A stretch of DNA of 64,000 nucleotides from Blattabacterium cuenoti (lineage in GTDB: Bacteria > Bacteroidota > Bacteroidia > Flavobacteriales > Blattabacteriaceae). The translations under genes were made by a program, and so were the position numbers. Location: contig NZ_CP059187.1 in assembly GCF_014251375.1 (NCBI RefSeq), positions 524,078 to 588,077 on the forward strand. Direction: 5' to 3'. A model generated the notes under the pieces. The model saw only the letters and a program-made list of their open reading frames with translations, was not told where the DNA came from and did not search any database. Positions 1 to 64,000 of the stretch are shown here, piece after piece; the stretch's first letter is position 1, and every line of letters starts with the position of its first letter.

Positions 1-378
1 ATTTCAATAATAATAACAAGAAGAAGAAAGACTTAGACAACAAAAAGAAAAAAGATTTCAATAATAATAACAAGAAGAAGAAAGACTTAGACAACAAAAA
101 GAAAAAAGATTTCAATAATAATAACAAGAAGAAGAAAGACTTAGACAACAAAAAGAAAAAAGATTTCAATAATAATAACAAGAAGAAGAAAGACTTAGAC
201 AACAAAAAGAAAAAAGATTTCAATAATAATAACAAGAAGAAGAAAGACTTAGACAACAAAAAGAAAAAAGATTTCAATAATAATAACAAGAAGAAGAAAG
301 ACTTAGACAACAAAAAGAAAAAAGATTTCAATAATAATAACAAGAAGAAGAAAGACTTAGACAACAAAAAGAAAAAAG
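1..378 (+). repeat. 54-bp tandem repeat, seven perfect copies
   Basis: Identical 54-bp units begin at 1, 55, 109, 163, 217, 271 and 325, and the array ends at 378, where the sequence becomes ATTAAG. I saw no mismatch between copies. The unit is a multiple of three, so copy-number change keeps the reading frame. The array may continue left of the window, so seven is a minimum. Confidence 0.97.
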
Positions 379-383
379 ATTAA
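1..383 (+). CDS. C-terminal end of a repeat-tailed protein (gene starts left of the window)
   Basis: The frame beginning at base 3 stays open through the whole tandem repeat and ends at the TAA at 381-383, so this is the 3' end of a gene that begins before base 1. Each 54-bp unit encodes the 18 residues FNNNNKKKKDLDNKKKKD, a very basic, hydrophilic, low-complexity peptide made of two similar halves (N-run/K-run/D). No folded domain is visible. rluD starts 43 bp downstream on the same strand. In many Flavobacteriia a PASTA-domain protein gene lies just upstream of rluD, so this could be its C-terminal tail; that is inference, since no PASTA sequence lies in the window. The opposite strand is also open in one frame, but it lacks an ATG and is less convincing. 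Confidence 0.6.
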   Translation, partial: FNNNNKKKKDLDNKKKKDFNNNNKKKKDLDNKKKKDFNNNNKKKKDLDNKKKKDFNNNNKKKKDLDNKKKKDFNNNNKKKKDLDNKKKKDFNNNNKKKKDLDNKKKKDFNNNNKKKKDLDNKKKKD

Positions 384-426
384 GAAGTTGAAATAAAATA
401 ATAAGCATTTAAATAAAATAAAAAAA

Positions 427-1434
427 ATGCCTATATTCAAATTCCTAGCAGATAAAGATCAAAAACCTATTCGTATTGACAAATTTTTGATACAAGCAAT
501 CCCAAATATTAGCAGGAATCAAATTCAAAAATCTACTAGACTAGGAAAAATATCAGTGAATGAACGTATCATAAAAAAAAATAATTATAAAATCAAACCT
601 TTAGATTCTATAATTATAGAAACTATCCCTACATCCATTTTTTTCTTAGATGAAGAATACAAAAATATTATAGAAGAAAAAATTCCTCTTGATATTCTTC
701 ATGAAGACAAAGATGTTTTAGTTGTAAATAAACCTGCAGGTATGGTAGTACATCCAGGATTCGGACACGAAAAAGGAACATTAATTCATGGAATTAAATA
801 TCATTTAAAAAAAAATTCTAATCAAAATAGATTTCCTCCTAGATTAGGGTTAATTCATAGAATAGATAAAGATACTTCAGGATTACTTCTTTTAGCAAAA
901 AATGAACATTCTCAAAAATGGTTATTACAACAATTTTTTCATAAAACTATTAAAAGAAAATATATTGCTTTAGTATGGGGGGATTTACAAAAAAAAGAGG
1001 GGAGTATAACTGGATTTATAGGAAGAGATCCTAAAAATAGAAAAAGAATGATTCTATTTCAAAATCCTTTCCCTTACAAAGGGAAATATTCAATAACTCA
1101 TTATAAAATCCTGGAAAGATACCCGAATATAACATATATTTCTTGTAATATAGAAACAGGAAAAACACATCAAATAAGAGCCCATTTCAAATATTTAGGA
1201 CATCCTTTATTCAATGATTCTACTTATGGGGGGGATCAAATTCTTATGAAGAAAAAACTATCTAAAAAAAATATTGAATTTTTTAATATGTGTTTAAAAA
1301 TTTTAAAAAGACAAGCATTACATGCTATTTCTCTTTCTTTTATCCATCCAAGAAATAAGAGAAAATATAATTTTACATGTCCAATACCTGAAGATTTTAA
1401 AAATGTTTTACTAAAATGCAGAGATAAATTTTAA
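427..1434 (+). CDS. rluD: RluA/RluD-family 23S rRNA pseudouridine synthase
   Basis: Isomerises specific uridines in 23S rRNA to pseudouridine during ribosome assembly. An N-terminal S4 RNA-binding domain (about residues 15-60) is followed by the catalytic domain, with the family signature HRIDKDTSGLLLLAKN starting near residue 144; the aspartate at about 147 is the catalytic residue. The C-terminal part has the expected GKTHQIRAH motif. At 335 aa it is full length for RluD. The ATG at 427 follows an A-rich leader with no Shine-Dalgarno sequence, normal for Bacteroidota. It faces mgtE tail to tail. RluD is the best fit among the RluA-type enzymes, but the exact target uridines cannot be read from sequence. 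Confidence 0.9.
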   Translation: MPIFKFLADKDQKPIRIDKFLIQAIPNISRNQIQKSTRLGKISVNERIIKKNNYKIKPLDSIIIETIPTSIFFLDEEYKNIIEEKIPLDILHEDKDVLVVNKPAGMVVHPGFGHEKGTLIHGIKYHLKKNSNQNRFPPRLGLIHRIDKDTSGLLLLAKNEHSQKWLLQQFFHKTIKRKYIALVWGDLQKKEGSITGFIGRDPKNRKRMILFQNPFPYKGKYSITHYKILERYPNITYISCNIETGKTHQIRAHFKYLGHPLFNDSTYGGDQILMKKKLSKKNIEFFNMCLKILKRQALHAISLSFIHPRNKRKYNFTCPIPEDFKNVLLKCRDKF

Positions 1435-1451
1435 ATAGAAAAAATTCTATT
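1434..1451. terminator. possible bidirectional terminator between rluD and mgtE
   Basis: AATAGAA (1434-1440) and TTCTATT (1445-1451) form a 7-bp hairpin with a 4-base loop between two convergent genes, overlapping the last base of the rluD stop codon. The stem has only one G-C pair and the T tract is short, so this is a weak candidate. Confidence 0.3.
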
Positions 1452-1454
1452 ATT

Positions 1455-2807
1455 TCACAATACTGTTCCTTTAAGAAGGAGATAAGATATAGAGAAATAT
1501 ATAATCAGTCCAATTACATCGACTAATGTCGCTACAAAAGGAGCAGAAGAACTTGCTGGATCTCCTCTAAATTTTTTAATGATAAAAGGAAACATAGATC
1601 CGCTAAAAGTCCCCCATAAAACTACACCTATCAAAGAAAAAAAAACAGTTAATCCAACCAAAATACAATGAGGACCATAATTATATAAATTAATACTATG
1701 CCAAGTCATAATCCGTATAAAACCTGTTAATCCTAAAATACTACCTAAAAAAAAACCGCATATTATTTCTCTACGCATGACAGTCCACCAATCTTTTATT
1801 TTTACTTCTCCTAAAGCCATAGCTTGAATAACTAAACTAGCTGCTTGAGCTCCACTATTTCCACCACTTGAGACTACTAATGGAATAAATAACGCCAAGA
1901 CTACTGCTTTTTCTATCACACTTGAAAATTGCTGCATTACCGTTGTTGTAATCATTTCGCCCATAAATAACAAAGTAAGCCAACCAGCTCTTTTTTTTAT
2001 TAATTTTAATAAAGGAACATTAAGATAAGATTGATTCAATACTTCCATCCCCCCAATTTTTTGAATATCCTCTCTATAATTTTCATTTAATACCCATAAA
2101 ATATCATCTATGGTTACTATCCCCAATAAAATTTTCTGATCATCTATCACGGGAAGAGAAACTCTATTGTTCAGAGAAAACATTTTTGTAGCTTCTTCTT
2201 CTGTATCTGTTACATATAATACTGCAGTAGATTGTTTATTCATTAAATCAGACACTTTAGTTTTTGTATCTACTAATAAAAATTCTCTGATTTTTATATC
2301 ACCTACTAATTTTCCTGTTTGATCAACTATATATATAATTTCTATAACATCACTATTCTTTCCTTCTTTTCGTATATAATCTAATACTTTTTGTACATTC
2401 CAAGTATTTTGGACAGATAAGTAATATGGGATCATTAAACGACCAACACTATTTTCAGGATATCCCAAAGAAACTAATGTTTGACGTTTTTCTTCCGGAT
2501 TCAAATATTTAATTAGATCTTTTAAAGAATTTTTGGGAAGATTTTCCAAAAAAGAAACACGGTCATCTACTGATAATTTATTTAAAAATTCCATCATTTG
2601 AATTGATGGAAGATCTTCTATAATTTTTTTTTTTATAGAAAAATCTAAAACCTTAAAAACAGAAGTTGCTTTACATATTTTTAATAAACTAAATATTGTT
2701 ACAATTTTATTTGGATGATCTTGAATTAATTTCACCAAATAGCTTATCGTTTGATTGTTCAAAAATTTTTTGTTCAAATTATTTTTGAAATAATTGGAAT
2801 TAAACAT
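1455..2807 (-). CDS. mgtE: MgtE magnesium transporter
   Basis: Mg2+ channel of the inner membrane. The order is the standard one: an N-terminal MgtE superhelical domain (about residues 30-130), two CBS domains (about 135-250) that sense intracellular Mg2+ in this family, and a C-terminal pore region with about five membrane segments (270-450). The pore signature SGGNSGAQAASL sits near residue 315. At 450 aa it is full length. The start codon is ATG at 2807. It is divergent from leuS, with an 88-bp spacer that contains a perfect 24-bp palindrome. Confidence 0.93.
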   Translation of the reverse strand: MFNSNYFKNNLNKKFLNNQTISYLVKLIQDHPNKIVTIFSLLKICKATSVFKVLDFSIKKKIIEDLPSIQMMEFLNKLSVDDRVSFLENLPKNSLKDLIKYLNPEEKRQTLVSLGYPENSVGRLMIPYYLSVQNTWNVQKVLDYIRKEGKNSDVIEIIYIVDQTGKLVGDIKIREFLLVDTKTKVSDLMNKQSTAVLYVTDTEEEATKMFSLNNRVSLPVIDDQKILLGIVTIDDILWVLNENYREDIQKIGGMEVLNQSYLNVPLLKLIKKRAGWLTLLFMGEMITTTVMQQFSSVIEKAVVLALFIPLVVSSGGNSGAQAASLVIQAMALGEVKIKDWWTVMRREIICGFFLGSILGLTGFIRIMTWHSINLYNYGPHCILVGLTVFFSLIGVVLWGTFSGSMFPFIIKKFRGDPASSSAPFVATLVDVIGLIIYFSISYLLLKGTVL

Positions 2808-2842
2808 TTCTTTTCTTGTTTAGAAAAAAATTCATATTTACA

Positions 2843-2866
2843 AATATTGAAATTAATTTCAATATT
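2843..2866. promoter_or_regulatory. 24-bp perfect palindrome in the mgtE-leuS spacer
   Basis: AATATTGAAATT (2843-2854) is followed directly by its exact reverse complement (2855-2866). It sits in the divergent promoter region, 36 bp from the mgtE start and 29 bp from the leuS start, where an operator or a leader hairpin would be expected. No regulator is identifiable. Confidence 0.4.
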
Positions 2867-2895
2867 ATTGAATAGTAATTTTTTAATTATAAAAT

Positions 2896-5757
2896 ATGGA
2901 ATATAATTTTCGTGAAATTGAAAAACGATGGCAAATATATTGGAAAAATAATCATCTTTTTCATACAAAAGAAGAAGAAAAACAGAAAAAATATTATATT
3001 TTGAATATGTTTCCTTATCCATCTGGAGCAGGCCTTCATGTTGGCCATTGTTTAGGATATATTGCATCAGATATTTATGCAAGATATAAAAGATCAGAAG
3101 GATATAATGTACTAAACCCTATAGGATTCGATTCTTTTGGACTTCCTGCTGAACAATATGCAATACAAACTGGCCAACACCCTTATGAAACTACTCGTAA
3201 AAATGTTAAAAGATATCAAGAACAGATAAATCAAATAGGAATTTCTTTCGATTGGAGTCGTTCATTATGTACAAGTGATCCTAATTATTATCGTTGGACT
3301 CAATGGATGTTTATTCAAATTTTTAATTCTTGGTATGACAAAAAAAGTGAACAAGCTAAACCTATAGAAATTTTGATTGATGAATTTAATAAAAACGGAA
3401 ATTTGTCGGTCTCCGCAAGCAGTACTTTAAACTATCAATTTGATTCTAATACATGGAAAGAATTCAATTCTTATGAAAAAGAATCCGTTCTTTTAGAATA
3501 TCGTTTAGCTTTTTTATGTAAAAATACAGTTAATTGGTGTCCAGATTTAGGAACTGTTTTAGCAAATGATGAAATAAAAAACGGAAAAAGTCAAAGAGGG
3601 GGATATCCTATTTATAAAAAGAAAATGCTACAATGGCATATAAGAATCAGTTCGTATGGAGAAAGACTTTTAAAGGGATTAGAATCTATTAACTGTTCTA
3701 AATCCTTTAAAAATTTGCAGAAAAATTGGATAGGAAAAAACTTAGGTGCATCCATTCTATTGAAAATTTTATTTCAAAAAGAAAATATAAAAAAAGTGGA
3801 ATTATTTATTCCTAGACCAGAAACTATATTTGGAATGACTTTTATTATTTTATCTACAGATCATCCTATTGCAGAAAAAATTTCTATTTCTACACATAAA
3901 AAAAATGTGATCAACTATAAAAAAAATAAGGGGGGGGGAGCTTCATTAGGATTAGTAGGAAAAAATAATGAAACTATTTCTGGAGTGTTCACAGGGAACT
4001 ATGTTTTTCATCCATTTATTAAAATGAAAAAGATTCCTATTTATATTAGTAATGATTTCTCTGTAGACCAGAAAACAAAATCTATAATAGGGATCCCGGG
4101 GCATGAAAAATATAGTCTAGAATTTGCAAAAAAATTTGGATTAGAAATCCTACTTGTCCTTATTCCTGAAAAAAAAGAAAAAATTCTTGATCCTAGTAGT
4201 AGTAAAAAAGTCATTCCTTATGAAGGAGAAAATGGGACATGCATAAATTCTGATTTTTTAAATGGATTAAACACAAAAGAAGCAAAAGAAAAAATTATTC
4301 AAATTCTGGAACAAAAACATATTGGAAAAAAAAGAAATACGTATAAATTACGTGATGCGGTTTTTTCTAGACAAAGATATTGGGGGGAGCCAATTCCTAT
4401 TTATTTTAAAAATAAAATTCCAAAAACTATTCCTGTTGATAAACTTCCTCTTCTTCTCCCGAAAATAGAAAATTTTCATCCAAAAGATGGAAAATCTCCA
4501 TTGATTAGAGTCAATAACTGGGCTTGGGATGAAAAAAATATGAAAATAGTTTCAAAAAAACTTGTTGACAATCAACAAGTTTTTCCACTAGAAACTAGTA
4601 CTATGCCAAGTTGGGCAGGATCCAGTTGGTATTTTCTTCGTTATATGGATGTTCATAACCATCGATTTTTCATAGAAAAGAAAAAAGAACATTATTGGAA
4701 AAATATTGATTTATATATTGGAGGATCTGAGCATACTACAGGACATTTAATTTATGCAAGATTTTGGAATAAATTTCTAAAAGATAGAGGATGGATCAGT
4801 TCAGAAGAACCTTTTAAGAAAATATTAAATCAAGGAATGATTCTTAGTTATTCTGCTATAATCCTAAAAATTATTGGAGAAAATACATTCGTTTCTTATG
4901 GATTAAGAAATCAAACTAATAATTTATCTTTTCAAGAAATTTATGTTGATATATCTCTTTTAAAAAAAGATAATAAATTAAATATCAAAAACTTAAAAAA
5001 ATGGGCGCCCGAATTTTCTAATGCTAAATTCCTGTTAGAAGAAGGAAATTTTTTCTGTAAAAGAAAATTAGAAAAAATGTCAAAGTCTAAATATAATGTA
5101 ATTAATCCAGATCAAATTTATGAAAAATATGGATCAGATGTATTTCGTCTTTATGAAATGTTTTTGGGGCCTATTACACAATCAAAACCTTGGGATGATG
5201 AAAAAATAAACGGAATAAAAAATTTTATGAATAAGTTCTGGCGTTTATTTCACAAAAACGGAAAATTTCAGATTAGTGAATTATCTCCAACTTTAGAAGA
5301 ATTCAAAATATTACATTATGCAATCAAAAAATTGCATAAAAAAATAAAATCTTTTTCTTTCAATACATCTATTAGTATTTTTATGATTCTTGTGAACCAA
5401 TTAACTATTCTAAAATGTAATAAAAGAAATATATTAGAACCATTAGTAAAATTAATGGCTCCGTTTGTCCCTCATATTTCTGAAGAAATATGGAAAAAAC
5501 TAGGAAAAAATAAATCTATCATTTATTATTCCATTCCTACTTTCAATTCTAAATATATTTTAGAAAAAAAAATTACATATCCAATAATGTTTAATGGAAA
5601 GTTTAAATTTGAAGAAAAATTTGAGTCAGATATCTCAATAAAAAAAATAAAATATAAAATATTAAATCATTCTAAAACAAAATTTTTTTTAAAAAAAAGA
5701 ATATTAAAAAAAATAATTATAATACCAAAAAAAGTAATAAATATAGTATATATATGA
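2896..5757 (+). CDS. leuS: Leucyl-tRNA synthetase
   Basis: Class I aminoacyl-tRNA synthetase charging tRNA-Leu in the cytoplasm. The HIGH-type motif reads HVGH at residues 48-51 and the KMSKS motif is intact at 727-731. The CP1 editing domain lies between them and keeps a recognisable VSGVFTGNYVFHPF-type segment in degenerate form. The C-terminal anticodon-binding part includes LMAPFVPHISEEIWKKLG, and the protein ends with the usual KKIIIIPKKVINIV-like tail, so it is complete at 953 aa. A run of nine Gs (3930-3938) encodes three glycines in the editing domain and stays in frame. The start is ATG at 2896. Confidence 0.96.
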   Translation: MEYNFREIEKRWQIYWKNNHLFHTKEEEKQKKYYILNMFPYPSGAGLHVGHCLGYIASDIYARYKRSEGYNVLNPIGFDSFGLPAEQYAIQTGQHPYETTRKNVKRYQEQINQIGISFDWSRSLCTSDPNYYRWTQWMFIQIFNSWYDKKSEQAKPIEILIDEFNKNGNLSVSASSTLNYQFDSNTWKEFNSYEKESVLLEYRLAFLCKNTVNWCPDLGTVLANDEIKNGKSQRGGYPIYKKKMLQWHIRISSYGERLLKGLESINCSKSFKNLQKNWIGKNLGASILLKILFQKENIKKVELFIPRPETIFGMTFIILSTDHPIAEKISISTHKKNVINYKKNKGGGASLGLVGKNNETISGVFTGNYVFHPFIKMKKIPIYISNDFSVDQKTKSIIGIPGHEKYSLEFAKKFGLEILLVLIPEKKEKILDPSSSKKVIPYEGENGTCINSDFLNGLNTKEAKEKIIQILEQKHIGKKRNTYKLRDAVFSRQRYWGEPIPIYFKNKIPKTIPVDKLPLLLPKIENFHPKDGKSPLIRVNNWAWDEKNMKIVSKKLVDNQQVFPLETSTMPSWAGSSWYFLRYMDVHNHRFFIEKKKEHYWKNIDLYIGGSEHTTGHLIYARFWNKFLKDRGWISSEEPFKKILNQGMILSYSAIILKIIGENTFVSYGLRNQTNNLSFQEIYVDISLLKKDNKLNIKNLKKWAPEFSNAKFLLEEGNFFCKRKLEKMSKSKYNVINPDQIYEKYGSDVFRLYEMFLGPITQSKPWDDEKINGIKNFMNKFWRLFHKNGKFQISELSPTLEEFKILHYAIKKLHKKIKSFSFNTSISIFMILVNQLTILKCNKRNILEPLVKLMAPFVPHISEEIWKKLGKNKSIIYYSIPTFNSKYILEKKITYPIMFNGKFKFEEKFESDISIKKIKYKILNHSKTKFFLKKRILKKIIIIPKKVINIVYI
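4556..4584. repeat. 13-bp perfect inverted repeat inside leuS
   Basis: AAAAACTTGTTGA (4556-4568) and its exact reverse complement (4572-4584) are separated by only three bases. It encodes part of the leuS body and would form a strong mRNA hairpin for DNA this AT-rich. Confidence 0.75.
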
Positions 5758-5828
5758 TTTTTTTCTCTAAAAAAAGATATTATTTATTATCAATTGTATC
5801 TTAAAAAAAAAGATTCCTACATAAAACG

Positions 5829-5836
5829 TAAATTTG
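5829..5836 (+). promoter_or_regulatory. possible -7 promoter box upstream of gdhA
   Basis: TAAATTTG matches the Bacteroidota -7 consensus TAnnTTTG, 67 bp before the gdhA ATG. No TTG lies at the expected -33 spacing, so support is partial. Confidence 0.35.
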
Positions 5837-5903
5837 TGTTCCATAATCATTTCTTGAATTTTTTTTTCATTTTAGATTTAGAAAAGTCTAAAAACTTTTT
5901 TTT

Positions 5904-7331
5904 ATGTCAAAAAAAAACCAAAATAAAACGTATAGTTTTTTTAGTTCTATAGAAAAAAATTTTGATAAAGCAGCAAAATTTTTTTCTCCAGAAGAAAAAG
6001 GCATTTTAGAACAAATAAAAGCTTGTAATTCAGTATACCGAATGCACTTTCCTGTGAAAATAGGAAAAGAAATTAAAGTAATTGAAGCGTATAGAGTACA
6101 ACATTCTCATCACAAACTCCCCTGCAAAGGAGGAATAAGATATAGCATAAAAGTAAACCAAGATGAAATTATGACTTTAGCCGCACTCATGACATACAAG
6201 TGTGCTATAGTAGATGTTCCTTTTGGAGGAGCTAAAGGAGGAATTAAAATGGATCCACAAACTATTTCTGTAGAAAATATAGAAAAAATCACTCGTCGTT
6301 ACACTTCTGAGCTGATTAAAAAGAATTTTATAGGCCCCGGAATAGACGTTCCTGCTCCTGATTATGGAACTGGAGAAAGAGAAATGAGTTGGATTTTTGA
6401 TACGTTTTTATCACTGAGTCCTGGAGAAGTAGATGCATTAGCTTGTGTTACCGGAAAACCTATCTCTCAAGGAGGTGTTAGAGGAAGAAAGGAAGCAACA
6501 GGATTAGGCGTTTTTTATGGAATTAGAGAATTATGTCGTATCAAAGAAGATATGTTATCTATAGGTCTTGATGTTGGATTAGTAGGAAAAAAAGTAATAA
6601 TACAAGGATTAGGAAATGTAGGATATCATGCAGCAACTTCTTTTCACGAAGCAGGAGCTATTATTATTGCATTAGCAGAAAGAGAAGGTGCGATTTACAA
6701 TCAAAATGGATTAAATGTATACAACGTCGTTTTACATTTGAAAAATACTGGATCTATATTAAATTTTCCAGGTTCAAAAAACATTGAAAATACGGAAAAA
6801 GCGTTAGAATTAGAATGCGATATACTTATTCCCGCAGCATTAGAAAATGTTATACATAAAAACAATGCCAATCGTATTAAAGCAAAAATTATTGGAGAAG
6901 CTGCAAATGGACCTATTACTCCAGAAGCAGATGAAATATTAGAAAAAATGGGGGTAATTGTTGTTCCAGATATTTATTTAAATGCGGGAGGAGTTACCGT
7001 ATCTTACTTTGAATGGTTAAAGAATTTAAGTCATGTTCGATATGGCCGTATGGAAAAACGTTTTAGTGAAAATATGAATGCAGAATTAGTGAAAGTTATA
7101 GAAACTATTTGCAGAAAAAAAATACTAAAAGAAGAAAAAAAAATTATTCTCAGAGGTGCAAGAGAAATAGATTTAGTACGTAGCGGATTAGAAGATACAA
7201 TGATTAGTGGATTTCATAAAATTCGTGAATTAAAAAATTCAACAGGAATAAAAGATATGCGTACTGCTGCATTTGTTTTCGCTATAAATAAAATTATAGA
7301 TTCTTATGAAAAATTAGGAATTTTTCCATAA
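5904..7331 (+). CDS. gdhA: Glutamate dehydrogenase (Glu/Leu/Phe/Val dehydrogenase family)
   Basis: Interconverts 2-oxoglutarate plus ammonia and glutamate with NAD(P)H. The substrate-binding segment with TYKCAIVDVPFGGAKGGI (PFGGAKGG from about residue 106) carries the conserved lysines. A Rossmann nucleotide-binding motif, GLGNVGYHAA, follows in the second half. At 475 aa it is complete. In a nutritional endosymbiont this enzyme would be the entry point for ammonia released from host waste nitrogen; that role is known for Blattabacterium and is inferred here. The gene stands alone between leuS and pyrH with about 100-150 bp on each side, so it probably has its own promoter. Cofactor preference cannot be read safely. 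Confidence 0.92.
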   Translation: MSKKNQNKTYSFFSSIEKNFDKAAKFFSPEEKGILEQIKACNSVYRMHFPVKIGKEIKVIEAYRVQHSHHKLPCKGGIRYSIKVNQDEIMTLAALMTYKCAIVDVPFGGAKGGIKMDPQTISVENIEKITRRYTSELIKKNFIGPGIDVPAPDYGTGEREMSWIFDTFLSLSPGEVDALACVTGKPISQGGVRGRKEATGLGVFYGIRELCRIKEDMLSIGLDVGLVGKKVIIQGLGNVGYHAATSFHEAGAIIIALAEREGAIYNQNGLNVYNVVLHLKNTGSILNFPGSKNIENTEKALELECDILIPAALENVIHKNNANRIKAKIIGEAANGPITPEADEILEKMGVIVVPDIYLNAGGVTVSYFEWLKNLSHVRYGRMEKRFSENMNAELVKVIETICRKKILKEEKKIILRGAREIDLVRSGLEDTMISGFHKIRELKNSTGIKDMRTAAFVFAINKIIDSYEKLGIFP

Positions 7332-7430
7332 TCCACTACTTAGTCTCTATTCTAGTCTAGACTCAGTATCTATTTTTATTTTTATTAATGATAATAATAA
7401 AAAAAAAACATCCTTTATTTATTACTAATC

Positions 7431-8147
7431 ATGAAGTACAAAAGATCATTGTTGAAATTAAGCGGAGAAGCTCTTATGGGTAATAACGAATTTGGACTTC
7501 ATTCTACTCGTCTTCAACAATATGCTGAAGAAGTAAAAAAAGTAGTAGATATGGGAGCTCAAGTTGCTATAGTTATTGGAGGAGGAAATATATTTAGAGG
7601 ATTTTCTAGGATAAAAGAAAATACGATAGATCGTATAGGAGGAGATTATATGGGCATGTTAGCTACCGTGATTAACGGAATCGCATTTCAATCTTATTTA
7701 GAAAATGTAGGAGTATGTACTTCTATACAAACAGCTATTAGAATGGATCAAATCGCAGAACCATTTGTAAAAGATAGAGCCATTCGTCATCTTGAAAAAG
7801 GACGAGTTGTTATATTTGTTGCAGGATTAGGAAACCCATATTTTACAACAGATACTGCAGCTGTATTACGTGCTATAGAAATCAAAGCTGACGTGTTATT
7901 GAAAGGAACAAGAGTAGATGGAATCTACACTACAGATCCGGAAAAAGATAAATGTGCTAAAAAACTAAAAAACATATCATTTGATATGGCCTATCAGATG
8001 GGAATCAAAGTGATGGATCAAACAGCATTTATTTTAGGAAACGAAAATAATTTACCTATTATTATTTTTGATATAAATAAAATAGGAAATTTCAAAAAAG
8101 TAATTTCCGGAGAAAAAGTAGGGACGCTTGTTTCTAAATGTTTCTAA
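7431..8147 (+). CDS. pyrH: Uridylate kinase
   Basis: Phosphorylates UMP to UDP, the first committed step towards UTP and CTP. It belongs to the amino acid kinase fold and shows KLSGEALMG at the N-terminus, the glycine-rich IVIGGGNIFRG loop, and a DTAAVLRAIEIKADVLLKGT-type segment. At 238 aa it is full length. frr follows 10 bp downstream, the common bacterial pyrH-frr pairing, and asnS and rpoN continue on the same strand, suggesting one transcription unit. Confidence 0.95.
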   Translation: MKYKRSLLKLSGEALMGNNEFGLHSTRLQQYAEEVKKVVDMGAQVAIVIGGGNIFRGFSRIKENTIDRIGGDYMGMLATVINGIAFQSYLENVGVCTSIQTAIRMDQIAEPFVKDRAIRHLEKGRVVIFVAGLGNPYFTTDTAAVLRAIEIKADVLLKGTRVDGIYTTDPEKDKCAKKLKNISFDMAYQMGIKVMDQTAFILGNENNLPIIIFDINKIGNFKKVISGEKVGTLVSKCF

Positions 8148-8157
8148 AAAAAATATT

Positions 8158-8712
8158 ATGGATGATTTAAATGAAATTTTTATTTCTTGCAAAAAGGATA
8201 TGGAAAAAGTTGTAAAACAATTACAAAAAGAAATTTATAGTATCCGATTAGGAAGTAAATCTGTTATTTCCTTTTTAGAAAAAATAAAAATAAAGTGTTA
8301 TGGAAGTTTCTTACCTTTGATTGAAATAGCCAATATTAATATTATAGACAATATGAATCTGACTATCCATCCTTGGGATCGTTCTATAATATCTATTATA
8401 GACAAAGCAATCATTGATTCAAATTTAGGATTTATGCCGAATAATAAAGGAGAATATATTCATATTCATATTCCAGTTATTACAGAAGAAGGAAGAAAAA
8501 ACTTGATAAAAAAAGTAAAATGGCAAACAGAACAAGCGAAAATATTCATAAGAAACATACGTAAAAAAAACAATCAAAATATAAAAAAATTGAAACTATC
8601 AGAAGATTTATCAAAAGAAGGAGAAAATAGAATTCAAAAAAAAACAAGTGAATATATTCAAAAAATTAATTGCTTATTTCTTTCCAAAGAAAAAGAAATA
8701 CTTCATAAATGA
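8158..8712 (+). CDS. frr: Ribosome recycling factor
   Basis: Works with EF-G to split the ribosome after termination. I place the start at the ATG at 8158, giving 184 aa beginning MDDLNEIF, which lines up with the normal RRF N-terminus; an in-frame ATG at 8128 lies inside the end of pyrH and would add ten non-conserved residues. The helical segment with KVVKQLQKEIYSIRLG and the later EGRKNLIKKVKWQTEQAKIFIRNIR-type stretch are diagnostic. The usual RxGRAS/P loop is degenerate (IRLGSKSV), consistent with drift in an endosymbiont. The stop overlaps the asnS start by four bases (ATGA). Confidence 0.93.
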   Translation: MDDLNEIFISCKKDMEKVVKQLQKEIYSIRLGSKSVISFLEKIKIKCYGSFLPLIEIANINIIDNMNLTIHPWDRSIISIIDKAIIDSNLGFMPNNKGEYIHIHIPVITEEGRKNLIKKVKWQTEQAKIFIRNIRKKNNQNIKKLKLSEDLSKEGENRIQKKTSEYIQKINCLFLSKEKEILHK

Positions 8713-10121
8713 TTGAAAAGTATTCTATTAAAAAATTATTAGATAAAGGAAAAATATTTTTAAATAAAACAGTTTTAGTTGAAGGATGGATTCGTTCTTT
8801 TCGAAATTCTATTTTCATATCATTAAATGATGGATCTACAATTAAAAATCTTCAAATTATTTTATCCAAAAAAAATTTTGATAAAAAAATTATAAAGAAA
8901 ATAACAGTTGGATCATCTATTCAAGTAACAGGAATGATAAAAGAAAGTATAGGAAAAAAACAATGTATAGAACTACAAGCATTAGATCTAACTATTTATG
9001 GAGAAGTAGATTCTATAAGATTTCAAAGATCTATTTTACAACCAAAAAAACATAGTTTGGATAAATTACGGAAACAAGCACATTTACGTTTTCGTACAAG
9101 TCTTTTTAGTAGTATCATGCGGATCCGTCATCATATAGCTTTTTTAATACATAAATATTTTCATGAAAATGGTTTTTTTTATATTCATTCTCCAATTATA
9201 ACTAATTCTAATTCTGAAGGTAGTGGAAAAATGTTTCAAGTGACTACTCTGGATTTAAAAAATATTCCATATATAAAAGGAAAAGTAGATTATACAAAAG
9301 ATTTTTTTAAACAACAAACCTATCTTAGTGTTTCTGGCCAATTAGAAGCGGAAACTGCGGCTTTAGCATTAGGAAAAGTATATACTTTTGGACCGGTTTT
9401 TCGTGCAGAAAATTCTAATACTTCACGACATTTGTCAGAATTTTGGATGATAGAACCAGAAATGGCTTTTTTTCGTCTAGAAGAAAATATGAATGTAGCG
9501 GAAGATTTTTTAAAATACATCATCAGATATATTCTTGATCTTTGCATGGAAGATCTCTCATTTTTAAATGAACATATAAAAAAATGGAATAAGAATTCTT
9601 CTCTTTTAAAAAAATTAGAAAAAATATTAAAATCTACTTTTATACGAATCAGTTACACTGAAGCTATAAATATTCTTGAAAAAAGTAAAAATACAGATTT
9701 TGTTTATCCAGTTCTTTGGGGGATGGATTTACAATCAGAACATGAACAGTATTTAGTGACTAACTATTTTCAATCTCCTGTAATAATATTTGATTATCCT
9801 TCTTGTATTAAAGCTTTTTATATGCGTATGAATAAGGATAAAAAAACGGTTCAAGCGATGGATGTATTATTTCCAGAAATAGGAGAAATAATTGGAGGAT
9901 CTCAACGGGAAGAACGTTATGATATATTATTAAATCGCATAAAAAACACAAATGTAGATAATAGTAAACTTTGTTGGTATTTAGATACACGTCGTTTTGG
10001 ATCAGTTCCCCATAGTGGATTTGGGTTAGGATTTGATCGTTTAGTTCAATTCATTACAGGGATGAAAAATATTCGAGATGTAATTCCTTTTCCCAGGACT
10101 CCAAAAAATGCAGAATTCTAA
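8709..10121 (+). CDS. asnS: Asparaginyl-tRNA synthetase
   Basis: Class IIb synthetase charging tRNA-Asn. The N-terminal OB-fold anticodon domain (about residues 18-105) reads TVLVEGWIRSFRNSIF. The catalytic domain carries motif 2 (VFRAENSNTSRHLSEFWMIEPE), broken only by ordinary substitutions, and motif 3 GFGLGFDRLVQ near the C-terminus, followed by the AsnRS-type ending IRDVIPFPRTPKNAEF. Its retention implies that Asn-tRNA is made directly. The start overlaps the frr stop codon, and rpoN begins 3 bp after the stop, so translation is probably coupled. Confidence 0.95.
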   Translation: MIEKYSIKKLLDKGKIFLNKTVLVEGWIRSFRNSIFISLNDGSTIKNLQIILSKKNFDKKIIKKITVGSSIQVTGMIKESIGKKQCIELQALDLTIYGEVDSIRFQRSILQPKKHSLDKLRKQAHLRFRTSLFSSIMRIRHHIAFLIHKYFHENGFFYIHSPIITNSNSEGSGKMFQVTTLDLKNIPYIKGKVDYTKDFFKQQTYLSVSGQLEAETAALALGKVYTFGPVFRAENSNTSRHLSEFWMIEPEMAFFRLEENMNVAEDFLKYIIRYILDLCMEDLSFLNEHIKKWNKNSSLLKKLEKILKSTFIRISYTEAINILEKSKNTDFVYPVLWGMDLQSEHEQYLVTNYFQSPVIIFDYPSCIKAFYMRMNKDKKTVQAMDVLFPEIGEIIGGSQREERYDILLNRIKNTNVDNSKLCWYLDTRRFGSVPHSGFGLGFDRLVQFITGMKNIRDVIPFPRTPKNAEF

Positions 10122-10124
10122 AAT

Positions 10125-11663
10125 ATGTTAAAACAAAAATTATTACAAAAAGGACAACAAAAGCTTTCCCCCCAACAAATTAAACTAATGAAATTAGTAC
10201 AATTATCTACTTTGGATTTTGAACAAAGAGTAAAACAAGAATTGGAAGAAAATACAGCATTAGAATTAGAAGAAGATTGTTATAATAATAAAGATAATAA
10301 TATTATTATCGATCATAACAAAAATAGAATCACAGATGTTCGTTCTGATGAAAATTCTGAAATTTTTGATTTTTCAGATGATGAAAATGGAATAATAAAT
10401 GATTCCTCTGCAGATCTTTCTTCTAAAAAAAATTTAGACGAAATTATAATAGATAACAATAATCATAATTTTATAAAACAATATAGAGGGGGATTCGGAA
10501 AAGATATTTCCATAATTTCGGGAATTTCTTTTCAAGAATATTTAAAAAGTCAATTACATACTTTTCGTTTTTTAAATCAGGAAGATTTATTGATAGCAGA
10601 TTTTATATTAGGAAATATCGACGAAGATGGTTATCTCAGAAGAGATCTCACAGCCCTATCTGATGATATACTTCTGATTCTTGGAATATCAGTATCTGTC
10701 AAAAAGATTGAAAAATTGCTTTTAAACTATATTCAAAAGTTAGATCCTATAGGAGTAGGATCTAGAAATTTACAAGAATGTCTTCTTTTACAATTAAAAA
10801 ATAAAAAAAAATCATCAGAAATAAATTTTGCAAAAAAAATTGTCCAAGATTATTTCAAGTTTTTTACAAAAAAACATTATCAAAAATTGCAAAATAAGTT
10901 AGGAACAACAAAAAAAAATTTAAGAAAAGCCATTTCTAAAATAGAAAAGTTAAATCCAAAACCAGGTAAGATTTATTCTGGAAACGCTAAAAATTTAGAT
11001 GATTTTGATAATCTTATTCCAGATTTTACTATCTGCATAGTAGATGGAAAATTAGAACTTTCTTTAAATCAAAGAAATACTCCAGAAGTAAAAATTTCAT
11101 CTTTATATTTAGAGATGTTAAAATCTTATAATTGTTCAAAGAAAATAAAAAATATAAAAAATGACGAAAATGCTATTATGTTTATAAAACAAAAAATTGA
11201 TTCAGCAAAGTGGTTTGTTGATGCTATTAAACAACGAAAAGATACATTAATGTTAACAATGAATGCTATTATGGATTATCAAAAAGAATATTTTTTAACT
11301 GGAGATCCATATCAAATAAAACCTATGATTTTAAAAAACATTTCACAAAAAATTGGAGTAGGGATATCAACTGTCTCTCGTGTTGCTAACAGTAAATATG
11401 TAAATACACCATATGGAACTTTTTTAATAAAAAGTTTTTTTTCAGAAAAAATGATTAACGAAGAAGGAGAAGAAATTTCTTCAATTGAAATAAAAAAATT
11501 ATTAGGAGATTCTATTGAAAAAGAAAATAAAAAAAGCCCTTTAACTGATGAAAAGTTATCAAATATTCTCAAAAGAAAAGGCTATCCAATAGCTAGACGT
11601 ACTGTAGCAAAATATAGATCTCAAATGCAGATTCCTGTTGCAAGAATGCGAAAAATTTTATAA
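10125..11663 (+). CDS. rpoN: RNA polymerase sigma-54 factor
   Basis: Alternative sigma factor that recognises -24/-12 promoters and needs an ATP-dependent activator. The N-terminal activator-interacting region is glutamine/leucine-rich (QQKLSPQQIKLMKLVQLSTLDFEQRV, with short variations), followed by an acidic linker, the core-binding domain, and the RpoN box ARRTVAKYR at residues 490-498. At 512 aa it is intact. The acidic linker contains a long Asn/Asp-rich low-complexity stretch. The stop codon abuts the stop of the convergent aldehyde dehydrogenase gene with no spacer. Neither an activator gene nor a clear -24/-12 site was seen in this window. Confidence 0.95.
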   Translation: MLKQKLLQKGQQKLSPQQIKLMKLVQLSTLDFEQRVKQELEENTALELEEDCYNNKDNNIIIDHNKNRITDVRSDENSEIFDFSDDENGIINDSSADLSSKKNLDEIIIDNNNHNFIKQYRGGFGKDISIISGISFQEYLKSQLHTFRFLNQEDLLIADFILGNIDEDGYLRRDLTALSDDILLILGISVSVKKIEKLLLNYIQKLDPIGVGSRNLQECLLLQLKNKKKSSEINFAKKIVQDYFKFFTKKHYQKLQNKLGTTKKNLRKAISKIEKLNPKPGKIYSGNAKNLDDFDNLIPDFTICIVDGKLELSLNQRNTPEVKISSLYLEMLKSYNCSKKIKNIKNDENAIMFIKQKIDSAKWFVDAIKQRKDTLMLTMNAIMDYQKEYFLTGDPYQIKPMILKNISQKIGVGISTVSRVANSKYVNTPYGTFLIKSFFSEKMINEEGEEISSIEIKKLLGDSIEKENKKSPLTDEKLSNILKRKGYPIARRTVAKYRSQMQIPVARMRKIL

Positions 11664-13058
11664 TTATTTTTTGATTATAATAGTTTTCCAATTAGAAAAT
11701 TCTTTTATTGACAGAACAGAAAGCTCTCTTCCATATCCAGATTTTTTTATTCCTCCAAAAGGAAAACGAGGATCAGACTTTACTACTTCATTGATAAATA
11801 CCATACCCGTCTGAATTTTTTTGGATAATTCCTCCGCCTTTTCTAAATCTTCTGTCCAAATGGAAGCACCTAATCCATAACATGTAGAATTCACAATAGA
11901 TGGAATTTCTTGTTCATCAAAAAAAGTATATATCAATCCTATTGGCCCAAATAGTTCCTCTTTATTTGAAGAAATATTATTATTTTTTATTTTCAATAAA
12001 GATGGAGAAAAAAAATTTTTTTCTCTTACAGAAGAGAGACAGATTTTTGCTTCATTAGCAATAATATTATTGTATTGTTTATATAATTTTTCAGATAAAT
12101 CAGAACGAGAAATATAACCTATTTTAGTAGATTCATCATATAAATCTCCTCTCTGATATTTTTTCATTTCTTGAATTACAATATCTATAAAATAATCTGA
12201 AATGGAATTATCCACAACAAATCTTTTAGCTGAAATACATGTTTGGCCTGTATTGTTTAATCTAGATTTTGTTGCAATTTTTCCAGTTTCTTCTATGTTT
12301 TTCACATCTTTTAGAACTACAAAAGCGTCATTACCACCTAACTCTAAAACAGATTTTTTAATATATTTTCCGGATAAATATCCTATATGACTTCCAGCAA
12401 AATGACTTCCTGTAAAAGTAACTCCTTGTATTGTAGAATTAGATATAACTGATTCTATTTTAGGAATATCTATTAAAAGAACTTGAAAAACCCCTTTTGG
12501 AAATCCAGATTCAATAAATATTTTTTCTAAAAGAATAGAACAACCTGTAGTATTAAAAGCGGGTTTTAAAAGAATTACATTTCCTAATAACAAGTTAGGA
12601 ATGGCATATCTTATAGTCTGCCATATTGGATAATTCCAAGGCATAATCCCTAATATAGCACCTATTGATTCAAATCTAACATAAGATTTTTCATATTCTG
12701 TAGTTGTTATATTTTTAAAAAAAACAGATTCTTTAATAGAAGAATAATACTCGCACAATTTTATGCTTTTATTGACTTCTGATTTTGATTGATATATGGG
12801 TTTTCCCATCTCCTGAGTAATTAAATACGATATGATATCTATAGTCTTTTTCATGCAAAAAGACAGTTTAATAATCTGTTTAATTCTATAAGAAAAAGAA
12901 GTGTTTTTCCATTCTTCATATGCTTTATGAGCTATAGATATTTTTTCTAAAATATCTTTTTCAGAAAGAAAAGAATAAGTGTTAATTATACTATTATCAA
13001 CCGGATTAATGGTTTGAAACTTATTATTATTCATATTCATAGTTTCATAGTTCCTCAT
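11664..13058 (-). CDS. NAD(P)-dependent aldehyde dehydrogenase, succinate-semialdehyde type
   Basis: Oxidises an aldehyde to the acid with NAD(P)+. The family features are intact: GIMPWNYPIWQT at the cofactor site, the general-base segment LELGGNDAF, and the catalytic cysteine in NTGQTCIS at about residue 273. At about 464 aa it is full length. The overall pattern is closest to succinate-semialdehyde dehydrogenases (GabD/Sad), but substrate specificity is inference. The start is uncertain: ATGs at residues 1, 7 and 9 all precede the conserved KFQTINPVDN segment. It sits 31 bp downstream of sufE on the same strand. Confidence 0.85.
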   Translation of the reverse strand: MRNYETMNMNNNKFQTINPVDNSIINTYSFLSEKDILEKISIAHKAYEEWKNTSFSYRIKQIIKLSFCMKKTIDIISYLITQEMGKPIYQSKSEVNKSIKLCEYYSSIKESVFFKNITTTEYEKSYVRFESIGAILGIMPWNYPIWQTIRYAIPNLLLGNVILLKPAFNTTGCSILLEKIFIESGFPKGVFQVLLIDIPKIESVISNSTIQGVTFTGSHFAGSHIGYLSGKYIKKSVLELGGNDAFVVLKDVKNIEETGKIATKSRLNNTGQTCISAKRFVVDNSISDYFIDIVIQEMKKYQRGDLYDESTKIGYISRSDLSEKLYKQYNNIIANEAKICLSSVREKNFFSPSLLKIKNNNISSNKEELFGPIGLIYTFFDEQEIPSIVNSTCYGLGASIWTEDLEKAEELSKKIQTGMVFINEVVKSDPRFPFGGIKKSGYGRELSVLSIKEFSNWKTIIIKK

Positions 13059-13089
13059 TTTTTTGAAAATAAAAAGAACATAAAATCAT

Positions 13090-13536
13090 CTATGTAACTT
13101 TTCTACTCGTTTGAATAGAAATTTTTTCTTGAAAACAAATCGCATACAACTTAATCTTTTTCAAAAATAAAAATAGACCATTAGATCGAATTGGAGATAA
13201 AAATGTTTTCAAACCTATTTCAGAAATAAAATTTGCATTTGATGAAATGATTTCAAAAGGAATCTGTCCTGAATATAGACGAATCATAAGAGCTGCCATA
13301 CCTCTAGGCAACAAAGCGTCACTATCTGCATCAAAAAAAACACGTACTCCTTTTAATTGGGCACCTAGCCAAACTTGAGATTGACATCCATAAATTAATT
13401 TATCATCTGATCTAAAATCAATCGATTTTTCGGGCAAATTTCTTCCTAAATCTATAAGATATTCATATTTCTCTTCCCAATCTTTGAGAAGAATAAATTC
13501 TTTTTTAATTTCTTCTTCTTTTTCCTGTAACGTCAT
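13090..13536 (-). CDS. sufE: SufE cysteine desulfurase sulfur acceptor
   Basis: Accepts persulfide sulfur from SufS and passes it to the SufBCD scaffold for Fe-S cluster assembly. The active-site cysteine is in GCQSQVW at residue 51, the same position as in characterised SufE. I choose the ATG at 13536 (MTLQEKEEEI, 148 aa) because it matches SufE N-termini; an upstream ATG at 13554 would add six residues. It lies 29 bp downstream of metE, so metE, sufE and the aldehyde dehydrogenase may be cotranscribed. Confidence 0.92.
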   Translation of the reverse strand: MTLQEKEEEIKKEFILLKDWEEKYEYLIDLGRNLPEKSIDFRSDDKLIYGCQSQVWLGAQLKGVRVFFDADSDALLPRGMAALMIRLYSGQIPFEIISSNANFISEIGLKTFLSPIRSNGLFLFLKKIKLYAICFQEKISIQTSRKVT

Positions 13537-13565
13537 TTCAAAATTTTTACACAAATATAGAATGA

Positions 13566-15920
13566 TTATGATTTCTGATTATTATTTAGGATAGGATTAT
13601 TTAATAATTTTTCTCTAGCTATTTTTGCAGCTTTTGTCATATTTTTAAGTGATTTCATTACTTCATTCCATTTTCTAGTTTTTAAACCACAATCTGGATT
13701 CACCCAAATATTTTTAATTGGAAACCTATTAGAAGCTTTTTTAATTAAATCAAATATTTCTTTTACAGTAGGAATTCTTGGAGAATGAATATCATATACC
13801 CCGGGGCCTATTTCATTTGGATAAGAATATTTTGAAAAAGATTCTAACAATTCCATTTTAGATCTTGATGTTTCTATTGTTAGAACATCTGCATCTAGAT
13901 TTTCTATATGAGGTAATATGTCATTAAATTCACTATAACACATATGTGTATGAATTTGAGTTTCATCTTTTACTACACTTGAAGAAATCCGAAAAGCTTT
14001 AACTGTCCAATCAAAATAAAATTTCCACTTTTTTTTTTTCAAAGGTAATCCTTCTCTAATTGCTGGTTCATCAATTTGAATTATTTGAATACCAGAATCT
14101 TCTAAATCCTTTACTTCATCTCTAATAGATAAAGCAATCTGATAAGCCGTAGTAAAAATAGGTTGATCATTTCTTACAAAAGACCACTGTAAAATAGTTA
14201 CAGGTCCAGTCAACATCCCCTTCATTAATTTTTCAGTTTGGGACTGAGCAAAACAGATATATTTAGTGGTAATATTTTTATTCCGAGTAACATCTCCATA
14301 AATAATTGGAGGTTTCACGCAGCGACTTCCATAACTTTGAACCCACCCATTTTCAGTAGAAATAAATCCTTTTAGTTTATCTGAAAAAAATTCGACCATA
14401 TCATTCCTCTCAAATTCTCCATGTACTAAAACATCTAAATTGATTTCTTCTTGTTTCTTTATAACATATACAATAAATTCCTTAATTTTTTTTTCATATT
14501 CTTCTTGACTAAATTCTTTTTTTTTAAACTTATTTCGTAAAGTACGAATTTCTTTAGTCTGTGGAAAGGAACCAATGGTCGTAGTGGGAAATACAGGAAG
14601 ATTAAATTTTTTATTTTGTTTTTTTTGTCGAATGTTAAAAGGACTTTTTCTTTGAAAATCTAAGTCTCTTACTTGTTTTACTTTTTCTTTCACTTTTTGA
14701 TCATGAAAAAGAAAAGAACTTTTTGTTTTTTTTAAAGACATCAAATTTTGAGATAATAAATCCTTATTCCCTTTCATAATATCTTCTAAATCTTTTAATT
14801 CATATATCTTTTGTTTTGCAAAAACCATTCTATTTTTTATATCTGAATGAATGGAATATTCATATTCTATATCGAGGGGGATATGTATCAGAGAACAACT
14901 GGGAGCAATCATAACACGTTTTTCTCCTAACACTTTTATTGATCTTTCGATATTCTTAATGGAATTCACATAATTATTTTTCCAAATATTTCTTCCATCT
15001 ATTAACCCTAAAGATAAAATCATTTTTGTATCACTCAAAAAACTAAGCACTTTTTCTAATTGATCTGGATCTTCTATTAAATCAACATGCAAAGCATTTA
15101 TAGAAGAAGAAAACTCTCTAAGAATAGAAATGTTTTCTGAAATTCCATCAAAGTAGGATGTTAATAGAATATTAATTTCAGAACAATGTTTAGAAATTTC
15201 TTGATAAGAATATTGAAACGCCTCTACTACTTTTTTAGATAAATCATCAAAAACTAAAATTGGCTCGTCCAATTGTATCCAATTAGAACCTCTCTTTTTT
15301 AAAGAATTGATTACTTTTATATAAATAGGAACAATATTTTCAATCAAATCCATCTTATGAAAATTTTCCTTTTCTTTTTCTTTTCCTAAAAAAAGGTAAG
15401 AAACAGGACCTATCACAACCGGTTTTGGAATTGATTTTAATATTTTTTTTGCTTCTTCAAATTCATCGAATATTTTTCTTGAAAAAATACTAAATTTTTG
15501 ATTTTTGTAAAATTCGGGGACTATGTAATGATAATTAGTATTGAACCACTTAGTCATCTCCATAGCTTTTATATCCAATCCTTTTTTTTGAATCCCTCTA
15601 GCCATTGCAAAATAAATCTCTATCTTCTGATTACTACTACTATCATCATTAGTAGTATCATGAACTATTTCTTTATAAGATTCTGGAATTGCCCCTAATA
15701 ATAAAGACATATCTAGTACATGATCATAAAAACTAAAATCATTACATGGGATCAAATCCATCCCGGATTTTTCTTGTATTTTCCAATTTTCTTCTCGTAT
15801 TTGTTTTCCAACATCAAACAATTTTTTTGAATCAATTTTATTTCCCCAATAAGATTCGCAAGCTTTTTTTAATTCTCTTCGTATTCCTATACGAGGATAA
15901 CCTAAATTATGTTTTAGCAT
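13566..15920 (-). CDS. metE: Cobalamin-independent methionine synthase
   Basis: Transfers the methyl group from 5-methyltetrahydropteroyl-triglutamate to homocysteine, the last step of methionine synthesis. The N-terminal domain begins HNLGYPRIGIRRELKKA and the C-terminal domain begins FPTTTIGSFPQTKEIR. The zinc-binding residues are present: His and Cys in HTHMCYSEFND (about 655-660), the Glu-containing IDEPAIREGLPL, and the later Cys in NPDCGLKTRKW (about 743). At 784 aa it is complete. Keeping metE implies that methionine synthesis is retained, which differs between Blattabacterium lineages. A GC-only palindrome sits in the spacer just before the start. Confidence 0.96.
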   Translation of the reverse strand: MLKHNLGYPRIGIRRELKKACESYWGNKIDSKKLFDVGKQIREENWKIQEKSGMDLIPCNDFSFYDHVLDMSLLLGAIPESYKEIVHDTTNDDSSSNQKIEIYFAMARGIQKKGLDIKAMEMTKWFNTNYHYIVPEFYKNQKFSIFSRKIFDEFEEAKKILKSIPKPVVIGPVSYLFLGKEKEKENFHKMDLIENIVPIYIKVINSLKKRGSNWIQLDEPILVFDDLSKKVVEAFQYSYQEISKHCSEINILLTSYFDGISENISILREFSSSINALHVDLIEDPDQLEKVLSFLSDTKMILSLGLIDGRNIWKNNYVNSIKNIERSIKVLGEKRVMIAPSCSLIHIPLDIEYEYSIHSDIKNRMVFAKQKIYELKDLEDIMKGNKDLLSQNLMSLKKTKSSFLFHDQKVKEKVKQVRDLDFQRKSPFNIRQKKQNKKFNLPVFPTTTIGSFPQTKEIRTLRNKFKKKEFSQEEYEKKIKEFIVYVIKKQEEINLDVLVHGEFERNDMVEFFSDKLKGFISTENGWVQSYGSRCVKPPIIYGDVTRNKNITTKYICFAQSQTEKLMKGMLTGPVTILQWSFVRNDQPIFTTAYQIALSIRDEVKDLEDSGIQIIQIDEPAIREGLPLKKKKWKFYFDWTVKAFRISSSVVKDETQIHTHMCYSEFNDILPHIENLDADVLTIETSRSKMELLESFSKYSYPNEIGPGVYDIHSPRIPTVKEIFDLIKKASNRFPIKNIWVNPDCGLKTRKWNEVMKSLKNMTKAAKIAREKLLNNPILNNNQKS

Positions 15921-15946
15921 ATTAATTATTTTCTTTTTTAAAGAAT

Positions 15947-15957
15947 GGGGGCCCCCC
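15947..15957. other. GC-only palindrome before metE
   Basis: Five Gs (15947-15951) run straight into six Cs (15952-15957), giving a perfect 10-bp GGGGGCCCCC palindrome flanked by A/T-only DNA, between the stop of the GlmU-like gene and the metE start. Its function is unknown. Confidence 0.5.
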
Positions 15958-15968
15958 TTTTTTATTTT

Positions 15969-17186
15969 TCATTCTTTCTTTTCTAATCTATTTATATATA
16001 AGTATTCTAAAATTTCTTTATCCAAAAAAGAAAAATGGACATTTCTTCTTTTCATCATAATTTCAGCTGTTTCACAAACCTTCCTAAAAAGAATCAATTT
16101 CTTATTTTGTATTCCTCCAAAAGAGAATGAAGAAATGTATCTAGGAGGAAATCCATATCCAAAAATATTTGCATTAACACCAACTATTGTAGCAGTATTA
16201 AATGGGGTATTGATAGCAGATTTAGAATGATCTCCCATAATCATCCCAAAAAATTGTACATCAATAGGATAAAAATCCTTTTTTTTATAATTCCAAACTG
16301 TTACTTTAGAATAATCATTTCTTAAATTCGAAATATTCGTTCCAGCTCCTAAATTACACCATTCTCCCAAAATAGTATTTCCTAAAAAACCATCATGAGC
16401 TTTGTTCGAATAAGAAAATAGAATAGAATTTCTTATTTCTCCACCTACTTTACAAAATGGACCAATAGTTGTCGATCCATATACTTTAGTCCCCATGTTT
16501 AATGTTGCTTTCTGACAAATCGCGACGGGGCCTCTAATCATGGATCCTTCCATAATTTGAACTCCTTTTCCAAGATATATTGGACCTGTATTCGCGTTGA
16601 GTACAATATTTTCTGCAACTATTTCTTCTTCCAGAAATATTTTTTCTTTCAAAAGAATCTGGTTATTTCCTAAAATAGAACAAGATTTTTTTTTCTTAAA
16701 AAAAGAAAAAAAATCTTGTTTTAATACAATTTCGTTATGGATAAATAGATCCCATGGATATTGAATATAAACAATTTTATTTAGGGGATAAACTTTTTTG
16801 TATTTTTTCTTTTTTTTAATAATAAGAGATGCCTCCGATGCATCGGAATAGGAAAAATAAGATTCTCTAAAAGCAACAATCTTATTGTTGCAAACAATCG
16901 CTTCATTTTCTTTTAATTTGAAAAGAATTTGAATCAACTCTTCATTTGGAATAAATGAAGAGTTGATTAGTAAAATGTTTCTAAATACATTGTTTCTACT
17001 AATCCCAAAAGAATATTTTTTTGAAAGATATGGCTGGGTAAGAATTACTGCTTTTCCCCCCATATATTTTTCCCATCTTTCTCTTAGAGTAAAAATTCCT
17101 AAACGAATTTCAGATACTGGTCTAGTGAATGTAATAGGAAACAAATTTTCCCATTCTATCCCATCATATAATATAAAAAAATCCAT
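15969..17186 (-). CDS. GlmU-like protein (degenerate nucleotidyltransferase plus left-handed beta-helix)
   Basis: Probably a sugar-phosphate nucleotidyltransferase/acyltransferase relative of the kind annotated as GlmU family protein in Flavobacteriia. The N-terminal half (about 1-190) starts FFILYDGIEWENLFPITFTRPVSEIRLG and lacks the classic LAAGxGTRM nucleotide-binding loop of true GlmU. The C-terminal half (about 195-385) shows hexapeptide-repeat spacing (GPIYLGKGVQIMEGSMIRGP and similar) and the GLGAGTNISN-like segment GAGTNISNLRND. The substrate is unknown. It is 405 aa with a start ATG at 17186 and precedes metE on the same strand. Its coding sequence holds four strong inverted repeats within 290 bp. 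Confidence 0.7.
   Translation of the reverse strand: MDFFILYDGIEWENLFPITFTRPVSEIRLGIFTLRERWEKYMGGKAVILTQPYLSKKYSFGISRNNVFRNILLINSSFIPNEELIQILFKLKENEAIVCNNKIVAFRESYFSYSDASEASLIIKKKKKYKKVYPLNKIVYIQYPWDLFIHNEIVLKQDFFSFFKKKKSCSILGNNQILLKEKIFLEEEIVAENIVLNANTGPIYLGKGVQIMEGSMIRGPVAICQKATLNMGTKVYGSTTIGPFCKVGGEIRNSILFSYSNKAHDGFLGNTILGEWCNLGAGTNISNLRNDYSKVTVWNYKKKDFYPIDVQFFGMIMGDHSKSAINTPFNTATIVGVNANIFGYGFPPRYISSFSFGGIQNKKLILFRKVCETAEIMMKRRNVHFSFLDKEILEYLYINRLEKKE
16679..16720. repeat. 15-bp perfect inverted repeat in the GlmU-like gene
   Basis: AACAAGATTTTTTTT (16679-16693) pairs exactly with 16706-16720 around a 12-base loop. It lies within coding sequence for FFSFFKKKK-type residues. Confidence 0.75.
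16834..16847. repeat. 14-bp perfect palindrome in the GlmU-like gene
   Basis: TCCGATG is followed directly by CATCGGA. It is coding on the minus strand (Ser-Asp-Ala-Ser-Glu) and is GC-rich relative to its surroundings. Confidence 0.75.
16873..16891. repeat. 8-bp inverted repeat in the GlmU-like gene
   Basis: GCAACAAT (16873-16880) and ATTGTTGC (16884-16891) are separated by CTT, a short tight hairpin between two stronger ones. Confidence 0.6.
16932..16968. repeat. 16-bp perfect inverted repeat in the GlmU-like gene
   Basis: AATCAACTCTTCATTT (16932-16947) and its exact reverse complement (16953-16968) flank a five-base loop. It encodes NSSFIPNEELI on the minus strand. Confidence 0.85.
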
Positions 17187-17207
17187 AACAATAACGACAT
17201 AAAATGA

Positions 17208-17474
17208 TTACTTCTTTTTATTTATATTATTATATTTTTCATATTTTTTTTTAAACCTTTCTGCGGGACCTGTTTTTCCTAGAAATCTTTTTTCTCCAGT
17301 AAAAAAAGGATGTGAAAAACTAGATACTTCCATTTTATATAGAGGATAATCTAGTCCATTTATTTGAATAGAATCTTTTGTTTCTACTGTAGATCTGCAT
17401 ATTAATATTTTTTCGTTGTTAATATCTTTAAAAACAACAGGTCTATAATTTTTTGGATGTATTTTTTTTCTCAT
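17208..17474 (-). CDS. rpmE2: Ribosomal protein L31, type B
   Basis: Large-subunit ribosomal protein. It starts MRKKIHPKNYRPVVFKD and carries SSFSHPFFTGEKRFLGKTGPAERF, the L31 type B signature. Only one cysteine is present, so the zinc-binding CxxC pairs of type A L31 are absent, as expected for type B, which does not need zinc. At 88 aa it is full length. It precedes the GlmU-like gene by 21 bp on the same strand. Confidence 0.94.
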   Translation of the reverse strand: MRKKIHPKNYRPVVFKDINNEKILICRSTVETKDSIQINGLDYPLYKMEVSSFSHPFFTGEKRFLGKTGPAERFKKKYEKYNNINKKK

Positions 17475-17556
17475 AATTCAATTCTTATTTTCTTACTTTA
17501 CTCTTACACAGTAGTTATTATATATAAGTATATATAAGTATTATCATTAGGAATAT

Positions 17557-18669
17557 TTATTGATTTAGTGGAAAACGATAAATCATTCCATTAATATTCA
17601 TTCCCGCTCCTAATGATGCCATTAAAATAGTATCTCCAGGATGAATTTCATGAGGAGGCATTTTTCCTTGAAGAATTAAATCTAATAAAGTAGGAACAGT
17701 AGCAACAGAAGAATTTCCAAATTTTTGGATAGTCATTGGCATTAAATTTGAATAAAAATATTTGTTTTTAAAAAAAAAAGAAGAATCATTGTACAATTTC
17801 AACAATCTTTTCAAAATAGCATAATCCATTTTAGCATTTGCTTGATGAATAAGAATTTTTTTAATATCTTTAATATGTAAATCCGCATGGTCCAATATAT
17901 TTTTTAGCATATTGGGAACTTCTGTTAATGCGTATTCATAAATCCGTCTTCCATTCATTTTAATATTGACTAAAGATTTCTTATAACTAGGATTCAAAGA
18001 AGGTCCATTAGTTAAATAATGTAATTCCTCATTGTTATTGCATTGAGAATCATAATAAATTATCCCGTTATTTTCATCTTTTATATCATCAATTGCAGAT
18101 AACACTGCGGCTCCTGCTCCATCCGAAAAAATCATTGCATTTCTATCATGTGGATCTATAACTTTAGATAAAGTCTCAGAACTTGTAATCAAAATATTAT
18201 TAGCATACCTAGATCGTAAAAGTTGATCTGCTAAAATCATCCCTTCGATCCATCCTGTACATCCAAAAATCATATCATATGGACGACATTTTCTATTTTT
18301 TATTTGAAGTTTATTCTTCACTCTAGCTGCTATCGAAGGCATCAAATCAGATTGAAAAGAAATAGGATTGATATCTCCATAATTGTGAGCAGATATAATA
18401 TAATCTATTTTTTCTTTATCAATTTTGGAATTGATCAAAGCTTTTTTTGCAGCAATAGTAGCAATATCTGAATTAAATAAATTATTATTATTAATGTATC
18501 TTCTTTCTTCTATTTCGGTTATTTTTTGAAATTTTTTAATAATATCTTCATTAGATTTATTGATTTTTAATCCTTTTTGATCGTAAAATGTATGTTTTAA
18601 AAAATGATTGCTTTTTACAATCTTTTTTGGTAAATAATGTCCAGTTCCTGTAATAACTGATCGAATCAT
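17557..18669 (-). CDS. fabH: 3-oxoacyl-ACP synthase III (KASIII)
   Basis: Condenses a starter acyl-CoA with malonyl-ACP to begin fatty acid synthesis. The thiolase-fold catalytic triad is visible: Cys in GCTGWIEGM (about 136), His in IHQANAKMD (about 272) and Asn in FGNSSVATVPTLL (about 317). I start at the ATG at 18669 (MIRSVITGTGHYLPKK, 370 aa); an upstream in-frame codon at 18819 would add 50 unconserved residues overlapping the divergent ubiE gene. KASIII paralogues with other substrates exist in Bacteroidota, so the exact starter is uncertain. Confidence 0.85.
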   Translation of the reverse strand: MIRSVITGTGHYLPKKIVKSNHFLKHTFYDQKGLKINKSNEDIIKKFQKITEIEERRYINNNNLFNSDIATIAAKKALINSKIDKEKIDYIISAHNYGDINPISFQSDLMPSIAARVKNKLQIKNRKCRPYDMIFGCTGWIEGMILADQLLRSRYANNILITSSETLSKVIDPHDRNAMIFSDGAGAAVLSAIDDIKDENNGIIYYDSQCNNNEELHYLTNGPSLNPSYKKSLVNIKMNGRRIYEYALTEVPNMLKNILDHADLHIKDIKKILIHQANAKMDYAILKRLLKLYNDSSFFFKNKYFYSNLMPMTIQKFGNSSVATVPTLLDLILQGKMPPHEIHPGDTILMASLGAGMNINGMIYRFPLNQ

Positions 18670-18760
18670 TTCACTACGTTTGAAAATAATAAATAATAAA
18701 TAATAAAATCTTTTGAAAAAATCGTTTTTTTCATTTCTGTTATGTAAATTACAGAATCTT

Positions 18761-19495
18761 ATGAACAAAGATCCTCTTTTCTCAAATGAAAAAGAATTAA
18801 CAAAAATGTTTGACGACATTTCTTCAAGATATGATTTTCTGAATCATGTTTTGTCTTTTGGAATAGATTTTCTTTGGAGAAAGAAAGCAGTGAATCTTCT
18901 AAATCACATTAATAAAAAAAAAAAAATATTAGATGTAGCTACTGGAACTGGAGATTTTGCTATACTAATTGCTAAAAAATTTCATGACACTAATGTGATA
19001 GGTATGGATCCATCTTACAAAATGCTAAAAATAGCTCAAAAAAAAATAAAAAATCATTTTCTTGAAAAAAGAGTTCAAATTATTCAGGGCTATTCACAAA
19101 ATATCCCATTTAAAAATGATACATTTGACGGGGTGACTATTTCTTTCGGTTTTAGAAATTTTCAGTGTTTTCACATTTCTTTAAAAGAAATATATAGAAT
19201 CCTTAAACCTTTGGGTTTTTTAGAAATTTTAGAATTTTCTCATCCTTCAAATATTTGTATAAAAAAACTTTATTATTTTTATTCTCATTTTATTTTACCT
19301 AAAATTGGAAGTTATCTATCAAAAAATTATTTTGCCTATAACTATTTACAAGAATCTATTAAATCTTTTTCTTATTACGGAAATAAAATGAAAAAATTTT
19401 TAAAATACCACAGATTTAACCCCATTCATACAAAAAAATTAACATTTGGAATTGCATCTATTTATTTATCAAAAAAAATAGTTTCTTCTAAGTGA
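18761..19495 (+). CDS. ubiE: Demethylmenaquinone C-methyltransferase
   Basis: SAM-dependent methyltransferase making menaquinone, the quinone of Bacteroidota respiration. The SAM-binding motif LDVATGTGDFAI lies near residue 57, followed by the family signature VTISFGFRNFQ. I choose the ATG at 18761 (MNKDPLFSNEKELTKMFDDIS, 244 aa) over one at 18713, because homologues start just before the KMFDxIS segment and the longer form would crowd the divergent fabH. An A13 run (18914-18926) lies inside this gene and is in frame. menG is an equivalent name. Confidence 0.9.
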   Translation: MNKDPLFSNEKELTKMFDDISSRYDFLNHVLSFGIDFLWRKKAVNLLNHINKKKKILDVATGTGDFAILIAKKFHDTNVIGMDPSYKMLKIAQKKIKNHFLEKRVQIIQGYSQNIPFKNDTFDGVTISFGFRNFQCFHISLKEIYRILKPLGFLEILEFSHPSNICIKKLYYFYSHFILPKIGSYLSKNYFAYNYLQESIKSFSYYGNKMKKFLKYHRFNPIHTKKLTFGIASIYLSKKIVSSK

Positions 19496-19528
19496 TATTT
19501 TTAGATCAATTAAAATTTTTTCATACTT

Positions 19529-21031
19529 ATGAAGTCTTTATCTGGATATTTTACATCTGCTTTTCTAAAAAAAAGAATTAAAAATATAGAACATATTATC
19601 CGGAATCCAATAGGTACCCAACATCAATTAATGCAAAAATTGATTGTATATGCAAAAAATACTGAATTTGGAAAAAAATATGGATTTTGCAACATCAAAA
19701 AATACAAACAATTTTCTGAAAGAATCCCCATCTCTAAATATATGGATTTACATCCTATAATTAAAAGAATCAGAAAAGGAGAAAAAAATGTTCTTTGGCC
19801 CGGTCAAGTAAAATGGTTCGCCAGATCATCTGGAACTACAAATACAAAAAGTAAGTATATTCCTGTGACTAAGAATTCTATGAATGAATGTCATTACAAA
19901 GCAGGAAAAGATATGTTATCTATATACATTCATAATCATCCCAAAACGAAAGTTTTTTTCGGAAAATCTCTTCGTTTAGGAGGAAGTTTCGAGTTATACA
20001 AAAAGTACAATACTTTTTATGGAGACTTATCTTCTATTTTGATAAAAAACCTTCCATTTTGGGCGGAATATATTAGTATTCCAAATAAAAAAATTGCTTT
20101 AATAAGTGAATGGGAAAAAAAATTAGAAACCCTTGTTAAAGAAACATTATATAAAGATGTCCGCATTCTTTTAGGAGTTTGTTCTTGGTTACTAATTTTT
20201 TTAAACCAATTATTACAAACATCTAAAAAAAACAAAATAGATGAAATATGGAAAAACATAGAAGTGATTTTCCATGGAGGTGTAAGTTTTAAACCATATA
20301 TTTCACAATACAATAATTTATTCTCTAACTCTATTAATTATTATGAAGTATACAGCGCATCAGAAGGTTTTTTTGCAATACAGGATCAAAAAAATGAAAA
20401 AGATCTTTTACTATTATTAGATCATGGAATTTTTTATGAATTTATTCCCATGGAAGAATTCGAGCTCCCTTATCAAAAAATTATTCCTATTGAAAAAGTA
20501 GAATTGAACAAAAATTATGCAATTGTTATTTCTACAAACGCTGGATTATGGAGATATATAGTTGGCGACACAATAAAATTCACTAGTTTATCTCCATATA
20601 GAATTCTTATTTCTGGAAGAACTACCCATTATATAAATTCTTTTGGAGAAGAATTAATTATTGAAAATGCGGAAAAAGCATTACACATGGCTTGTATAAA
20701 AACTGATTCTATTATTCATGAATATACAGCAGGGCCTATTTATATGAATCAGAAAAATTCGGGAGCTCATGAATGGATTATAGAATTTAAAGAACCACCA
20801 AAAAATTTAAACAATTTTAGAGATCTTTTAGATGAAGAATTAAAATCTTTGAATTCGGATTATGAAATTAAACGGGATAAGAATATAATTTTACGTCCTC
20901 CTGTTATATATGTTGCTAGAAATGGATTGTTTTACGATTGGTTAAAAAAACAGAAAAAATTAGGGGGACAAAATAAAGTCCCCCGATTGTCTAATGATAG
21001 AAAATATATAGATTCTCTGTTAAATATGTAG
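19529..21031 (+). CDS. GH3 family acyl-acid-amido synthetase-like protein
   Basis: Member of the GH3 (auxin-responsive promoter) family, which adenylates carboxylic acids and often joins them to amino acids. Family landmarks are visible: an ATP-binding RSSGTTNTKSKYIPVT segment (about residues 95-110), the acyl-adenylating YSASEGFFA-type motif (about 275), NAGLWRYIVGDTIKF (about 340), and the conserved LGGQNKVPRL near the C-terminus. At 500 aa it is full length. GH3 proteins are best known from plants but occur widely in Bacteroidota; the substrate in bacteria is unknown. It follows ubiE by 33 bp and may be cotranscribed. Confidence 0.85.
   Translation: MKSLSGYFTSAFLKKRIKNIEHIIRNPIGTQHQLMQKLIVYAKNTEFGKKYGFCNIKKYKQFSERIPISKYMDLHPIIKRIRKGEKNVLWPGQVKWFARSSGTTNTKSKYIPVTKNSMNECHYKAGKDMLSIYIHNHPKTKVFFGKSLRLGGSFELYKKYNTFYGDLSSILIKNLPFWAEYISIPNKKIALISEWEKKLETLVKETLYKDVRILLGVCSWLLIFLNQLLQTSKKNKIDEIWKNIEVIFHGGVSFKPYISQYNNLFSNSINYYEVYSASEGFFAIQDQKNEKDLLLLLDHGIFYEFIPMEEFELPYQKIIPIEKVELNKNYAIVISTNAGLWRYIVGDTIKFTSLSPYRILISGRTTHYINSFGEELIIENAEKALHMACIKTDSIIHEYTAGPIYMNQKNSGAHEWIIEFKEPPKNLNNFRDLLDEELKSLNSDYEIKRDKNIILRPPVIYVARNGLFYDWLKKQKKLGGQNKVPRLSNDRKYIDSLLNM
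20963..20984. repeat. hairpin near the 3' end of the GH3-family gene
   Basis: GGGGGAC (20963-20969) and GTCCCCC (20978-20984) form a 7-bp GC-rich stem with an 8-base loop, inside the codons for the conserved LGGQNKVPRL motif. No T tract follows, so it is not a normal terminator. Confidence 0.6.
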
Positions 21032-21089
21032 TTTTTTAATTCAAAAATTATTTTTATTTTAACTTTACAATACAATCATACATATGTAT

Positions 21090-21359
21090 ATGTACTTGAC
21101 ATCAGAAAAAAAAAAAGAAATATTTAAAACTTATGGAGCATCTGTTTTAGATACAGGTTCATCCAAAGCACAAGTTGCTTTATTTACTTATAGAATTAAC
21201 CATTTAAGCAAACATCTAGAAAATAATAAGAAAGACTTCAACACAGAAAGAGCACTAGTCAAATTAGTAGGAAAAAGAAAAAAACTACTGAAATATATAG
21301 AACTATATGATAGAAATAGTTACAAAGAACTAATCAAACACTTGGGATTAAGAAAATGA
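21090..21359 (+). CDS. rpsO: 30S ribosomal protein S15
   Basis: Primary 16S rRNA-binding protein of the small subunit. The S15 signature is clear: YGASVLDTGSSKAQVALFTYRINHLSKHL followed at the end by LGLRK. I prefer the ATG at 21090 (MYLTSEKKKEIF, 89 aa), the usual S15 N-terminus; an in-frame ATG two codons earlier (21084) is also possible. The start sits in the 12-bp palindrome ATACATATGTAT. rpsO upstream of pnp and rpoD is conserved in Bacteroidota. Confidence 0.96.
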   Translation: MYLTSEKKKEIFKTYGASVLDTGSSKAQVALFTYRINHLSKHLENNKKDFNTERALVKLVGKRKKLLKYIELYDRNSYKELIKHLGLRK

Positions 21360-21492
21360 TCAATTTACAGAAAAAAATAAAAACTGATAAATAAATAATC
21401 CGATTCTCCATACACAAACACAATACAAAATAATATAATTAAGTAAAGTAAGTGTATCAATTACTATGATGTAATTTCTAATTACAAATAAA

Positions 21493-21526
21493 TTATCCTT
21501 TTAAGATCTTTTCAGAAAGGAGATAA
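21493..21526 (+). promoter_or_regulatory. possible hairpin in the pnp leader
   Basis: TTATCCTTT (from 21493) can pair with AAAGGAGATAA (21516-21526) with a two-base bulge. The stem covers an AAAGGAG Shine-Dalgarno-like stretch about 70 bases before the pnp ATG. In enterobacteria the pnp leader hairpin mediates RNase III/PNPase autoregulation; whether this is analogous is speculation. Confidence 0.3.
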
Positions 21527-21590
21527 AAACACAATTTTTTTTTTGTTTTTTTTTATTCAGTTCAGACAGATCAGAAGAAAACAATTCAAT

Positions 21591-23726
21591 ATGTCAGATA
21601 TAGTAAAAGAAATTATTTCTCTAGAAGATGATCGTACTATTGTAATAGAAACAGGACAGTTAGCTAAACAAGCTGACGGGTCTGCTATTGTACGTACAAA
21701 AAATACAATGTTATTAGCAACTGTAGTCGTTTCCAAGGAAATTAAAAATGGAATCAATTTTTTGCCATTAACAGTAGATTATAGAGAAAAATATTCTGCA
21801 GGTGGAAAAATTCCTGGTGGATTTATAAAAAGAGAAGGAAGACCTTCTGATGAAGAGATTTTAACAATGAGATTAGTAGATCGTGTCTTAAGACCTACTT
21901 TTCCTGATTTCTTTCGAAAAGAAATACAGATTATGATATCTTTGTTATCTTATGATAAAACAGTTTTACCAGATGGATTAGCTGGATTAGCCGCGTCCAC
22001 TGCCTTGTCAGTGGCAGGGATTCCATTTGATGGCCCAATATCAGAAACCCGTATTATCCGTGTAAATGGAAAATTTATTCTAAATCCTAGTTTAGATCAG
22101 TTGGAAAAAGCAGATATAGATTTAATAGTAGGTGCTTCTATGAATTCTATTATCATGATAGAAGGAGAAATGAAAGAAATTTCAGAGAAAGAATTTATAA
22201 ATGCTATTACTACAGCTCATAAAGCTGTAAAAAATCAAATACAAGCGCAAATTAAACTGGTAAAAAAACTACCAAAAAATCGTTTTATTTTCTTTTATAA
22301 TGATTTGAATCAAGAAGATTCTTTAGAAAAAGAAAATTTGAAAAAAGAACTTTTTTCTTTTTCTTATGAAAAAATATACAAAGTATATAAAAGTTACTTG
22401 GATAAAAAAACGAGATCTTTTCAGGAAAAAGAAATATTAAATCAATTCAAGAAAAATTTTTCAACAAATGAAATAGAAAAAAATGAGATTTATATTCTTC
22501 AATGTTATGAGGAAATTAAAAAAGAAATAATTAGACATATGATTTTAGAAGAAGGGGTTCGATTAGATGGAAGAACCAATCAACAAATACGCCCAATATG
22601 TAGTATTGTAGACTATCTACCTGGAATACATGGATCCGCATTGTTTTCAAGAGGAGATACTCAGTCTTTAACTACAGTAACATTAGGATCATCTTTAGAT
22701 GCCAATAGAATTGATAATGTTATTATGGAAAACCAAGAAAAATTTTATCTACATTATAATTTTCCTCCTTTTTCTACAGGAGATATACGAGTCATTAGAG
22801 GTGTGACTAGAAGAGAAATAGGTCATGGAAATTTAGCACAAAGAGCTCTAAGAAATGTTCTTTCCAATAATCCATATACAATTCGTGTAGTTTCTGATAT
22901 ATTAGAATCTAATGGTTCTTCTTCTATGGCTACAGTTTGTGCAGCAAGTTTAGCATTGATGGATGCAGGAATACCTATTGAAAATCCTGTTTCTGGAATT
23001 TCTATGGGATTGTTCACAGATAAAAAAAAAGAAAAGACAGTTATAATCTCTGATATTACTGGAGATGAAGATAGTTTTGGAGAACTTGATTTTAAAATAA
23101 CGGGAACAAAGAATGGAATTACAGCATGTCAAATGGATGTAAAAACAAAAGGATTAACATATGATCTTTTAAATAAAATTTTAATGCAAGCTTTTAAAGG
23201 TCGTATCTTCATATTAAAAAATATGTTGAATACTTTACCAAAGTATAGAAAAAAATTGAAACCTAATGCTCCAAAAATATATACTTTAAATATCCCAAAA
23301 GATTTGATAGGTTCCGTTATAGGCCCGGGAGGAAAAATTATTCAAGAAATACAATCTCATACAGAGACAAATATTTTAATTAAAGAAAAAGAAGGAATGG
23401 GGTATATTGAAATTATAGGAAAAGATTATAAAAAAATGGAAAAAGCTATTAATAGAATTAAAGAAATTACTTTTGTTCCTGAAATTGGGAAGGTTTACAA
23501 AGCAAAAGTAAAATCTATAAAAGATTTTGGAGCTTTTGTTGAAATTTCTAAAGGAATAGAAGGATTATTACATATTTCTGAAATAGGATGGAAAAAATTA
23601 AACAATATAGAAGAAGAATTGAAAATAGGAGATATTATTGATGTAAAATTCATGGGAATTAACGATAAAAACAAAAAAATGAAACTTTCTAGAAAAGTCC
23701 TCTTCCCTCGTCCTACGAAAAAATAA
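21591..23726 (+). CDS. pnp: Polyribonucleotide nucleotidyltransferase (PNPase)
   Basis: Phosphorolytic 3'-5' exoribonuclease of mRNA decay. Two RNase PH-type domains (about 10-230 and 310-540) are joined by a helical linker, followed by a KH domain (GSVIGPGGKIIQEIQ) and an S1 domain (GKVYKAKVKSIKDFGAFVEI). The FSTGDIRVIRGVTRREIGHG and DAGIP segments mark the catalytic core. I start at the ATG at 21591 (MSDIVKEIISL, 711 aa); a TTG at 21543 would add 16 unconserved residues. It has a 231-bp leader after rpsO and is followed after 10 bp by rpoD. Confidence 0.96.
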   Translation: MSDIVKEIISLEDDRTIVIETGQLAKQADGSAIVRTKNTMLLATVVVSKEIKNGINFLPLTVDYREKYSAGGKIPGGFIKREGRPSDEEILTMRLVDRVLRPTFPDFFRKEIQIMISLLSYDKTVLPDGLAGLAASTALSVAGIPFDGPISETRIIRVNGKFILNPSLDQLEKADIDLIVGASMNSIIMIEGEMKEISEKEFINAITTAHKAVKNQIQAQIKLVKKLPKNRFIFFYNDLNQEDSLEKENLKKELFSFSYEKIYKVYKSYLDKKTRSFQEKEILNQFKKNFSTNEIEKNEIYILQCYEEIKKEIIRHMILEEGVRLDGRTNQQIRPICSIVDYLPGIHGSALFSRGDTQSLTTVTLGSSLDANRIDNVIMENQEKFYLHYNFPPFSTGDIRVIRGVTRREIGHGNLAQRALRNVLSNNPYTIRVVSDILESNGSSSMATVCAASLALMDAGIPIENPVSGISMGLFTDKKKEKTVIISDITGDEDSFGELDFKITGTKNGITACQMDVKTKGLTYDLLNKILMQAFKGRIFILKNMLNTLPKYRKKLKPNAPKIYTLNIPKDLIGSVIGPGGKIIQEIQSHTETNILIKEKEGMGYIEIIGKDYKKMEKAINRIKEITFVPEIGKVYKAKVKSIKDFGAFVEISKGIEGLLHISEIGWKKLNNIEEELKIGDIIDVKFMGINDKNKKMKLSRKVLFPRPTKK

Positions 23727-23736
23727 TTTTTTAATT

Positions 23737-24603
23737 ATGAGACAACTAAAAATTACTAAACAAGTAACCAATCGTGAATCTGAATCTTTAGATAAATATC
23801 TTCATGAAATAGGAAAAATTCCATTATTAACACCAGAAGAAGAAGTAGAATATGCTCGTAAAGCAAGAAAAGGAGATCCATATGCTATAGAAAAGCTTGT
23901 TAATGCTAATTTACGTTTTGTTGTTTCTGTAGCTAAACAATATCAAAATCAAGGATTAAGTTTATGCGATTTAATAAATGAAGGAAATTTAGGGTTGATA
24001 AAGGGGATACTTCGTTTTGATGAAACAAGAGGCTTCAAATGTATTTCTTATGTTGTTTGGTGGATAAGACAAGCAATTCTACAAGCAATTGCAGAACAAT
24101 CAAGATCTATTCGTCAACCCACAAATAAATTAGCTTTATTAAATAAAATACTTAAAACTCTTTCTCAATTAGAACAAGAGTTACAAAGAACCCCTTCTGT
24201 AAGAGAAATCGCAGAACATTTAAATATGAATGAAAAAGATGTAGAAGAATCTATCAAAAATTCAGGTAGACATGTTTCAATGGACGCCCCTTTAATAGAA
24301 GGGGAAGATTCCTCTAATCTATATGATTTAGTACGATCTGATGAATCACCTAGACCGGATGAACATTTAGAAAAAGAATCTCTTAGAAAAGATATAAAGA
24401 GAATTTTAGAAACTTTAAGTGAAAGAGAACGTCGTGTTATCATTTTACATTTTGGTTTGAATGGATCCCCCCCAATGACATTAGAAGAAGTAGGACAATC
24501 TTGTGATTTAACAAGAGAAAGAGTGAGACAAATTGAAAGCATAGCTTTAAAAAGATTAAAACATTCTTCCAGAAGTAAAATACTAAAACCTTATTTAGGA
24601 TAA
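23737..24603 (+). CDS. rpoD: Principal RNA polymerase sigma factor (short Bacteroidota type)
   Basis: Primary sigma-70 factor. Region 1.2 (SLDKYLHEIGKIPLLTPEEEV), region 2 (LRFVVSVAKQYQNQGLSLCDLINEGNLGL, then KCISYVVWWIRQAI), region 3 (RTPSVREIAEHL) and region 4 with its helix-turn-helix (MTLEEVGQSCDLTRERVRQIE) are all present. At 288 aa it is the compact form usual in Bacteroidota, without region 1.1 or the non-conserved region. These sigma factors read the TTTG/TAnnTTTG promoters found in this window. Confidence 0.95.
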   Translation: MRQLKITKQVTNRESESLDKYLHEIGKIPLLTPEEEVEYARKARKGDPYAIEKLVNANLRFVVSVAKQYQNQGLSLCDLINEGNLGLIKGILRFDETRGFKCISYVVWWIRQAILQAIAEQSRSIRQPTNKLALLNKILKTLSQLEQELQRTPSVREIAEHLNMNEKDVEESIKNSGRHVSMDAPLIEGEDSSNLYDLVRSDESPRPDEHLEKESLRKDIKRILETLSERERRVIILHFGLNGSPPMTLEEVGQSCDLTRERVRQIESIALKRLKHSSRSKILKPYLG

Positions 24604-24622
24604 ATAAAAAATATAAAAAAGA

Positions 24623-24697
24623 AGACCCCGATGGGATTCGAACCCATAAACCTTCTGATCCGTAGTCAGATGCTCTATCCAATTAAGCTACGGGGTC
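24623..24697 (-). tRNA. tRNA-Arg (anticodon ACG)
   Basis: On the minus strand the cloverleaf starts GACCCCGTAGCTTAATTGGA, with a 7-bp acceptor stem (GACCCCG/CGGGGTC), a D arm, the anticodon stem TCTGA/TCAGA around the loop CTACGGA (anticodon ACG), and the T-loop GGTTCGAATCC. The CCA end is not encoded. The discriminator base would be T, which is unusual. It lies between rpoD and tpiA. Confidence 0.93.
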
Positions 24698-24729
24698 ATG
24701 TAAATACGAATACTATTTTAATTCTTTTT

Positions 24730-25488
24730 TTAAGATAAAAGGATTTTTACAAATTTTTCTATTCTTAGTGAAGAATTTCCAACCAGCCCCCCATCTATAT
24801 CTTCTTGAGAAAAAAGATTTCTAGCATTAGTCTCGCTAATACTTCCTCCATATAAAATAGAAATTCTTTTAGATATTTTTTTTCCATACTTTTCCATAAA
24901 TAAGGAACGAATATACTGATGCATTTTCTGAGCTTGTTCAGGAGTAGCAGTTTTTCCTGTTCCAATTGCCCATATCGGTTCGTATGCTATAATAAAAAAG
25001 TTCATTTTTTCTGAAGGAAATTGAAAAATAGTTTTTTCTAACTGATTTTTTATAACAGAAAAATGTTTTTTTTTTTCTCTTTCAAAAAACGTTTCTCCAA
25101 TACAGAAAATAATGGAAAAACCATATTTTAATGAAATATGAATTTTTTTCAGTAGAATCTCATTTGTTTCAAAAAAATACTTTTTACGCTCACTATGTCC
25201 TAATATAACTTGTTGTACCCCTATAGATCTTAACATAGAAACAGACACTTCACCTGTATAAGATCCATTTTCTATTTGATGAACATTTTGAGCGGAAATA
25301 CTTAAACAAGTCCCTTGTAAAATCTGATTTGAAATTTGTAAAAAAGGAAAAGATGGTGCTATAATTACTTTTTTTTTGTGATTTATTTTTCTTTCAAGAA
25401 TAATTTTTAATAAGTTTCTAAGAAAAGAAGTAGTTTCATAGAAATCATGATTCATCTTCCAATTTGCAATTACAATTTTTTTTTTCAT
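24730..25488 (-). CDS. tpiA: Triosephosphate isomerase
   Basis: Interconverts dihydroxyacetone phosphate and glyceraldehyde-3-phosphate. The N-terminal ANWKMN carries the catalytic Asn and Lys (residues 9 and 11), followed by the electrophilic His in GHSERKKYF (about 98) and the catalytic Glu in AYEPIWAIGTGK (about 170). The phosphate-binding SILYGGSISETNA and GGLVGNSSL are also present. At 252 aa it is complete. The first 44 bp overlap the end of the upstream DUF1599 gene in another frame. The start cannot move much, because the conserved residues begin at codon 9. Confidence 0.96.
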   Translation of the reverse strand: MKKKIVIANWKMNHDFYETTSFLRNLLKIILERKINHKKKVIIAPSFPFLQISNQILQGTCLSISAQNVHQIENGSYTGEVSVSMLRSIGVQQVILGHSERKKYFFETNEILLKKIHISLKYGFSIIFCIGETFFEREKKKHFSVIKNQLEKTIFQFPSEKMNFFIIAYEPIWAIGTGKTATPEQAQKMHQYIRSLFMEKYGKKISKRISILYGGSISETNARNLFSQEDIDGGLVGNSSLRIEKFVKILLS

Positions 25489-26032
25489 TGTTCGTATAGA
25501 TAGAAAAATTATTAGTTTTTTCTTCTAGTTTTTCCATATATTTAATTAATAAAAATGTTATCATTTTTAACATTTCAAAATAGAATTTTTCATTAAAATA
25601 TGAAAAATATTTTTTTTTCTTAATATGAAAAATATTTCTTACAATTTTATCTATTGAAATATTTTCATATGTAGAATTAGAATTATAACTATAACTTTTG
25701 ATCTTATTTAATTCTTTAGTATAAATATTTAAAATTTTAAAATGTTTAATTTTTTTTTCTAAATCATGAGAATAATTTAATTTTATTAATGTTATTATAA
25801 TATAATTTATGATATCTATGTATGTATCTATAATGTTTTCTTCTTTTACTTTTTGATTTTGATTACCTATTTTTTGTATATTTTGTATACGTAAAATTTT
25901 TATAAAAATTTGATCCATCATAGATGTATTTTTTAGCTTTTTCCATGAAATATCATAATCTTTTAATTTTTCTTTAAACAATTTTTTACATTTTTTAATG
26001 ATAAAATCAATGAAAATATGATTCATATCCAT
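25445..26032 (-). CDS. DUF1599-family protein, degenerate second half
   Basis: Resembles the Bacteroidota DUF1599 (nucleotide modification-associated) proteins that neighbour folP and tpiA in Flavobacteriia. The first half matches well: KKCKKLFKEKLKDYDISWKKL, then SMMDQIFIKILRIQNIQ and DIINYIIITLIKL. Family members carry a second, similar copy; here it is only faintly recognisable (DKIVRNIFHIK and FYFEMLKMITFLLIKYME), and the segment between is Ser/Asn/Tyr-rich. The function is unknown. The stop lies 44 bp inside tpiA. A start at residue 1 or 3 is equally possible. It may be an eroding gene. Confidence 0.65.
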   Translation of the reverse strand: MDMNHIFIDFIIKKCKKLFKEKLKDYDISWKKLKNTSMMDQIFIKILRIQNIQKIGNQNQKVKEENIIDTYIDIINYIIITLIKLNYSHDLEKKIKHFKILNIYTKELNKIKSYSYNSNSTYENISIDKIVRNIFHIKKKKYFSYFNEKFYFEMLKMITFLLIKYMEKLEEKTNNFSIYTNNEKKNCNCKLEDES

Positions 26033-26082
26033 ATCATTGAATTTGATTATTCAATCAATTACAAAAATAGTTTTTTTTTAAA

Positions 26083-26931
26083 ATGACGATTAATTGTGCA
26101 GGATCTTTACTATGTTTCAAGGAACCAAAAATTATGGGGATAGTAAATGTTACACCTGATTCCTTTTATGATGGAGGACAATTGAATTCAGAATACAAAA
26201 TTTTACAACATGTAGAATCTCTATTAAATGAAGGATCTGATTTCATAGATATTGGAGGTTGTTCGACTCGTCCATATGCTACTAAATTCCCAACAGAAGA
26301 AGAAGAACTAAAAAGAGTAATCAACCCCATTCGTATTATATTAAAAACATTTCCAAAAACTAAAATATCTATAGATACTTTTCGTAGTAAAGTTGCTGAA
26401 ATAGCAGTAAAAGAAGGAGCAGTAATGATAAATGATATATCTGGAGGAATACTAGATAAAAAAATGTTTCTTTTGTTATCCAAACTTAAGATTCCATATA
26501 TATTAACTTATTTGAGTTTAAAGAAAAATGAAAGAAATACAAAAAATATAATTATAGATACTAATAATTTCTTTTCTAAGAAAATTTACTATTTGAAACA
26601 ATATGGTATAAATGATATAATTTTAGATCCTGGATTTGGTTTTGGAAAAACATTAGAACAAAATTTTCAATTATTAAAACATTTATCTTTGATGGGATTT
26701 GAAGATCATTTAATTTTAATAGGTATTTCTAGAAAATCTATGATTCAAAATATTCTAAATATTTCTTCTGAAAAATCATTAAATGCGACTTCTGTTATTC
26801 ATACTTTATCTCTGTTGAAAGGAGTTAAATTTATCCGTGTACATGACGTGAAAGAAGCTATGGAATGTATCAAATTAGTACAATTTTATAAAAAAATAAA
26901 AATAGAAAAAAAGTTTAAAGTAAGTAGATAA
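26083..26931 (+). CDS. folP: Dihydropteroate synthase
   Basis: Condenses p-aminobenzoate with dihydropterin pyrophosphate in folate synthesis. The family signatures are PKIMGIVNVTPDSFYDGGQ at the N-terminus, DIGGCSTRP (about residues 57-65), SIDTFRSKVAE (about 105) and DPGFGFGKTLEQNF (about 185). The usual GxxSTRPG motif appears as GGCSTRPYA, a small departure. At 282 aa it is full length. It is divergent from the DUF1599-tpiA pair, the arrangement seen in Flavobacteriia. Confidence 0.94.
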   Translation: MTINCAGSLLCFKEPKIMGIVNVTPDSFYDGGQLNSEYKILQHVESLLNEGSDFIDIGGCSTRPYATKFPTEEEELKRVINPIRIILKTFPKTKISIDTFRSKVAEIAVKEGAVMINDISGGILDKKMFLLLSKLKIPYILTYLSLKKNERNTKNIIIDTNNFFSKKIYYLKQYGINDIILDPGFGFGKTLEQNFQLLKHLSLMGFEDHLILIGISRKSMIQNILNISSEKSLNATSVIHTLSLLKGVKFIRVHDVKEAMECIKLVQFYKKIKIEKKFKVSR

Positions 26932-27024
26932 TAAGTATTGTGACTTTAGTAGTTTTTTTGTATTAAGTTAAGTCAGTTTAGTAAGTAAATAATACTACAT
27001 CATACTTCTTAATTTATTATTTTT

Positions 27025-27864
27025 GTGTATACATTTTTTTTATTGAGAATTTCCTTCATTAATATTTTAGATATTTTTCTAGTATCCATTATTTTCTTTC
27101 AAGTGTATAAACTCATTTATAGTACAGCTGCTTTAAATATTTTTTACGGAATCATTGTTACTTTTGTTTTTTGGAAAATAGTAGAAATGTATGATATGAA
27201 ACTTCTTAGCATAGTTATAAGTGCTTTTTTCAAAGGAGGTTTCTTAGCTTTAATTATACTATTTCAACCAGAAATTAGAAAATTTCTTCTTATAGTTGGA
27301 AGCAGAATTTTTTTGAAAAAATTTGTTCTTTCTCTATTTGGAAAATCAGGTGGGGGGACCTCTTCAGTAAAAACGGAAACTATAGATAGTATTGTAAAAG
27401 CTTGTGCTATCTTATCAGGTGATAAAACAGGAGTATTGATAGTGATTCAATTACATCAAGATATAAAAGAGTTTATACAAAATGGAGATGAAATGGATGC
27501 GAAAGTAAATATTCCTATTTTAGAAAGTATTTTTTATAAAAATAGTCCACTCCATGATGGAGCTGTCGTCGTTATAGGAAATAAAATAGTGAGAACGAGA
27601 GCTATACTTCCAGTCTCTTATAATAAAGAAATTCCATCTCGGTTAGGTCTTCGTCATAGAGCGGCTATTGGATTATCTGAAAAAACTGATGCAATCTGTC
27701 TCGTAATTTCTGAAGAAACTGGTTATATTTCTTACATCAAAGAGAAAAATAGAATAGTTATTACCAATATTCATAATTTAAAAACGAAACTTGAAGAAGA
27801 TCTGTTTTTGAATAAAAAAAAATTCAAAAATAAAATTATTGATGAACATCAGAAACTTATATAA
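27025..27864 (+). CDS. cdaA: Diadenylate cyclase (c-di-AMP synthase)
   Basis: Membrane enzyme making cyclic di-AMP from two ATP. About three N-terminal membrane segments (residues 1-85) precede the DAC domain, whose two catalytic motifs are intact: DGAVVVIGNKI (DGA near 178-180) and GLRHRAAIGLSEKTDA (RHR near 210). The start is GTG at 27025 (279 aa); a TTG at 27043 is an alternative. The 3' end overlaps the beginning of murF by 23 bp. CdaA near folP is the Flavobacteriia arrangement. c-di-AMP usually controls potassium, osmotic balance and the cell wall. Confidence 0.9.
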   Translation: MYTFFLLRISFINILDIFLVSIIFFQVYKLIYSTAALNIFYGIIVTFVFWKIVEMYDMKLLSIVISAFFKGGFLALIILFQPEIRKFLLIVGSRIFLKKFVLSLFGKSGGGTSSVKTETIDSIVKACAILSGDKTGVLIVIQLHQDIKEFIQNGDEMDAKVNIPILESIFYKNSPLHDGAVVVIGNKIVRTRAILPVSYNKEIPSRLGLRHRAAIGLSEKTDAICLVISEETGYISYIKEKNRIVITNIHNLKTKLEEDLFLNKKKFKNKIIDEHQKLI

Positions 27865-29166
27865 GTTTTATTCCATTTCTTCTGGAATAGAAACAAATAG
27901 TAAAAAAATAAAAAAAAATTCTATTTTTTTTGCTCTAAAAGGAAAAAATTTTGATGGAAATCAATTTGCTCACGAAGCAATTTCAAATGGAGCAATGATG
28001 TCTATAGTGGATAATCCAATTTATTCTTTTTCTCGTTATAAAAACATTTTTTTTGTAAAAAACACTCTGTATTTTCTACAAAAATTAGCGAAATATCATA
28101 GATTACAAATAAAAAATATCCCTATAATCGCGATTACGGGGAGTAATGGAAAAACGACTACTAAAGAATTAATAAGCGCAGTTCTCTCTAAAAAATATAA
28201 TTTTGTTCATTCTACTAAAGATAATTTAAACAATCATATAGGGATTCCGTTAACTATTCTATCAATGTCTAAGAAAACACAAATTTCTGTCATAGAAATA
28301 GGTGCAAATCATGAAAAAGAAATAAAAAAAATGTGTTCCATAATTAATCCAGATTATGGATATATAACTAATTTTGGAAAAGCTCATTTAGAAGGATTTA
28401 AGAACATGAAAGGAGTGATTTCTGGAAAATTAGAATTGTATGATTTTTTAAAAAAAAAAAGAAAAAAGTTTTTGTGAATGGAGATGATTCCATTCAATTA
28501 ACTAATAGTTTAGGAATTAATAGATATATTTTTTCTGAAAAAAAAAATTCAGATGTCAAAATTAAATATTCATGGAATCAAAGAGATCTGATCTCTGTTT
28601 TATATGTAAAAAACATACAAATAATTTCTAAATTAATAGGAAACTATAATTTATACAACATCGCTGCTGCCATAACTATTGGAAATTACTTTCAGGTTCC
28701 TTTGAAAAAAATTAAAAAAGCTATAGAAGAATATGTTCCAAATAGTTACAGATCTCAAATTGTAGAAATAAAAAAAATAAAAATTATTATGGATTGTTAC
28801 AATGCAAATCCCACCAGTATGAAAAAATCTATTTCCTATTTTAATCAAATTAAAGGAAATAAAATGGCTATACTAGGAGATATGTTGGAATTAGGTTTTT
28901 CTTCTTTTAAAGAGCATAAAAAAATTGTTATTGAGTTAGAAAATAGTAACATAAATACAGTATTTTTAATTGGAAAAATATTTTTTTCCATAACTATCAA
29001 AAACAGTGAAAAAATAAAAAAATTTATTAACAAAAACATTTTCAAAAAATGGATTCAAGATTATTATTCTTCTTCTATTTCTAATTCAACAACTCATAAA
29101 ATAGATTTAATTCTCATTAAAGGATCTAGAAAAAATTCATTAGAAACTCTAATTGACTTAATCTGA
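27842..29166 (+). CDS. murF: MurF, interrupted by a one-base frameshift in a poly(A) tract
   Basis: UDP-N-acetylmuramoyl-tripeptide--D-Ala-D-Ala ligase, the last cytoplasmic ligase of peptidoglycan precursor synthesis. The first frame (ATG at 27842 to a stop at 28477) holds the N-terminal domain and the ATP-binding GSNGKTTTKELI (near residue 100), ending DFLKKKRKKFL. The second frame resumes VFVNGDDSIQ, the expected next segment, and continues through MDCYNANPTSM and AILGDMLELG to 29166. The break lies in A11 (28450-28460) or the A6 just after it. One extra A restores a continuous 441-aa MurF of normal length. All conserved motifs survive, so the gene appears under selection and possibly rescued by slippage. 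It could also be a sequencing error. Confidence 0.88.
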
Positions 29167-29184
29167 AGTAATTTTTTTCTTTTG

Positions 29185-29215
29185 TTGTAGATTTCTATTT
29201 GAAAGATTAAATTTG
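29185..29215 (+). promoter_or_regulatory. Bacteroidota-type promoter for pdhA-pdhC
   Basis: A -33 TTG (29185-29187) and a -7 box TAAATTTG (29208-29215) are separated by 20 bp, matching the Bacteroidota consensus TTTG / TAnnTTTG. Transcription would begin near 29221, about 33 bases before the pdhA ATG. This is the best promoter seen in the window. Confidence 0.6.
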
Positions 29216-29253
29216 TATATGCAAAAAATTCATAAAAATTAAATTTTTCTTTG

Positions 29254-30270
29254 ATGAAAGAAATTACCACCGTAACCTATCTAAAGTGGTTTAAAGATAT
29301 GTCTTTTTGGAGAAAATTTGAGGATAAATGTCGTGTCCTATATTTAAAGCAAAAAATAAGAGGATTTTTACATTTATATAACGGACAAGAGGCAATTCCT
29401 GCAGGATTAACTCATGCAATGGATTTGTCTAAAGATAAAATTATAACTGCTTATAGATGTCATATTTTACCCATTTCTATGGGAGTAGATCCAAAAGAAG
29501 TAATGTCAGAACTACTAGGAAAGGATACAGGGACCTCTCATGGTATGGGAGGGTCTATGCATATATTTAGTAAAAAATATCGTTTTTACGGAGGACATGG
29601 GATAGTAGGTGCTCAAATTCCATTAGGTGCTGGAATCGCTTTTGCAGATAAGTATTTTAATAGAGATTCTGTGACCATAACAATTATGGGAGATGGAGCC
29701 GTAAGACAAGGATCTTTACATGAAACTTTCAATATGTCTATGATATGGAAACTTCCTGTTGTCTTCATATGTGAAAATAATCAATATGCTATGGGGACAT
29801 CTGTAAAAAGAAGTACTAATATAGAAGAAATTTATAAAATAGGGGGGGCCTACGGAATGCCTTCTTATCCTGTAGATGGAATGGATCCTGAAAAAGTAGC
29901 AAAAAAAGTTTTTCCTGCTATTGAAAGAGCTAGAAGAGGTGATGGGCCAACATTTTTAGAAATAAAAACTTACAGATATAGAGGCCATTCTATGTCTGAT
30001 TCCGAATCATATAGGAGTAAAAAAGAAATTCATTTTTATAAAAAAAAAGATCCTATTTTGAAATTAAAAAATATTATTATCCAAAATAAATGGGAAACTA
30101 TAGAAAATTTAAATTCCATAGAGTATGAAATAAAAAAAGAAGTAGAAACCTGTGTTGAATTTGCAGAAAAATCAGATCCTCCTTCTTTAGAAAAAATGTA
30201 TAATGTCGTTTACAACGAAACCAATTATCCTTTTTTAGATAATGATCCCATGAGTAATAAAATAATTTAA
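29254..30270 (+). CDS. pdhA: Pyruvate dehydrogenase E1 component, alpha subunit
   Basis: Thiamine-pyrophosphate enzyme that decarboxylates pyruvate in the PDH complex. The TPP-binding motif starts GDGAVRQGSLHE (about residue 145) and ends with an ENNQYAMGTS segment. The phosphorylation-loop-like YRYRGHSMSDSESYRSKKEI is present near residue 245. I start at the ATG at 29254 (338 aa) rather than the TTG immediately before it. pdhC follows 18 bp downstream; pdhB is not in this window. Confidence 0.94.
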   Translation: MKEITTVTYLKWFKDMSFWRKFEDKCRVLYLKQKIRGFLHLYNGQEAIPAGLTHAMDLSKDKIITAYRCHILPISMGVDPKEVMSELLGKDTGTSHGMGGSMHIFSKKYRFYGGHGIVGAQIPLGAGIAFADKYFNRDSVTITIMGDGAVRQGSLHETFNMSMIWKLPVVFICENNQYAMGTSVKRSTNIEEIYKIGGAYGMPSYPVDGMDPEKVAKKVFPAIERARRGDGPTFLEIKTYRYRGHSMSDSESYRSKKEIHFYKKKDPILKLKNIIIQNKWETIENLNSIEYEIKKEVETCVEFAEKSDPPSLEKMYNVVYNETNYPFLDNDPMSNKII

Positions 30271-30288
30271 AAAAAATAATATTTAAGA

Positions 30289-31509
30289 ATGGCAGAAATA
30301 ATATCTATGCCCCAGTTGAGTGATACAATGAAAGAGGGGACTATTATCAAATGGAATAAAAAAGTAGGAGATAAAGTTTCAGAAGGAGATATTCTTGCTG
30401 AAATAGAAACTGATAAAGCGACCCAGGATTTTGAAATTGATGTTAGCGGAATTCTACTTTTTATTGGTGTAAAAAAAGGGGGGACAACACGTGTAAATGA
30501 GCCCCTAGCCATTATTGGAGAAGAAGGAGAAGATATAAGTTTTCTTTTATCTAAGTTAAAAAAAAACAAAACAGAAAAAAAAATTATTGAAAAGAATAAT
30601 AAAAAAGAAGAAAAAAGAATATTTATCTCTCCTTTAGCAAAAAAAATGGCAAAAAAAATAGGTATTCCTATCAAAAAAATAAAAAAAGGAATCTGTGAAA
30701 AAGGTCGTATCACTAAAAAAGATATTGAAATATACCAAAAAACATTTGATATAAATGTGAATAATGAGGATCTCAGTTTTTTAAATAAAAACAACAACAA
30801 TAACAATAATAATAGTAGTAATCAGGAATCGACACATTATCCTCATTCTTCTATGAGAAAAAGAATTGCGACACATTTAACAAATTCTAAATTTACAGCT
30901 CCTCATTATTATTTAATGATTGAAATTAATGTGGGAAAAATGATACAATTAAGAAAAAATTTGAATGAAAAACTCACTCTAGAAGAAAAAATATCTTTTA
31001 ACGATATTATTATTAAAGCAGTTTCTCACTCTTTGAGAAATCATCCTAATATCAATGCTTCATGGAAAGAAAAAGAAATTCTATGTTATTCTCATATTAA
31101 TATTGGAGTAGCAGTATCTGTAAAAGATGGATTAATTGTCCCCGTAATTCGAAATACTGATCAAAAATCGTTACTTCAAATTTCCAAAGAGATAAAAGAT
31201 AAAGTATTACGTTCTAAATCTAAAAAAATACAACCAGAAGAAATAGAAAATAGTACGTTTACAGTTTCTAATCTAGGCATGTATGGAATTGAATTTTTTA
31301 CTTCTATAATTAATATCCCTAATTCATCTATTCTTTCTGTAGGAGCTATTATAGAAAAACCAATAGTTAAAGATTCAAAGATTGAAATCGGCCATGTTAT
31401 GAAAGTGACTTTATCTTGCGATCATAGAATTATAGATGGAACAACAGGAAGTAGTTTTCTTAATTCTTTGAAAAAGCTATTGGAAGATCCTATTACTATA
31501 TTAGTTTGA
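30289..31509 (+). CDS. pdhC: Dihydrolipoamide acetyltransferase (PDH E2)
   Basis: Core of the pyruvate dehydrogenase complex. One N-terminal lipoyl domain carries the lipoylated lysine in ETDKATQDFE (Lys43). A peripheral subunit-binding domain follows (ISPLAKKMAKKIGIPIKKI, about 120-150), then a linker with a poly-asparagine run coded by AAC/AAT repeats (about 30790-30820). The catalytic domain ends with DHRIIDG (His about 379). At 406 aa it is shorter than enzymes with several lipoyl domains but functional-looking. The stop is 2 bp from the stop of the convergent terC. Confidence 0.93.
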   Translation: MAEIISMPQLSDTMKEGTIIKWNKKVGDKVSEGDILAEIETDKATQDFEIDVSGILLFIGVKKGGTTRVNEPLAIIGEEGEDISFLLSKLKKNKTEKKIIEKNNKKEEKRIFISPLAKKMAKKIGIPIKKIKKGICEKGRITKKDIEIYQKTFDINVNNEDLSFLNKNNNNNNNNSSNQESTHYPHSSMRKRIATHLTNSKFTAPHYYLMIEINVGKMIQLRKNLNEKLTLEEKISFNDIIIKAVSHSLRNHPNINASWKEKEILCYSHINIGVAVSVKDGLIVPVIRNTDQKSLLQISKEIKDKVLRSKSKKIQPEEIENSTFTVSNLGMYGIEFFTSIINIPNSSILSVGAIIEKPIVKDSKIEIGHVMKVTLSCDHRIIDGTTGSSFLNSLKKLLEDPITILV

Positions 31510-31511
31510 TA

Positions 31512-32249
31512 TTATTCTGTTTTTTTTTGAAAAATATAGGACATAAAAATTGGAAATAAAAATATCATAACAGTAAGAAACGGAAAAAACCTTTCAAAAA
31601 TAAAAAAATATTTTTTATAGAAAAAAGAAAAAATAAGTTTAATTCCAAGAAGAAAAATTACAGAAAAAGCTGAATCTTTCAAAAAAGGTTTTTTTTCTAT
31701 TAATTTTACAAATATTTTAGTTACCCATCTCATAGATAAAATACCTGTAAAAACACCTAAAAAAATCAAAATTAAATTTTCAGATAAAGCAACGGCTGCA
31801 AGAATATTGTCAATAGAAAAAGCTAAATCCATTATTTCTATAAAAAAAATACTTTTCCAAAAAGAACTCGTTATTGGAAGGATATTTTTTCTATCATTTT
31901 TTTTATAAAATTTCTGGTAAAAAAAATACTTTACTCCAATATAAATTAAATAAATTCCTCCTAAAGGTTTTAACCACCATATTCTAATCAATTTAGATGT
32001 AAAAAATAAACATAATCCTCTAAAAAAATAAGCTCCAAAAAGACCATATCTTAGAGCTTTTTTTCTATCTTCTACTTTTAGATCCAAAATCATAGATGAT
32101 AATACTGCCGCATTATCTATTGATAAAATACTTTCTATCAAAAAAATATTTCCCACAATAGAAATAGAAACTATAATAGGATGATTCATGATATCCAAGA
32201 TAGAATTCTCAATCCAATCATTATTCATCAAAAAATTTTGTAAAATCAT
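31512..32249 (-). CDS. TerC/Alx-family integral membrane protein
   Basis: Multi-pass inner-membrane protein of the TerC family, linked in other bacteria to metal-ion (manganese) export. About seven hydrophobic helices are visible. The conserved acidic residues are in the first helices (ESILSIDNAAVLSSMI) and again in the second half (EIMDLAFSIDNILAAVAL), the paired SxDN signature of the family. At 245 aa it is full length. The start is ATG at 32249. The function in this organism is inferred only from family. Confidence 0.85.
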   Translation of the reverse strand: MILQNFLMNNDWIENSILDIMNHPIIVSISIVGNIFLIESILSIDNAAVLSSMILDLKVEDRKKALRYGLFGAYFFRGLCLFFTSKLIRIWWLKPLGGIYLIYIGVKYFFYQKFYKKNDRKNILPITSSFWKSIFFIEIMDLAFSIDNILAAVALSENLILIFLGVFTGILSMRWVTKIFVKLIEKKPFLKDSAFSVIFLLGIKLIFSFFYKKYFFIFERFFPFLTVMIFLFPIFMSYIFQKKTE

Positions 32250-32768
32250 TAAATTTCTGTATCCATCTTGTTTTTTAATACTTAATAAGTAATTTATTTG
32301 TAACGCATTTTTTCATTTGCCCCGCATCTAAATATTTAATATTTTCGCATAATGCGTTACACAGACGATTTTCCTTTTTGAACATTAAAGATAGAATTTA
32401 CTAAACTTTTTTTTTTCAGGATGAATCATTTGAAAAAAAAATCCATACATGAAAAATACAAAAAGTAGCTAGTGTATTTATTCATATGGATGGATGATAA
32501 AATCATTAAAATATTTTCTAATAAAGTAAAAAAAAATTAGAACATTAAAAAATGTTGTTTTACTTTCTTTTTTTTTATCATAATATCAAGTAAAATACTG
32601 AAAAAATGATTCATAGATAATTATAGAGATAACAAAAAATAAAGTCTTTTGTTATTTATATTTAGTTATTAAATTTAATATTATAAAATTAAAAAATTCT
32701 AATAACAATAAAATAATTTTCTTTTTATTTTCATTTTAATATACAATGCAAATTACATAATCGATAGA
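32250..32768. other. non-coding stretch between terC and secDF
   Basis: No credible gene is visible in 519 bp between two divergent genes. It contains a conspicuous inverted repeat (32299-32361), a short hairpin AACATT/AATGTT near 32541-32556 followed by T-rich DNA, and a 9-bp hairpin ATAACAAAA/TTTTGTTAT (32629-32637 with 32647-32655). The rest is A/T-rich. It should hold the promoters for both genes. Tests for tmRNA, RNase P RNA and SRP RNA signatures by eye were negative. Confidence 0.6.
32299..32361. ncRNA. possible structured RNA or cis element
   Basis: An 11-bp perfect stem, TGTAACGCATT (32299-32309) with AATGCGTTACA (32351-32361), encloses a 41-base loop. CGCAT occurs three times within it and the local GC content is clearly above the surroundings. 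There is no coding frame. Whether it is an independent RNA, a leader structure or a relic is unknown. Confidence 0.25.
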
Positions 32769-35614
32769 ATGCGTGTAAGAAATTTTTTCACAGTTTTTAT
32801 AATGATTTTATTAACTATAATTTGTTTATATTATATTCTATCTGGAACTGTATTTTTTTCAGAAGAAAAAGAAAAAAACACTTCAATCCTTTCTAATTCT
32901 CCTTCTCCTAATAAGAAAAACAAAACGCTAAATCTAGGATTAGATTTAAAAGGAGGAATTAGCATGACTTTAGAAATATCTGAAAAAGACCTGTTAAAAA
33001 AAATTTCTAAAAATTATCAAAATCCTATTTTTTTAAAAGCATTAGAACGGACTGATAAAGAAAAGGAAAAATATCCGAATATAGATTATTTATCTAATTT
33101 TATAGATTTCTTTTATAAGGAAAAAAAAAAGAAAAAATCAAATATTGATTTATCAGAATTATTTGAAAATAGATTTCACATCCACAACAACATAGAAAAA
33201 TTCTCTTCAGAAGACGACTATAATAGTCATCGTCGTTCAAAAAAAGAAATAGAAAAGGAGATCAGAAAAAAAATAGAAGATTCTATTTTTACTACTTATA
33301 ATATTCTTAGATCAAGAATTGCAAAATTTGGAGTAACTCAACCCAAGATACAACGTATCAAAAATTCAAATAAAATTTTGATAGAATTATCTGGGATAAA
33401 AGATATAGATAGAATAAAAAATATTTTACAAAAAAAAGCTGAATTAAACTTCTTTGAAGTATGCCAATTACAAGAAATTGATTCATACTATGAAATCATA
33501 AATAAAATTTTTTCTCAAAAAAAAAAAAATATTTTACAAAAAAAAATAAAGAAATCAAATATAAAAATCAATCTTTTATAAAACTATTAAATGTTTCTAA
33601 TCTTGAAAAAAACAATATAGTTGTAGGATTCGTTAATCAAAAATATACGAATATAATTACAAAATTTTTGAATTCTATTGAAGCTGTAGAATCACTTCCT
33701 TATCAATTAAAGAACATAAAATTTTTATGGGGATATCAAACTGCCCAATATAATAAAGAAAACTTTTTGAAGTTATTCGCTGTAAAAATTAATCCTGAAA
33801 ATCTTTTAAAAGGAGACGATATTCTGAATGCAGATAAATATTTAGGGCAATTTAACGAATTGTTTATTCAGATAAAAATGAATAGAGAAGGAACTAGAAA
33901 TTGGAAAATATTTACTGAAAAAAAAATTGGAAAAAACATTGCTATAGTTCTTGATGATTTAGTTTATACAGCTCCTGTAATAAAATCAGTCATTACAAAT
34001 GGAATGTTCCAAATATCGGGACCTTTTTTATCAATTCAAGAATCAGATGATTTAGTGAATATATTAAATGCAGGAAAATTCCCTACTTCCGTTAAAATTA
34101 TTCAATCTGAAATAGTAGGAGCTTCTTTAGGAAAAGAATCTATTCAAAAAGGAATAATATCTTTTTTTCTTGCAATATTTTTTGTATTTATTTGGATGAT
34201 TTTCTATTACTTAATTCCGGGATTATATTCCAATATAGCATTGATATTTAATTTAATATTTATGTTTGGAATTTTAATTTCTATCAATGCAGTATTAACT
34301 CTTCCTGGAATTGCTGGAATTATATTGACATTAGCAATGTCTATGGACGCTTATGTTCTTATTTATGAAAAAATTAAAGAAGATCTAAATTACGGATTAT
34401 CTATTCATAAAGCGATCTATAATAGTTATACTTTTAAAAAAGGAGCTTTATCATCTATTATAGATAGCCAAATAACTACTTTATTATGTGGAATCATTTT
34501 ATTTTATTTTGGAATAGGGCCTGTTAAAGGATTTTCTACTACTTTAATTATTGGAATTTTGACATCAGTGTTTTCTTCTACATGTCTTGGAAGATTTTTT
34601 TTAGAATGGCATTTAAAGAAATACAAAAACATTTTTTTTCAGAGTAAGAAAATTATAAATGGACAATGGGATTTTTTATCCAAAAGAAAATTAGCTTATA
34701 GTATTTCTTTTTTTTGTATTATAGTTAGCGTCATTTCGCTTTCTTATAAAGGATTAAATCTTGGAATAGATTTCGTAGGAGGACGGACATACATAATCCG
34801 TTTTGACAAAAAGGTTCTACCAGAAAAAATTGCTATGGTTTTGTCAAAAGTATTTGTAGAAAATGGAAAACCTTCATTTCCGAAAGTATTTACTTTCGGA
34901 AATGAAAATCAAATAAAAATAGTAACTAAATATAAAATATGGGATGAAAGTAATCAAGTAGATCAAGAGATTTTAGAAAAAATGTTTTTCGCATTAAAAT
35001 CATATTTTATTCCTATGGAATTTAATTCCTTTAAATCTCTAGAAAAGGAAAAACATTTAGGCATTTTATCCTATGAAAAAATAGACCCTTTTATAGCTAA
35101 AGATATTACTATAAATGCTTTTATTTCAATAATAATATCTTTATTAGTGATATTTATTTATATTTTCATTAGATTTAAAAAATGGCAATTTGGATTGGGG
35201 GCAGTCATTTCTCTATTACATGATTTGATCATTGTTATTGGAATATACTCTATTTTTTATGAAAAAATTCCTTTTTTAGAAATAGATCAATCATTTATAG
35301 CCGCTTTACTGACTATAATAGGGTATTCTATTAATGATACAGTAGTAGTTTATGATAAGATTCGAAAATTTTATAAATCAGGTCTCTCCATGAGAAAAAT
35401 TATAAATAATGGAATTTATAACACCTTAAACAGAACCATAAATACTTCATTTATAACTATACTAGTTATAGCTACTATTTTTTTATTTGGAGAAATTACT
35501 ATTCGAAGTTTTATGCTATCTTTATTACTTGGAATAAGTATTGGGACTTATTCTTCTATATTTATAGCATCATCTATAGTATATGATTTTTCAAATCAAA
35601 AAAATCAAGAATAA
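32769..35614 (+). CDS. secDF: SecDF protein-export membrane protein, interrupted by a one-base frameshift
   Basis: Fused SecD-SecF, which uses proton flow to pull secreted proteins across the inner membrane. The first frame (32769-33581) has the first membrane helix, LNLGLDLKGGISMTLEI and part of the periplasmic domain. The second frame is open from just after the A13 run and continues SFIKLLNVSNLEKNN, then the SecD membrane domain (ILTLAMSMDAYVLIYEKIKEDL) and the SecF half (LGIDFVGGRTYIIRF, YSINDTVVVYDKIR). The break is in A13 (33517-33529) or A9 (33538-33546). One added A restores about 948 aa, normal for flavobacterial SecDF. All motifs remain intact. Confidence 0.88.
34873..34906. repeat. 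16-bp perfect inverted repeat inside secDF
   Basis: TTCATTTCCGAAAGTA (34873-34888) and its exact reverse complement (34891-34906) are separated by TT only. It lies in the SecF-half periplasmic region. Confidence 0.85.
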
Positions 35615-35862
35615 TGAATCTCTTATTTCTCAGTATTGAAGAAAGTTTTTTTATAATTTTTGTAGCTATTCTTATATTTGGACCCAAAAAAATACCGGAT
35701 ATAGCTAGGGGAATGGGAGAAGGAATAAGATATTTAAGAAATGCTAAAAAAAAAATTCAGAATTCTATTCTTCAAAATAACATCAACAATACTAATGAAA
35801 AATCTTTTCTTTCTCAAGATGATCAAAAAGAAAATAATAAGTTTTCTATAAAACGAAAATAG
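35614..35862 (+). CDS. tatA: Sec-independent (Tat) translocase TatA/TatB-type subunit
   Basis: One N-terminal membrane helix (about residues 8-22) is followed by FGPKKIPDIARGMGEGIRYLRNAKKKI, the hallmark FGxxKxPxxxRxxG amphipathic segment, and a polar Asn/Lys-rich tail. At 82 aa it fits TatA. The start overlaps the last base of the secDF stop, implying coupled translation of two export components. No tatC is present in this window. Confidence 0.85.
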   Translation: MNLLFLSIEESFFIIFVAILIFGPKKIPDIARGMGEGIRYLRNAKKKIQNSILQNNINNTNEKSFLSQDDQKENNKFSIKRK

Positions 35863-35872
35863 AAGAATAATT

Positions 35873-38020
35873 CTAATCTAGAATATTACTTCTGTAATCT
35901 TTTATTATTGATTTGTCCATAAAAACTTTCCCCAAAATTTCCAGTGAATTTTTTCTCAAATAAGAATTTAAAATTTCCATTTCATAAGAAAAATAAGATG
36001 GTTTTTTAGAAGGAAAAAAATGTTTTAATGGTCTAACAAAAAAAACTCCTTTTTCTCCTAATATAGGTGGTGAAGTTTCCCCCAACTTCAATGAAAAAGA
36101 ATACCCTACTACTTCAGGTTCTTTACAAGAATCAATTATCGAATCATGAAAATTTATTTTATAATATTTTTTTATTTTTTTAGAAAAATAGAATGCGATT
36201 TCTTTCAAATTTTTTGGAAAAAATTTTTTATTCATCATGTTAGATAAATACCTGCTTATTTTTTCTTTTTTTAGGGAAAAAATCAAATCTTTTTTTATTT
36301 TTTCAATAGAAATTCCTCTATTTTGAATTTTAGAAAGATAGATAAGAATATAGTCTTTATTATTTGATGTGGAGAGCATTTTAAAATCTCCCTTTTTTCT
36401 ATTTTTTTCAAATGCCCAATTAATAATTTCTTTATCTACTTCTGTATTTAATCCATCTATCTCCCATTGAGAAGATTTAATATTTTTCAAATATATAGTT
36501 TCATATTTATTTCTTCTTGCATTATTAATCAATGTATTTAAACTAGAATTTTTATTTTTTATCAAAAATTTTCTTACTCTTTTGTAAAGAAAATCTTCTG
36601 TTTTTTTAGATGGAATCAATGTCTTTATTATTACTGCAAATTGATAAGAAGGAATAAAACTACTTTTATCATCAATTCTAAGGATATGATACCCAAATTT
36701 TGTTTCAGTCATTCCTATCATTCCTTTTTTATTTTTAGATGAAAAAATATCAAATTCTCCAATTGAATTTTTATCTTCATATTTAATCCATCCTAAACTT
36801 CCTTTATTTTTTTTTGCATTCATTAAGTCATCGGATTTTTTTTTCACAAAAAAATCAAATAAGGAAGGATTCTTTTTAAGAATATTATATATATTTTGAG
36901 CTATTTTTTTAGATACTTCTTTTGTTCTTTGATTAGAAGAACGCGCAGCATTTTTATGAGAAATTAAAATATGGCTTACCAAAACAGAATCAGATATCAT
37001 TTTTTTTCCAGTTAATTTAGCCATCATGTAAATATTTTTTTCTTTTATAGGTCCGAATATACTTCCTATCTTATTATTATTGTTTGAAACAAAATTTTGT
37101 AAAATAGGTGGAAGAGATCTTTTTAAGTAAAAATTTGAATCAAAAGGTTTTTCAGATTGATTTGAAACAAAAATGGAATTTTTATTGGTTGATTGAAATT
37201 TATAAAATAAATTTTCCATTTTTTTTCTCATATAATTTTCATCATCTAAAGATGGTTTAGAGCGAAAAATGACAAAACTAAGACTTCTTAAATTTTCTTT
37301 TTTCTTATTATAAAAAAATTTATGTTTTTTAATATAATCAGAAATCTCATAATTGTTTATCGAAAACATATTTTTATATCTGTTTTCAATTTCAGAATAG
37401 GGAATAAAAATGTAATCAATAAAAGAAAAAAAATTTTTATCCTTATAATTTAATTCTGCTTCTATCAAAGATGTATTTAATCCATACATTAACATCTCTA
37501 TGTATTTTTTTGCAAAAATTTTTTTTGCTATATTTTTTTTTTCGTATAACCAAATATTTTTCTCCTCCTCTATTCGAGGATTAGAAATGGGTGAAGTATT
37601 TTCCAATTTTTTCAAATATGATTGAAATTTTACAATGTCTAATTCTCCATTGAAATTCTGAAAATCAGATATATTACTATACAAAGATTGTTTAGAAACA
37701 GCGTCCCAAAATTCTTTTTTTGTACTTTGTATTCCTAATTTTACAGCTTGTTGATTTAACATTTTTTCATGAATCAATAATTTCCAAGCTTCGTTTTTTA
37801 AATAAATGTCTGGTTCATCCTGTCGAAATAGTTTCAAAAATTGAAAACAATTAATATATTCTTTTACAGGAATGTTTTCTCCATTTACTTTTCCAATAAT
37901 ATTTGGATTTTCATAAAAAATTTTTAATAAATTAGGATCTAATATAAAAACTAACAAAAAAATTCCTACAAATAAAAATAAAAGCCATGTATTTTTTCTG
38001 ATTTTTCCTAAAATACTCAT
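35873..38020 (-). CDS. ppiD: PpiD-like periplasmic folding factor (SurA_N/rotamase)
   Basis: Membrane-anchored peptidyl-prolyl isomerase/chaperone for outer-membrane and periplasmic proteins. It has one N-terminal anchor (residues 11-30), a SurA_N-like domain starting GKVNGENIPVKEYI, and a parvulin-type domain around residues 340-460 (VLVSHILISHKNAA, GSLGWIKYED, KFGYHILRID). At 715 aa it is full length. It begins directly after the CorC/HlyC gene (adjacent, 0-bp gap), in the flavobacterial lptC-CorC-ppiD order. Confidence 0.88.
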   Translation of the reverse strand: MSILGKIRKNTWLLFLFVGIFLLVFILDPNLLKIFYENPNIIGKVNGENIPVKEYINCFQFLKLFRQDEPDIYLKNEAWKLLIHEKMLNQQAVKLGIQSTKKEFWDAVSKQSLYSNISDFQNFNGELDIVKFQSYLKKLENTSPISNPRIEEEKNIWLYEKKNIAKKIFAKKYIEMLMYGLNTSLIEAELNYKDKNFFSFIDYIFIPYSEIENRYKNMFSINNYEISDYIKKHKFFYNKKKENLRSLSFVIFRSKPSLDDENYMRKKMENLFYKFQSTNKNSIFVSNQSEKPFDSNFYLKRSLPPILQNFVSNNNNKIGSIFGPIKEKNIYMMAKLTGKKMISDSVLVSHILISHKNAARSSNQRTKEVSKKIAQNIYNILKKNPSLFDFFVKKKSDDLMNAKKNKGSLGWIKYEDKNSIGEFDIFSSKNKKGMIGMTETKFGYHILRIDDKSSFIPSYQFAVIIKTLIPSKKTEDFLYKRVRKFLIKNKNSSLNTLINNARRNKYETIYLKNIKSSQWEIDGLNTEVDKEIINWAFEKNRKKGDFKMLSTSNNKDYILIYLSKIQNRGISIEKIKKDLIFSLKKEKISRYLSNMMNKKFFPKNLKEIAFYFSKKIKKYYKINFHDSIIDSCKEPEVVGYSFSLKLGETSPPILGEKGVFFVRPLKHFFPSKKPSYFSYEMEILNSYLRKNSLEILGKVFMDKSIIKDYRSNILD

Positions 38021-39292
38021 TTATAATTTTTTTTTTCTAAGAAAAACTTCTTCTATTTTATTTTTAGATACTTTTTTGATTTCAATAATAAAAATATTCC
38101 TAATAATTATTTCTTCACCTTTTTTAGGAATATTTCCTGTATGAAACACAATTAAACCTCCTAAAGTTTCATAATCTTCAGACTTAGGAAGATCTAATTT
38201 ATACTTTTCATTAAGAAAATCAATCTTTAACCGAGCAGAAAATAAAAATTCATTGCTATTTAATTTTTTTTCCAAAAATAAAATTTCATCATGTTCATCT
38301 TTAATATCTCCAAGAAACTCTTCTAAAATATCTTCTATAGTTATCATTCCGGATGTGCCACCATATTCATCTAACACTACAGCTATGCTTTTTTTTTTCT
38401 TAATGAGAAGATCCATTATTTTCCGTATTGGAGTAGTAAGATAAACAAATTCTACCGGTCTAACTATAGATTCTAGATTTTTTGAGTTTCTTTTCAAAAT
38501 TTCTAAATAATGAATGTATCCTATAATATTATCTATATTATTTTTATAAATTACAATTTTTGAAAATCCTTTTTCTGTAAACTTATGCCGAATGTTGTCA
38601 ATAGAAGAATTCCATATGTTAGAAGCAACCATTTCTTTTCTAGGAACCATACACTCTCTCGCTTTTTTCTCAGAAAAATCCAATGCTTTGTGAAAAATCT
38701 CTACTTCTGATTCTACTATTCCATGAATATCATTTTCTATGTTTTCTGATATAAAAGAAATTAAATCTTCTTTATCAAAAATTTTCACTTTATCATTTTC
38801 TTTTTCACAGAAAAAATTCAGAAAAATATTAGATATCCAAATAATAAAATTTGTAATAGGAGAAAAAATTTTGCATATAAAATATACAGGTATAATAAAT
38901 AAATTTAACAGTTCATTAGAATATACACTAAATATTATTTTAGGAATCAATTCTCCAATAACAAGAATGATAGTAGCAGAAAAAACTGTTTCTAAAATTA
39001 AAAACCAAAAAGAATTATTATAAATCAAAAACCATTTTTGAGAGATAAATAGAAATAATTTTCCCATATGAATTCCATATATCACTAAAGATATAGTGTT
39101 TCCTATTAACATTGTAGTGATAAATTTTTTTGGATTTCTTATGCTTTTAGAAAGTAACTTAGAACGAAAAGATCCTTTTTTTTTCTCTAATTCTATTTGA
39201 AAAAAACTAGAAGAAATTAAAGCCATTTCCATTCCAGAAAAAAAAGCGGACACAAGTATAGTAATGAAAACTATACTTATATGAAAAATCAT
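38021..39292 (-). CDS. CorC/HlyC-family membrane protein with CBS domains
   Basis: An N-terminal CNNM/DUF21 transmembrane domain (about 1-150, with FFSGMEMALISSS) precedes a CBS pair (ARECMVPRKEMVAS; VLDEYGGTSGMITIEDILEEFLGDI) and a C-terminal CorC_HlyC domain (LGGLIVFHTGNIPKKGEEI). At 423 aa it is complete. Such proteins are implicated in Mg2+/Co2+ transport; some flavobacterial relatives (GldE) are involved in gliding, but there is no evidence for that here. The start overlaps the lptC stop by four bases. Confidence 0.85.
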   Translation of the reverse strand: MIFHISIVFITILVSAFFSGMEMALISSSFFQIELEKKKGSFRSKLLSKSIRNPKKFITTMLIGNTISLVIYGIHMGKLFLFISQKWFLIYNNSFWFLILETVFSATIILVIGELIPKIIFSVYSNELLNLFIIPVYFICKIFSPITNFIIWISNIFLNFFCEKENDKVKIFDKEDLISFISENIENDIHGIVESEVEIFHKALDFSEKKARECMVPRKEMVASNIWNSSIDNIRHKFTEKGFSKIVIYKNNIDNIIGYIHYLEILKRNSKNLESIVRPVEFVYLTTPIRKIMDLLIKKKKSIAVVLDEYGGTSGMITIEDILEEFLGDIKDEHDEILFLEKKLNSNEFLFSARLKIDFLNEKYKLDLPKSEDYETLGGLIVFHTGNIPKKGEEIIIRNIFIIEIKKVSKNKIEEVFLRKKKL

Positions 39293-39840
39293 AGTGTTTT
39301 TATTATAGAAAAGAAAATCCCCCGAGTATTTTTTAGCTTAATATTTTTAAAATCATCAGATGCTTCGAATCCATTTACCGCATGCAATATACTTCCATCT
39401 GAATAATGGATGATTGTAGACTTATCATTAAATATTTTTTTGTTTTTTTTATTCCAAAATATTTCATTAGTTTTTAAATAATCTCCATTATGATTCATGA
39501 TTATAATATTTCCTTTAATATGATAAAGGATTTTTTCAGTTGATTTTACCCAATTTGCAGTAAGATAAATATACTTTTTAGGATCTTCTTTTTCATAAAA
39601 AAATAATTGGATTCCTTTTGGATATAAAGTATAAATAGAATATTCTTCCATAATTGGAGAATAAATGAAAAATCTAGAAATTCCATTTTCTTTATATAAA
39701 ATACTTATACGAATAAAAATTCTATGAGGAGCCTCTTTTTTCACATTTTCCTTTTTCGTATTTGTTTTTATTGTTGGAGTTGTTGTACATGAAAAAATAA
39801 AAAAGACTAATAAAAAAAATATCTTTACAAAATTTTTCAG
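39289..39840 (-). CDS. lptC: LptC-like LPS export lipoprotein with a non-AUG start
   Basis: Periplasmic component that passes lipopolysaccharide from LptBFG to LptA. The body (YSPIMEEYSIYTLYPKGIQLFFYEKE, in pieces; NWVKSTEKILYHIKGNIIIMN; LKTNEIFWNKKNKKIF) matches flavobacterial LptC. A GTG at 39744 gives only 151 aa and no export signal. Reading upstream in the same frame gives a classic lipoprotein signal, KNFVKIFFLLVFFIFSC, with the cysteine at residue 18 if translation begins at the CTG at 39840 (183 aa). No ATG is available before the upstream stop, so the real start is probably CTG or another rare codon, or the ATG has been lost by mutation. Confidence 0.75.
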   Translation of the reverse strand: MKNFVKIFFLLVFFIFSCTTTPTIKTNTKKENVKKEAPHRIFIRISILYKENGISRFFIYSPIMEEYSIYTLYPKGIQLFFYEKEDPKKYIYLTANWVKSTEKILYHIKGNIIIMNHNGDYLKTNEIFWNKKNKKIFNDKSTIIHYSDGSILHAVNGFEASDDFKNIKLKNTRGIFFSIIKTL

Positions 39841-39887
39841 ATTATTACTTATTATTTTATTGTACTTTTATAGTTTTATTGATTATT

Positions 39888-39960
39888 GGTATCTTAGCTC
39901 AGTCGGTAGAGCAAAGGACTGAAAATCCTTGTGTCCCCGGTTCGATTCCGGGAGATACCA
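39888..39960 (+). tRNA. tRNA-Phe (anticodon GAA)
   Basis: A 73-nt cloverleaf: acceptor GGTATCT/AGATACC, D arm GCTCAGTCGGTAGAGC, anticodon stem AAGGA/TCCTT around CTGAAAA (anticodon GAA), T arm CCCGG TTCGATT CCGGG, and discriminator A. CCA is not encoded. It stands alone between lptC and ompH. Confidence 0.97.
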
Positions 39961-40079
39961 CAGATACCACACCACAACACTACTACTACTTTTAGTTAGA
40001 GATTAATTAGAGAAGCGAGAAGTTATATAGTAGTAGTATCTCTAGAGTAGAGTTAGTTATGTTATTATAAATAATAGGA
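39961..40079. other. spacer after tRNA-Phe with short repeats
   Basis: The last 8 bases of the tRNA (AGATACCA, 39953-39960) are repeated at 39962-39969. A trinucleotide-rich inverted repeat TACTACTACT (39981-39990) can pair with 40029-40038. No gene is visible. Confidence 0.5.
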
Positions 40080-40586
40080 TCAAATCCCTAACTCTTTTCT
40101 GACTTCCTCTGTGATATCTATTCCTTTATTAACTAAAACTCCTTTTCCCGGACTACAGTCATCAACACGTATAATGGTTTTATTTTTTTCCATTACTTTG
40201 TAAATAGCATTTTCTATTTTTTTATACAGAGGATTCAATAATTTCTGTTGTTTTTTAGCTAAGTCGTCTGAAGCGGTTTTCTGATATGCATGAGCCCTTG
40301 CCTGTAAAACTTCTAATTCTCTTTGAAGAATTGGACTTCTATTTCTTTGAAATTTATCTGCCTTTTTATGAAATTCTTTTGCCAATTTTTCCAACGTATT
40401 TTCATGGTTTTTAGTTAATTTTTCTAATTCTTTTTGAGCAATAGAAAATCCAGGCATTTTTTCTACAAGAATTAGACTGTTCAGACAAACAATTTTTTGA
40501 CTACATTCTACTTTAGATTTAGAAAATCCTTTTATTCCAAATAATAAAAAAAATAATAGACAATAAAAAATCGTGTTTTTTTTCAT
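40080..40586 (-). CDS. ompH: OmpH/Skp-family periplasmic chaperone
   Basis: Skp-like holdase that escorts outer-membrane proteins to BamA. The ATG at 40586 gives a proper signal peptide (MKKNTIFYCLLFFLLFGIKG) and a 168-aa protein with the helical, charged OmpH body (QKELEKLTKNHENTLEKLAKEF and following) and the C-terminal KTIIRVDDCSP segment. An upstream codon at 40655 would add 23 residues overlapping bamA and hide the signal. bamA lies 35 bp upstream in the same orientation. Confidence 0.88.
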   Translation of the reverse strand: MKKNTIFYCLLFFLLFGIKGFSKSKVECSQKIVCLNSLILVEKMPGFSIAQKELEKLTKNHENTLEKLAKEFHKKADKFQRNRSPILQRELEVLQARAHAYQKTASDDLAKKQQKLLNPLYKKIENAIYKVMEKNKTIIRVDDCSPGKGVLVNKGIDITEEVRKELGI

Positions 40587-40621
40587 AAAATATTCTATGT
40601 TATGTTTAGATTTATTAATAA

Positions 40622-43141
40622 TCAATCTTGTCCTATGATAAAATGTGTTTTCCACCTAGATAAAAAGGAATCTTTTTTCATTCTACTATTAATAGGATAA
40701 CCAAAGTCTATTCCAAAAAGACCTATTGGAGATAAAAAAATACGAAATCCAAATCCAAAAGATTTATTCATTCTTAATGGATTAAATTTTTTATAAGAAT
40801 CACTAATACATCCTTCTTCTATAAAAAGAAAAGTCCAAAATTTAGACATATTATAAGAAAATTTTTTTATTAAATAACGAACCTCAAAAAGATATTTATT
40901 ATAAATAATTCCCCCATTTACTGGGGGAAGAAATTCAGTATGATTATACCCTCTAAACAGAATCAGATCTTTATCTTCTAATTTTCTTCCTCCAGTTCCC
41001 CCCATATAAAACTTTTGAGATGATAATAATTCACTTGAATTATTATATTTTCCTAATATTCCAAATTCTCCTCCAAATTTGATGACCACATTATCTACAA
41101 TTTTTTTATAACCAAAAGAAATAATTTTCAGTTTAAAGAATTCTATCCAATCAAATTTCTTATTGAAAAGAATAGAATAAGGAATGGTAAATATACTACT
41201 CAACTGGATTTTAGATCCATTAACAGGATAAATTAAATCGGGGACTCCATAAAATCTTTGTAAAGAGATTAAATAACTTAAATTATTTAACTGGAAAGAA
41301 TGATTTTTTTTAAGATCAACATCTGTAACTAAATTCTTATAAAAAAATTTATCATAATGCATAGATAATTCTATTTTAGAATAGGGATCAAAAAAAGTTA
41401 AAAATTTATTCAAATTAATAGAAGATCCTATTTTTTTTTCTTCTAAAAAACCTTCTGGGATTAGATTAAATTTTTTTGTGAAAAAAGAAATATTTTCATC
41501 GTTTTTTATCTTTTTCTTAGAAAAGTGCATTTCAAAAGTAAGAGATGTTGGATTTGTCTTTTCTATCCAAGGTTCTGTAAAAGAAAAACCATAAGATTGT
41601 TTATCTTTTCCAAATTGATTGAATAATAATAATTTTTGTCCATTTCCTTGAGGGATAGGATTCCAAGATTTCCATTTAAAAAAATTGATAATAGAAAAAT
41701 TTCCAAAAATTAATTTTAAATTTCCAAAAATTTTTCTTTTTTCATATCCTCCATGTAATTGGATTTGATTGGCTCCTTTTTCAACTACACGCCATTCTAT
41801 ATCGAGAGTATTATTCTTTCTATTTATTAAAATAAATGGATTTATTCTTTCAAATAAATTTAAATTATTCAAATGAAGTAAACTAGATTTGATCTCTTTA
41901 GGAGAAAAAGTATTTCCAGGATAAGTGGTTAATTCCCGTCTAATGATATGATCTTTAGTTATTGTATTACCTGATATCTTTACTTTGTTTATATAAACCG
42001 GTTTGTTTTCTTCTATTTCTATTTCTAGATGAATTTGATTATTCACGATTTTTTTTTCTATAGGTACAATCTTTACGAAGAAAAAACCAAAATTTAGATA
42101 ATTTGAAAGAATACTGAACTCATCAAAAGAGTTGAAAATATTGTTATTAATTCCAATTTTATCATAAATATCTCCCTTTTTATAAGAGAGAATATTCTTT
42201 AAAAAAGAGTCATTAAAAAATGTGTTCCCTACAAACTTAACATTTCCTAGATAATATCTTTTTCCTTCTACTACTTTTATTTTTATGCTATAATTACCAG
42301 ATTTTTCTTTCCATATAGAATCTAAAAAAACTTTTACATCTAGAAATCCCATAGATTGATATTTTCGTATAATATTTTTTAAGTCATCATTGATATTTTC
42401 ATATACAAAACAAAAAGTTTTTTCTATAAAAGGAATAGAAAATTTATTTCTAGTCTTAACTATCAGATTGAGTAATTCTTTTTCATTTAGAATTTGATTC
42501 CCCGAAAAAAATATATTTTCTATCCATGTTTTTTTTCCTTTATATACATGTATATTGAGAATATTTTCATTCTCTTTTTTTGTAGAAATGAATTCCTTTT
42601 TTATAGAAATATCTTTATATCCTTTTTTAAGATAATAATCTTCAATCTCATTATGAATAGATTGAATTAAATGATCAGAAATTTTATCTCCGGAATGTAT
42701 TTTTTTAATAGTCTCAAATTGTGTCTTTCCATTTCCCTCAAGATTTATCTGATTAACTTTTATTGAATCTTCTAAATCAAAGAATAAATCTATCTCATTT
42801 TTATTTTTTGGATTTGTATTTTTTTTGTATATGGATATTGTTTTAAAAAGATTAGTATCCCATAACTTTTTAATAGCATTATCTATTTCTTTTCCTGGTA
42901 TCTCAATTTTATCTCCAGGATAGAGACAAGATAAGTTTGAAATAAAAACAGGATCATATTTTGTCTTCCCTATTATTTTAATATTTTTAATAGTAAAAGA
43001 AGAAGAAATTTTCTCATTTTTTGGTTTTTCCTGAATCCAGTTTTCTGTTTTTTCAGTTACGCTATTGTTATATGAATCAGTTACGCTATATGAAAATGAA
43101 AGATGCGTCAATAATAAGAAAAATATTATACTTTTTTTCAT
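40622..43141 (-). CDS. bamA: BamA outer-membrane protein assembly factor
   Basis: Central pore of the outer-membrane protein insertion machinery. It has a signal peptide (residues 1-19), about five POTRA repeats (roughly 45-450, e.g. FTIKNIKIIGKTKYDP, VNQINLEGNGKTQ, YINKVKISGNTITKDHIIRREL), and a 16-strand barrel with GGTGGRKLEDKDLILFRGY and a C-terminal IGLFGIDFGYPI-like motif. At 839 aa it is full length. It sits between uppS and ompH, as in Flavobacteriia. Its presence shows that the outer membrane is retained. Confidence 0.94.
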   Translation of the reverse strand: MKKSIIFFLLLTHLSFSYSVTDSYNNSVTEKTENWIQEKPKNEKISSSFTIKNIKIIGKTKYDPVFISNLSCLYPGDKIEIPGKEIDNAIKKLWDTNLFKTISIYKKNTNPKNKNEIDLFFDLEDSIKVNQINLEGNGKTQFETIKKIHSGDKISDHLIQSIHNEIEDYYLKKGYKDISIKKEFISTKKENENILNIHVYKGKKTWIENIFFSGNQILNEKELLNLIVKTRNKFSIPFIEKTFCFVYENINDDLKNIIRKYQSMGFLDVKVFLDSIWKEKSGNYSIKIKVVEGKRYYLGNVKFVGNTFFNDSFLKNILSYKKGDIYDKIGINNNIFNSFDEFSILSNYLNFGFFFVKIVPIEKKIVNNQIHLEIEIEENKPVYINKVKISGNTITKDHIIRRELTTYPGNTFSPKEIKSSLLHLNNLNLFERINPFILINRKNNTLDIEWRVVEKGANQIQLHGGYEKRKIFGNLKLIFGNFSIINFFKWKSWNPIPQGNGQKLLLFNQFGKDKQSYGFSFTEPWIEKTNPTSLTFEMHFSKKKIKNDENISFFTKKFNLIPEGFLEEKKIGSSINLNKFLTFFDPYSKIELSMHYDKFFYKNLVTDVDLKKNHSFQLNNLSYLISLQRFYGVPDLIYPVNGSKIQLSSIFTIPYSILFNKKFDWIEFFKLKIISFGYKKIVDNVVIKFGGEFGILGKYNNSSELLSSQKFYMGGTGGRKLEDKDLILFRGYNHTEFLPPVNGGIIYNKYLFEVRYLIKKFSYNMSKFWTFLFIEEGCISDSYKKFNPLRMNKSFGFGFRIFLSPIGLFGIDFGYPINSRMKKDSFLSRWKTHFIIGQD

Positions 43142-43164
43142 AAAAAATACTCTAGTTCTAGTTA

Positions 43165-43902
43165 TTAGTTATTCTCAACTGTTCCAAATCGACGTTTTCT
43201 TTTTTGATAATTTATTATGGCCTCATAAAAATCTTTTTTCCGAAAATCTGGCCATAATACATTTGTAAAATAAAATTCTGCATAAGCAGATTGCCAAAGT
43301 AAAAAATTGCTAATTCGTTGTTCTCCACTAGTTCTAATGATCAAATCTACATCTGGTATGTCTTTAGTATATAAATGATTTTGAAAAGAAGAATAATTCA
43401 CATCTTTCAATGAAAAACGTCCAATATGAATTTTTTCAGCAATATTTTTTGTAGCTCTTAAAATTTCTTCTCTTCCACCATAGCTCAAAGCTAAAATCAA
43501 GGTTCCTGATGTATTATGTTTGGTTTTATTTCTAAAGTAGATCAATTTTTTTTGAATTAGATAAGAAAATTTTTCTATTTCTCCTATAAAAATAATTTTT
43601 ACATTATTATCATGAATTTCTTCTAAAGAAGAAGTTAAATTCAGATGAATGAAATGCATTAAATTATCTATTTCTTTTTTTGGACGATTCCAATTTTCTG
43701 AGGAAAAAGCATATAAAGTTATATAGGAAATTCTTAATTTTTTTACTACAATTATAGTATCTCTTACAGATTGTATTGCATTTTCATGTCCAAATGTTCT
43801 AATTTTTCCTCTTTTTTCAGCCCAACGTCCGTTTCCATCCATGATAATAGCTACATGATGAGGAATGTTATTATAATCTATTTTTTTTAATAAGTTTTTC
43901 AT
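43165..43902 (-). CDS. uppS: Undecaprenyl diphosphate synthase (isoprenyl transferase)
   Basis: Cis-prenyltransferase making the C55 lipid carrier for peptidoglycan and other wall polymers. The catalytic aspartate is in HHVAIIMDGNGRWAEKRG (Asp22), with later ALSYGGREEI and DLIIRTSGEQRISNFLLWQSAYAE-type segments. The ATG at 43902 (245 aa) is preferred over a TTG three codons upstream. It lies 23 bp before bamA on the same strand. Confidence 0.94.
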   Translation of the reverse strand: MKNLLKKIDYNNIPHHVAIIMDGNGRWAEKRGKIRTFGHENAIQSVRDTIIVVKKLRISYITLYAFSSENWNRPKKEIDNLMHFIHLNLTSSLEEIHDNNVKIIFIGEIEKFSYLIQKKLIYFRNKTKHNTSGTLILALSYGGREEILRATKNIAEKIHIGRFSLKDVNYSSFQNHLYTKDIPDVDLIIRTSGEQRISNFLLWQSAYAEFYFTNVLWPDFRKKDFYEAIINYQKRKRRFGTVENN

Positions 43903-44008
43903 AAAAATCAAATAATCAATCCATCTTTCTCTTTATTTTTATTTATGAGTAACAAATATATTTATATACAAAGATATATGTATTTATTTTTTATTAAATT
44001 AATTCTTT

Positions 44009-44902
44009 TTAATTCCTTTGATCCATTCCCCATAATAATTTTTCTCGTAAAGTTTTATAATAAGTTTTTTTTTCTTCTTGAATGAGATATATATAAAAAG
44101 GAGCCTTTTTAATATATAATTCATTTTCTTTATTCAAATAAGTCAGCCTTGTGTCTAAAGATAATGAATAAGATTTAACACGACTATGTATTTTAAAATG
44201 AACTTTTTGTGTATCTGGAATAATTAGTGGACGTGAAAATAAATTATGTGGAGAAATGGGAGTAAGAACAAAATTTTTATTATCTGGAGTAATTATTGGC
44301 CCCCCGCAGCTTAAAGAATACCCGGTAGAACCTGTAGGCGTAGATATGATCAACCCATCTGCCCAATAAGATGTTAAAAATTCATTATCTATATAAACAT
44401 CTATGGTGATCATAGAAACCGTTTCTTTACGGAAGATAACTATTTCATTTAACGCAAAATTATTAAAAAAAAATAAATCATGATTTACGATTGATGTTTC
44501 TAACCATAATAAACTCCTAGGAATTAAATGGAGTTTTTGATTAAAAATTTGATCTATTTTTTTAATAAAAACATCTTTATTGAAAGAAGCTAAAAATCCC
44601 AAGTTTCCTGTATTTATTCCAACAATAGGAATTCCTGAATCTCTAATGAGAGTAATTGCAGACAATATAGTCCCATCTCCACCAAAAGTAAACATCAAAC
44701 TAAAATCTTTATTTAATAATTCCTTATAATGAGAAAAAACTGGAAAATTAAGATTTTTAAATTCTTCAAAAGAAGATAAAACATTAAAAAATGACTGTTC
44801 AATATAAATTTCTATTGAATGATTTGAAACATAGCCTATGAACTGATTGATGTATGGAATATTTTTCTTAACAAATTTTTGTCCATATATGGCTATTTTC
44901 AT
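44009..44902 (-). CDS. nadK: NAD kinase
   Basis: Phosphorylates NAD to NADP. The GGDGT motif is at residues 74-78, followed by GINTGNLGFLA and the STPTGSTGYSLSCGGPII segment. At 297 aa it is full length. Upstream of uppS on the same strand; the CBS-domain and other genes often found between them in free-living relatives are missing. Confidence 0.94.
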   Translation of the reverse strand: MKIAIYGQKFVKKNIPYINQFIGYVSNHSIEIYIEQSFFNVLSSFEEFKNLNFPVFSHYKELLNKDFSLMFTFGGDGTILSAITLIRDSGIPIVGINTGNLGFLASFNKDVFIKKIDQIFNQKLHLIPRSLLWLETSIVNHDLFFFNNFALNEIVIFRKETVSMITIDVYIDNEFLTSYWADGLIISTPTGSTGYSLSCGGPIITPDNKNFVLTPISPHNLFSRPLIIPDTQKVHFKIHSRVKSYSLSLDTRLTYLNKENELYIKKAPFYIYLIQEEKKTYYKTLREKLLWGMDQRN

Positions 44903-45021
44903 AGTGAATAATTATTAAGTTTCAGTTACTAAACACTAAAAAGAAAAATTACAAAATTTTTATGAAAAAATTTATAAACATTAAAAATAAAAAAATAATT
45001 AGTTTTTTGTTTTAATTGCAC

Positions 45022-45029
45022 TAAATTTG
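45022..45029 (+). promoter_or_regulatory. possible -7 promoter box upstream of mevalonate kinase
   Basis: TAAATTTG, identical to the pdhA -7 box, lies 32 bp before the ATG at 45062. A good -33 TTG at standard spacing was not found. Confidence 0.4.
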
Positions 45030-45061
45030 TTTAAAGGATACACAAAGTTAAGGAAGTAAAT

Positions 45062-45988
45062 ATGAAACAATCTTTATTTCATGCAAAAGTTCTTTTGTTT
45101 GGAGAATATGGAATATTGGAAAATTCTAGCGGACTTTCCATTCCTCATAATTCTTATCAAGGAACTTTAAAATTTCAATCTACTTCCAGTAAAGAATTTT
45201 CTTATTCTAATTTAGAATTAAAAAAATACTACAAATTTTTATTGAAAAAAAAAAGAAAAAATTTGGTTTCATTAGATCTTTATAAATTACATGAAGATAT
45301 TCAAAAAGGAATTTTTTTTCATTCAAACATTCCTCAAGGATATGGAATTGGAAGTTCAGGTGCGCTAGTTGCCGCTATTTATGAAAAATACGCTACAAAC
45401 AAACTCAAAAAATGTGTGATAAAAAAAGAACAAAAACACATAATAAGTTTGAAAAGAACATTTAGCCAAATGGAATCTTTTTTTCACGGAAAAAGTTCGG
45501 GGATTGATCCTTTAATTTGTTACTTAAACATTCCTTTACTGATTCGTTCAAAAACAAATATTTCAACTATAAAAATTCCTTTTTTAAAAGGGAGAGGGGC
45601 GATATTTTTACTCGATTCCGGAATCCCAAGGACATCATCAATGATAAATTTTTTTTTAAAAAAATTAAACCATGATAAATTCAAAAAAATATTAAAGGAA
45701 GAATTTTTTAAATACAATGAAAAATGTATTGAAGCTTTTCTAAAAAAAGATTTTCAAGTATTACTAAAACACGTCAAATCACTTTCTGCTTGGGGATTTC
45801 ATCATTTTCGTCCTATAATTCCAGAAAAATTTTGTAAAATATGGGAAGAAGGACTTTTTACCAATATACATTACCTAAAATTATGTGGTTTTGGAGGAGG
45901 AGGTTTTATGTTAGTGTTTACTCCAGATTATGATTTATCTAAAGAAAAACTAAAACAATATACAACAGAAGTTCTTTTTCGGTTTTAA
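45062..45988 (+). CDS. Mevalonate kinase-like GHMP kinase
   Basis: GHMP-superfamily kinase of the kind annotated as mevalonate kinase in Flavobacteriia (ATP plus mevalonate to mevalonate-5-phosphate). The N-terminus AKVLLFGEYGILENSSGLSIP, the ATP-binding PQGYGIGSSGALVAAIY (about 97-113), QMESFFHGKSSGIDPL (about 138-153) and the C-terminal LKLCGFGGGGFML are all in place. At 308 aa it is complete. It would feed isoprenoid synthesis for uppS and menaquinone; the other mevalonate-pathway genes are outside the window. It precedes the rluB-like gene by 3 bp. Confidence 0.82.
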   Translation: MKQSLFHAKVLLFGEYGILENSSGLSIPHNSYQGTLKFQSTSSKEFSYSNLELKKYYKFLLKKKRKNLVSLDLYKLHEDIQKGIFFHSNIPQGYGIGSSGALVAAIYEKYATNKLKKCVIKKEQKHIISLKRTFSQMESFFHGKSSGIDPLICYLNIPLLIRSKTNISTIKIPFLKGRGAIFLLDSGIPRTSSMINFFLKKLNHDKFKKILKEEFFKYNEKCIEAFLKKDFQVLLKHVKSLSAWGFHHFRPIIPEKFCKIWEEGLFTNIHYLKLCGFGGGGFMLVFTPDYDLSKEKLKQYTTEVLFRF

Positions 45989-45991
45989 AAA

Positions 45992-46747
45992 ATGAAAAAA
46001 AAAAAATATGGATTTATACGATTAAATCATTATTTATCTAATGCGGGAATTGCTTCAAGAAGAAAATCGGATCAATTAATTCAATCAGGAATTATAGAAG
46101 TCAATGGAAAAACAGTTTCAAAATTGGGGACCCTAGTACACGTTAATGATGTTATAAAATTCCATGGACATAAAATAAAAGATAAAAAAAAAATATATCT
46201 ACTTCTGAATAAACCAAAAGGATTTATTACTTCTACAAAAGATCAATTTAAAAGAAAAACAGTTATGAATCTAATTCCAAGTTTTTCTAATTATAGAATT
46301 TATCCTGTAGGAAGATTAGATCGTTTAACAACAGGTGTATTACTTTTTACAAACGATGGGAATCTAACTGAAAAATTAACTCATCCAAAATATAATGTAA
46401 AAAAAATATATCATGTTTTTTTAAATAAAAAAATTCAAAACATTGATATTGATAAAATTAGAAAAGGAAAAATATCTCTCAATGAAGGAAGAGTAAAAGT
46501 AGATTTTATCTATAGAGATAAAAATAAAATAAAAATTGGATTGCACATAGGATGGAATAGAGTGATTAGACGTATTTTTACGAAATTAAATTATAAAGTA
46601 ATCCGATTGGATAGAGTAAATTTTGGAGGATTTACTAAAAAAAATATTAAAATAGGATGTTGGTGTTTTTTAAATAGAAAAGAAGTAAATGACATAATGA
46701 AAATTCATGAAAAACATGAAAAAAATAAGCATAATCAACGGCCCTAA
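45992..46747 (+). CDS. rluB: RsuA/RluB-family pseudouridine synthase
   Basis: An S4 domain at the N-terminus (RLNHYLSNAGIASRRKSDQLIQ) and the catalytic GRLDRLTTGVLLFTNDG motif place it in the RsuA/RluB/RluE family acting on rRNA. At 251 aa it is full length. The gene opens with a 12-A run (45995-46006) coding lysines, in frame. Its last 32 bp overlap the start of aroQ in another frame. RluB (23S rRNA) is the likeliest member, with RsuA or RluF as alternatives. Confidence 0.87.
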   Translation: MKKKKYGFIRLNHYLSNAGIASRRKSDQLIQSGIIEVNGKTVSKLGTLVHVNDVIKFHGHKIKDKKKIYLLLNKPKGFITSTKDQFKRKTVMNLIPSFSNYRIYPVGRLDRLTTGVLLFTNDGNLTEKLTHPKYNVKKIYHVFLNKKIQNIDIDKIRKGKISLNEGRVKVDFIYRDKNKIKIGLHIGWNRVIRRIFTKLNYKVIRLDRVNFGGFTKKNIKIGCWCFLNRKEVNDIMKIHEKHEKNKHNQRP

Positions 46748-47141
46748 TTTAAATTTATTAGGAAAAAGAGAACAAGAATTATATGGAAATGAAGATTTTA
46801 TATCTTTTTTCAAAAGAATTAAAAAAAAAAAACTTTTCTGTAATATAGATCTTACATATCATCAGAGTAATCACGAAGGAAAAATTATAGATATTTTACA
46901 TGTTATCGGATTTCAAGTTGATGGAATTGTCATCAATGCAGGTGCTTATACACATACATCTTTAGGAATTGCTGATGCCATAAAAGCAATTCCATCACCA
47001 GTTGTAGAAGTACATATTTCTAATATCCATTCAAGGGAATCGTTCAGAAAAAAATCATACATATCTTCTGTATGTAAAGGAACTATTTTTGGTTTTGGAT
47101 TAAAATCTTATGAGTTGGGGATAATTAGTTTTTCATTGTAG
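46716..47141 (+). CDS. aroQ: 3-dehydroquinate dehydratase, type II
   Basis: Third step of the shikimate pathway. The type II signature ISIINGPNLNLLGKRE starts the protein, followed by NAGAYTHTSLGIADAI and VEVHISNIHSRESFRKKSYIS with the catalytic residues. I prefer the ATG at 46716 (MKKISIING, 141 aa); the ATG at 46707 adds three residues. An A12 run (46821-46832) is in frame. It overlaps rluB at its 5' end and the convergent engB by 17 bp at its 3' end. Confidence 0.95.
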   Translation: MKKISIINGPNLNLLGKREQELYGNEDFISFFKRIKKKKLFCNIDLTYHQSNHEGKIIDILHVIGFQVDGIVINAGAYTHTSLGIADAIKAIPSPVVEVHISNIHSRESFRKKSYISSVCKGTIFGFGLKSYELGIISFSL

Positions 47142-47739
47142 ATATCGTATTATTGATATTTTCAATAAAACTAAGAATTTTCTCTTTTCCATATTTTTCT
47201 TTTACAGAAACTTTAAAATATTTCGGGATTGAAAAGAATATTTTTTCAATTTGTTTTTTACATAGAAAAATATTCTTTTCAAGAATTCTTTGATTTAATT
47301 TATCAATTTTTGTAAAAATAATACAAAAATGGATCCCAAATGTTTTTAATATTTGGATAAAATCTTTTTCCATTTTTTGAATGGTTGTTCTTCTACAATC
47401 TATCAATAAAAAACAGGTTAAATTTCTTCTATAAAAAGAAATATAGCCTGTGATTAACTTTTGTATTTTTTCCTTTTTTGTCTTCTTTAGAGAAGAATAT
47501 CCGTATCCAGGAAAATCTATCAGATACCATTTATGGTTTATTAAAAAATGATTAATAAACTGTGTTTTTCCTGGATTAGAGGAAACTTTAGCAAGTTTTT
47601 TACGATTTGTAATAAAATTGATCAAACTAGATTTTCCGACATTAGAACGTCCCGCAAAAACATATTCAGGAAAGTTAGAAAAAAAAAATTGATTTGATTG
47701 GACCGTACTTCCTTTAAATTGTACTGAAAAAATTTTCAT
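47125..47739 (-). CDS. engB: Ribosome biogenesis GTP-binding protein YsxC/EngB
   Basis: Essential GTPase of large-subunit assembly. G1 is GRSNVGKSS (residues 30-38), G2/G3 are in NPGKTQFINHF and LIDFPGYGYSS, and G4 is FTKIDKL. At 204 aa it is complete. The 5' end overlaps the alpha/beta hydrolase gene by 26 bp and the 3' end overlaps aroQ by 17 bp. Confidence 0.94.
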   Translation of the reverse strand: MKIFSVQFKGSTVQSNQFFFSNFPEYVFAGRSNVGKSSLINFITNRKKLAKVSSNPGKTQFINHFLINHKWYLIDFPGYGYSSLKKTKKEKIQKLITGYISFYRRNLTCFLLIDCRRTTIQKMEKDFIQILKTFGIHFCIIFTKIDKLNQRILEKNIFLCKKQIEKIFFSIPKYFKVSVKEKYGKEKILSFIENINNTISTMKN

Positions 47740-48511
47740 GTTTTTTTTTTATCAAATTTGTAAGCCATTTTTCCAGTATATTTATGAATTTTTTTGGATG
47801 TTCCATCATAGGAACATGTCCACATTTATCGATCCAATGCAATTCTGAATGTGGAAGTAACCTATGAAATTCTTCTGCTACTTCAGGTGGGGTCACATGA
47901 TCTTGTTTTCCCCAGATTAAACAAATCGGTTGTTGAATCATAGATAAATCTTGGGCCATGTTATATTTCATAGCGCTTCTTGCTAGATACAAAGTTTTAA
48001 TTCCTTTTTTTTTATCATTCACAATGTGAAAAACTTCATCTACTAATTTTTTAGTAGCTATTTTAGGATCATAAAAGACTTCTTGAGATTTTTTTTTAAT
48101 ATATTCGTAGTTCTCTCTTTTAGGAAAAGCATATCCAAAAGATTTTTCAAACAACCCAGAACTTCCTGTAAGAACAACAGAATGAACTAAATCCATTCTT
48201 TTTTTTGCTATCATTAAAGCAATGTGTCCTCCAAGAGAATTTCCTATTAATGTAGCTTTTTTAACACTTATTTCATTCAAAAATTTAGTAACAAATTTAG
48301 ATAAGCTATAAATATTTGTAAGAAATAAAGGCATCTTATAAAGAGGAAGTGAAGGAATAATAACTTGATATCCTTTTTTTGGAAAAAAATCTAAAAGAGC
48401 ATTGAAGTTACTTAATCCCCCCATTAATCCATGAAGCAAAATAAGAGGATGTCCTTTTCCTTTTTTTACGTAATACTTTTTTCCTTTAAAATAAGACATA
48501 AAATCATACAT
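47714..48511 (-). CDS. Alpha/beta-hydrolase-fold protein
   Basis: Serine hydrolase of unknown substrate. The oxyanion-side HGLMGGLSNF is followed by the nucleophile elbow GNSLGG (Ser92), the acid in WGKQDHVTPP and the histidine in DKCGHVPMMEHP, so the triad is intact. At 265 aa it is full length. It lies upstream of engB with a 26-bp overlap. The family includes esterases, lipases and MenH/BioH-like enzymes; none can be assigned from sequence alone. Confidence 0.8.
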   Translation of the reverse strand: MYDFMSYFKGKKYYVKKGKGHPLILLHGLMGGLSNFNALLDFFPKKGYQVIIPSLPLYKMPLFLTNIYSLSKFVTKFLNEISVKKATLIGNSLGGHIALMIAKKRMDLVHSVVLTGSSGLFEKSFGYAFPKRENYEYIKKKSQEVFYDPKIATKKLVDEVFHIVNDKKKGIKTLYLARSAMKYNMAQDLSMIQQPICLIWGKQDHVTPPEVAEEFHRLLPHSELHWIDKCGHVPMMEHPKKFINILEKWLTNLIKKKHENFFSTI

Positions 48512-48540
48512 ATACTTGTAATTTTTTTAGAATCCAAAAT

Positions 48541-49326
48541 TTATTCCGTTTTTTTTTTATTTTTACATTTCTCTTGAATTAGAAAATAAGCTTTTTTTGC
48601 TGCAATTTCTTCTGATCTTTTTTTCGATGTGCCTCTTCCTTTAGTTTTTATTCCATATTGAGATACAGTAAATTCAGATAAATAGGTAATTACATTCTGA
48701 TTTTTTTCTGAACGATTCAACACTTTTTTTTCTCTAAAAGTATTAAAATTTATAAAAAATTTCTTTTTCTGAGACCATTCTATAATCCATACTTTGTAAC
48801 TAAAAATCTCTTTTTGCAACTTTTCAATATCAACGTAAGAATGTAATATTTTTTTATAGACAAAATCTTTACACCCTTTGTACCCCACTTCTAAATAAAG
48901 AAATCCTATTAAAGCTTCAAGGATATTCCCTAATATATTATCAGATACAGATAGAATTGAATTCTCCTTTTTTAGAAAAATATCGGTAAGAGTTAATTTT
49001 CTAGAAACTTCATTTAGATTTCTTCTACACACTATTTTAGATCGTACTTGAGTTAATTCACCTTCCTTTTTTTCTGGAAGTTTTTCATACAAAAAATGTG
49101 AAATAATGGAATTCAAAACCGCATCTCCTAAAAACTCTAATCTCTGAAAATAAAAATAATAATCTTTATTTCTTTTTTTTTTTGAAAAACTATGAATAAA
49201 TACTTTTTTCAACAATTTCAGATTGTTAGGGCAAAAACCCAATATCTTTTTTAATTTACTAACTAAAATAGAATCATCATCTTCATATTCATATTCTTTA
49301 TGAAAAGGAATTTTCTCAGATAACAT
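48541..49326 (-). CDS. rnc: Ribonuclease III
   Basis: Double-strand-specific RNase processing rRNA and mRNA. The signature QRLEFLGDAVLN (Glu64, Asp67) and EGELTQVRSKIVCRRNL mark the catalytic domain. A C-terminal double-stranded RNA-binding domain ends GRGTSKKRSEEIAAKKAYFLI. At 261 aa it is complete. Its start overlaps the fabF stop by 11 bp, in the conserved acpP-fabF-rnc cluster. Confidence 0.94.
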   Translation of the reverse strand: MLSEKIPFHKEYEYEDDDSILVSKLKKILGFCPNNLKLLKKVFIHSFSKKKRNKDYYFYFQRLEFLGDAVLNSIISHFLYEKLPEKKEGELTQVRSKIVCRRNLNEVSRKLTLTDIFLKKENSILSVSDNILGNILEALIGFLYLEVGYKGCKDFVYKKILHSYVDIEKLQKEIFSYKVWIIEWSQKKKFFINFNTFREKKVLNRSEKNQNVITYLSEFTVSQYGIKTKGRGTSKKRSEEIAAKKAYFLIQEKCKNKKKTE

Positions 49327-50578
49327 CTATTTTTTTAAATAAAATACACACGTTATGTCCTCCAAAACCAAAAGTATTACATAGACTAACTTTTACTTCC
49401 CTTTTTTTAGCCTTATTTGGGGTAAAACTAATTTTTGGATCTATAGTTTCATCTATATGAAATAAATTAATAGTTGGCGGGATAATTTTTCTTGTTAAAG
49501 GAAGTATGGAAGCTATAGCTTCTATGGCTCCCGCAGCTCCTAATAAATGTCCTGTCATAGATTTAGTAGAATTTATATCAATATTATATACATTTTCATG
49601 AAAAACTTCTTGAATCGCTTTTACTTCCGCAAGATCACCTAATCTAGTAGAAGTTCCATGAGAATTAATATGGTCTACTTCGTTATTCTCAATTCTAGCA
49701 TCTTGAATTGCTGCTTTCATTGCTAATACTATGCCTTTTCCTTCTGGATGAGGTGCAGTAATATGATAAGCATCTCCAGACATTCCAATTCCTCCAATTT
49801 CGGCATAAATAGTAGCTCCTCTTTCTTTAGCATGTTGATATTCTTCAAGAATTAGACATCCAGCTCCTTCCCCCAAAACAAACCCATCTCTATCCTTATC
49901 AAAAGGACGTGAAGCCGTTTTATAATCTTCATTTCTAGTTGATAATGCATGCAAAGCATTAAATCCTCCTACTCCACTTTGAGTAATAGCTGCTTCTGAA
50001 CCACCTGTTACCATGATATCAACTTTTCCTAAACATATTAAATGATAGGCATCCACTATTGCATTAGATGATGAAGCACAGGATGATACAGTTGCATAAT
50101 TAGGACCATGAAGGCCATAATTCATAGAAATGACCCCAGCTGTAATATCTATAAGCATTTTAGGAATGAAAAATGGACTGAATCGAGGATTTCTTCCCCC
50201 TGTTACATAATCTGAAATAGACTTTTCTAAATTTAAAAGACCTCCTATTCCAGAAGACCAAATGACCCCTATTCGTTCTTTTTTCTCTTTAGAAAAATTT
50301 ATTACACTATTTTTTACAGCTTCTGAAGCAGCTAAAATTCCATATTGAGCACAAGGATCAAGTTTTCGTATTTCTTTTTTACTAAAGAAAATACTAGGAT
50401 CATAATTTTTTAATTCACAAGCAAATTTAGTTTTGTATTTTTTTGTATCAAAATATGTAATAGGTTCCGCTCCACTTTTTCCACTAACAAGTGCCCCCCA
50501 ATACTCCTCTACATTGTTTCCTATTGGATTTATAGAACCAATCCCAGTAACTACTACTCTCTTTAATTCCTCTCCCAT
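49316..50578 (-). CDS. fabF: 3-oxoacyl-ACP synthase II
   Basis: Elongating condensing enzyme of fatty acid synthesis. The catalytic Cys is in VSSCASSSNA (Cys167), with histidines in NSHGTSTRLGD and MTGHLLGAAGAIE, the Cys-His-His triad of KASII. At 420 aa it is full length. It lies downstream of acpP by 65 bp and upstream of rnc. Confidence 0.96.
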   Translation of the reverse strand: MGEELKRVVVTGIGSINPIGNNVEEYWGALVSGKSGAEPITYFDTKKYKTKFACELKNYDPSIFFSKKEIRKLDPCAQYGILAASEAVKNSVINFSKEKKERIGVIWSSGIGGLLNLEKSISDYVTGGRNPRFSPFFIPKMLIDITAGVISMNYGLHGPNYATVSSCASSSNAIVDAYHLICLGKVDIMVTGGSEAAITQSGVGGFNALHALSTRNEDYKTASRPFDKDRDGFVLGEGAGCLILEEYQHAKERGATIYAEIGGIGMSGDAYHITAPHPEGKGIVLAMKAAIQDARIENNEVDHINSHGTSTRLGDLAEVKAIQEVFHENVYNIDINSTKSMTGHLLGAAGAIEAIASILPLTRKIIPPTINLFHIDETIDPKISFTPNKAKKREVKVSLCNTFGFGGHNVCILFKKIDVI

Positions 50579-50643
50579 AATATCATATCCATATAAATTA
50601 TCATTTATTCTTATTCATTCTTATTATTCATTAAGAAGTTTGA

Positions 50644-50907
50644 CTACTCTTTTTGTGAATCTATTTTTTCCTCATTTAAAAGATCTTCTATTGCCTGTAT
50701 AGCTTCCCCAACAGTAGTAATTTTCTCTGCTTTTTCATCAGAAATACTAATCTTAAATTCTTTTTCGAACTCCATAATAAGTTCCACTATATCTAAGGAA
50801 TCTGCACCTAAATCATTAGTAAAGCTAGCAGTTGGAAGAATTTCATTTTCTTCTACACTCAATTTTTCTACAATAAGTGCATTAACTCTTGATGCAATAT
50901 CAGACAT
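50644..50907 (-). CDS. acpP: Acyl carrier protein
   Basis: Carries growing fatty acyl chains on a phosphopantetheine arm attached to the serine of [12 protein letters not shown] (Ser37). I start at the ATG at 50907 ([16 protein letters not shown], 87 aa), the normal ACP N-terminus; an in-frame ATG at 50982 would add 25 unconserved residues. The C-terminal tail is a little longer than usual and ends with Lys/Asp/Glu residues. Confidence 0.95.
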
Positions 50908-50966
50908 AGAATCTATATTTTTGTTTTTTTCTTGTACAAAATTAGTAAACTTTTGTAAATCATATA

Positions 50967-50974
50967 TAAATTTG
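50967..50974 (+). promoter_or_regulatory. possible -7 promoter box upstream of pckA
   Basis: TAAATTTG lies 31 bp before the pckA ATG, in the acpP/pckA divergent spacer. No well-placed -33 TTG was found. TAATTTTG on the minus strand (50937-50944) could serve acpP. Confidence 0.4.
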
Positions 50975-51005
50975 TTTCGCATAAAAATTTCGATACGATA
51001 CTATT

Positions 51006-52595
51006 ATGAGTTGTTCTCTTTCTCTAAAAAATTACGGTATACTGAATTCTTCAAATTATTGTCAGTTATCTCCTGATGAATTGCAAAATATAGTCATTCA
51101 AAATGAAATGGGGATAGAAACCAAATCAGGAGTACTAGCTATTAAAACAGGTTTCTTTACTGGAAGATCTCCTGAAGATAGATTTATTGTGAAAGATAGC
51201 ATTACAGAAAATACAATTTGGTGGGATGAAAAATTTAATCAATCATTTGATGCAAAAAAATTTGATAATTTGTATCAAAAAGTAGTTAATTATTTATCTG
51301 GAAAAACATTATATGTAAGAGATGGGTATCTTTGTTCAGATCCACGTTATCAATTGAATATTCGTTCTATCAGTGAATATCCATGGTCCGATTTATTTAT
51401 TCATAATCTTTTTTTTAGAATTCCAAAAATTAGAAAAATTCTTCCGGATTGGTTGTTATTATGTGCTCCCGGATTCCAAGCAAACCCTGTAACTGATGGA
51501 ACCCGTAAAAAAAATTTTTCCATATTAAATTTTTTAAAAAAAATTGTATTAATTGGTGGATCTGGATATACAGGAGAAATTAAGAAATCCATTTTTTCTG
51601 TTTTAAATTTCATACTTCCTACTTACAAAAATGTATTTCCTATGCATTGTTCAGCAAATGTAGGCATACGTCAAAAAGATACTGCACTTTTCTTTGGATT
51701 ATCTGGAACTGGAAAAACTACTATTTCCAATGATGAAAATAGAAAATTAATAGGTGATGATGAACATGGATGGACACGCGATAATATTGTTTTTAATTTT
51801 GAAGGAGGTTGTTATGCGAAAATACTGGGAATCTCTAAAGAAAAAGAACCTATGATTTATCAATCCATAAAAAAAGGTGCTATGTTGGAAAATGTAGTTT
51901 TCAAAAAAAAAACTCAAGAAGTTGACTATTTTAATGATTCTATCACACAGAATATACGAATTAGTTATCCTATTTATTTTGTGAAAAATATTGAAAAAAA
52001 ATTATTATCTTCCAATATTAGAAACATTTTTTTTCTAACTTATGATGCTTTTGGAGTATTACCTCCTATAGCAAAACTCAATAAAGCGCAATCAGCCTAT
52101 TATTTTTTATTAGGATATACTTCTAAAGTTGCTGGAACAGAGTTAAATATAAAAAAACCACAAGCTACTTTTTCTTCTTGTTTTGGGGCCCCGTTTATGC
52201 CTTTACACCCTGTTCAATATACGAATATGCTCATAGAAAAATTAGATAAAACAGAAATCAATGTGTGGATGGTAAATACAGGATTGATATCTGGAGGAGA
52301 TTCCTTAGGAGGATCTCGGATTAAATTAAAAGACACACGAAAACTTGTAGAATCTGCTATAGATGGATATTTATCTAAAGCCCCTTATGAAAAAGATCCT
52401 ATTTTTAATTTTAAAATTCCAAAATATTGTCCCGGAATCTCTTCTGAGATACTAAATCCAAAAAGAACATGGAAAGATAAAAAAATGTATCAAATTCAAG
52501 TTAAAAATCTTGTTAAAAAATTTATTAAACACTTTGATAGATACAGAAAATATACAGATGAAAAAATAACATTTGGAGAACCTCAAATAAGATAA
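51006..52595 (+). CDS. pckA: Phosphoenolpyruvate carboxykinase (ATP)
   Basis: Converts oxaloacetate to PEP, the entry to gluconeogenesis. The N-terminal TGFFTGRSPEDRFIV, the phosphate-binding FFGLSGTGKTTIS (near residue 237), the metal-binding LIGDDEHGW and the later SCFGAPFMPLHP are intact. At 529 aa it is complete. The motif set is that of the ATP-dependent family. Confidence 0.95.
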   Translation: MSCSLSLKNYGILNSSNYCQLSPDELQNIVIQNEMGIETKSGVLAIKTGFFTGRSPEDRFIVKDSITENTIWWDEKFNQSFDAKKFDNLYQKVVNYLSGKTLYVRDGYLCSDPRYQLNIRSISEYPWSDLFIHNLFFRIPKIRKILPDWLLLCAPGFQANPVTDGTRKKNFSILNFLKKIVLIGGSGYTGEIKKSIFSVLNFILPTYKNVFPMHCSANVGIRQKDTALFFGLSGTGKTTISNDENRKLIGDDEHGWTRDNIVFNFEGGCYAKILGISKEKEPMIYQSIKKGAMLENVVFKKKTQEVDYFNDSITQNIRISYPIYFVKNIEKKLLSSNIRNIFFLTYDAFGVLPPIAKLNKAQSAYYFLLGYTSKVAGTELNIKKPQATFSSCFGAPFMPLHPVQYTNMLIEKLDKTEINVWMVNTGLISGGDSLGGSRIKLKDTRKLVESAIDGYLSKAPYEKDPIFNFKIPKYCPGISSEILNPKRTWKDKKMYQIQVKNLVKKFIKHFDRYRKYTDEKITFGEPQIR

Positions 52596-52600
52596 AATTT

Positions 52601-53203
52601 TCATTGTTTTTTCATTATAAAATGAACAGATTTTCTAATATACTTTCCAAGTATATCAAACTCCACATTAACAGAATCTCCAATTTTCAAAAATTGAAAA
52701 TTTGTTTTTTCATATGTATAAGGAATAATAGATGTGACAAACATGGATTTAGTACATTTTACTACAGTAAGACTGATTCCATTAACAGCAATAGATCCTT
52801 TTTCTACAACCATATTTTCTAAACTTTTTTTAGAATAAAAAGAAAAAATACAACTTCCAATCCTTTTTTTTATTCCAATTATTTTAGCAGTTGTATCTAT
52901 GTGACCTTGTACAATATGTCCATCGAATCTTTCATAAATTTTCATTCCACGTTCTAAATTGACTTCATCGTTCATTTTTAATCCATTTAAATTGGTACGA
53001 TGTAAAGTTTCCTCAGAAGCTACTACTGAATAAGTTTTTTTATGATTATTAATATCTATTATGGTAAAACATATTCCATTATGGGAAATACTTTGATTAA
53101 TTTTTATTTTATGAAATGGATTTTGAAAAGTAATGTAAAGATTATTTTTATAGAGATATAACCGATTTACTTTTGTAGTGCATTCTATAACTCCAGTAAA
53201 CAT
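52601..53203 (-). CDS. ribE: Riboflavin synthase, alpha subunit
   Basis: Dismutates two 6,7-dimethyl-8-ribityllumazines to riboflavin. The diagnostic MFTGVIE start is followed by two similar lumazine-binding halves, the first with SHNGICFTIIDI and NLERGMKIYERFDGHIVQGHIDTTAKI, the second with VNGISLTVVKC. At 200 aa it is full length. It converges with pckA, 5 bp between stops. Confidence 0.93.
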   Translation of the reverse strand: MFTGVIECTTKVNRLYLYKNNLYITFQNPFHKIKINQSISHNGICFTIIDINNHKKTYSVVASEETLHRTNLNGLKMNDEVNLERGMKIYERFDGHIVQGHIDTTAKIIGIKKRIGSCIFSFYSKKSLENMVVEKGSIAVNGISLTVVKCTKSMFVTSIIPYTYEKTNFQFLKIGDSVNVEFDILGKYIRKSVHFIMKKQ

Positions 53204-53267
53204 ATTTTTTTTTACAAAAACAAAATAAATATAAATATATTTATTTCATAAATAAATTATGAAAATT

Positions 53268-54293
53268 ATGAAAAAAAACAAGATTATAGTAGGAGTTTCC
53301 ACTGGAGATATTAATGGAATAGGAATGGAAATTTTTTTAAAAGTATGTAGAAAAAAAAAACTTTTAGAATTTTTTACTCCTATATTATTTGGATCTACGA
53401 AATTATGCTCTTATTATAAAAAAATTCTCAATCTAGAAGTGAGCAATATTAGAGAAATAAAAAATTTCAAAGAAATTACTGATTATAAAATCAATGTTCT
53501 AAACATTTGGAAAGAGGATATTAAATTTGATTCTGTAAAAATTAACCAAGATTCAGGAAAATACCCTATCTCATCCTTAAAAAAAGCTGCCAAATCTCTA
53601 AAAGAAGGGAAAATTGATGTTCTTGTTACTGCACCAGTAAATAAAAATTTTATGAATTTTAAAGGATTCTCTTTTTTTGGTCATACTGAATATTTTAAAA
53701 ATATTTTGGAAGGGGAATCATTGATGGTAATGATTCATGATACTTTAAAAATAGCCTTAGTTACTAATCATTTACCATTAAAAAATGTTAGTTCTGAATT
53801 GACTATAAAAAAAATTATAAAGTCTATCAAAATTTTGCATCAGTCTTTGATAATAGATTTTTCTATAGAAAAACCTAGAATTGCAGTATTAGGATGCAAT
53901 CCTCATTCAGGTGAAAACGGATTAGTTGGAGACGAGGAAAAAACAAGAATTAAACCAGCAGTTGATCATTTATTTAAACAAAGACTCTTGGTATTTGGCC
54001 CCTATTCACCAGATGGATTTTTTGGAAATCATAGTTATCGTAATTTTGATGCTGTTTTAGCTATGTATCATGATCAAGGGTTAATTCCTTTCAAAACATT
54101 AACCTTTAATGAAGGAGTCAATTTTACTGCTGGTCTTTCTCAGATACGAACTTCTCCAGATCATGGGGTCGCATATGATATTGCAAAAAAAGGAATTGCT
54201 AATGAAAAATCTTTTGAAAAAGCTATTTTCAGTGCAATAAAAATATTCAAAAATAGAAAAGAACATATGAAAATTTCAAAAAATTTATTATAA
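53268..54293 (+). CDS. pdxA: 4-hydroxythreonine-4-phosphate dehydrogenase
   Basis: Pyridoxal 5'-phosphate synthesis by the DXP-dependent route. The N-terminal VGVSTGDINGIGMEI, the metal-binding histidines in FFGHTEYFKNI and AMYHDQGLIPFKTL, and the C-terminal RTSPDHGVAYDIA are present. I prefer the ATG at 53268 (341 aa); the ATG at 53259 adds three residues. It overlaps the convergent atpC stop by 6 bp and is divergent from ribE. Confidence 0.93.
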   Translation: MKKNKIIVGVSTGDINGIGMEIFLKVCRKKKLLEFFTPILFGSTKLCSYYKKILNLEVSNIREIKNFKEITDYKINVLNIWKEDIKFDSVKINQDSGKYPISSLKKAAKSLKEGKIDVLVTAPVNKNFMNFKGFSFFGHTEYFKNILEGESLMVMIHDTLKIALVTNHLPLKNVSSELTIKKIIKSIKILHQSLIIDFSIEKPRIAVLGCNPHSGENGLVGDEEKTRIKPAVDHLFKQRLLVFGPYSPDGFFGNHSYRNFDAVLAMYHDQGLIPFKTLTFNEGVNFTAGLSQIRTSPDHGVAYDIAKKGIANEKSFEKAIFSAIKIFKNRKEHMKISKNLL

Positions 54294-54521
54294 AATAACA
54301 AGAACAATATTTTTATTGACTTGCAATAAACCTCTATTTATTTTTATGAAAAAATTTTTACTTTTAAATAATAGTTTCATGAATCCCACTCCTAATACAG
54401 ATATCATTGCGTCATGATTTTCTAATATTTGAAAATATCCATTGACTCCAGGAACTGTCATTTCTGTAACACTATTTTCTTGATACAAAACTTTTTCAAA
54501 GTTAATAATTGTAACTTTCAT
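54288..54521 (-). CDS. atpC: ATP synthase F1 epsilon subunit
   Basis: Part of the central stalk of F1. The N-terminal beta-sandwich signature VPGVNGYFQILENHDAMISVL is present; at 77 aa the C-terminal helical domain is missing, as is usual in Bacteroidota, so this is not a truncation. It is cotranscribed after atpD with a 32-bp gap. Confidence 0.9.
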   Translation of the reverse strand: MKVTIINFEKVLYQENSVTEMTVPGVNGYFQILENHDAMISVLGVGFMKLLFKSKNFFIKINRGLLQVNKNIVLVIL

Positions 54522-54553
54522 TTCATTTCATGTTATTTTATTTCTTGAAATTT

Positions 54554-57069
<2,516 letters not shown>

Positions 57070-57080
<11 letters not shown>

Positions 57081-59822
57081 AATAGATCAAATCATTCATC
57101 ATATTCTTCTAAAAAGAAAAGAGTTTGTTCAAAAAAAATTTTTTTTAGTTTCATTTGAGAATTCTATCATAGAATATATCCAAAAAAAATATAGTACAAA
57201 GTTTAGAAATTTTCCTAATACAGAATTCTATACTATGGAAAGATTTCTAGAAATCCTTTCAGGTTTATCTTCATACCATAGATTTTATGTGCTTTTACTT
57301 TTTTTTGAAATATTAAAAAAAAAAACAGTTTTCTAGCAAAAAATTTTAACGATTTTTTAAAATGGGGGCCTAGTATTTTGAATGATTTTCATGATTTGGA
57401 TCTTAATCTTATTAAACTAGACTCTTTTTTTTCCTCTATTATTTCTACAGAAAAAATGAAAGAATGGAATCCAAATATCTTGGAAAAAAAAAATAAAAAC
57501 TTACTTTTTTGGGAAGACCTTTCTAGGTACTATTACATTCTTCAACATTGTCTTATAAAAAAAGGAAAAGCTTATCCTGGGATGCTTTTTAGAATAGCTT
57601 TTTCTAAGCTAAAGAATTTTCTATCTAAAGAAAAAAATACACAAATAGTATTTCTTTTGAAAAGAGATTCATTCATTGAATATGAAAGAAAATTCATGAA
57701 TAAAATAATTCAGTTGAATCAGGAATCGGAATCTATTCTTATATATTTTTTTTCCAAAAAAGAGATTTTATTAAAAAATTATTCTGATTTATTTCTGAAG
57801 AAAGAAAAAAAAATTTCAATAGAAAATAATATTAATCGTTGTATCAAAACAATTAGTGTCTCTAAAGAAATAGAACAAGTATACATTGTCAAACAGATAG
57901 TATATAAACTTATTCAAAATGGAAAAAGCCCCCATCAAATAGTTCTCTTATTAGGAGATAATTATTTGTCTACTCCTTTGTTTCATTCTCTAAAAAAGAT
58001 TACAGGAATTAATTTATCTATCATGAATTATCCATTCAAATACTTTCCGATTCATTCTACTTTTGATTCTTTTTTTCAATTTTTATTAAAAAAGGAAAAA
58101 TTTAAAAAATTTTATAAAAAAGACCTAATAAGAATATTTTCTGATACATGTATCAGAAAAATTTTTTTCAAAAAAAAAAAATTATCATTGTTTATAGAAA
58201 ATTTGGATACTGAAGATTCAGACTTCATACCTGAAGATATGATTAATAAATATTTATCTAATAACGATTTAGAAATTATTTTGAAAATACAAACTAATAA
58301 TACTAAAAAATGTATTACTGGAACTATTTTTTTCATCAAACAATTAAAAACCTTTTTTTCTCTAGAAACAGAAAAACATTTTTTAGAATTAGAATTCCTT
58401 TCAAGACTAGAAGTTTATATGAAAAAACTCAAAATACTTGTCAGAAAAAAAAAATGTAATTTTTTTGGAATAAAAGATGTGTTTAATATATATCAACAAT
58501 TTATAAAAACAGAAAAAATACAATATAAAAAACATCATCCAAATGGATTACCTGTTACAGGATTTATGGATGATAATATGTTGGATTTTGAAAATTTTGA
58601 AATAACAATCATAACATCCGTAAACGAAGGAAATATACCGCCATACAAAGATAAAAAAAAATACAACACTTTTATTCCTTTTGATATTCGTAGAAAATTC
58701 AGTATTCCTATTTCTAATAAAGAAAATGAAGAAGCCTATTTCCACCATTTCATAAATATTTTAAAAAAATCAAAAAATGTTTATTTGATTTACAAAAATC
58801 AACCAGATGAACTGAATTCTGGAGAAAAAAGTCGTTTTATTCATCAAATAGAAATGAATTCTGATTTTTCAACTAAAACTGAAAAAAAAGAAAATATTCC
58901 ATTTTTTATTTCAAAAAAATCTCCTATTGTTATCAAAAAAACGGAATCTATGATAAAACGATTATATGAACTTTCTAATCGTGGAATCTCTCCTTCTTCT
59001 CTACACCTCTATAATTGTAATCCACTTCTATTTTACTATAAAAAAATTATTGGATTAAAAAATATAGAACCAATTTCTTTCAAACAGGAAGTAGGAAAAA
59101 TAATTCATAAAATATTGAAAGGATTATATTTTCCTATAAAAGGTCAATTTTTAACTCTAAGTTGGATAAGTAATATAAAAAAAAATTATGAATCTATTAC
59201 AAAAAAATTATTTTTTGAAAATACTTCAAATTCAAATTTTTCTCTGGAAGGAAAAAAAATGTTAATTTTTTCAATAGTAAAAACTTACATAAAGAATTTT
59301 ATCTCATGGGATGAAAAACTTGTTGATCAAGGGCATCAAATTCTCATTAGAGAATTAGAATTTAGTATCTCAACAAGATTAGATCTTATAAAAAAAGTCA
59401 ATCTCTATGGAATTATAGACCGTATAGACGAATATGATGGAGTCACACGTATCATTGATTATAAAATAGGAAAAATAATGCCTAAATTTAATAACAAAGA
59501 AATTCATATTTATCAAAATAAAATTGCAGATCTATTTCATAATCCAATCTATGGAAATATAATGCAGTTGCTGATTTACGTTTATTTATGGTTAAAATAT
59601 TCTAAATTTTTAGGAGATAAAAAAACCCCACCAATTATTGGAATTGTTTCCCCTAAAAAAAAAGGGGGAGAAAATTCTATTGTTATAACTCCTATCAATT
59701 TTTTTCATCAAGAAAAAATGAATTTTTCTTATAAAAATTATGTAGAAAACTTTCTTCCACATTTAGTGAATAGAATTTCTGAAATTTTAGATCCAAAAAT
59801 TCCTATTCTAGAAAAAAAATAG
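57070..59822 (+). CDS. PD-(D/E)XK nuclease-family protein (AddB-like), interrupted by a one-base frameshift
   Basis: Large flavobacterial protein of the RecB/AddB-like exonuclease group. The first frame (57070-57336) carries the start (MERFLEILSGL); the second, open after the A11 run at 57315-57325, resumes NSFLAKNFNDFLKWGPSILNDFHDLDL and runs to 59822. The nuclease motif is visible near the C-terminus: GKIIHKILKGLY, LYGIIDRIDEYDGVTRIIDYKIGKI and a later QLLIYVYLWL. One extra A joins the halves into about 917 aa. The start codon at 57070 is GTG. The role in DNA repair or recombination is inferred; the partner helicase is not in this window. Confidence 0.8.
58137..58160. repeat. 24-bp perfect palindrome inside the nuclease gene
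   Basis: TTTTCTGATACA (58137-58148) is followed directly by its exact reverse complement (58149-58160), inside the codons for RIFSDTCIRK. Confidence 0.85.
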
Positions 59823-59860
59823 AAAAAATAAGAAAATAAGAATTAGTATTAACAATCTAA

Positions 59861-60916
59861 TTAGTGATTTTTAATATATTTTTCTATATAATCCCCAACA
59901 TCTTCAGTTTTCACTGAAGAATTACTTATAATATCTGGGGTACAAATTTTTTCTTTTATAGAACTTTTCACTGCTTCTTCTAAAAAAATTTTTTCTTTAT
60001 ACATTCCAAAATGTTCTAACATCATAGATGCAGATAGAATACATCCTAATGGGTTTGCTATATTTTTTCCTTCAGCCTGAGGATAGGATCCATGAACTGG
60101 CTCAAATAAAGATTTTTTTTTTCCAATAGAAGCTGATGGTAGCAATCCTAAAGAACCAGTAAGAACACTTGCTTCATCTGAAAGAATGTCTCCAAACATA
60201 TTATCTGTTAGAATAATATCAAATTTTTTAGGATTCATAATAATTTGCATAGCAGCATTATCTATATATAAAAATTCCAACAAGACATCAGGATAATCTG
60301 ATGCCATCTCTTTAATAACTTCACGCCATAATCTAGAAGTTTCTAAAACATTAGATTTATCCACTAAAGTAATTTTTTTTTTACGAGAAAGTGCTGACTG
60401 AAAAGCCATTTTTCCAATTCTTTGAATTTCTTTTCTAGAATACACACAACAATCATAAGCTGCTTTTCCATTTTTAGATCTTCCTTTTTTTCCAAAATAA
60501 ATTCCTCCAGTTAATTCTCTAAATATTAAAAAGTTAATATTATCCAATTGTTGTTTTTTTAGAAATAGTTTATTTATTTTTGGATAAGTAATTATAGGAC
60601 GTATATTACAATATAACTCCATTTTTTTTCTAAGTTTTAACAACCCATCTTCTGGTCTCATTCCTATTGGATAATGCTCGTATTTGGAATTCCCTATAGC
60701 TCCGAATAAAACGGCATCTGATTTTAAACAACTATCTATAGTTTCTTTTGGCATTGGATTCCCCAATGTCTCTATGGCTTTAGATCCTGCTAAAAGTTTT
60801 TGATAAATAAAATTATGAAAAAATTTTTTTCCAATAGAATTTAAAGCTTTAATTGCTTGTTTTATCACTTCAGGACCAACTCCATCACCTTCTATGACAA
60901 CTACATTCTTTCTCAT
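59861..60916 (-). CDS. leuB: 3-isopropylmalate dehydrogenase
   Basis: Third enzyme of leucine synthesis, oxidising 3-isopropylmalate. The N-terminal VIEGDGVGPEVIKQA, the RELTGGIYFG segment and the metal/substrate-binding ILTDNMFGDILSDEASVLTGSLGLLPS are intact. At 351 aa it is complete. It is last in the leuA-leuC-leuD-leuB operon and converges with the nuclease gene. Confidence 0.96.
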   Translation of the reverse strand: MRKNVVVIEGDGVGPEVIKQAIKALNSIGKKFFHNFIYQKLLAGSKAIETLGNPMPKETIDSCLKSDAVLFGAIGNSKYEHYPIGMRPEDGLLKLRKKMELYCNIRPIITYPKINKLFLKKQQLDNINFLIFRELTGGIYFGKKGRSKNGKAAYDCCVYSRKEIQRIGKMAFQSALSRKKKITLVDKSNVLETSRLWREVIKEMASDYPDVLLEFLYIDNAAMQIIMNPKKFDIILTDNMFGDILSDEASVLTGSLGLLPSASIGKKKSLFEPVHGSYPQAEGKNIANPLGCILSASMMLEHFGMYKEKIFLEEAVKSSIKEKICTPDIISNSSVKTEDVGDYIEKYIKNH

Positions 60917-60919
60917 ATT

Positions 60920-61525
60920 TTAAACAATATTAAAAACCGATTTTCTGTTTTTTTCAAAAGCCACTATATCTGTTTTAATAGAAACTAAAAAATCTATATC
61001 ATCATATCCATTGAGAAAACAATTCTTTTTGTATGGATGGATATAAAATTTTTCAAACTCTCCTGTTTCTACTATTTTTACAATTTGTTTTATTAAATTA
61101 ACTTGAATATTTGTATGTGGTTTATTTTCAATTATATCAAACAATTTTTTCAAGAACAATTCGGAAACTTCTACAGTTAACAATCCATTGTTTAATGCAT
61201 TTTCTTTAAAAATATCAGCAAAAAAACTAGATATAACTACTTTAAATCCATAATCATAAATAGCCCATACTGCATGTTCTCGACTAGATCCACATCCAAA
61301 ATTTCTTCCTGATAAAAGGATTTTTCCAGAAAAAATAGAATTATTTAGAATGAAATCTTTCTTTAAAGATCCATCTTTTTCATAACGCCAATCTCTAAAA
61401 ATATTTTTAACACATTCTTCACGTTTTGTTTCTTTTAAAAAACGAGCGGGAAGAATTTGATCAGTATCTATGTCAACCATGGATAAAGGAATGACTTTGC
61501 TAGTTAAAACAGTAAATTTTTTCAT
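60920..61525 (-). CDS. leuD: 3-isopropylmalate dehydratase, small subunit
   Basis: Small subunit of isopropylmalate isomerase. Signatures include [13 protein letters not shown] and [17 protein letters not shown]. At 201 aa it is full length. The start overlaps the leuC stop by four bases (ATGA), and leuB follows after 3 bp, so the four genes form one unit. Confidence 0.95.
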
Positions 61526-62895
61526 ATATATTTTTTTACATCTACAATTTTTCCTTCTATAGCAATAATAGAAGCAGTCAAAGGACTTACAAGTAAAGTT
61601 TTAACTCCAGGGCCCTGTCTTCCTTCAAAATTTCTATTGGATGTAGAAACACAATATTCTCCTCCAGGTATTTTATCTTCATTCATCCCTAAACACGAAG
61701 AACATCCAGGTTGACGGAATTCAAATCCAGCATTTATTAAAATTTTGTCTAACCCTTCTTCTTTTGCCTGTCGAACGACTTTTTGTGATCCGGGAACCAC
61801 CATTACTCTGATCACATGAGCAGCTTTTTTTTTTCCTTTCACTATGGAAGACACTAATCTTAAATCTTCTATTCTAGAATTCGTGCAACTTCCTATAAAA
61901 ATATAATGAATAATTTTTCCTATTAAAGATTCTCCCGGAGAAAATCCCATATAATTTAAAGATCTTTTATCATCATCAGAAAGTGATTTTGGAATACGTT
62001 CAGAAATTTTCATACACATTCCTGGTGTAGTTCCATAAGTAATCATTGGATCTATATCTTCTGCATTCAGAATATATTCTTTATCAAAAACTGTATTTTT
62101 ATCTGTTTCAAAAGTTTCCAAATATTCCATATATTTTTTATTATCAAACTTCCTATTACATTTTTTTATGTAATCAAAAGTAACTTCATCCGGAGCTATT
62201 AATCCTCCTTTTGCCCCCATTTCAATGCTCATATTACAAATAGTCATTCTTCCTTCCATACTCATATTTTTAATAGTAACTCCAGTATACTCTACAAAAT
62301 GTCCTATTCCTACATCTACTCCTAGTTTTGAAATTATATACAAAATAATATCTTTCGGGGTCACACCCTTTTTCAAATTTCCCTCTAATTGAATTTTCAT
62401 TTGTTTAGGTTTAGAGAGTAATAAACATTGACTTGCCATTACCATAGAAACTTGACTAGTTCCAATTCCAAAAGCAATACTTCCAAAAGCACCATGAGTA
62501 GATGTATGACTATCTCCACAAACGATAGTCATCCCGGGCAAAGTTAACCCTAGTTCTGGTCCAATAATATGAACAATACCATGATTCTTATCTCCAAGTT
62601 CATATAATTTGATTCCAAATTCTTTACAATTTTTTGTTAAAAAATTTATTTGTTTCCTAGATAAAGGGTCTAAAATAGGTAAATGTTGATTTATTGTAGG
62701 AACATTATGATCCGCAGTAGCTATGATTTGTTTTGGTCTAAAAACAGAAAAACCTCTTTTTTTCAATTCTAAAAAAGCTTGGGGACTCGTAACTTCATGA
62801 ATATAATGTCTATCAATATAAAGGACATCTACACCATTTTCCAATGTTTTTACTGTATGTGATTCCCAAATTTTATCAAATAATGATTTAGACAT
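61522..62895 (-). CDS. leuC: 3-isopropylmalate dehydratase, large subunit
   Basis: Aconitase-family Fe-S enzyme. The N-terminal [12 protein letters not shown] is followed by [38 protein letters not shown] (one cluster Cys) and the C-terminal [10 protein letters not shown] with the remaining cluster cysteines. At 457 aa it is intact. Fe-S supply would come through the Suf system, of which sufE is in this window. Confidence 0.96.
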
Positions 62896-62906
62896 GTTGA
62901 ATTATT

Positions 62907-64000
62907 CTAATCTATTGTAATCAATTTCTTCTTCTTATTATCATTCATAAGATTGGATTCTTCCAAAATAATTTTTAATTCTTTATCAGAAATTTCTTTT
63001 TTCTTATCAGCATATCTTAAAAAAATAGAATAAACTAAATCTAAAGAATTTTTATTAAAAAAATATCCCAATTTTTTATAACGATAAGCCAAAGCAGATC
63101 TTCCACTCCTAGCTGTTAAAACGATTGAAAATTTATCAATTCCCACATCTTCTGGATTAATACTCTCATAAGTTTCCCTTTTTTTTATTATCCCATCTTG
63201 ATGAATACCTGATGAATGAGAAAAAGCATTAATTCCTACAATTGCTTTATTAGCTTGTACTTTCATTCCCGTACATTCGGAGACTAAATGACTCGTTGAA
63301 GAAATCATCTTTGTTTTGACATTTGTAAATAAATTCAAATGAGAATTTTGTTTGATTATCATAACAATTTCCTCTAATGAAGTGTTTCCCGCTCTCTCCC
63401 CAATTCCATTAATAGTACATTCTACCTGTTTTGCTCCATTAATTATTCCGGATAAAGAATTAGCAGTAGCTAATCCCAAATCATTATGACAATGAGTAGA
63501 TAATATAATTTTATGAATTCCTTTAACATTTTCTTTGAGATATCTAATTTTTTTACCATATTCTTCTGGTAAGCAATATCCTATAGTGTCAGGAATATTA
63601 ATAACTGTAACTCCATGTTTAATTACTGATTCACAAACTCTTGCTAAAAAATCGTTCCTAGTACGCCCTGCATCCTCTGCATAAAATTCTACATCCTCCA
63701 CAAATTTTTTGGCATATTTCACAGCTTGTATAGCTCTCTCTATAATTTTTTCTGGAGTACTATTAAATTTGTAACGAATATGACAATCAGAAGTCCCAAT
63801 TCCAGTGTGAATTCTGGATCTTTTTGCATTTTTTAAAGCACTTCCTGCTATTTCTATATCTTTTTCAACAGCTCTAGATAATGCACAAATAATAGGATCT
63901 GAAATAGATTTACAAATCTCTTGAACTGACTGGTAATCACCGGGACTGGAAACTGGAAATCCGGCTTCAATAACATCTACTTTCAAACATTCTAGTTGTT
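62907..64000 (-). CDS. leuA: 2-isopropylmalate synthase (5' end beyond the window)
   Basis: First committed step of leucine synthesis (acetyl-CoA plus 2-oxoisovalerate). The visible part starts upstream of [16 protein letters not shown] and continues to [33 protein letters not shown] with the metal-binding HxH, and [16 protein letters not shown]. The frame stays open to base 64000, and the codons before the TTG at 63986 (QLEC) still match the family, so that TTG is not the start. The downstream regulatory domain typical of long LeuA is absent, so this is the short type. Confidence 0.95.

Follow-up and report, generated by a model that had tools for sequence, protein, structure and literature searches.

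Why should a shrinking symbiont genome carry seven perfect copies of one 54-bp unit inside a gene, and what is conserved in the protein tail that they encode? The window that raises this question is a stretch of 64,000 nucleotides (G000:C1 524078-588077) of a Blattabacterium genome of 639,840 bp in total (G000). Sequence comparison identified Blattabacterium cuenoti EUPOLsin, ESCALves, and AMAZOsp as named relatives, with EUPOLsin (G026) and the genome G037 nearest to the species of the window. Blattabacterium is the endosymbiont of the cockroach fat body, where it lives intracellularly and is maternally inherited, and the 49 genomes of the genus compared here are all about 0.5-0.64 Mb. Endosymbiont genomes are usually described as repeat-poor.

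TRF placed the array at positions 1-381 of the window, with a period of 54 bp, 7.1 copies, 100% match, and 0 indels. A base-by-base shift check gave the same result, with 327 of 327 bases matching the base 54 further on. Across the array, only frame 3 is open, as frames 1 and 2 contain 7 and 21 stops, respectively. A non-coding array is ruled out by this reading frame, the stops in the other frames, and the gene upstream. The original prediction, which described seven perfect in-frame repeats ending in a stop just before rluD, was thus confirmed and was correctly placed (Table 1); 43 bp separate the stop codon from the start of rluD. The unit carries a charge of +5 per 18 aa.

Table 1. Features at the left edge of the window and other repeat loci (positions without a genome or locus prefix are those of the window)
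Feature	Position	Strand	Basis
Perfect 54-bp tandem array, coding (FNNNNKKKKDLDNKKKKD)x7, C-terminal part of the PASTA protein's tail	1..380	+	TRF, translation
In-frame units of the 54-bp array	3-56, 57-110, 111-164, 165-218, 219-272, 273-326, 327-380	+	translation
TAA stop codon of the PASTA-domain protein	381..383	+	translation
rluD-like 23S rRNA pseudouridine synthase (PF00849 + S4), conserved downstream neighbour	427..1434	+	domain matches, genus-wide synteny
46-N gap	G000:C1 524032-524077		
Start of the PASTA open reading frame	L001:5038	+	
DnaB C-terminal array, 84 bp x 5, in frame, 10-N gap inside (L127)	G000:C1 489606-490036		
Array in the N-terminal region of Rho, 36 bp x 8, unit NSHSQDRLRNPS (L097)	G000:C1 127389-127682		
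OmpA-like linker array, 54 bp x 4 (L157)			
Penicillin-binding protein 1A C terminus, (KELKTDDNIN)x22	G009:C1 357466-358137		
Ribosomal protein L23 C terminus, 15-residue unit x9	G009:C1 382701-383111		
Single N, then second copy of PASTA core end (G021)	L092:3110		
Partial Rho match	G014:C1 110876-111169		

A 46-N gap immediately precedes the first base of the window. To the left of this gap, on the same strand, an open reading frame encodes a hydrophobic helix at its N terminus, matches PASTA three times, and continues into a perfect 24-bp array of 6.6 copies that encodes (NNKKKDLD)n. The 24-bp and 54-bp units agree at 40 of 44 nt and are read in the same frame, and the two arrays therefore look like one composite tail. 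When the 24-mer pattern was searched against its own genome, it was found at 13 places, every one inside the PASTA gene. Taken at its printed length (46), the gap throws its two flanks out of frame, and a true gap of 2 mod 3 would join them in frame; we took the printed length as the assembler's estimate. The 7.1 copies of 54 bp and 6.6 copies of 24 bp are those assembled on either side of the gap and may not be the total. With units of at least 9 bp in one open reading frame and periods (54 and 24) divisible by three, the locus is an intragenic in-frame minisatellite, or amino-acid tandem repeat (aaTR), given continuity across the gap, which we infer. The original prediction had proposed to extend the sequence leftwards in search of a PASTA or other domain, and PASTA domains were indeed found upstream of the repeats in the same gene. 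No stop or frameshift that would refute it was found on this side, apart from the unsized gap.

The PF03793 (PASTA) profile matched the protein in three stretches (E=1.4e-23, 83 bits against a cut-off of 23.2), which identifies it as a PASTA-domain protein, and a weak sequence match to the PknB PASTA structures 3m9g, 3py9, and 2kui was obtained. It is not a PASTA Ser/Thr kinase (PknB/Stk1, NF033483), as only model positions 338-562 match (77.6 bits against a cut-off of 450) and the gene has no kinase domain. The TolA-like periplasmic spacers, defined by a membrane anchor, a long charged spacer, and a folded C-terminal partner-binding domain, were also rejected as its class: the N-terminal hydrophobic helix and the charged tail are present, but the protein ends with the repeats and lacks a C-terminal partner-binding domain. 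Judging from its sequence, it is a small envelope protein, predicted to be periplasmic, in which a membrane helix at the N terminus is followed by three PASTA domains and then by a hydrophilic C-terminal tail of low complexity. AlphaFold returned the 126-aa array as one long helix, with a mean pLDDT of 96 in the best of five models and about 50 in two of them. This helix could mean an ordered rod. We do not rely on it because of these two models, because structure prediction is often over-confident about helices in sequences that are repetitive and charged, and because the units of several other species contain Pro or Gly; a helix conserved across the genus is rejected on the last ground. The PASTA ortholog modelled with 3 sequences had a mean pLDDT of 47 and was confident only in the membrane helix and the first PASTA domain.

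An ortholog of the PASTA gene lies between ddl (opposite strand) and rluD in 48 of the 49 Blattabacterium genomes, and rluD was found with ddl at all 49 loci. The gene has been lost in steps: in G029 (L076) and G015 (L077), the PASTA match is limited to the first part of the core, and G015 still has a very long repeat tail, whereas in G023 (L096) the gene is deleted, with ~108 bp left between ddl and rluD. Across the order, an ortholog was found in 270 of 296 Flavobacteriales genomes, with rluD adjoining it in most of those sampled. These kinase-less PASTA proteins beside rluD resemble the Blattabacterium gene in their orthologous core and rluD neighbour. In the free-living Flavobacteriales (19 read), they differ by the absence of a long perfect array, and some have a conserved K/P/T-rich tail, which in the free-living family f6 ends in KPKAKKVVVE or similar. 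Inspection by eye of 20 Flavobacteriales (these 19 and one reduced symbiont) revealed no long perfect array. By this comparison, the PASTA core and its rluD neighbour are old, and a low-complexity tail was already present in some relatives. The long arrays seem to have arisen within Blattabacterium, because core and neighbour are shared with the order but no long perfect array was seen in the sampled relatives.

Within Blattabacterium, TRF detected a tail array (score of at least 100) in 27 of the 48 species with the gene. Their best periods range from 12 to 63 bp, and all 27 are multiples of three (p=1.3e-13 against an expectation of 1/3). The units include (KNEEKIP)n, (KKQTEEKDF)n, (KNEDV)n, (KKDLKNE)n, (EEKKG)n, (EEKKP)n, (STKKEIETD)n, and (GNTKNKTQ)n, and 15-residue units are present 21 times in both G009 and G015. 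G042 has the unit IEEKEIDKK. The 14 species with at least four copies have 14 unit sequences, of which only EEKKG and EEKKP are obviously alike. On a Ddl+RluD tree, these long arrays require 12 parsimony changes, compared to 12.3 for shuffled labels. The long arrays thus show no phylogenetic clustering, and as their presence does not follow the species tree, arrays would be gained and lost fast. The sisters G016 and G017, 94% identical in Ddl+RluD, carry (KNEDV)n and (KKDLKNE)n, respectively, whereas G021 carries (KNEEKIP)n and G045, 96% identical to it in Ddl+RluD, has no array. In one large clade, several short tails contain 2-4 copies of a common IQIEEKDSKKQTEK-like segment, apparently a seed from which longer arrays would grow. 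Tail length across the genus ranges from 8 to at least 374 aa, and no C-terminal motif shared among the tails of the genus was found. Seven loci have N runs in or at the array, so that their copy numbers are unreliable. The rate and direction of change are read from species comparison, with one genome per species; at this level, the recent expansion proposed in the original prediction is supported, and gene conversion is also possible. The accompanying statement that endosymbiont genomes rarely keep such arrays was not supported, given that 27 of 48 species of this genus have a PASTA tail array and that further arrays occur in dnaB, rho, ompA-like, PBP1A, and L23 genes.

What the tails have in common is better seen in their composition. 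Counting distinct variants only, among the copies of imperfect arrays, 59 nonsynonymous variants, 18 synonymous variants, and 0 stops were counted relative to the consensus unit. The composition-weighted neutral expectation is 55.6, 14.1, and 7.2, respectively (p=0.24 for synonymous variants, p=5e-4 for stops), under a simple mutation model applied to 77 variants only and omitting G013, where two frames are open after its gap. These near-neutral counts with zero stops suggest that the amino-acid identity of the tail units is close to unconstrained and that stops are avoided. Hydrophobic residues account for 19% of the tails (median) vs 45% of the core, and A exceeds T in 46 of 46 tails. The tails of 23 species carry a net positive charge and those of 22 a net negative one, which rejects a conserved basic charge across the genus; the conserved property of the tail is its hydrophilic composition. 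The tail had been described as strongly basic, which is true of the G000 unit but not of the locus. For the same reason, binding of wall, nucleic acid, or membranes through charge, also suggested at that time, is unlikely to be a conserved function.

Similar arrays occur elsewhere in these genomes. Strong tandem arrays were found at four loci of G000, each in frame inside a gene (PASTA tail, DnaB, Rho, and OmpA-like protein; Table 1), with the PASTA tail scoring highest, just above dnaB (762 vs 760). This genome has only two N runs, both within arrays. In all four genomes scanned (G000, G017, G009, and G015 in part), the highest score went to the array in the PASTA tail, and the few repeats with a period not divisible by three have no convincing gene over them. 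The DnaB array is present in this species alone among the 30 genus members examined. In-frame arrays in the N-terminal part of Rho are found in several species, with other units such as GNENR in EUPOLsin and a 25-residue unit in G042 (L098, L099, L101). The OmpA-like protein of G037 (L160) has at least 23 copies of a 60-bp unit in its linker, and that of G004 (L182) has 81-bp duplications of a whole Cys-containing thrombospondin-type-3-like repeat. Further arrays form the C termini of penicillin-binding protein 1A and ribosomal protein L23 in G009. In G014, unlike the other 48 genomes, the Rho match is limited to the last 98 residues in a 433-aa frame, possibly due to a frameshift or an assembly error in this otherwise universal gene.

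We consider it probable that the PASTA tail is an in-frame minisatellite hotspot in a tolerant protein region, where slippage or unequal recombination would generate repeats that are then filtered by frame and solubility. The sequences themselves display the minisatellites of such a hotspot, with periods of 12-63 bp that are always multiples of three and units that mostly differ between species. Short A/G-rich, codon-periodic stretches of the ancestral tail would seed duplication by replication slippage, and RecA-dependent unequal recombination would then amplify and homogenise the copies, leading to the perfect identity seen in G000. In the species of the window, the 24-bp array is probably the earlier one, and the 54-bp higher-order unit would have derived from it and been the latest to expand. 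Selection would remove stops, frameshifts, and hydrophobic sequence while hardly seeing which hydrophilic residues occur, and drift in the bottlenecked symbiont would fix the resulting tails. The product may be a spacer that follows the PASTA stalk and is flexible or, in part, helical. Mutation itself could account for some of the multiple-of-three rule, since seeds such as AAGAAGAAA are already 3-periodic. Neutral expansion is supported as one option, as the original prediction had listed it.

Loss of RecA or mismatch repair is ruled out as the cause of the arrays because each of the 49 genomes has both RecA and MutS. Two UvrD-family helicases were found in 46 genomes, and one is missing in G006, G014, and G037. 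Loss of a UvrD-like helicase (PF00580) was rejected as well, as none of these three genomes has a PASTA tail array, although G037 has the very long ompA-like array. In Escherichia coli tolA, repeat contraction is RecA-dependent and mutS has no effect (PMC3477136).

The array could in principle have been inflated or invented by short reads mis-stacked around a low-complexity stretch. The window begins at a gap inside the array, the only other N run of G000 also lies within an array, and in G021 the end of the PASTA core occurs a second time after a single N, as if overlapping contigs had been abutted inside the array, so that the faulty join repeats upstream coding sequence. Arrays at the same tail position are nevertheless present in gap-free chromosomes such as that of G017 (632,490 bp, no N; 21 bp x 14.6), and the arrays of many species have differing units that are all in frame. 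An assembly artefact, which the original prediction had named as its refutation, is thus very improbable. Even slightly less credible is a phase-variable contingency locus or antigenic variation, in which the protein would be switched on and off or its surface altered for the host. Rapid repeat change in an envelope protein would fit this, but phase variation requires a repeat change that shifts the frame, and with no non-triplet period among the 27 arrays a change in copy number cannot do so. Moreover, the predicted location of the protein is the periplasm, not an exposed site, and the symbiont is intracellular and maternally inherited.

A more serious competitor, though still an unlikely one, is a selected periplasmic tether, that is, a TolA- or TonB-like spacer reaching from the PASTA stalk at the inner membrane to the wall or outer membrane, with a repeat number tuned by selection to the symbiont envelope of each host. 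The lack of stops among the 77 copy variants, the 27 in-frame periods, and the hydrophilic composition kept in all species are consistent with such a role, as are the K/P/T-rich tail conserved in family f6 and the long repeat tail that remains in G015 after the loss of most of its PASTA core. In E. coli, tolA repeat number alters stress tolerance (PMC3477136). Against a tether stand the range of tail lengths given above, the lack of a C-terminal motif common to the genus, the neutral appearance of amino-acid variation, and the absence of the gene in G023. We give a similarly low probability to the bolder proposal that selection maintains the PASTA tail as a hypermutable regulator of length in the symbiont envelope, with a spacer of suitable length re-evolved from new sequence in each host lineage; if true, nature would have replicated at this locus an experiment in which disorder and length, not sequence, are selected.

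An in-frame minisatellite hotspot of this kind has close precedents. In the ant endosymbiont Blochmannia, tolA contains 4-6.5 units of 81-102 bp, all multiples of three, which differ in length and sequence between species (PMC4389277). Both systems have a species-specific in-frame array in an inner-membrane-anchored periplasmic protein (predicted in Blattabacterium) of an obligate insect endosymbiont, but the protein, the phylum, and the position in the protein are different. Blattabacterium further differs in its 48 species with mostly unrelated units of 12-63 bp, its close sisters with unrelated units, and one loss of the gene. E. coli tolA likewise has in-frame repeats in a charged periplasmic spacer (PMC3477136); fast RecA-dependent copy change is a property of the E. 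coli gene, where copy number affects function, whereas in Blattabacterium the unit itself is replaced between species. The aaTRs of Borg elements are perfect, recent, independently arising, A-rich on the coding strand, and mostly intrinsically disordered, and include a K/E polyampholyte class and a conserved aaTR hotspot (PMC9879509). Perfect, recent, independent, A-rich repeats and a hotspot are shared with the PASTA tail. Borgs differ in being archaeal extrachromosomal elements with pervasive repeats and inferred strong selection, while copy variation in Blattabacterium looks neutral at the amino-acid level. A literature search found nothing specific on repeats in Blattabacterium or on the PASTA protein in Bacteroidetes. 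By analogy with the close precedents of Blochmannia tolA and Borg aaTRs, the PASTA locus would work like them, and it is unusually well sampled.

About a dozen apparently independent repeat births have thus taken place in one gene over the host radiation, with RecA and MutS intact. Because related species carry a different repeat or none, the locus serves as a natural record of the speed of repeat turnover in a shrinking genome. It is also a warning that errors in assemblies, annotations, and ortholog-length studies of these genomes can arise at sites that are predictable. The locus would also allow the birth, homogenisation, and loss of disordered tails under drift to be measured, and whether their length is selected.
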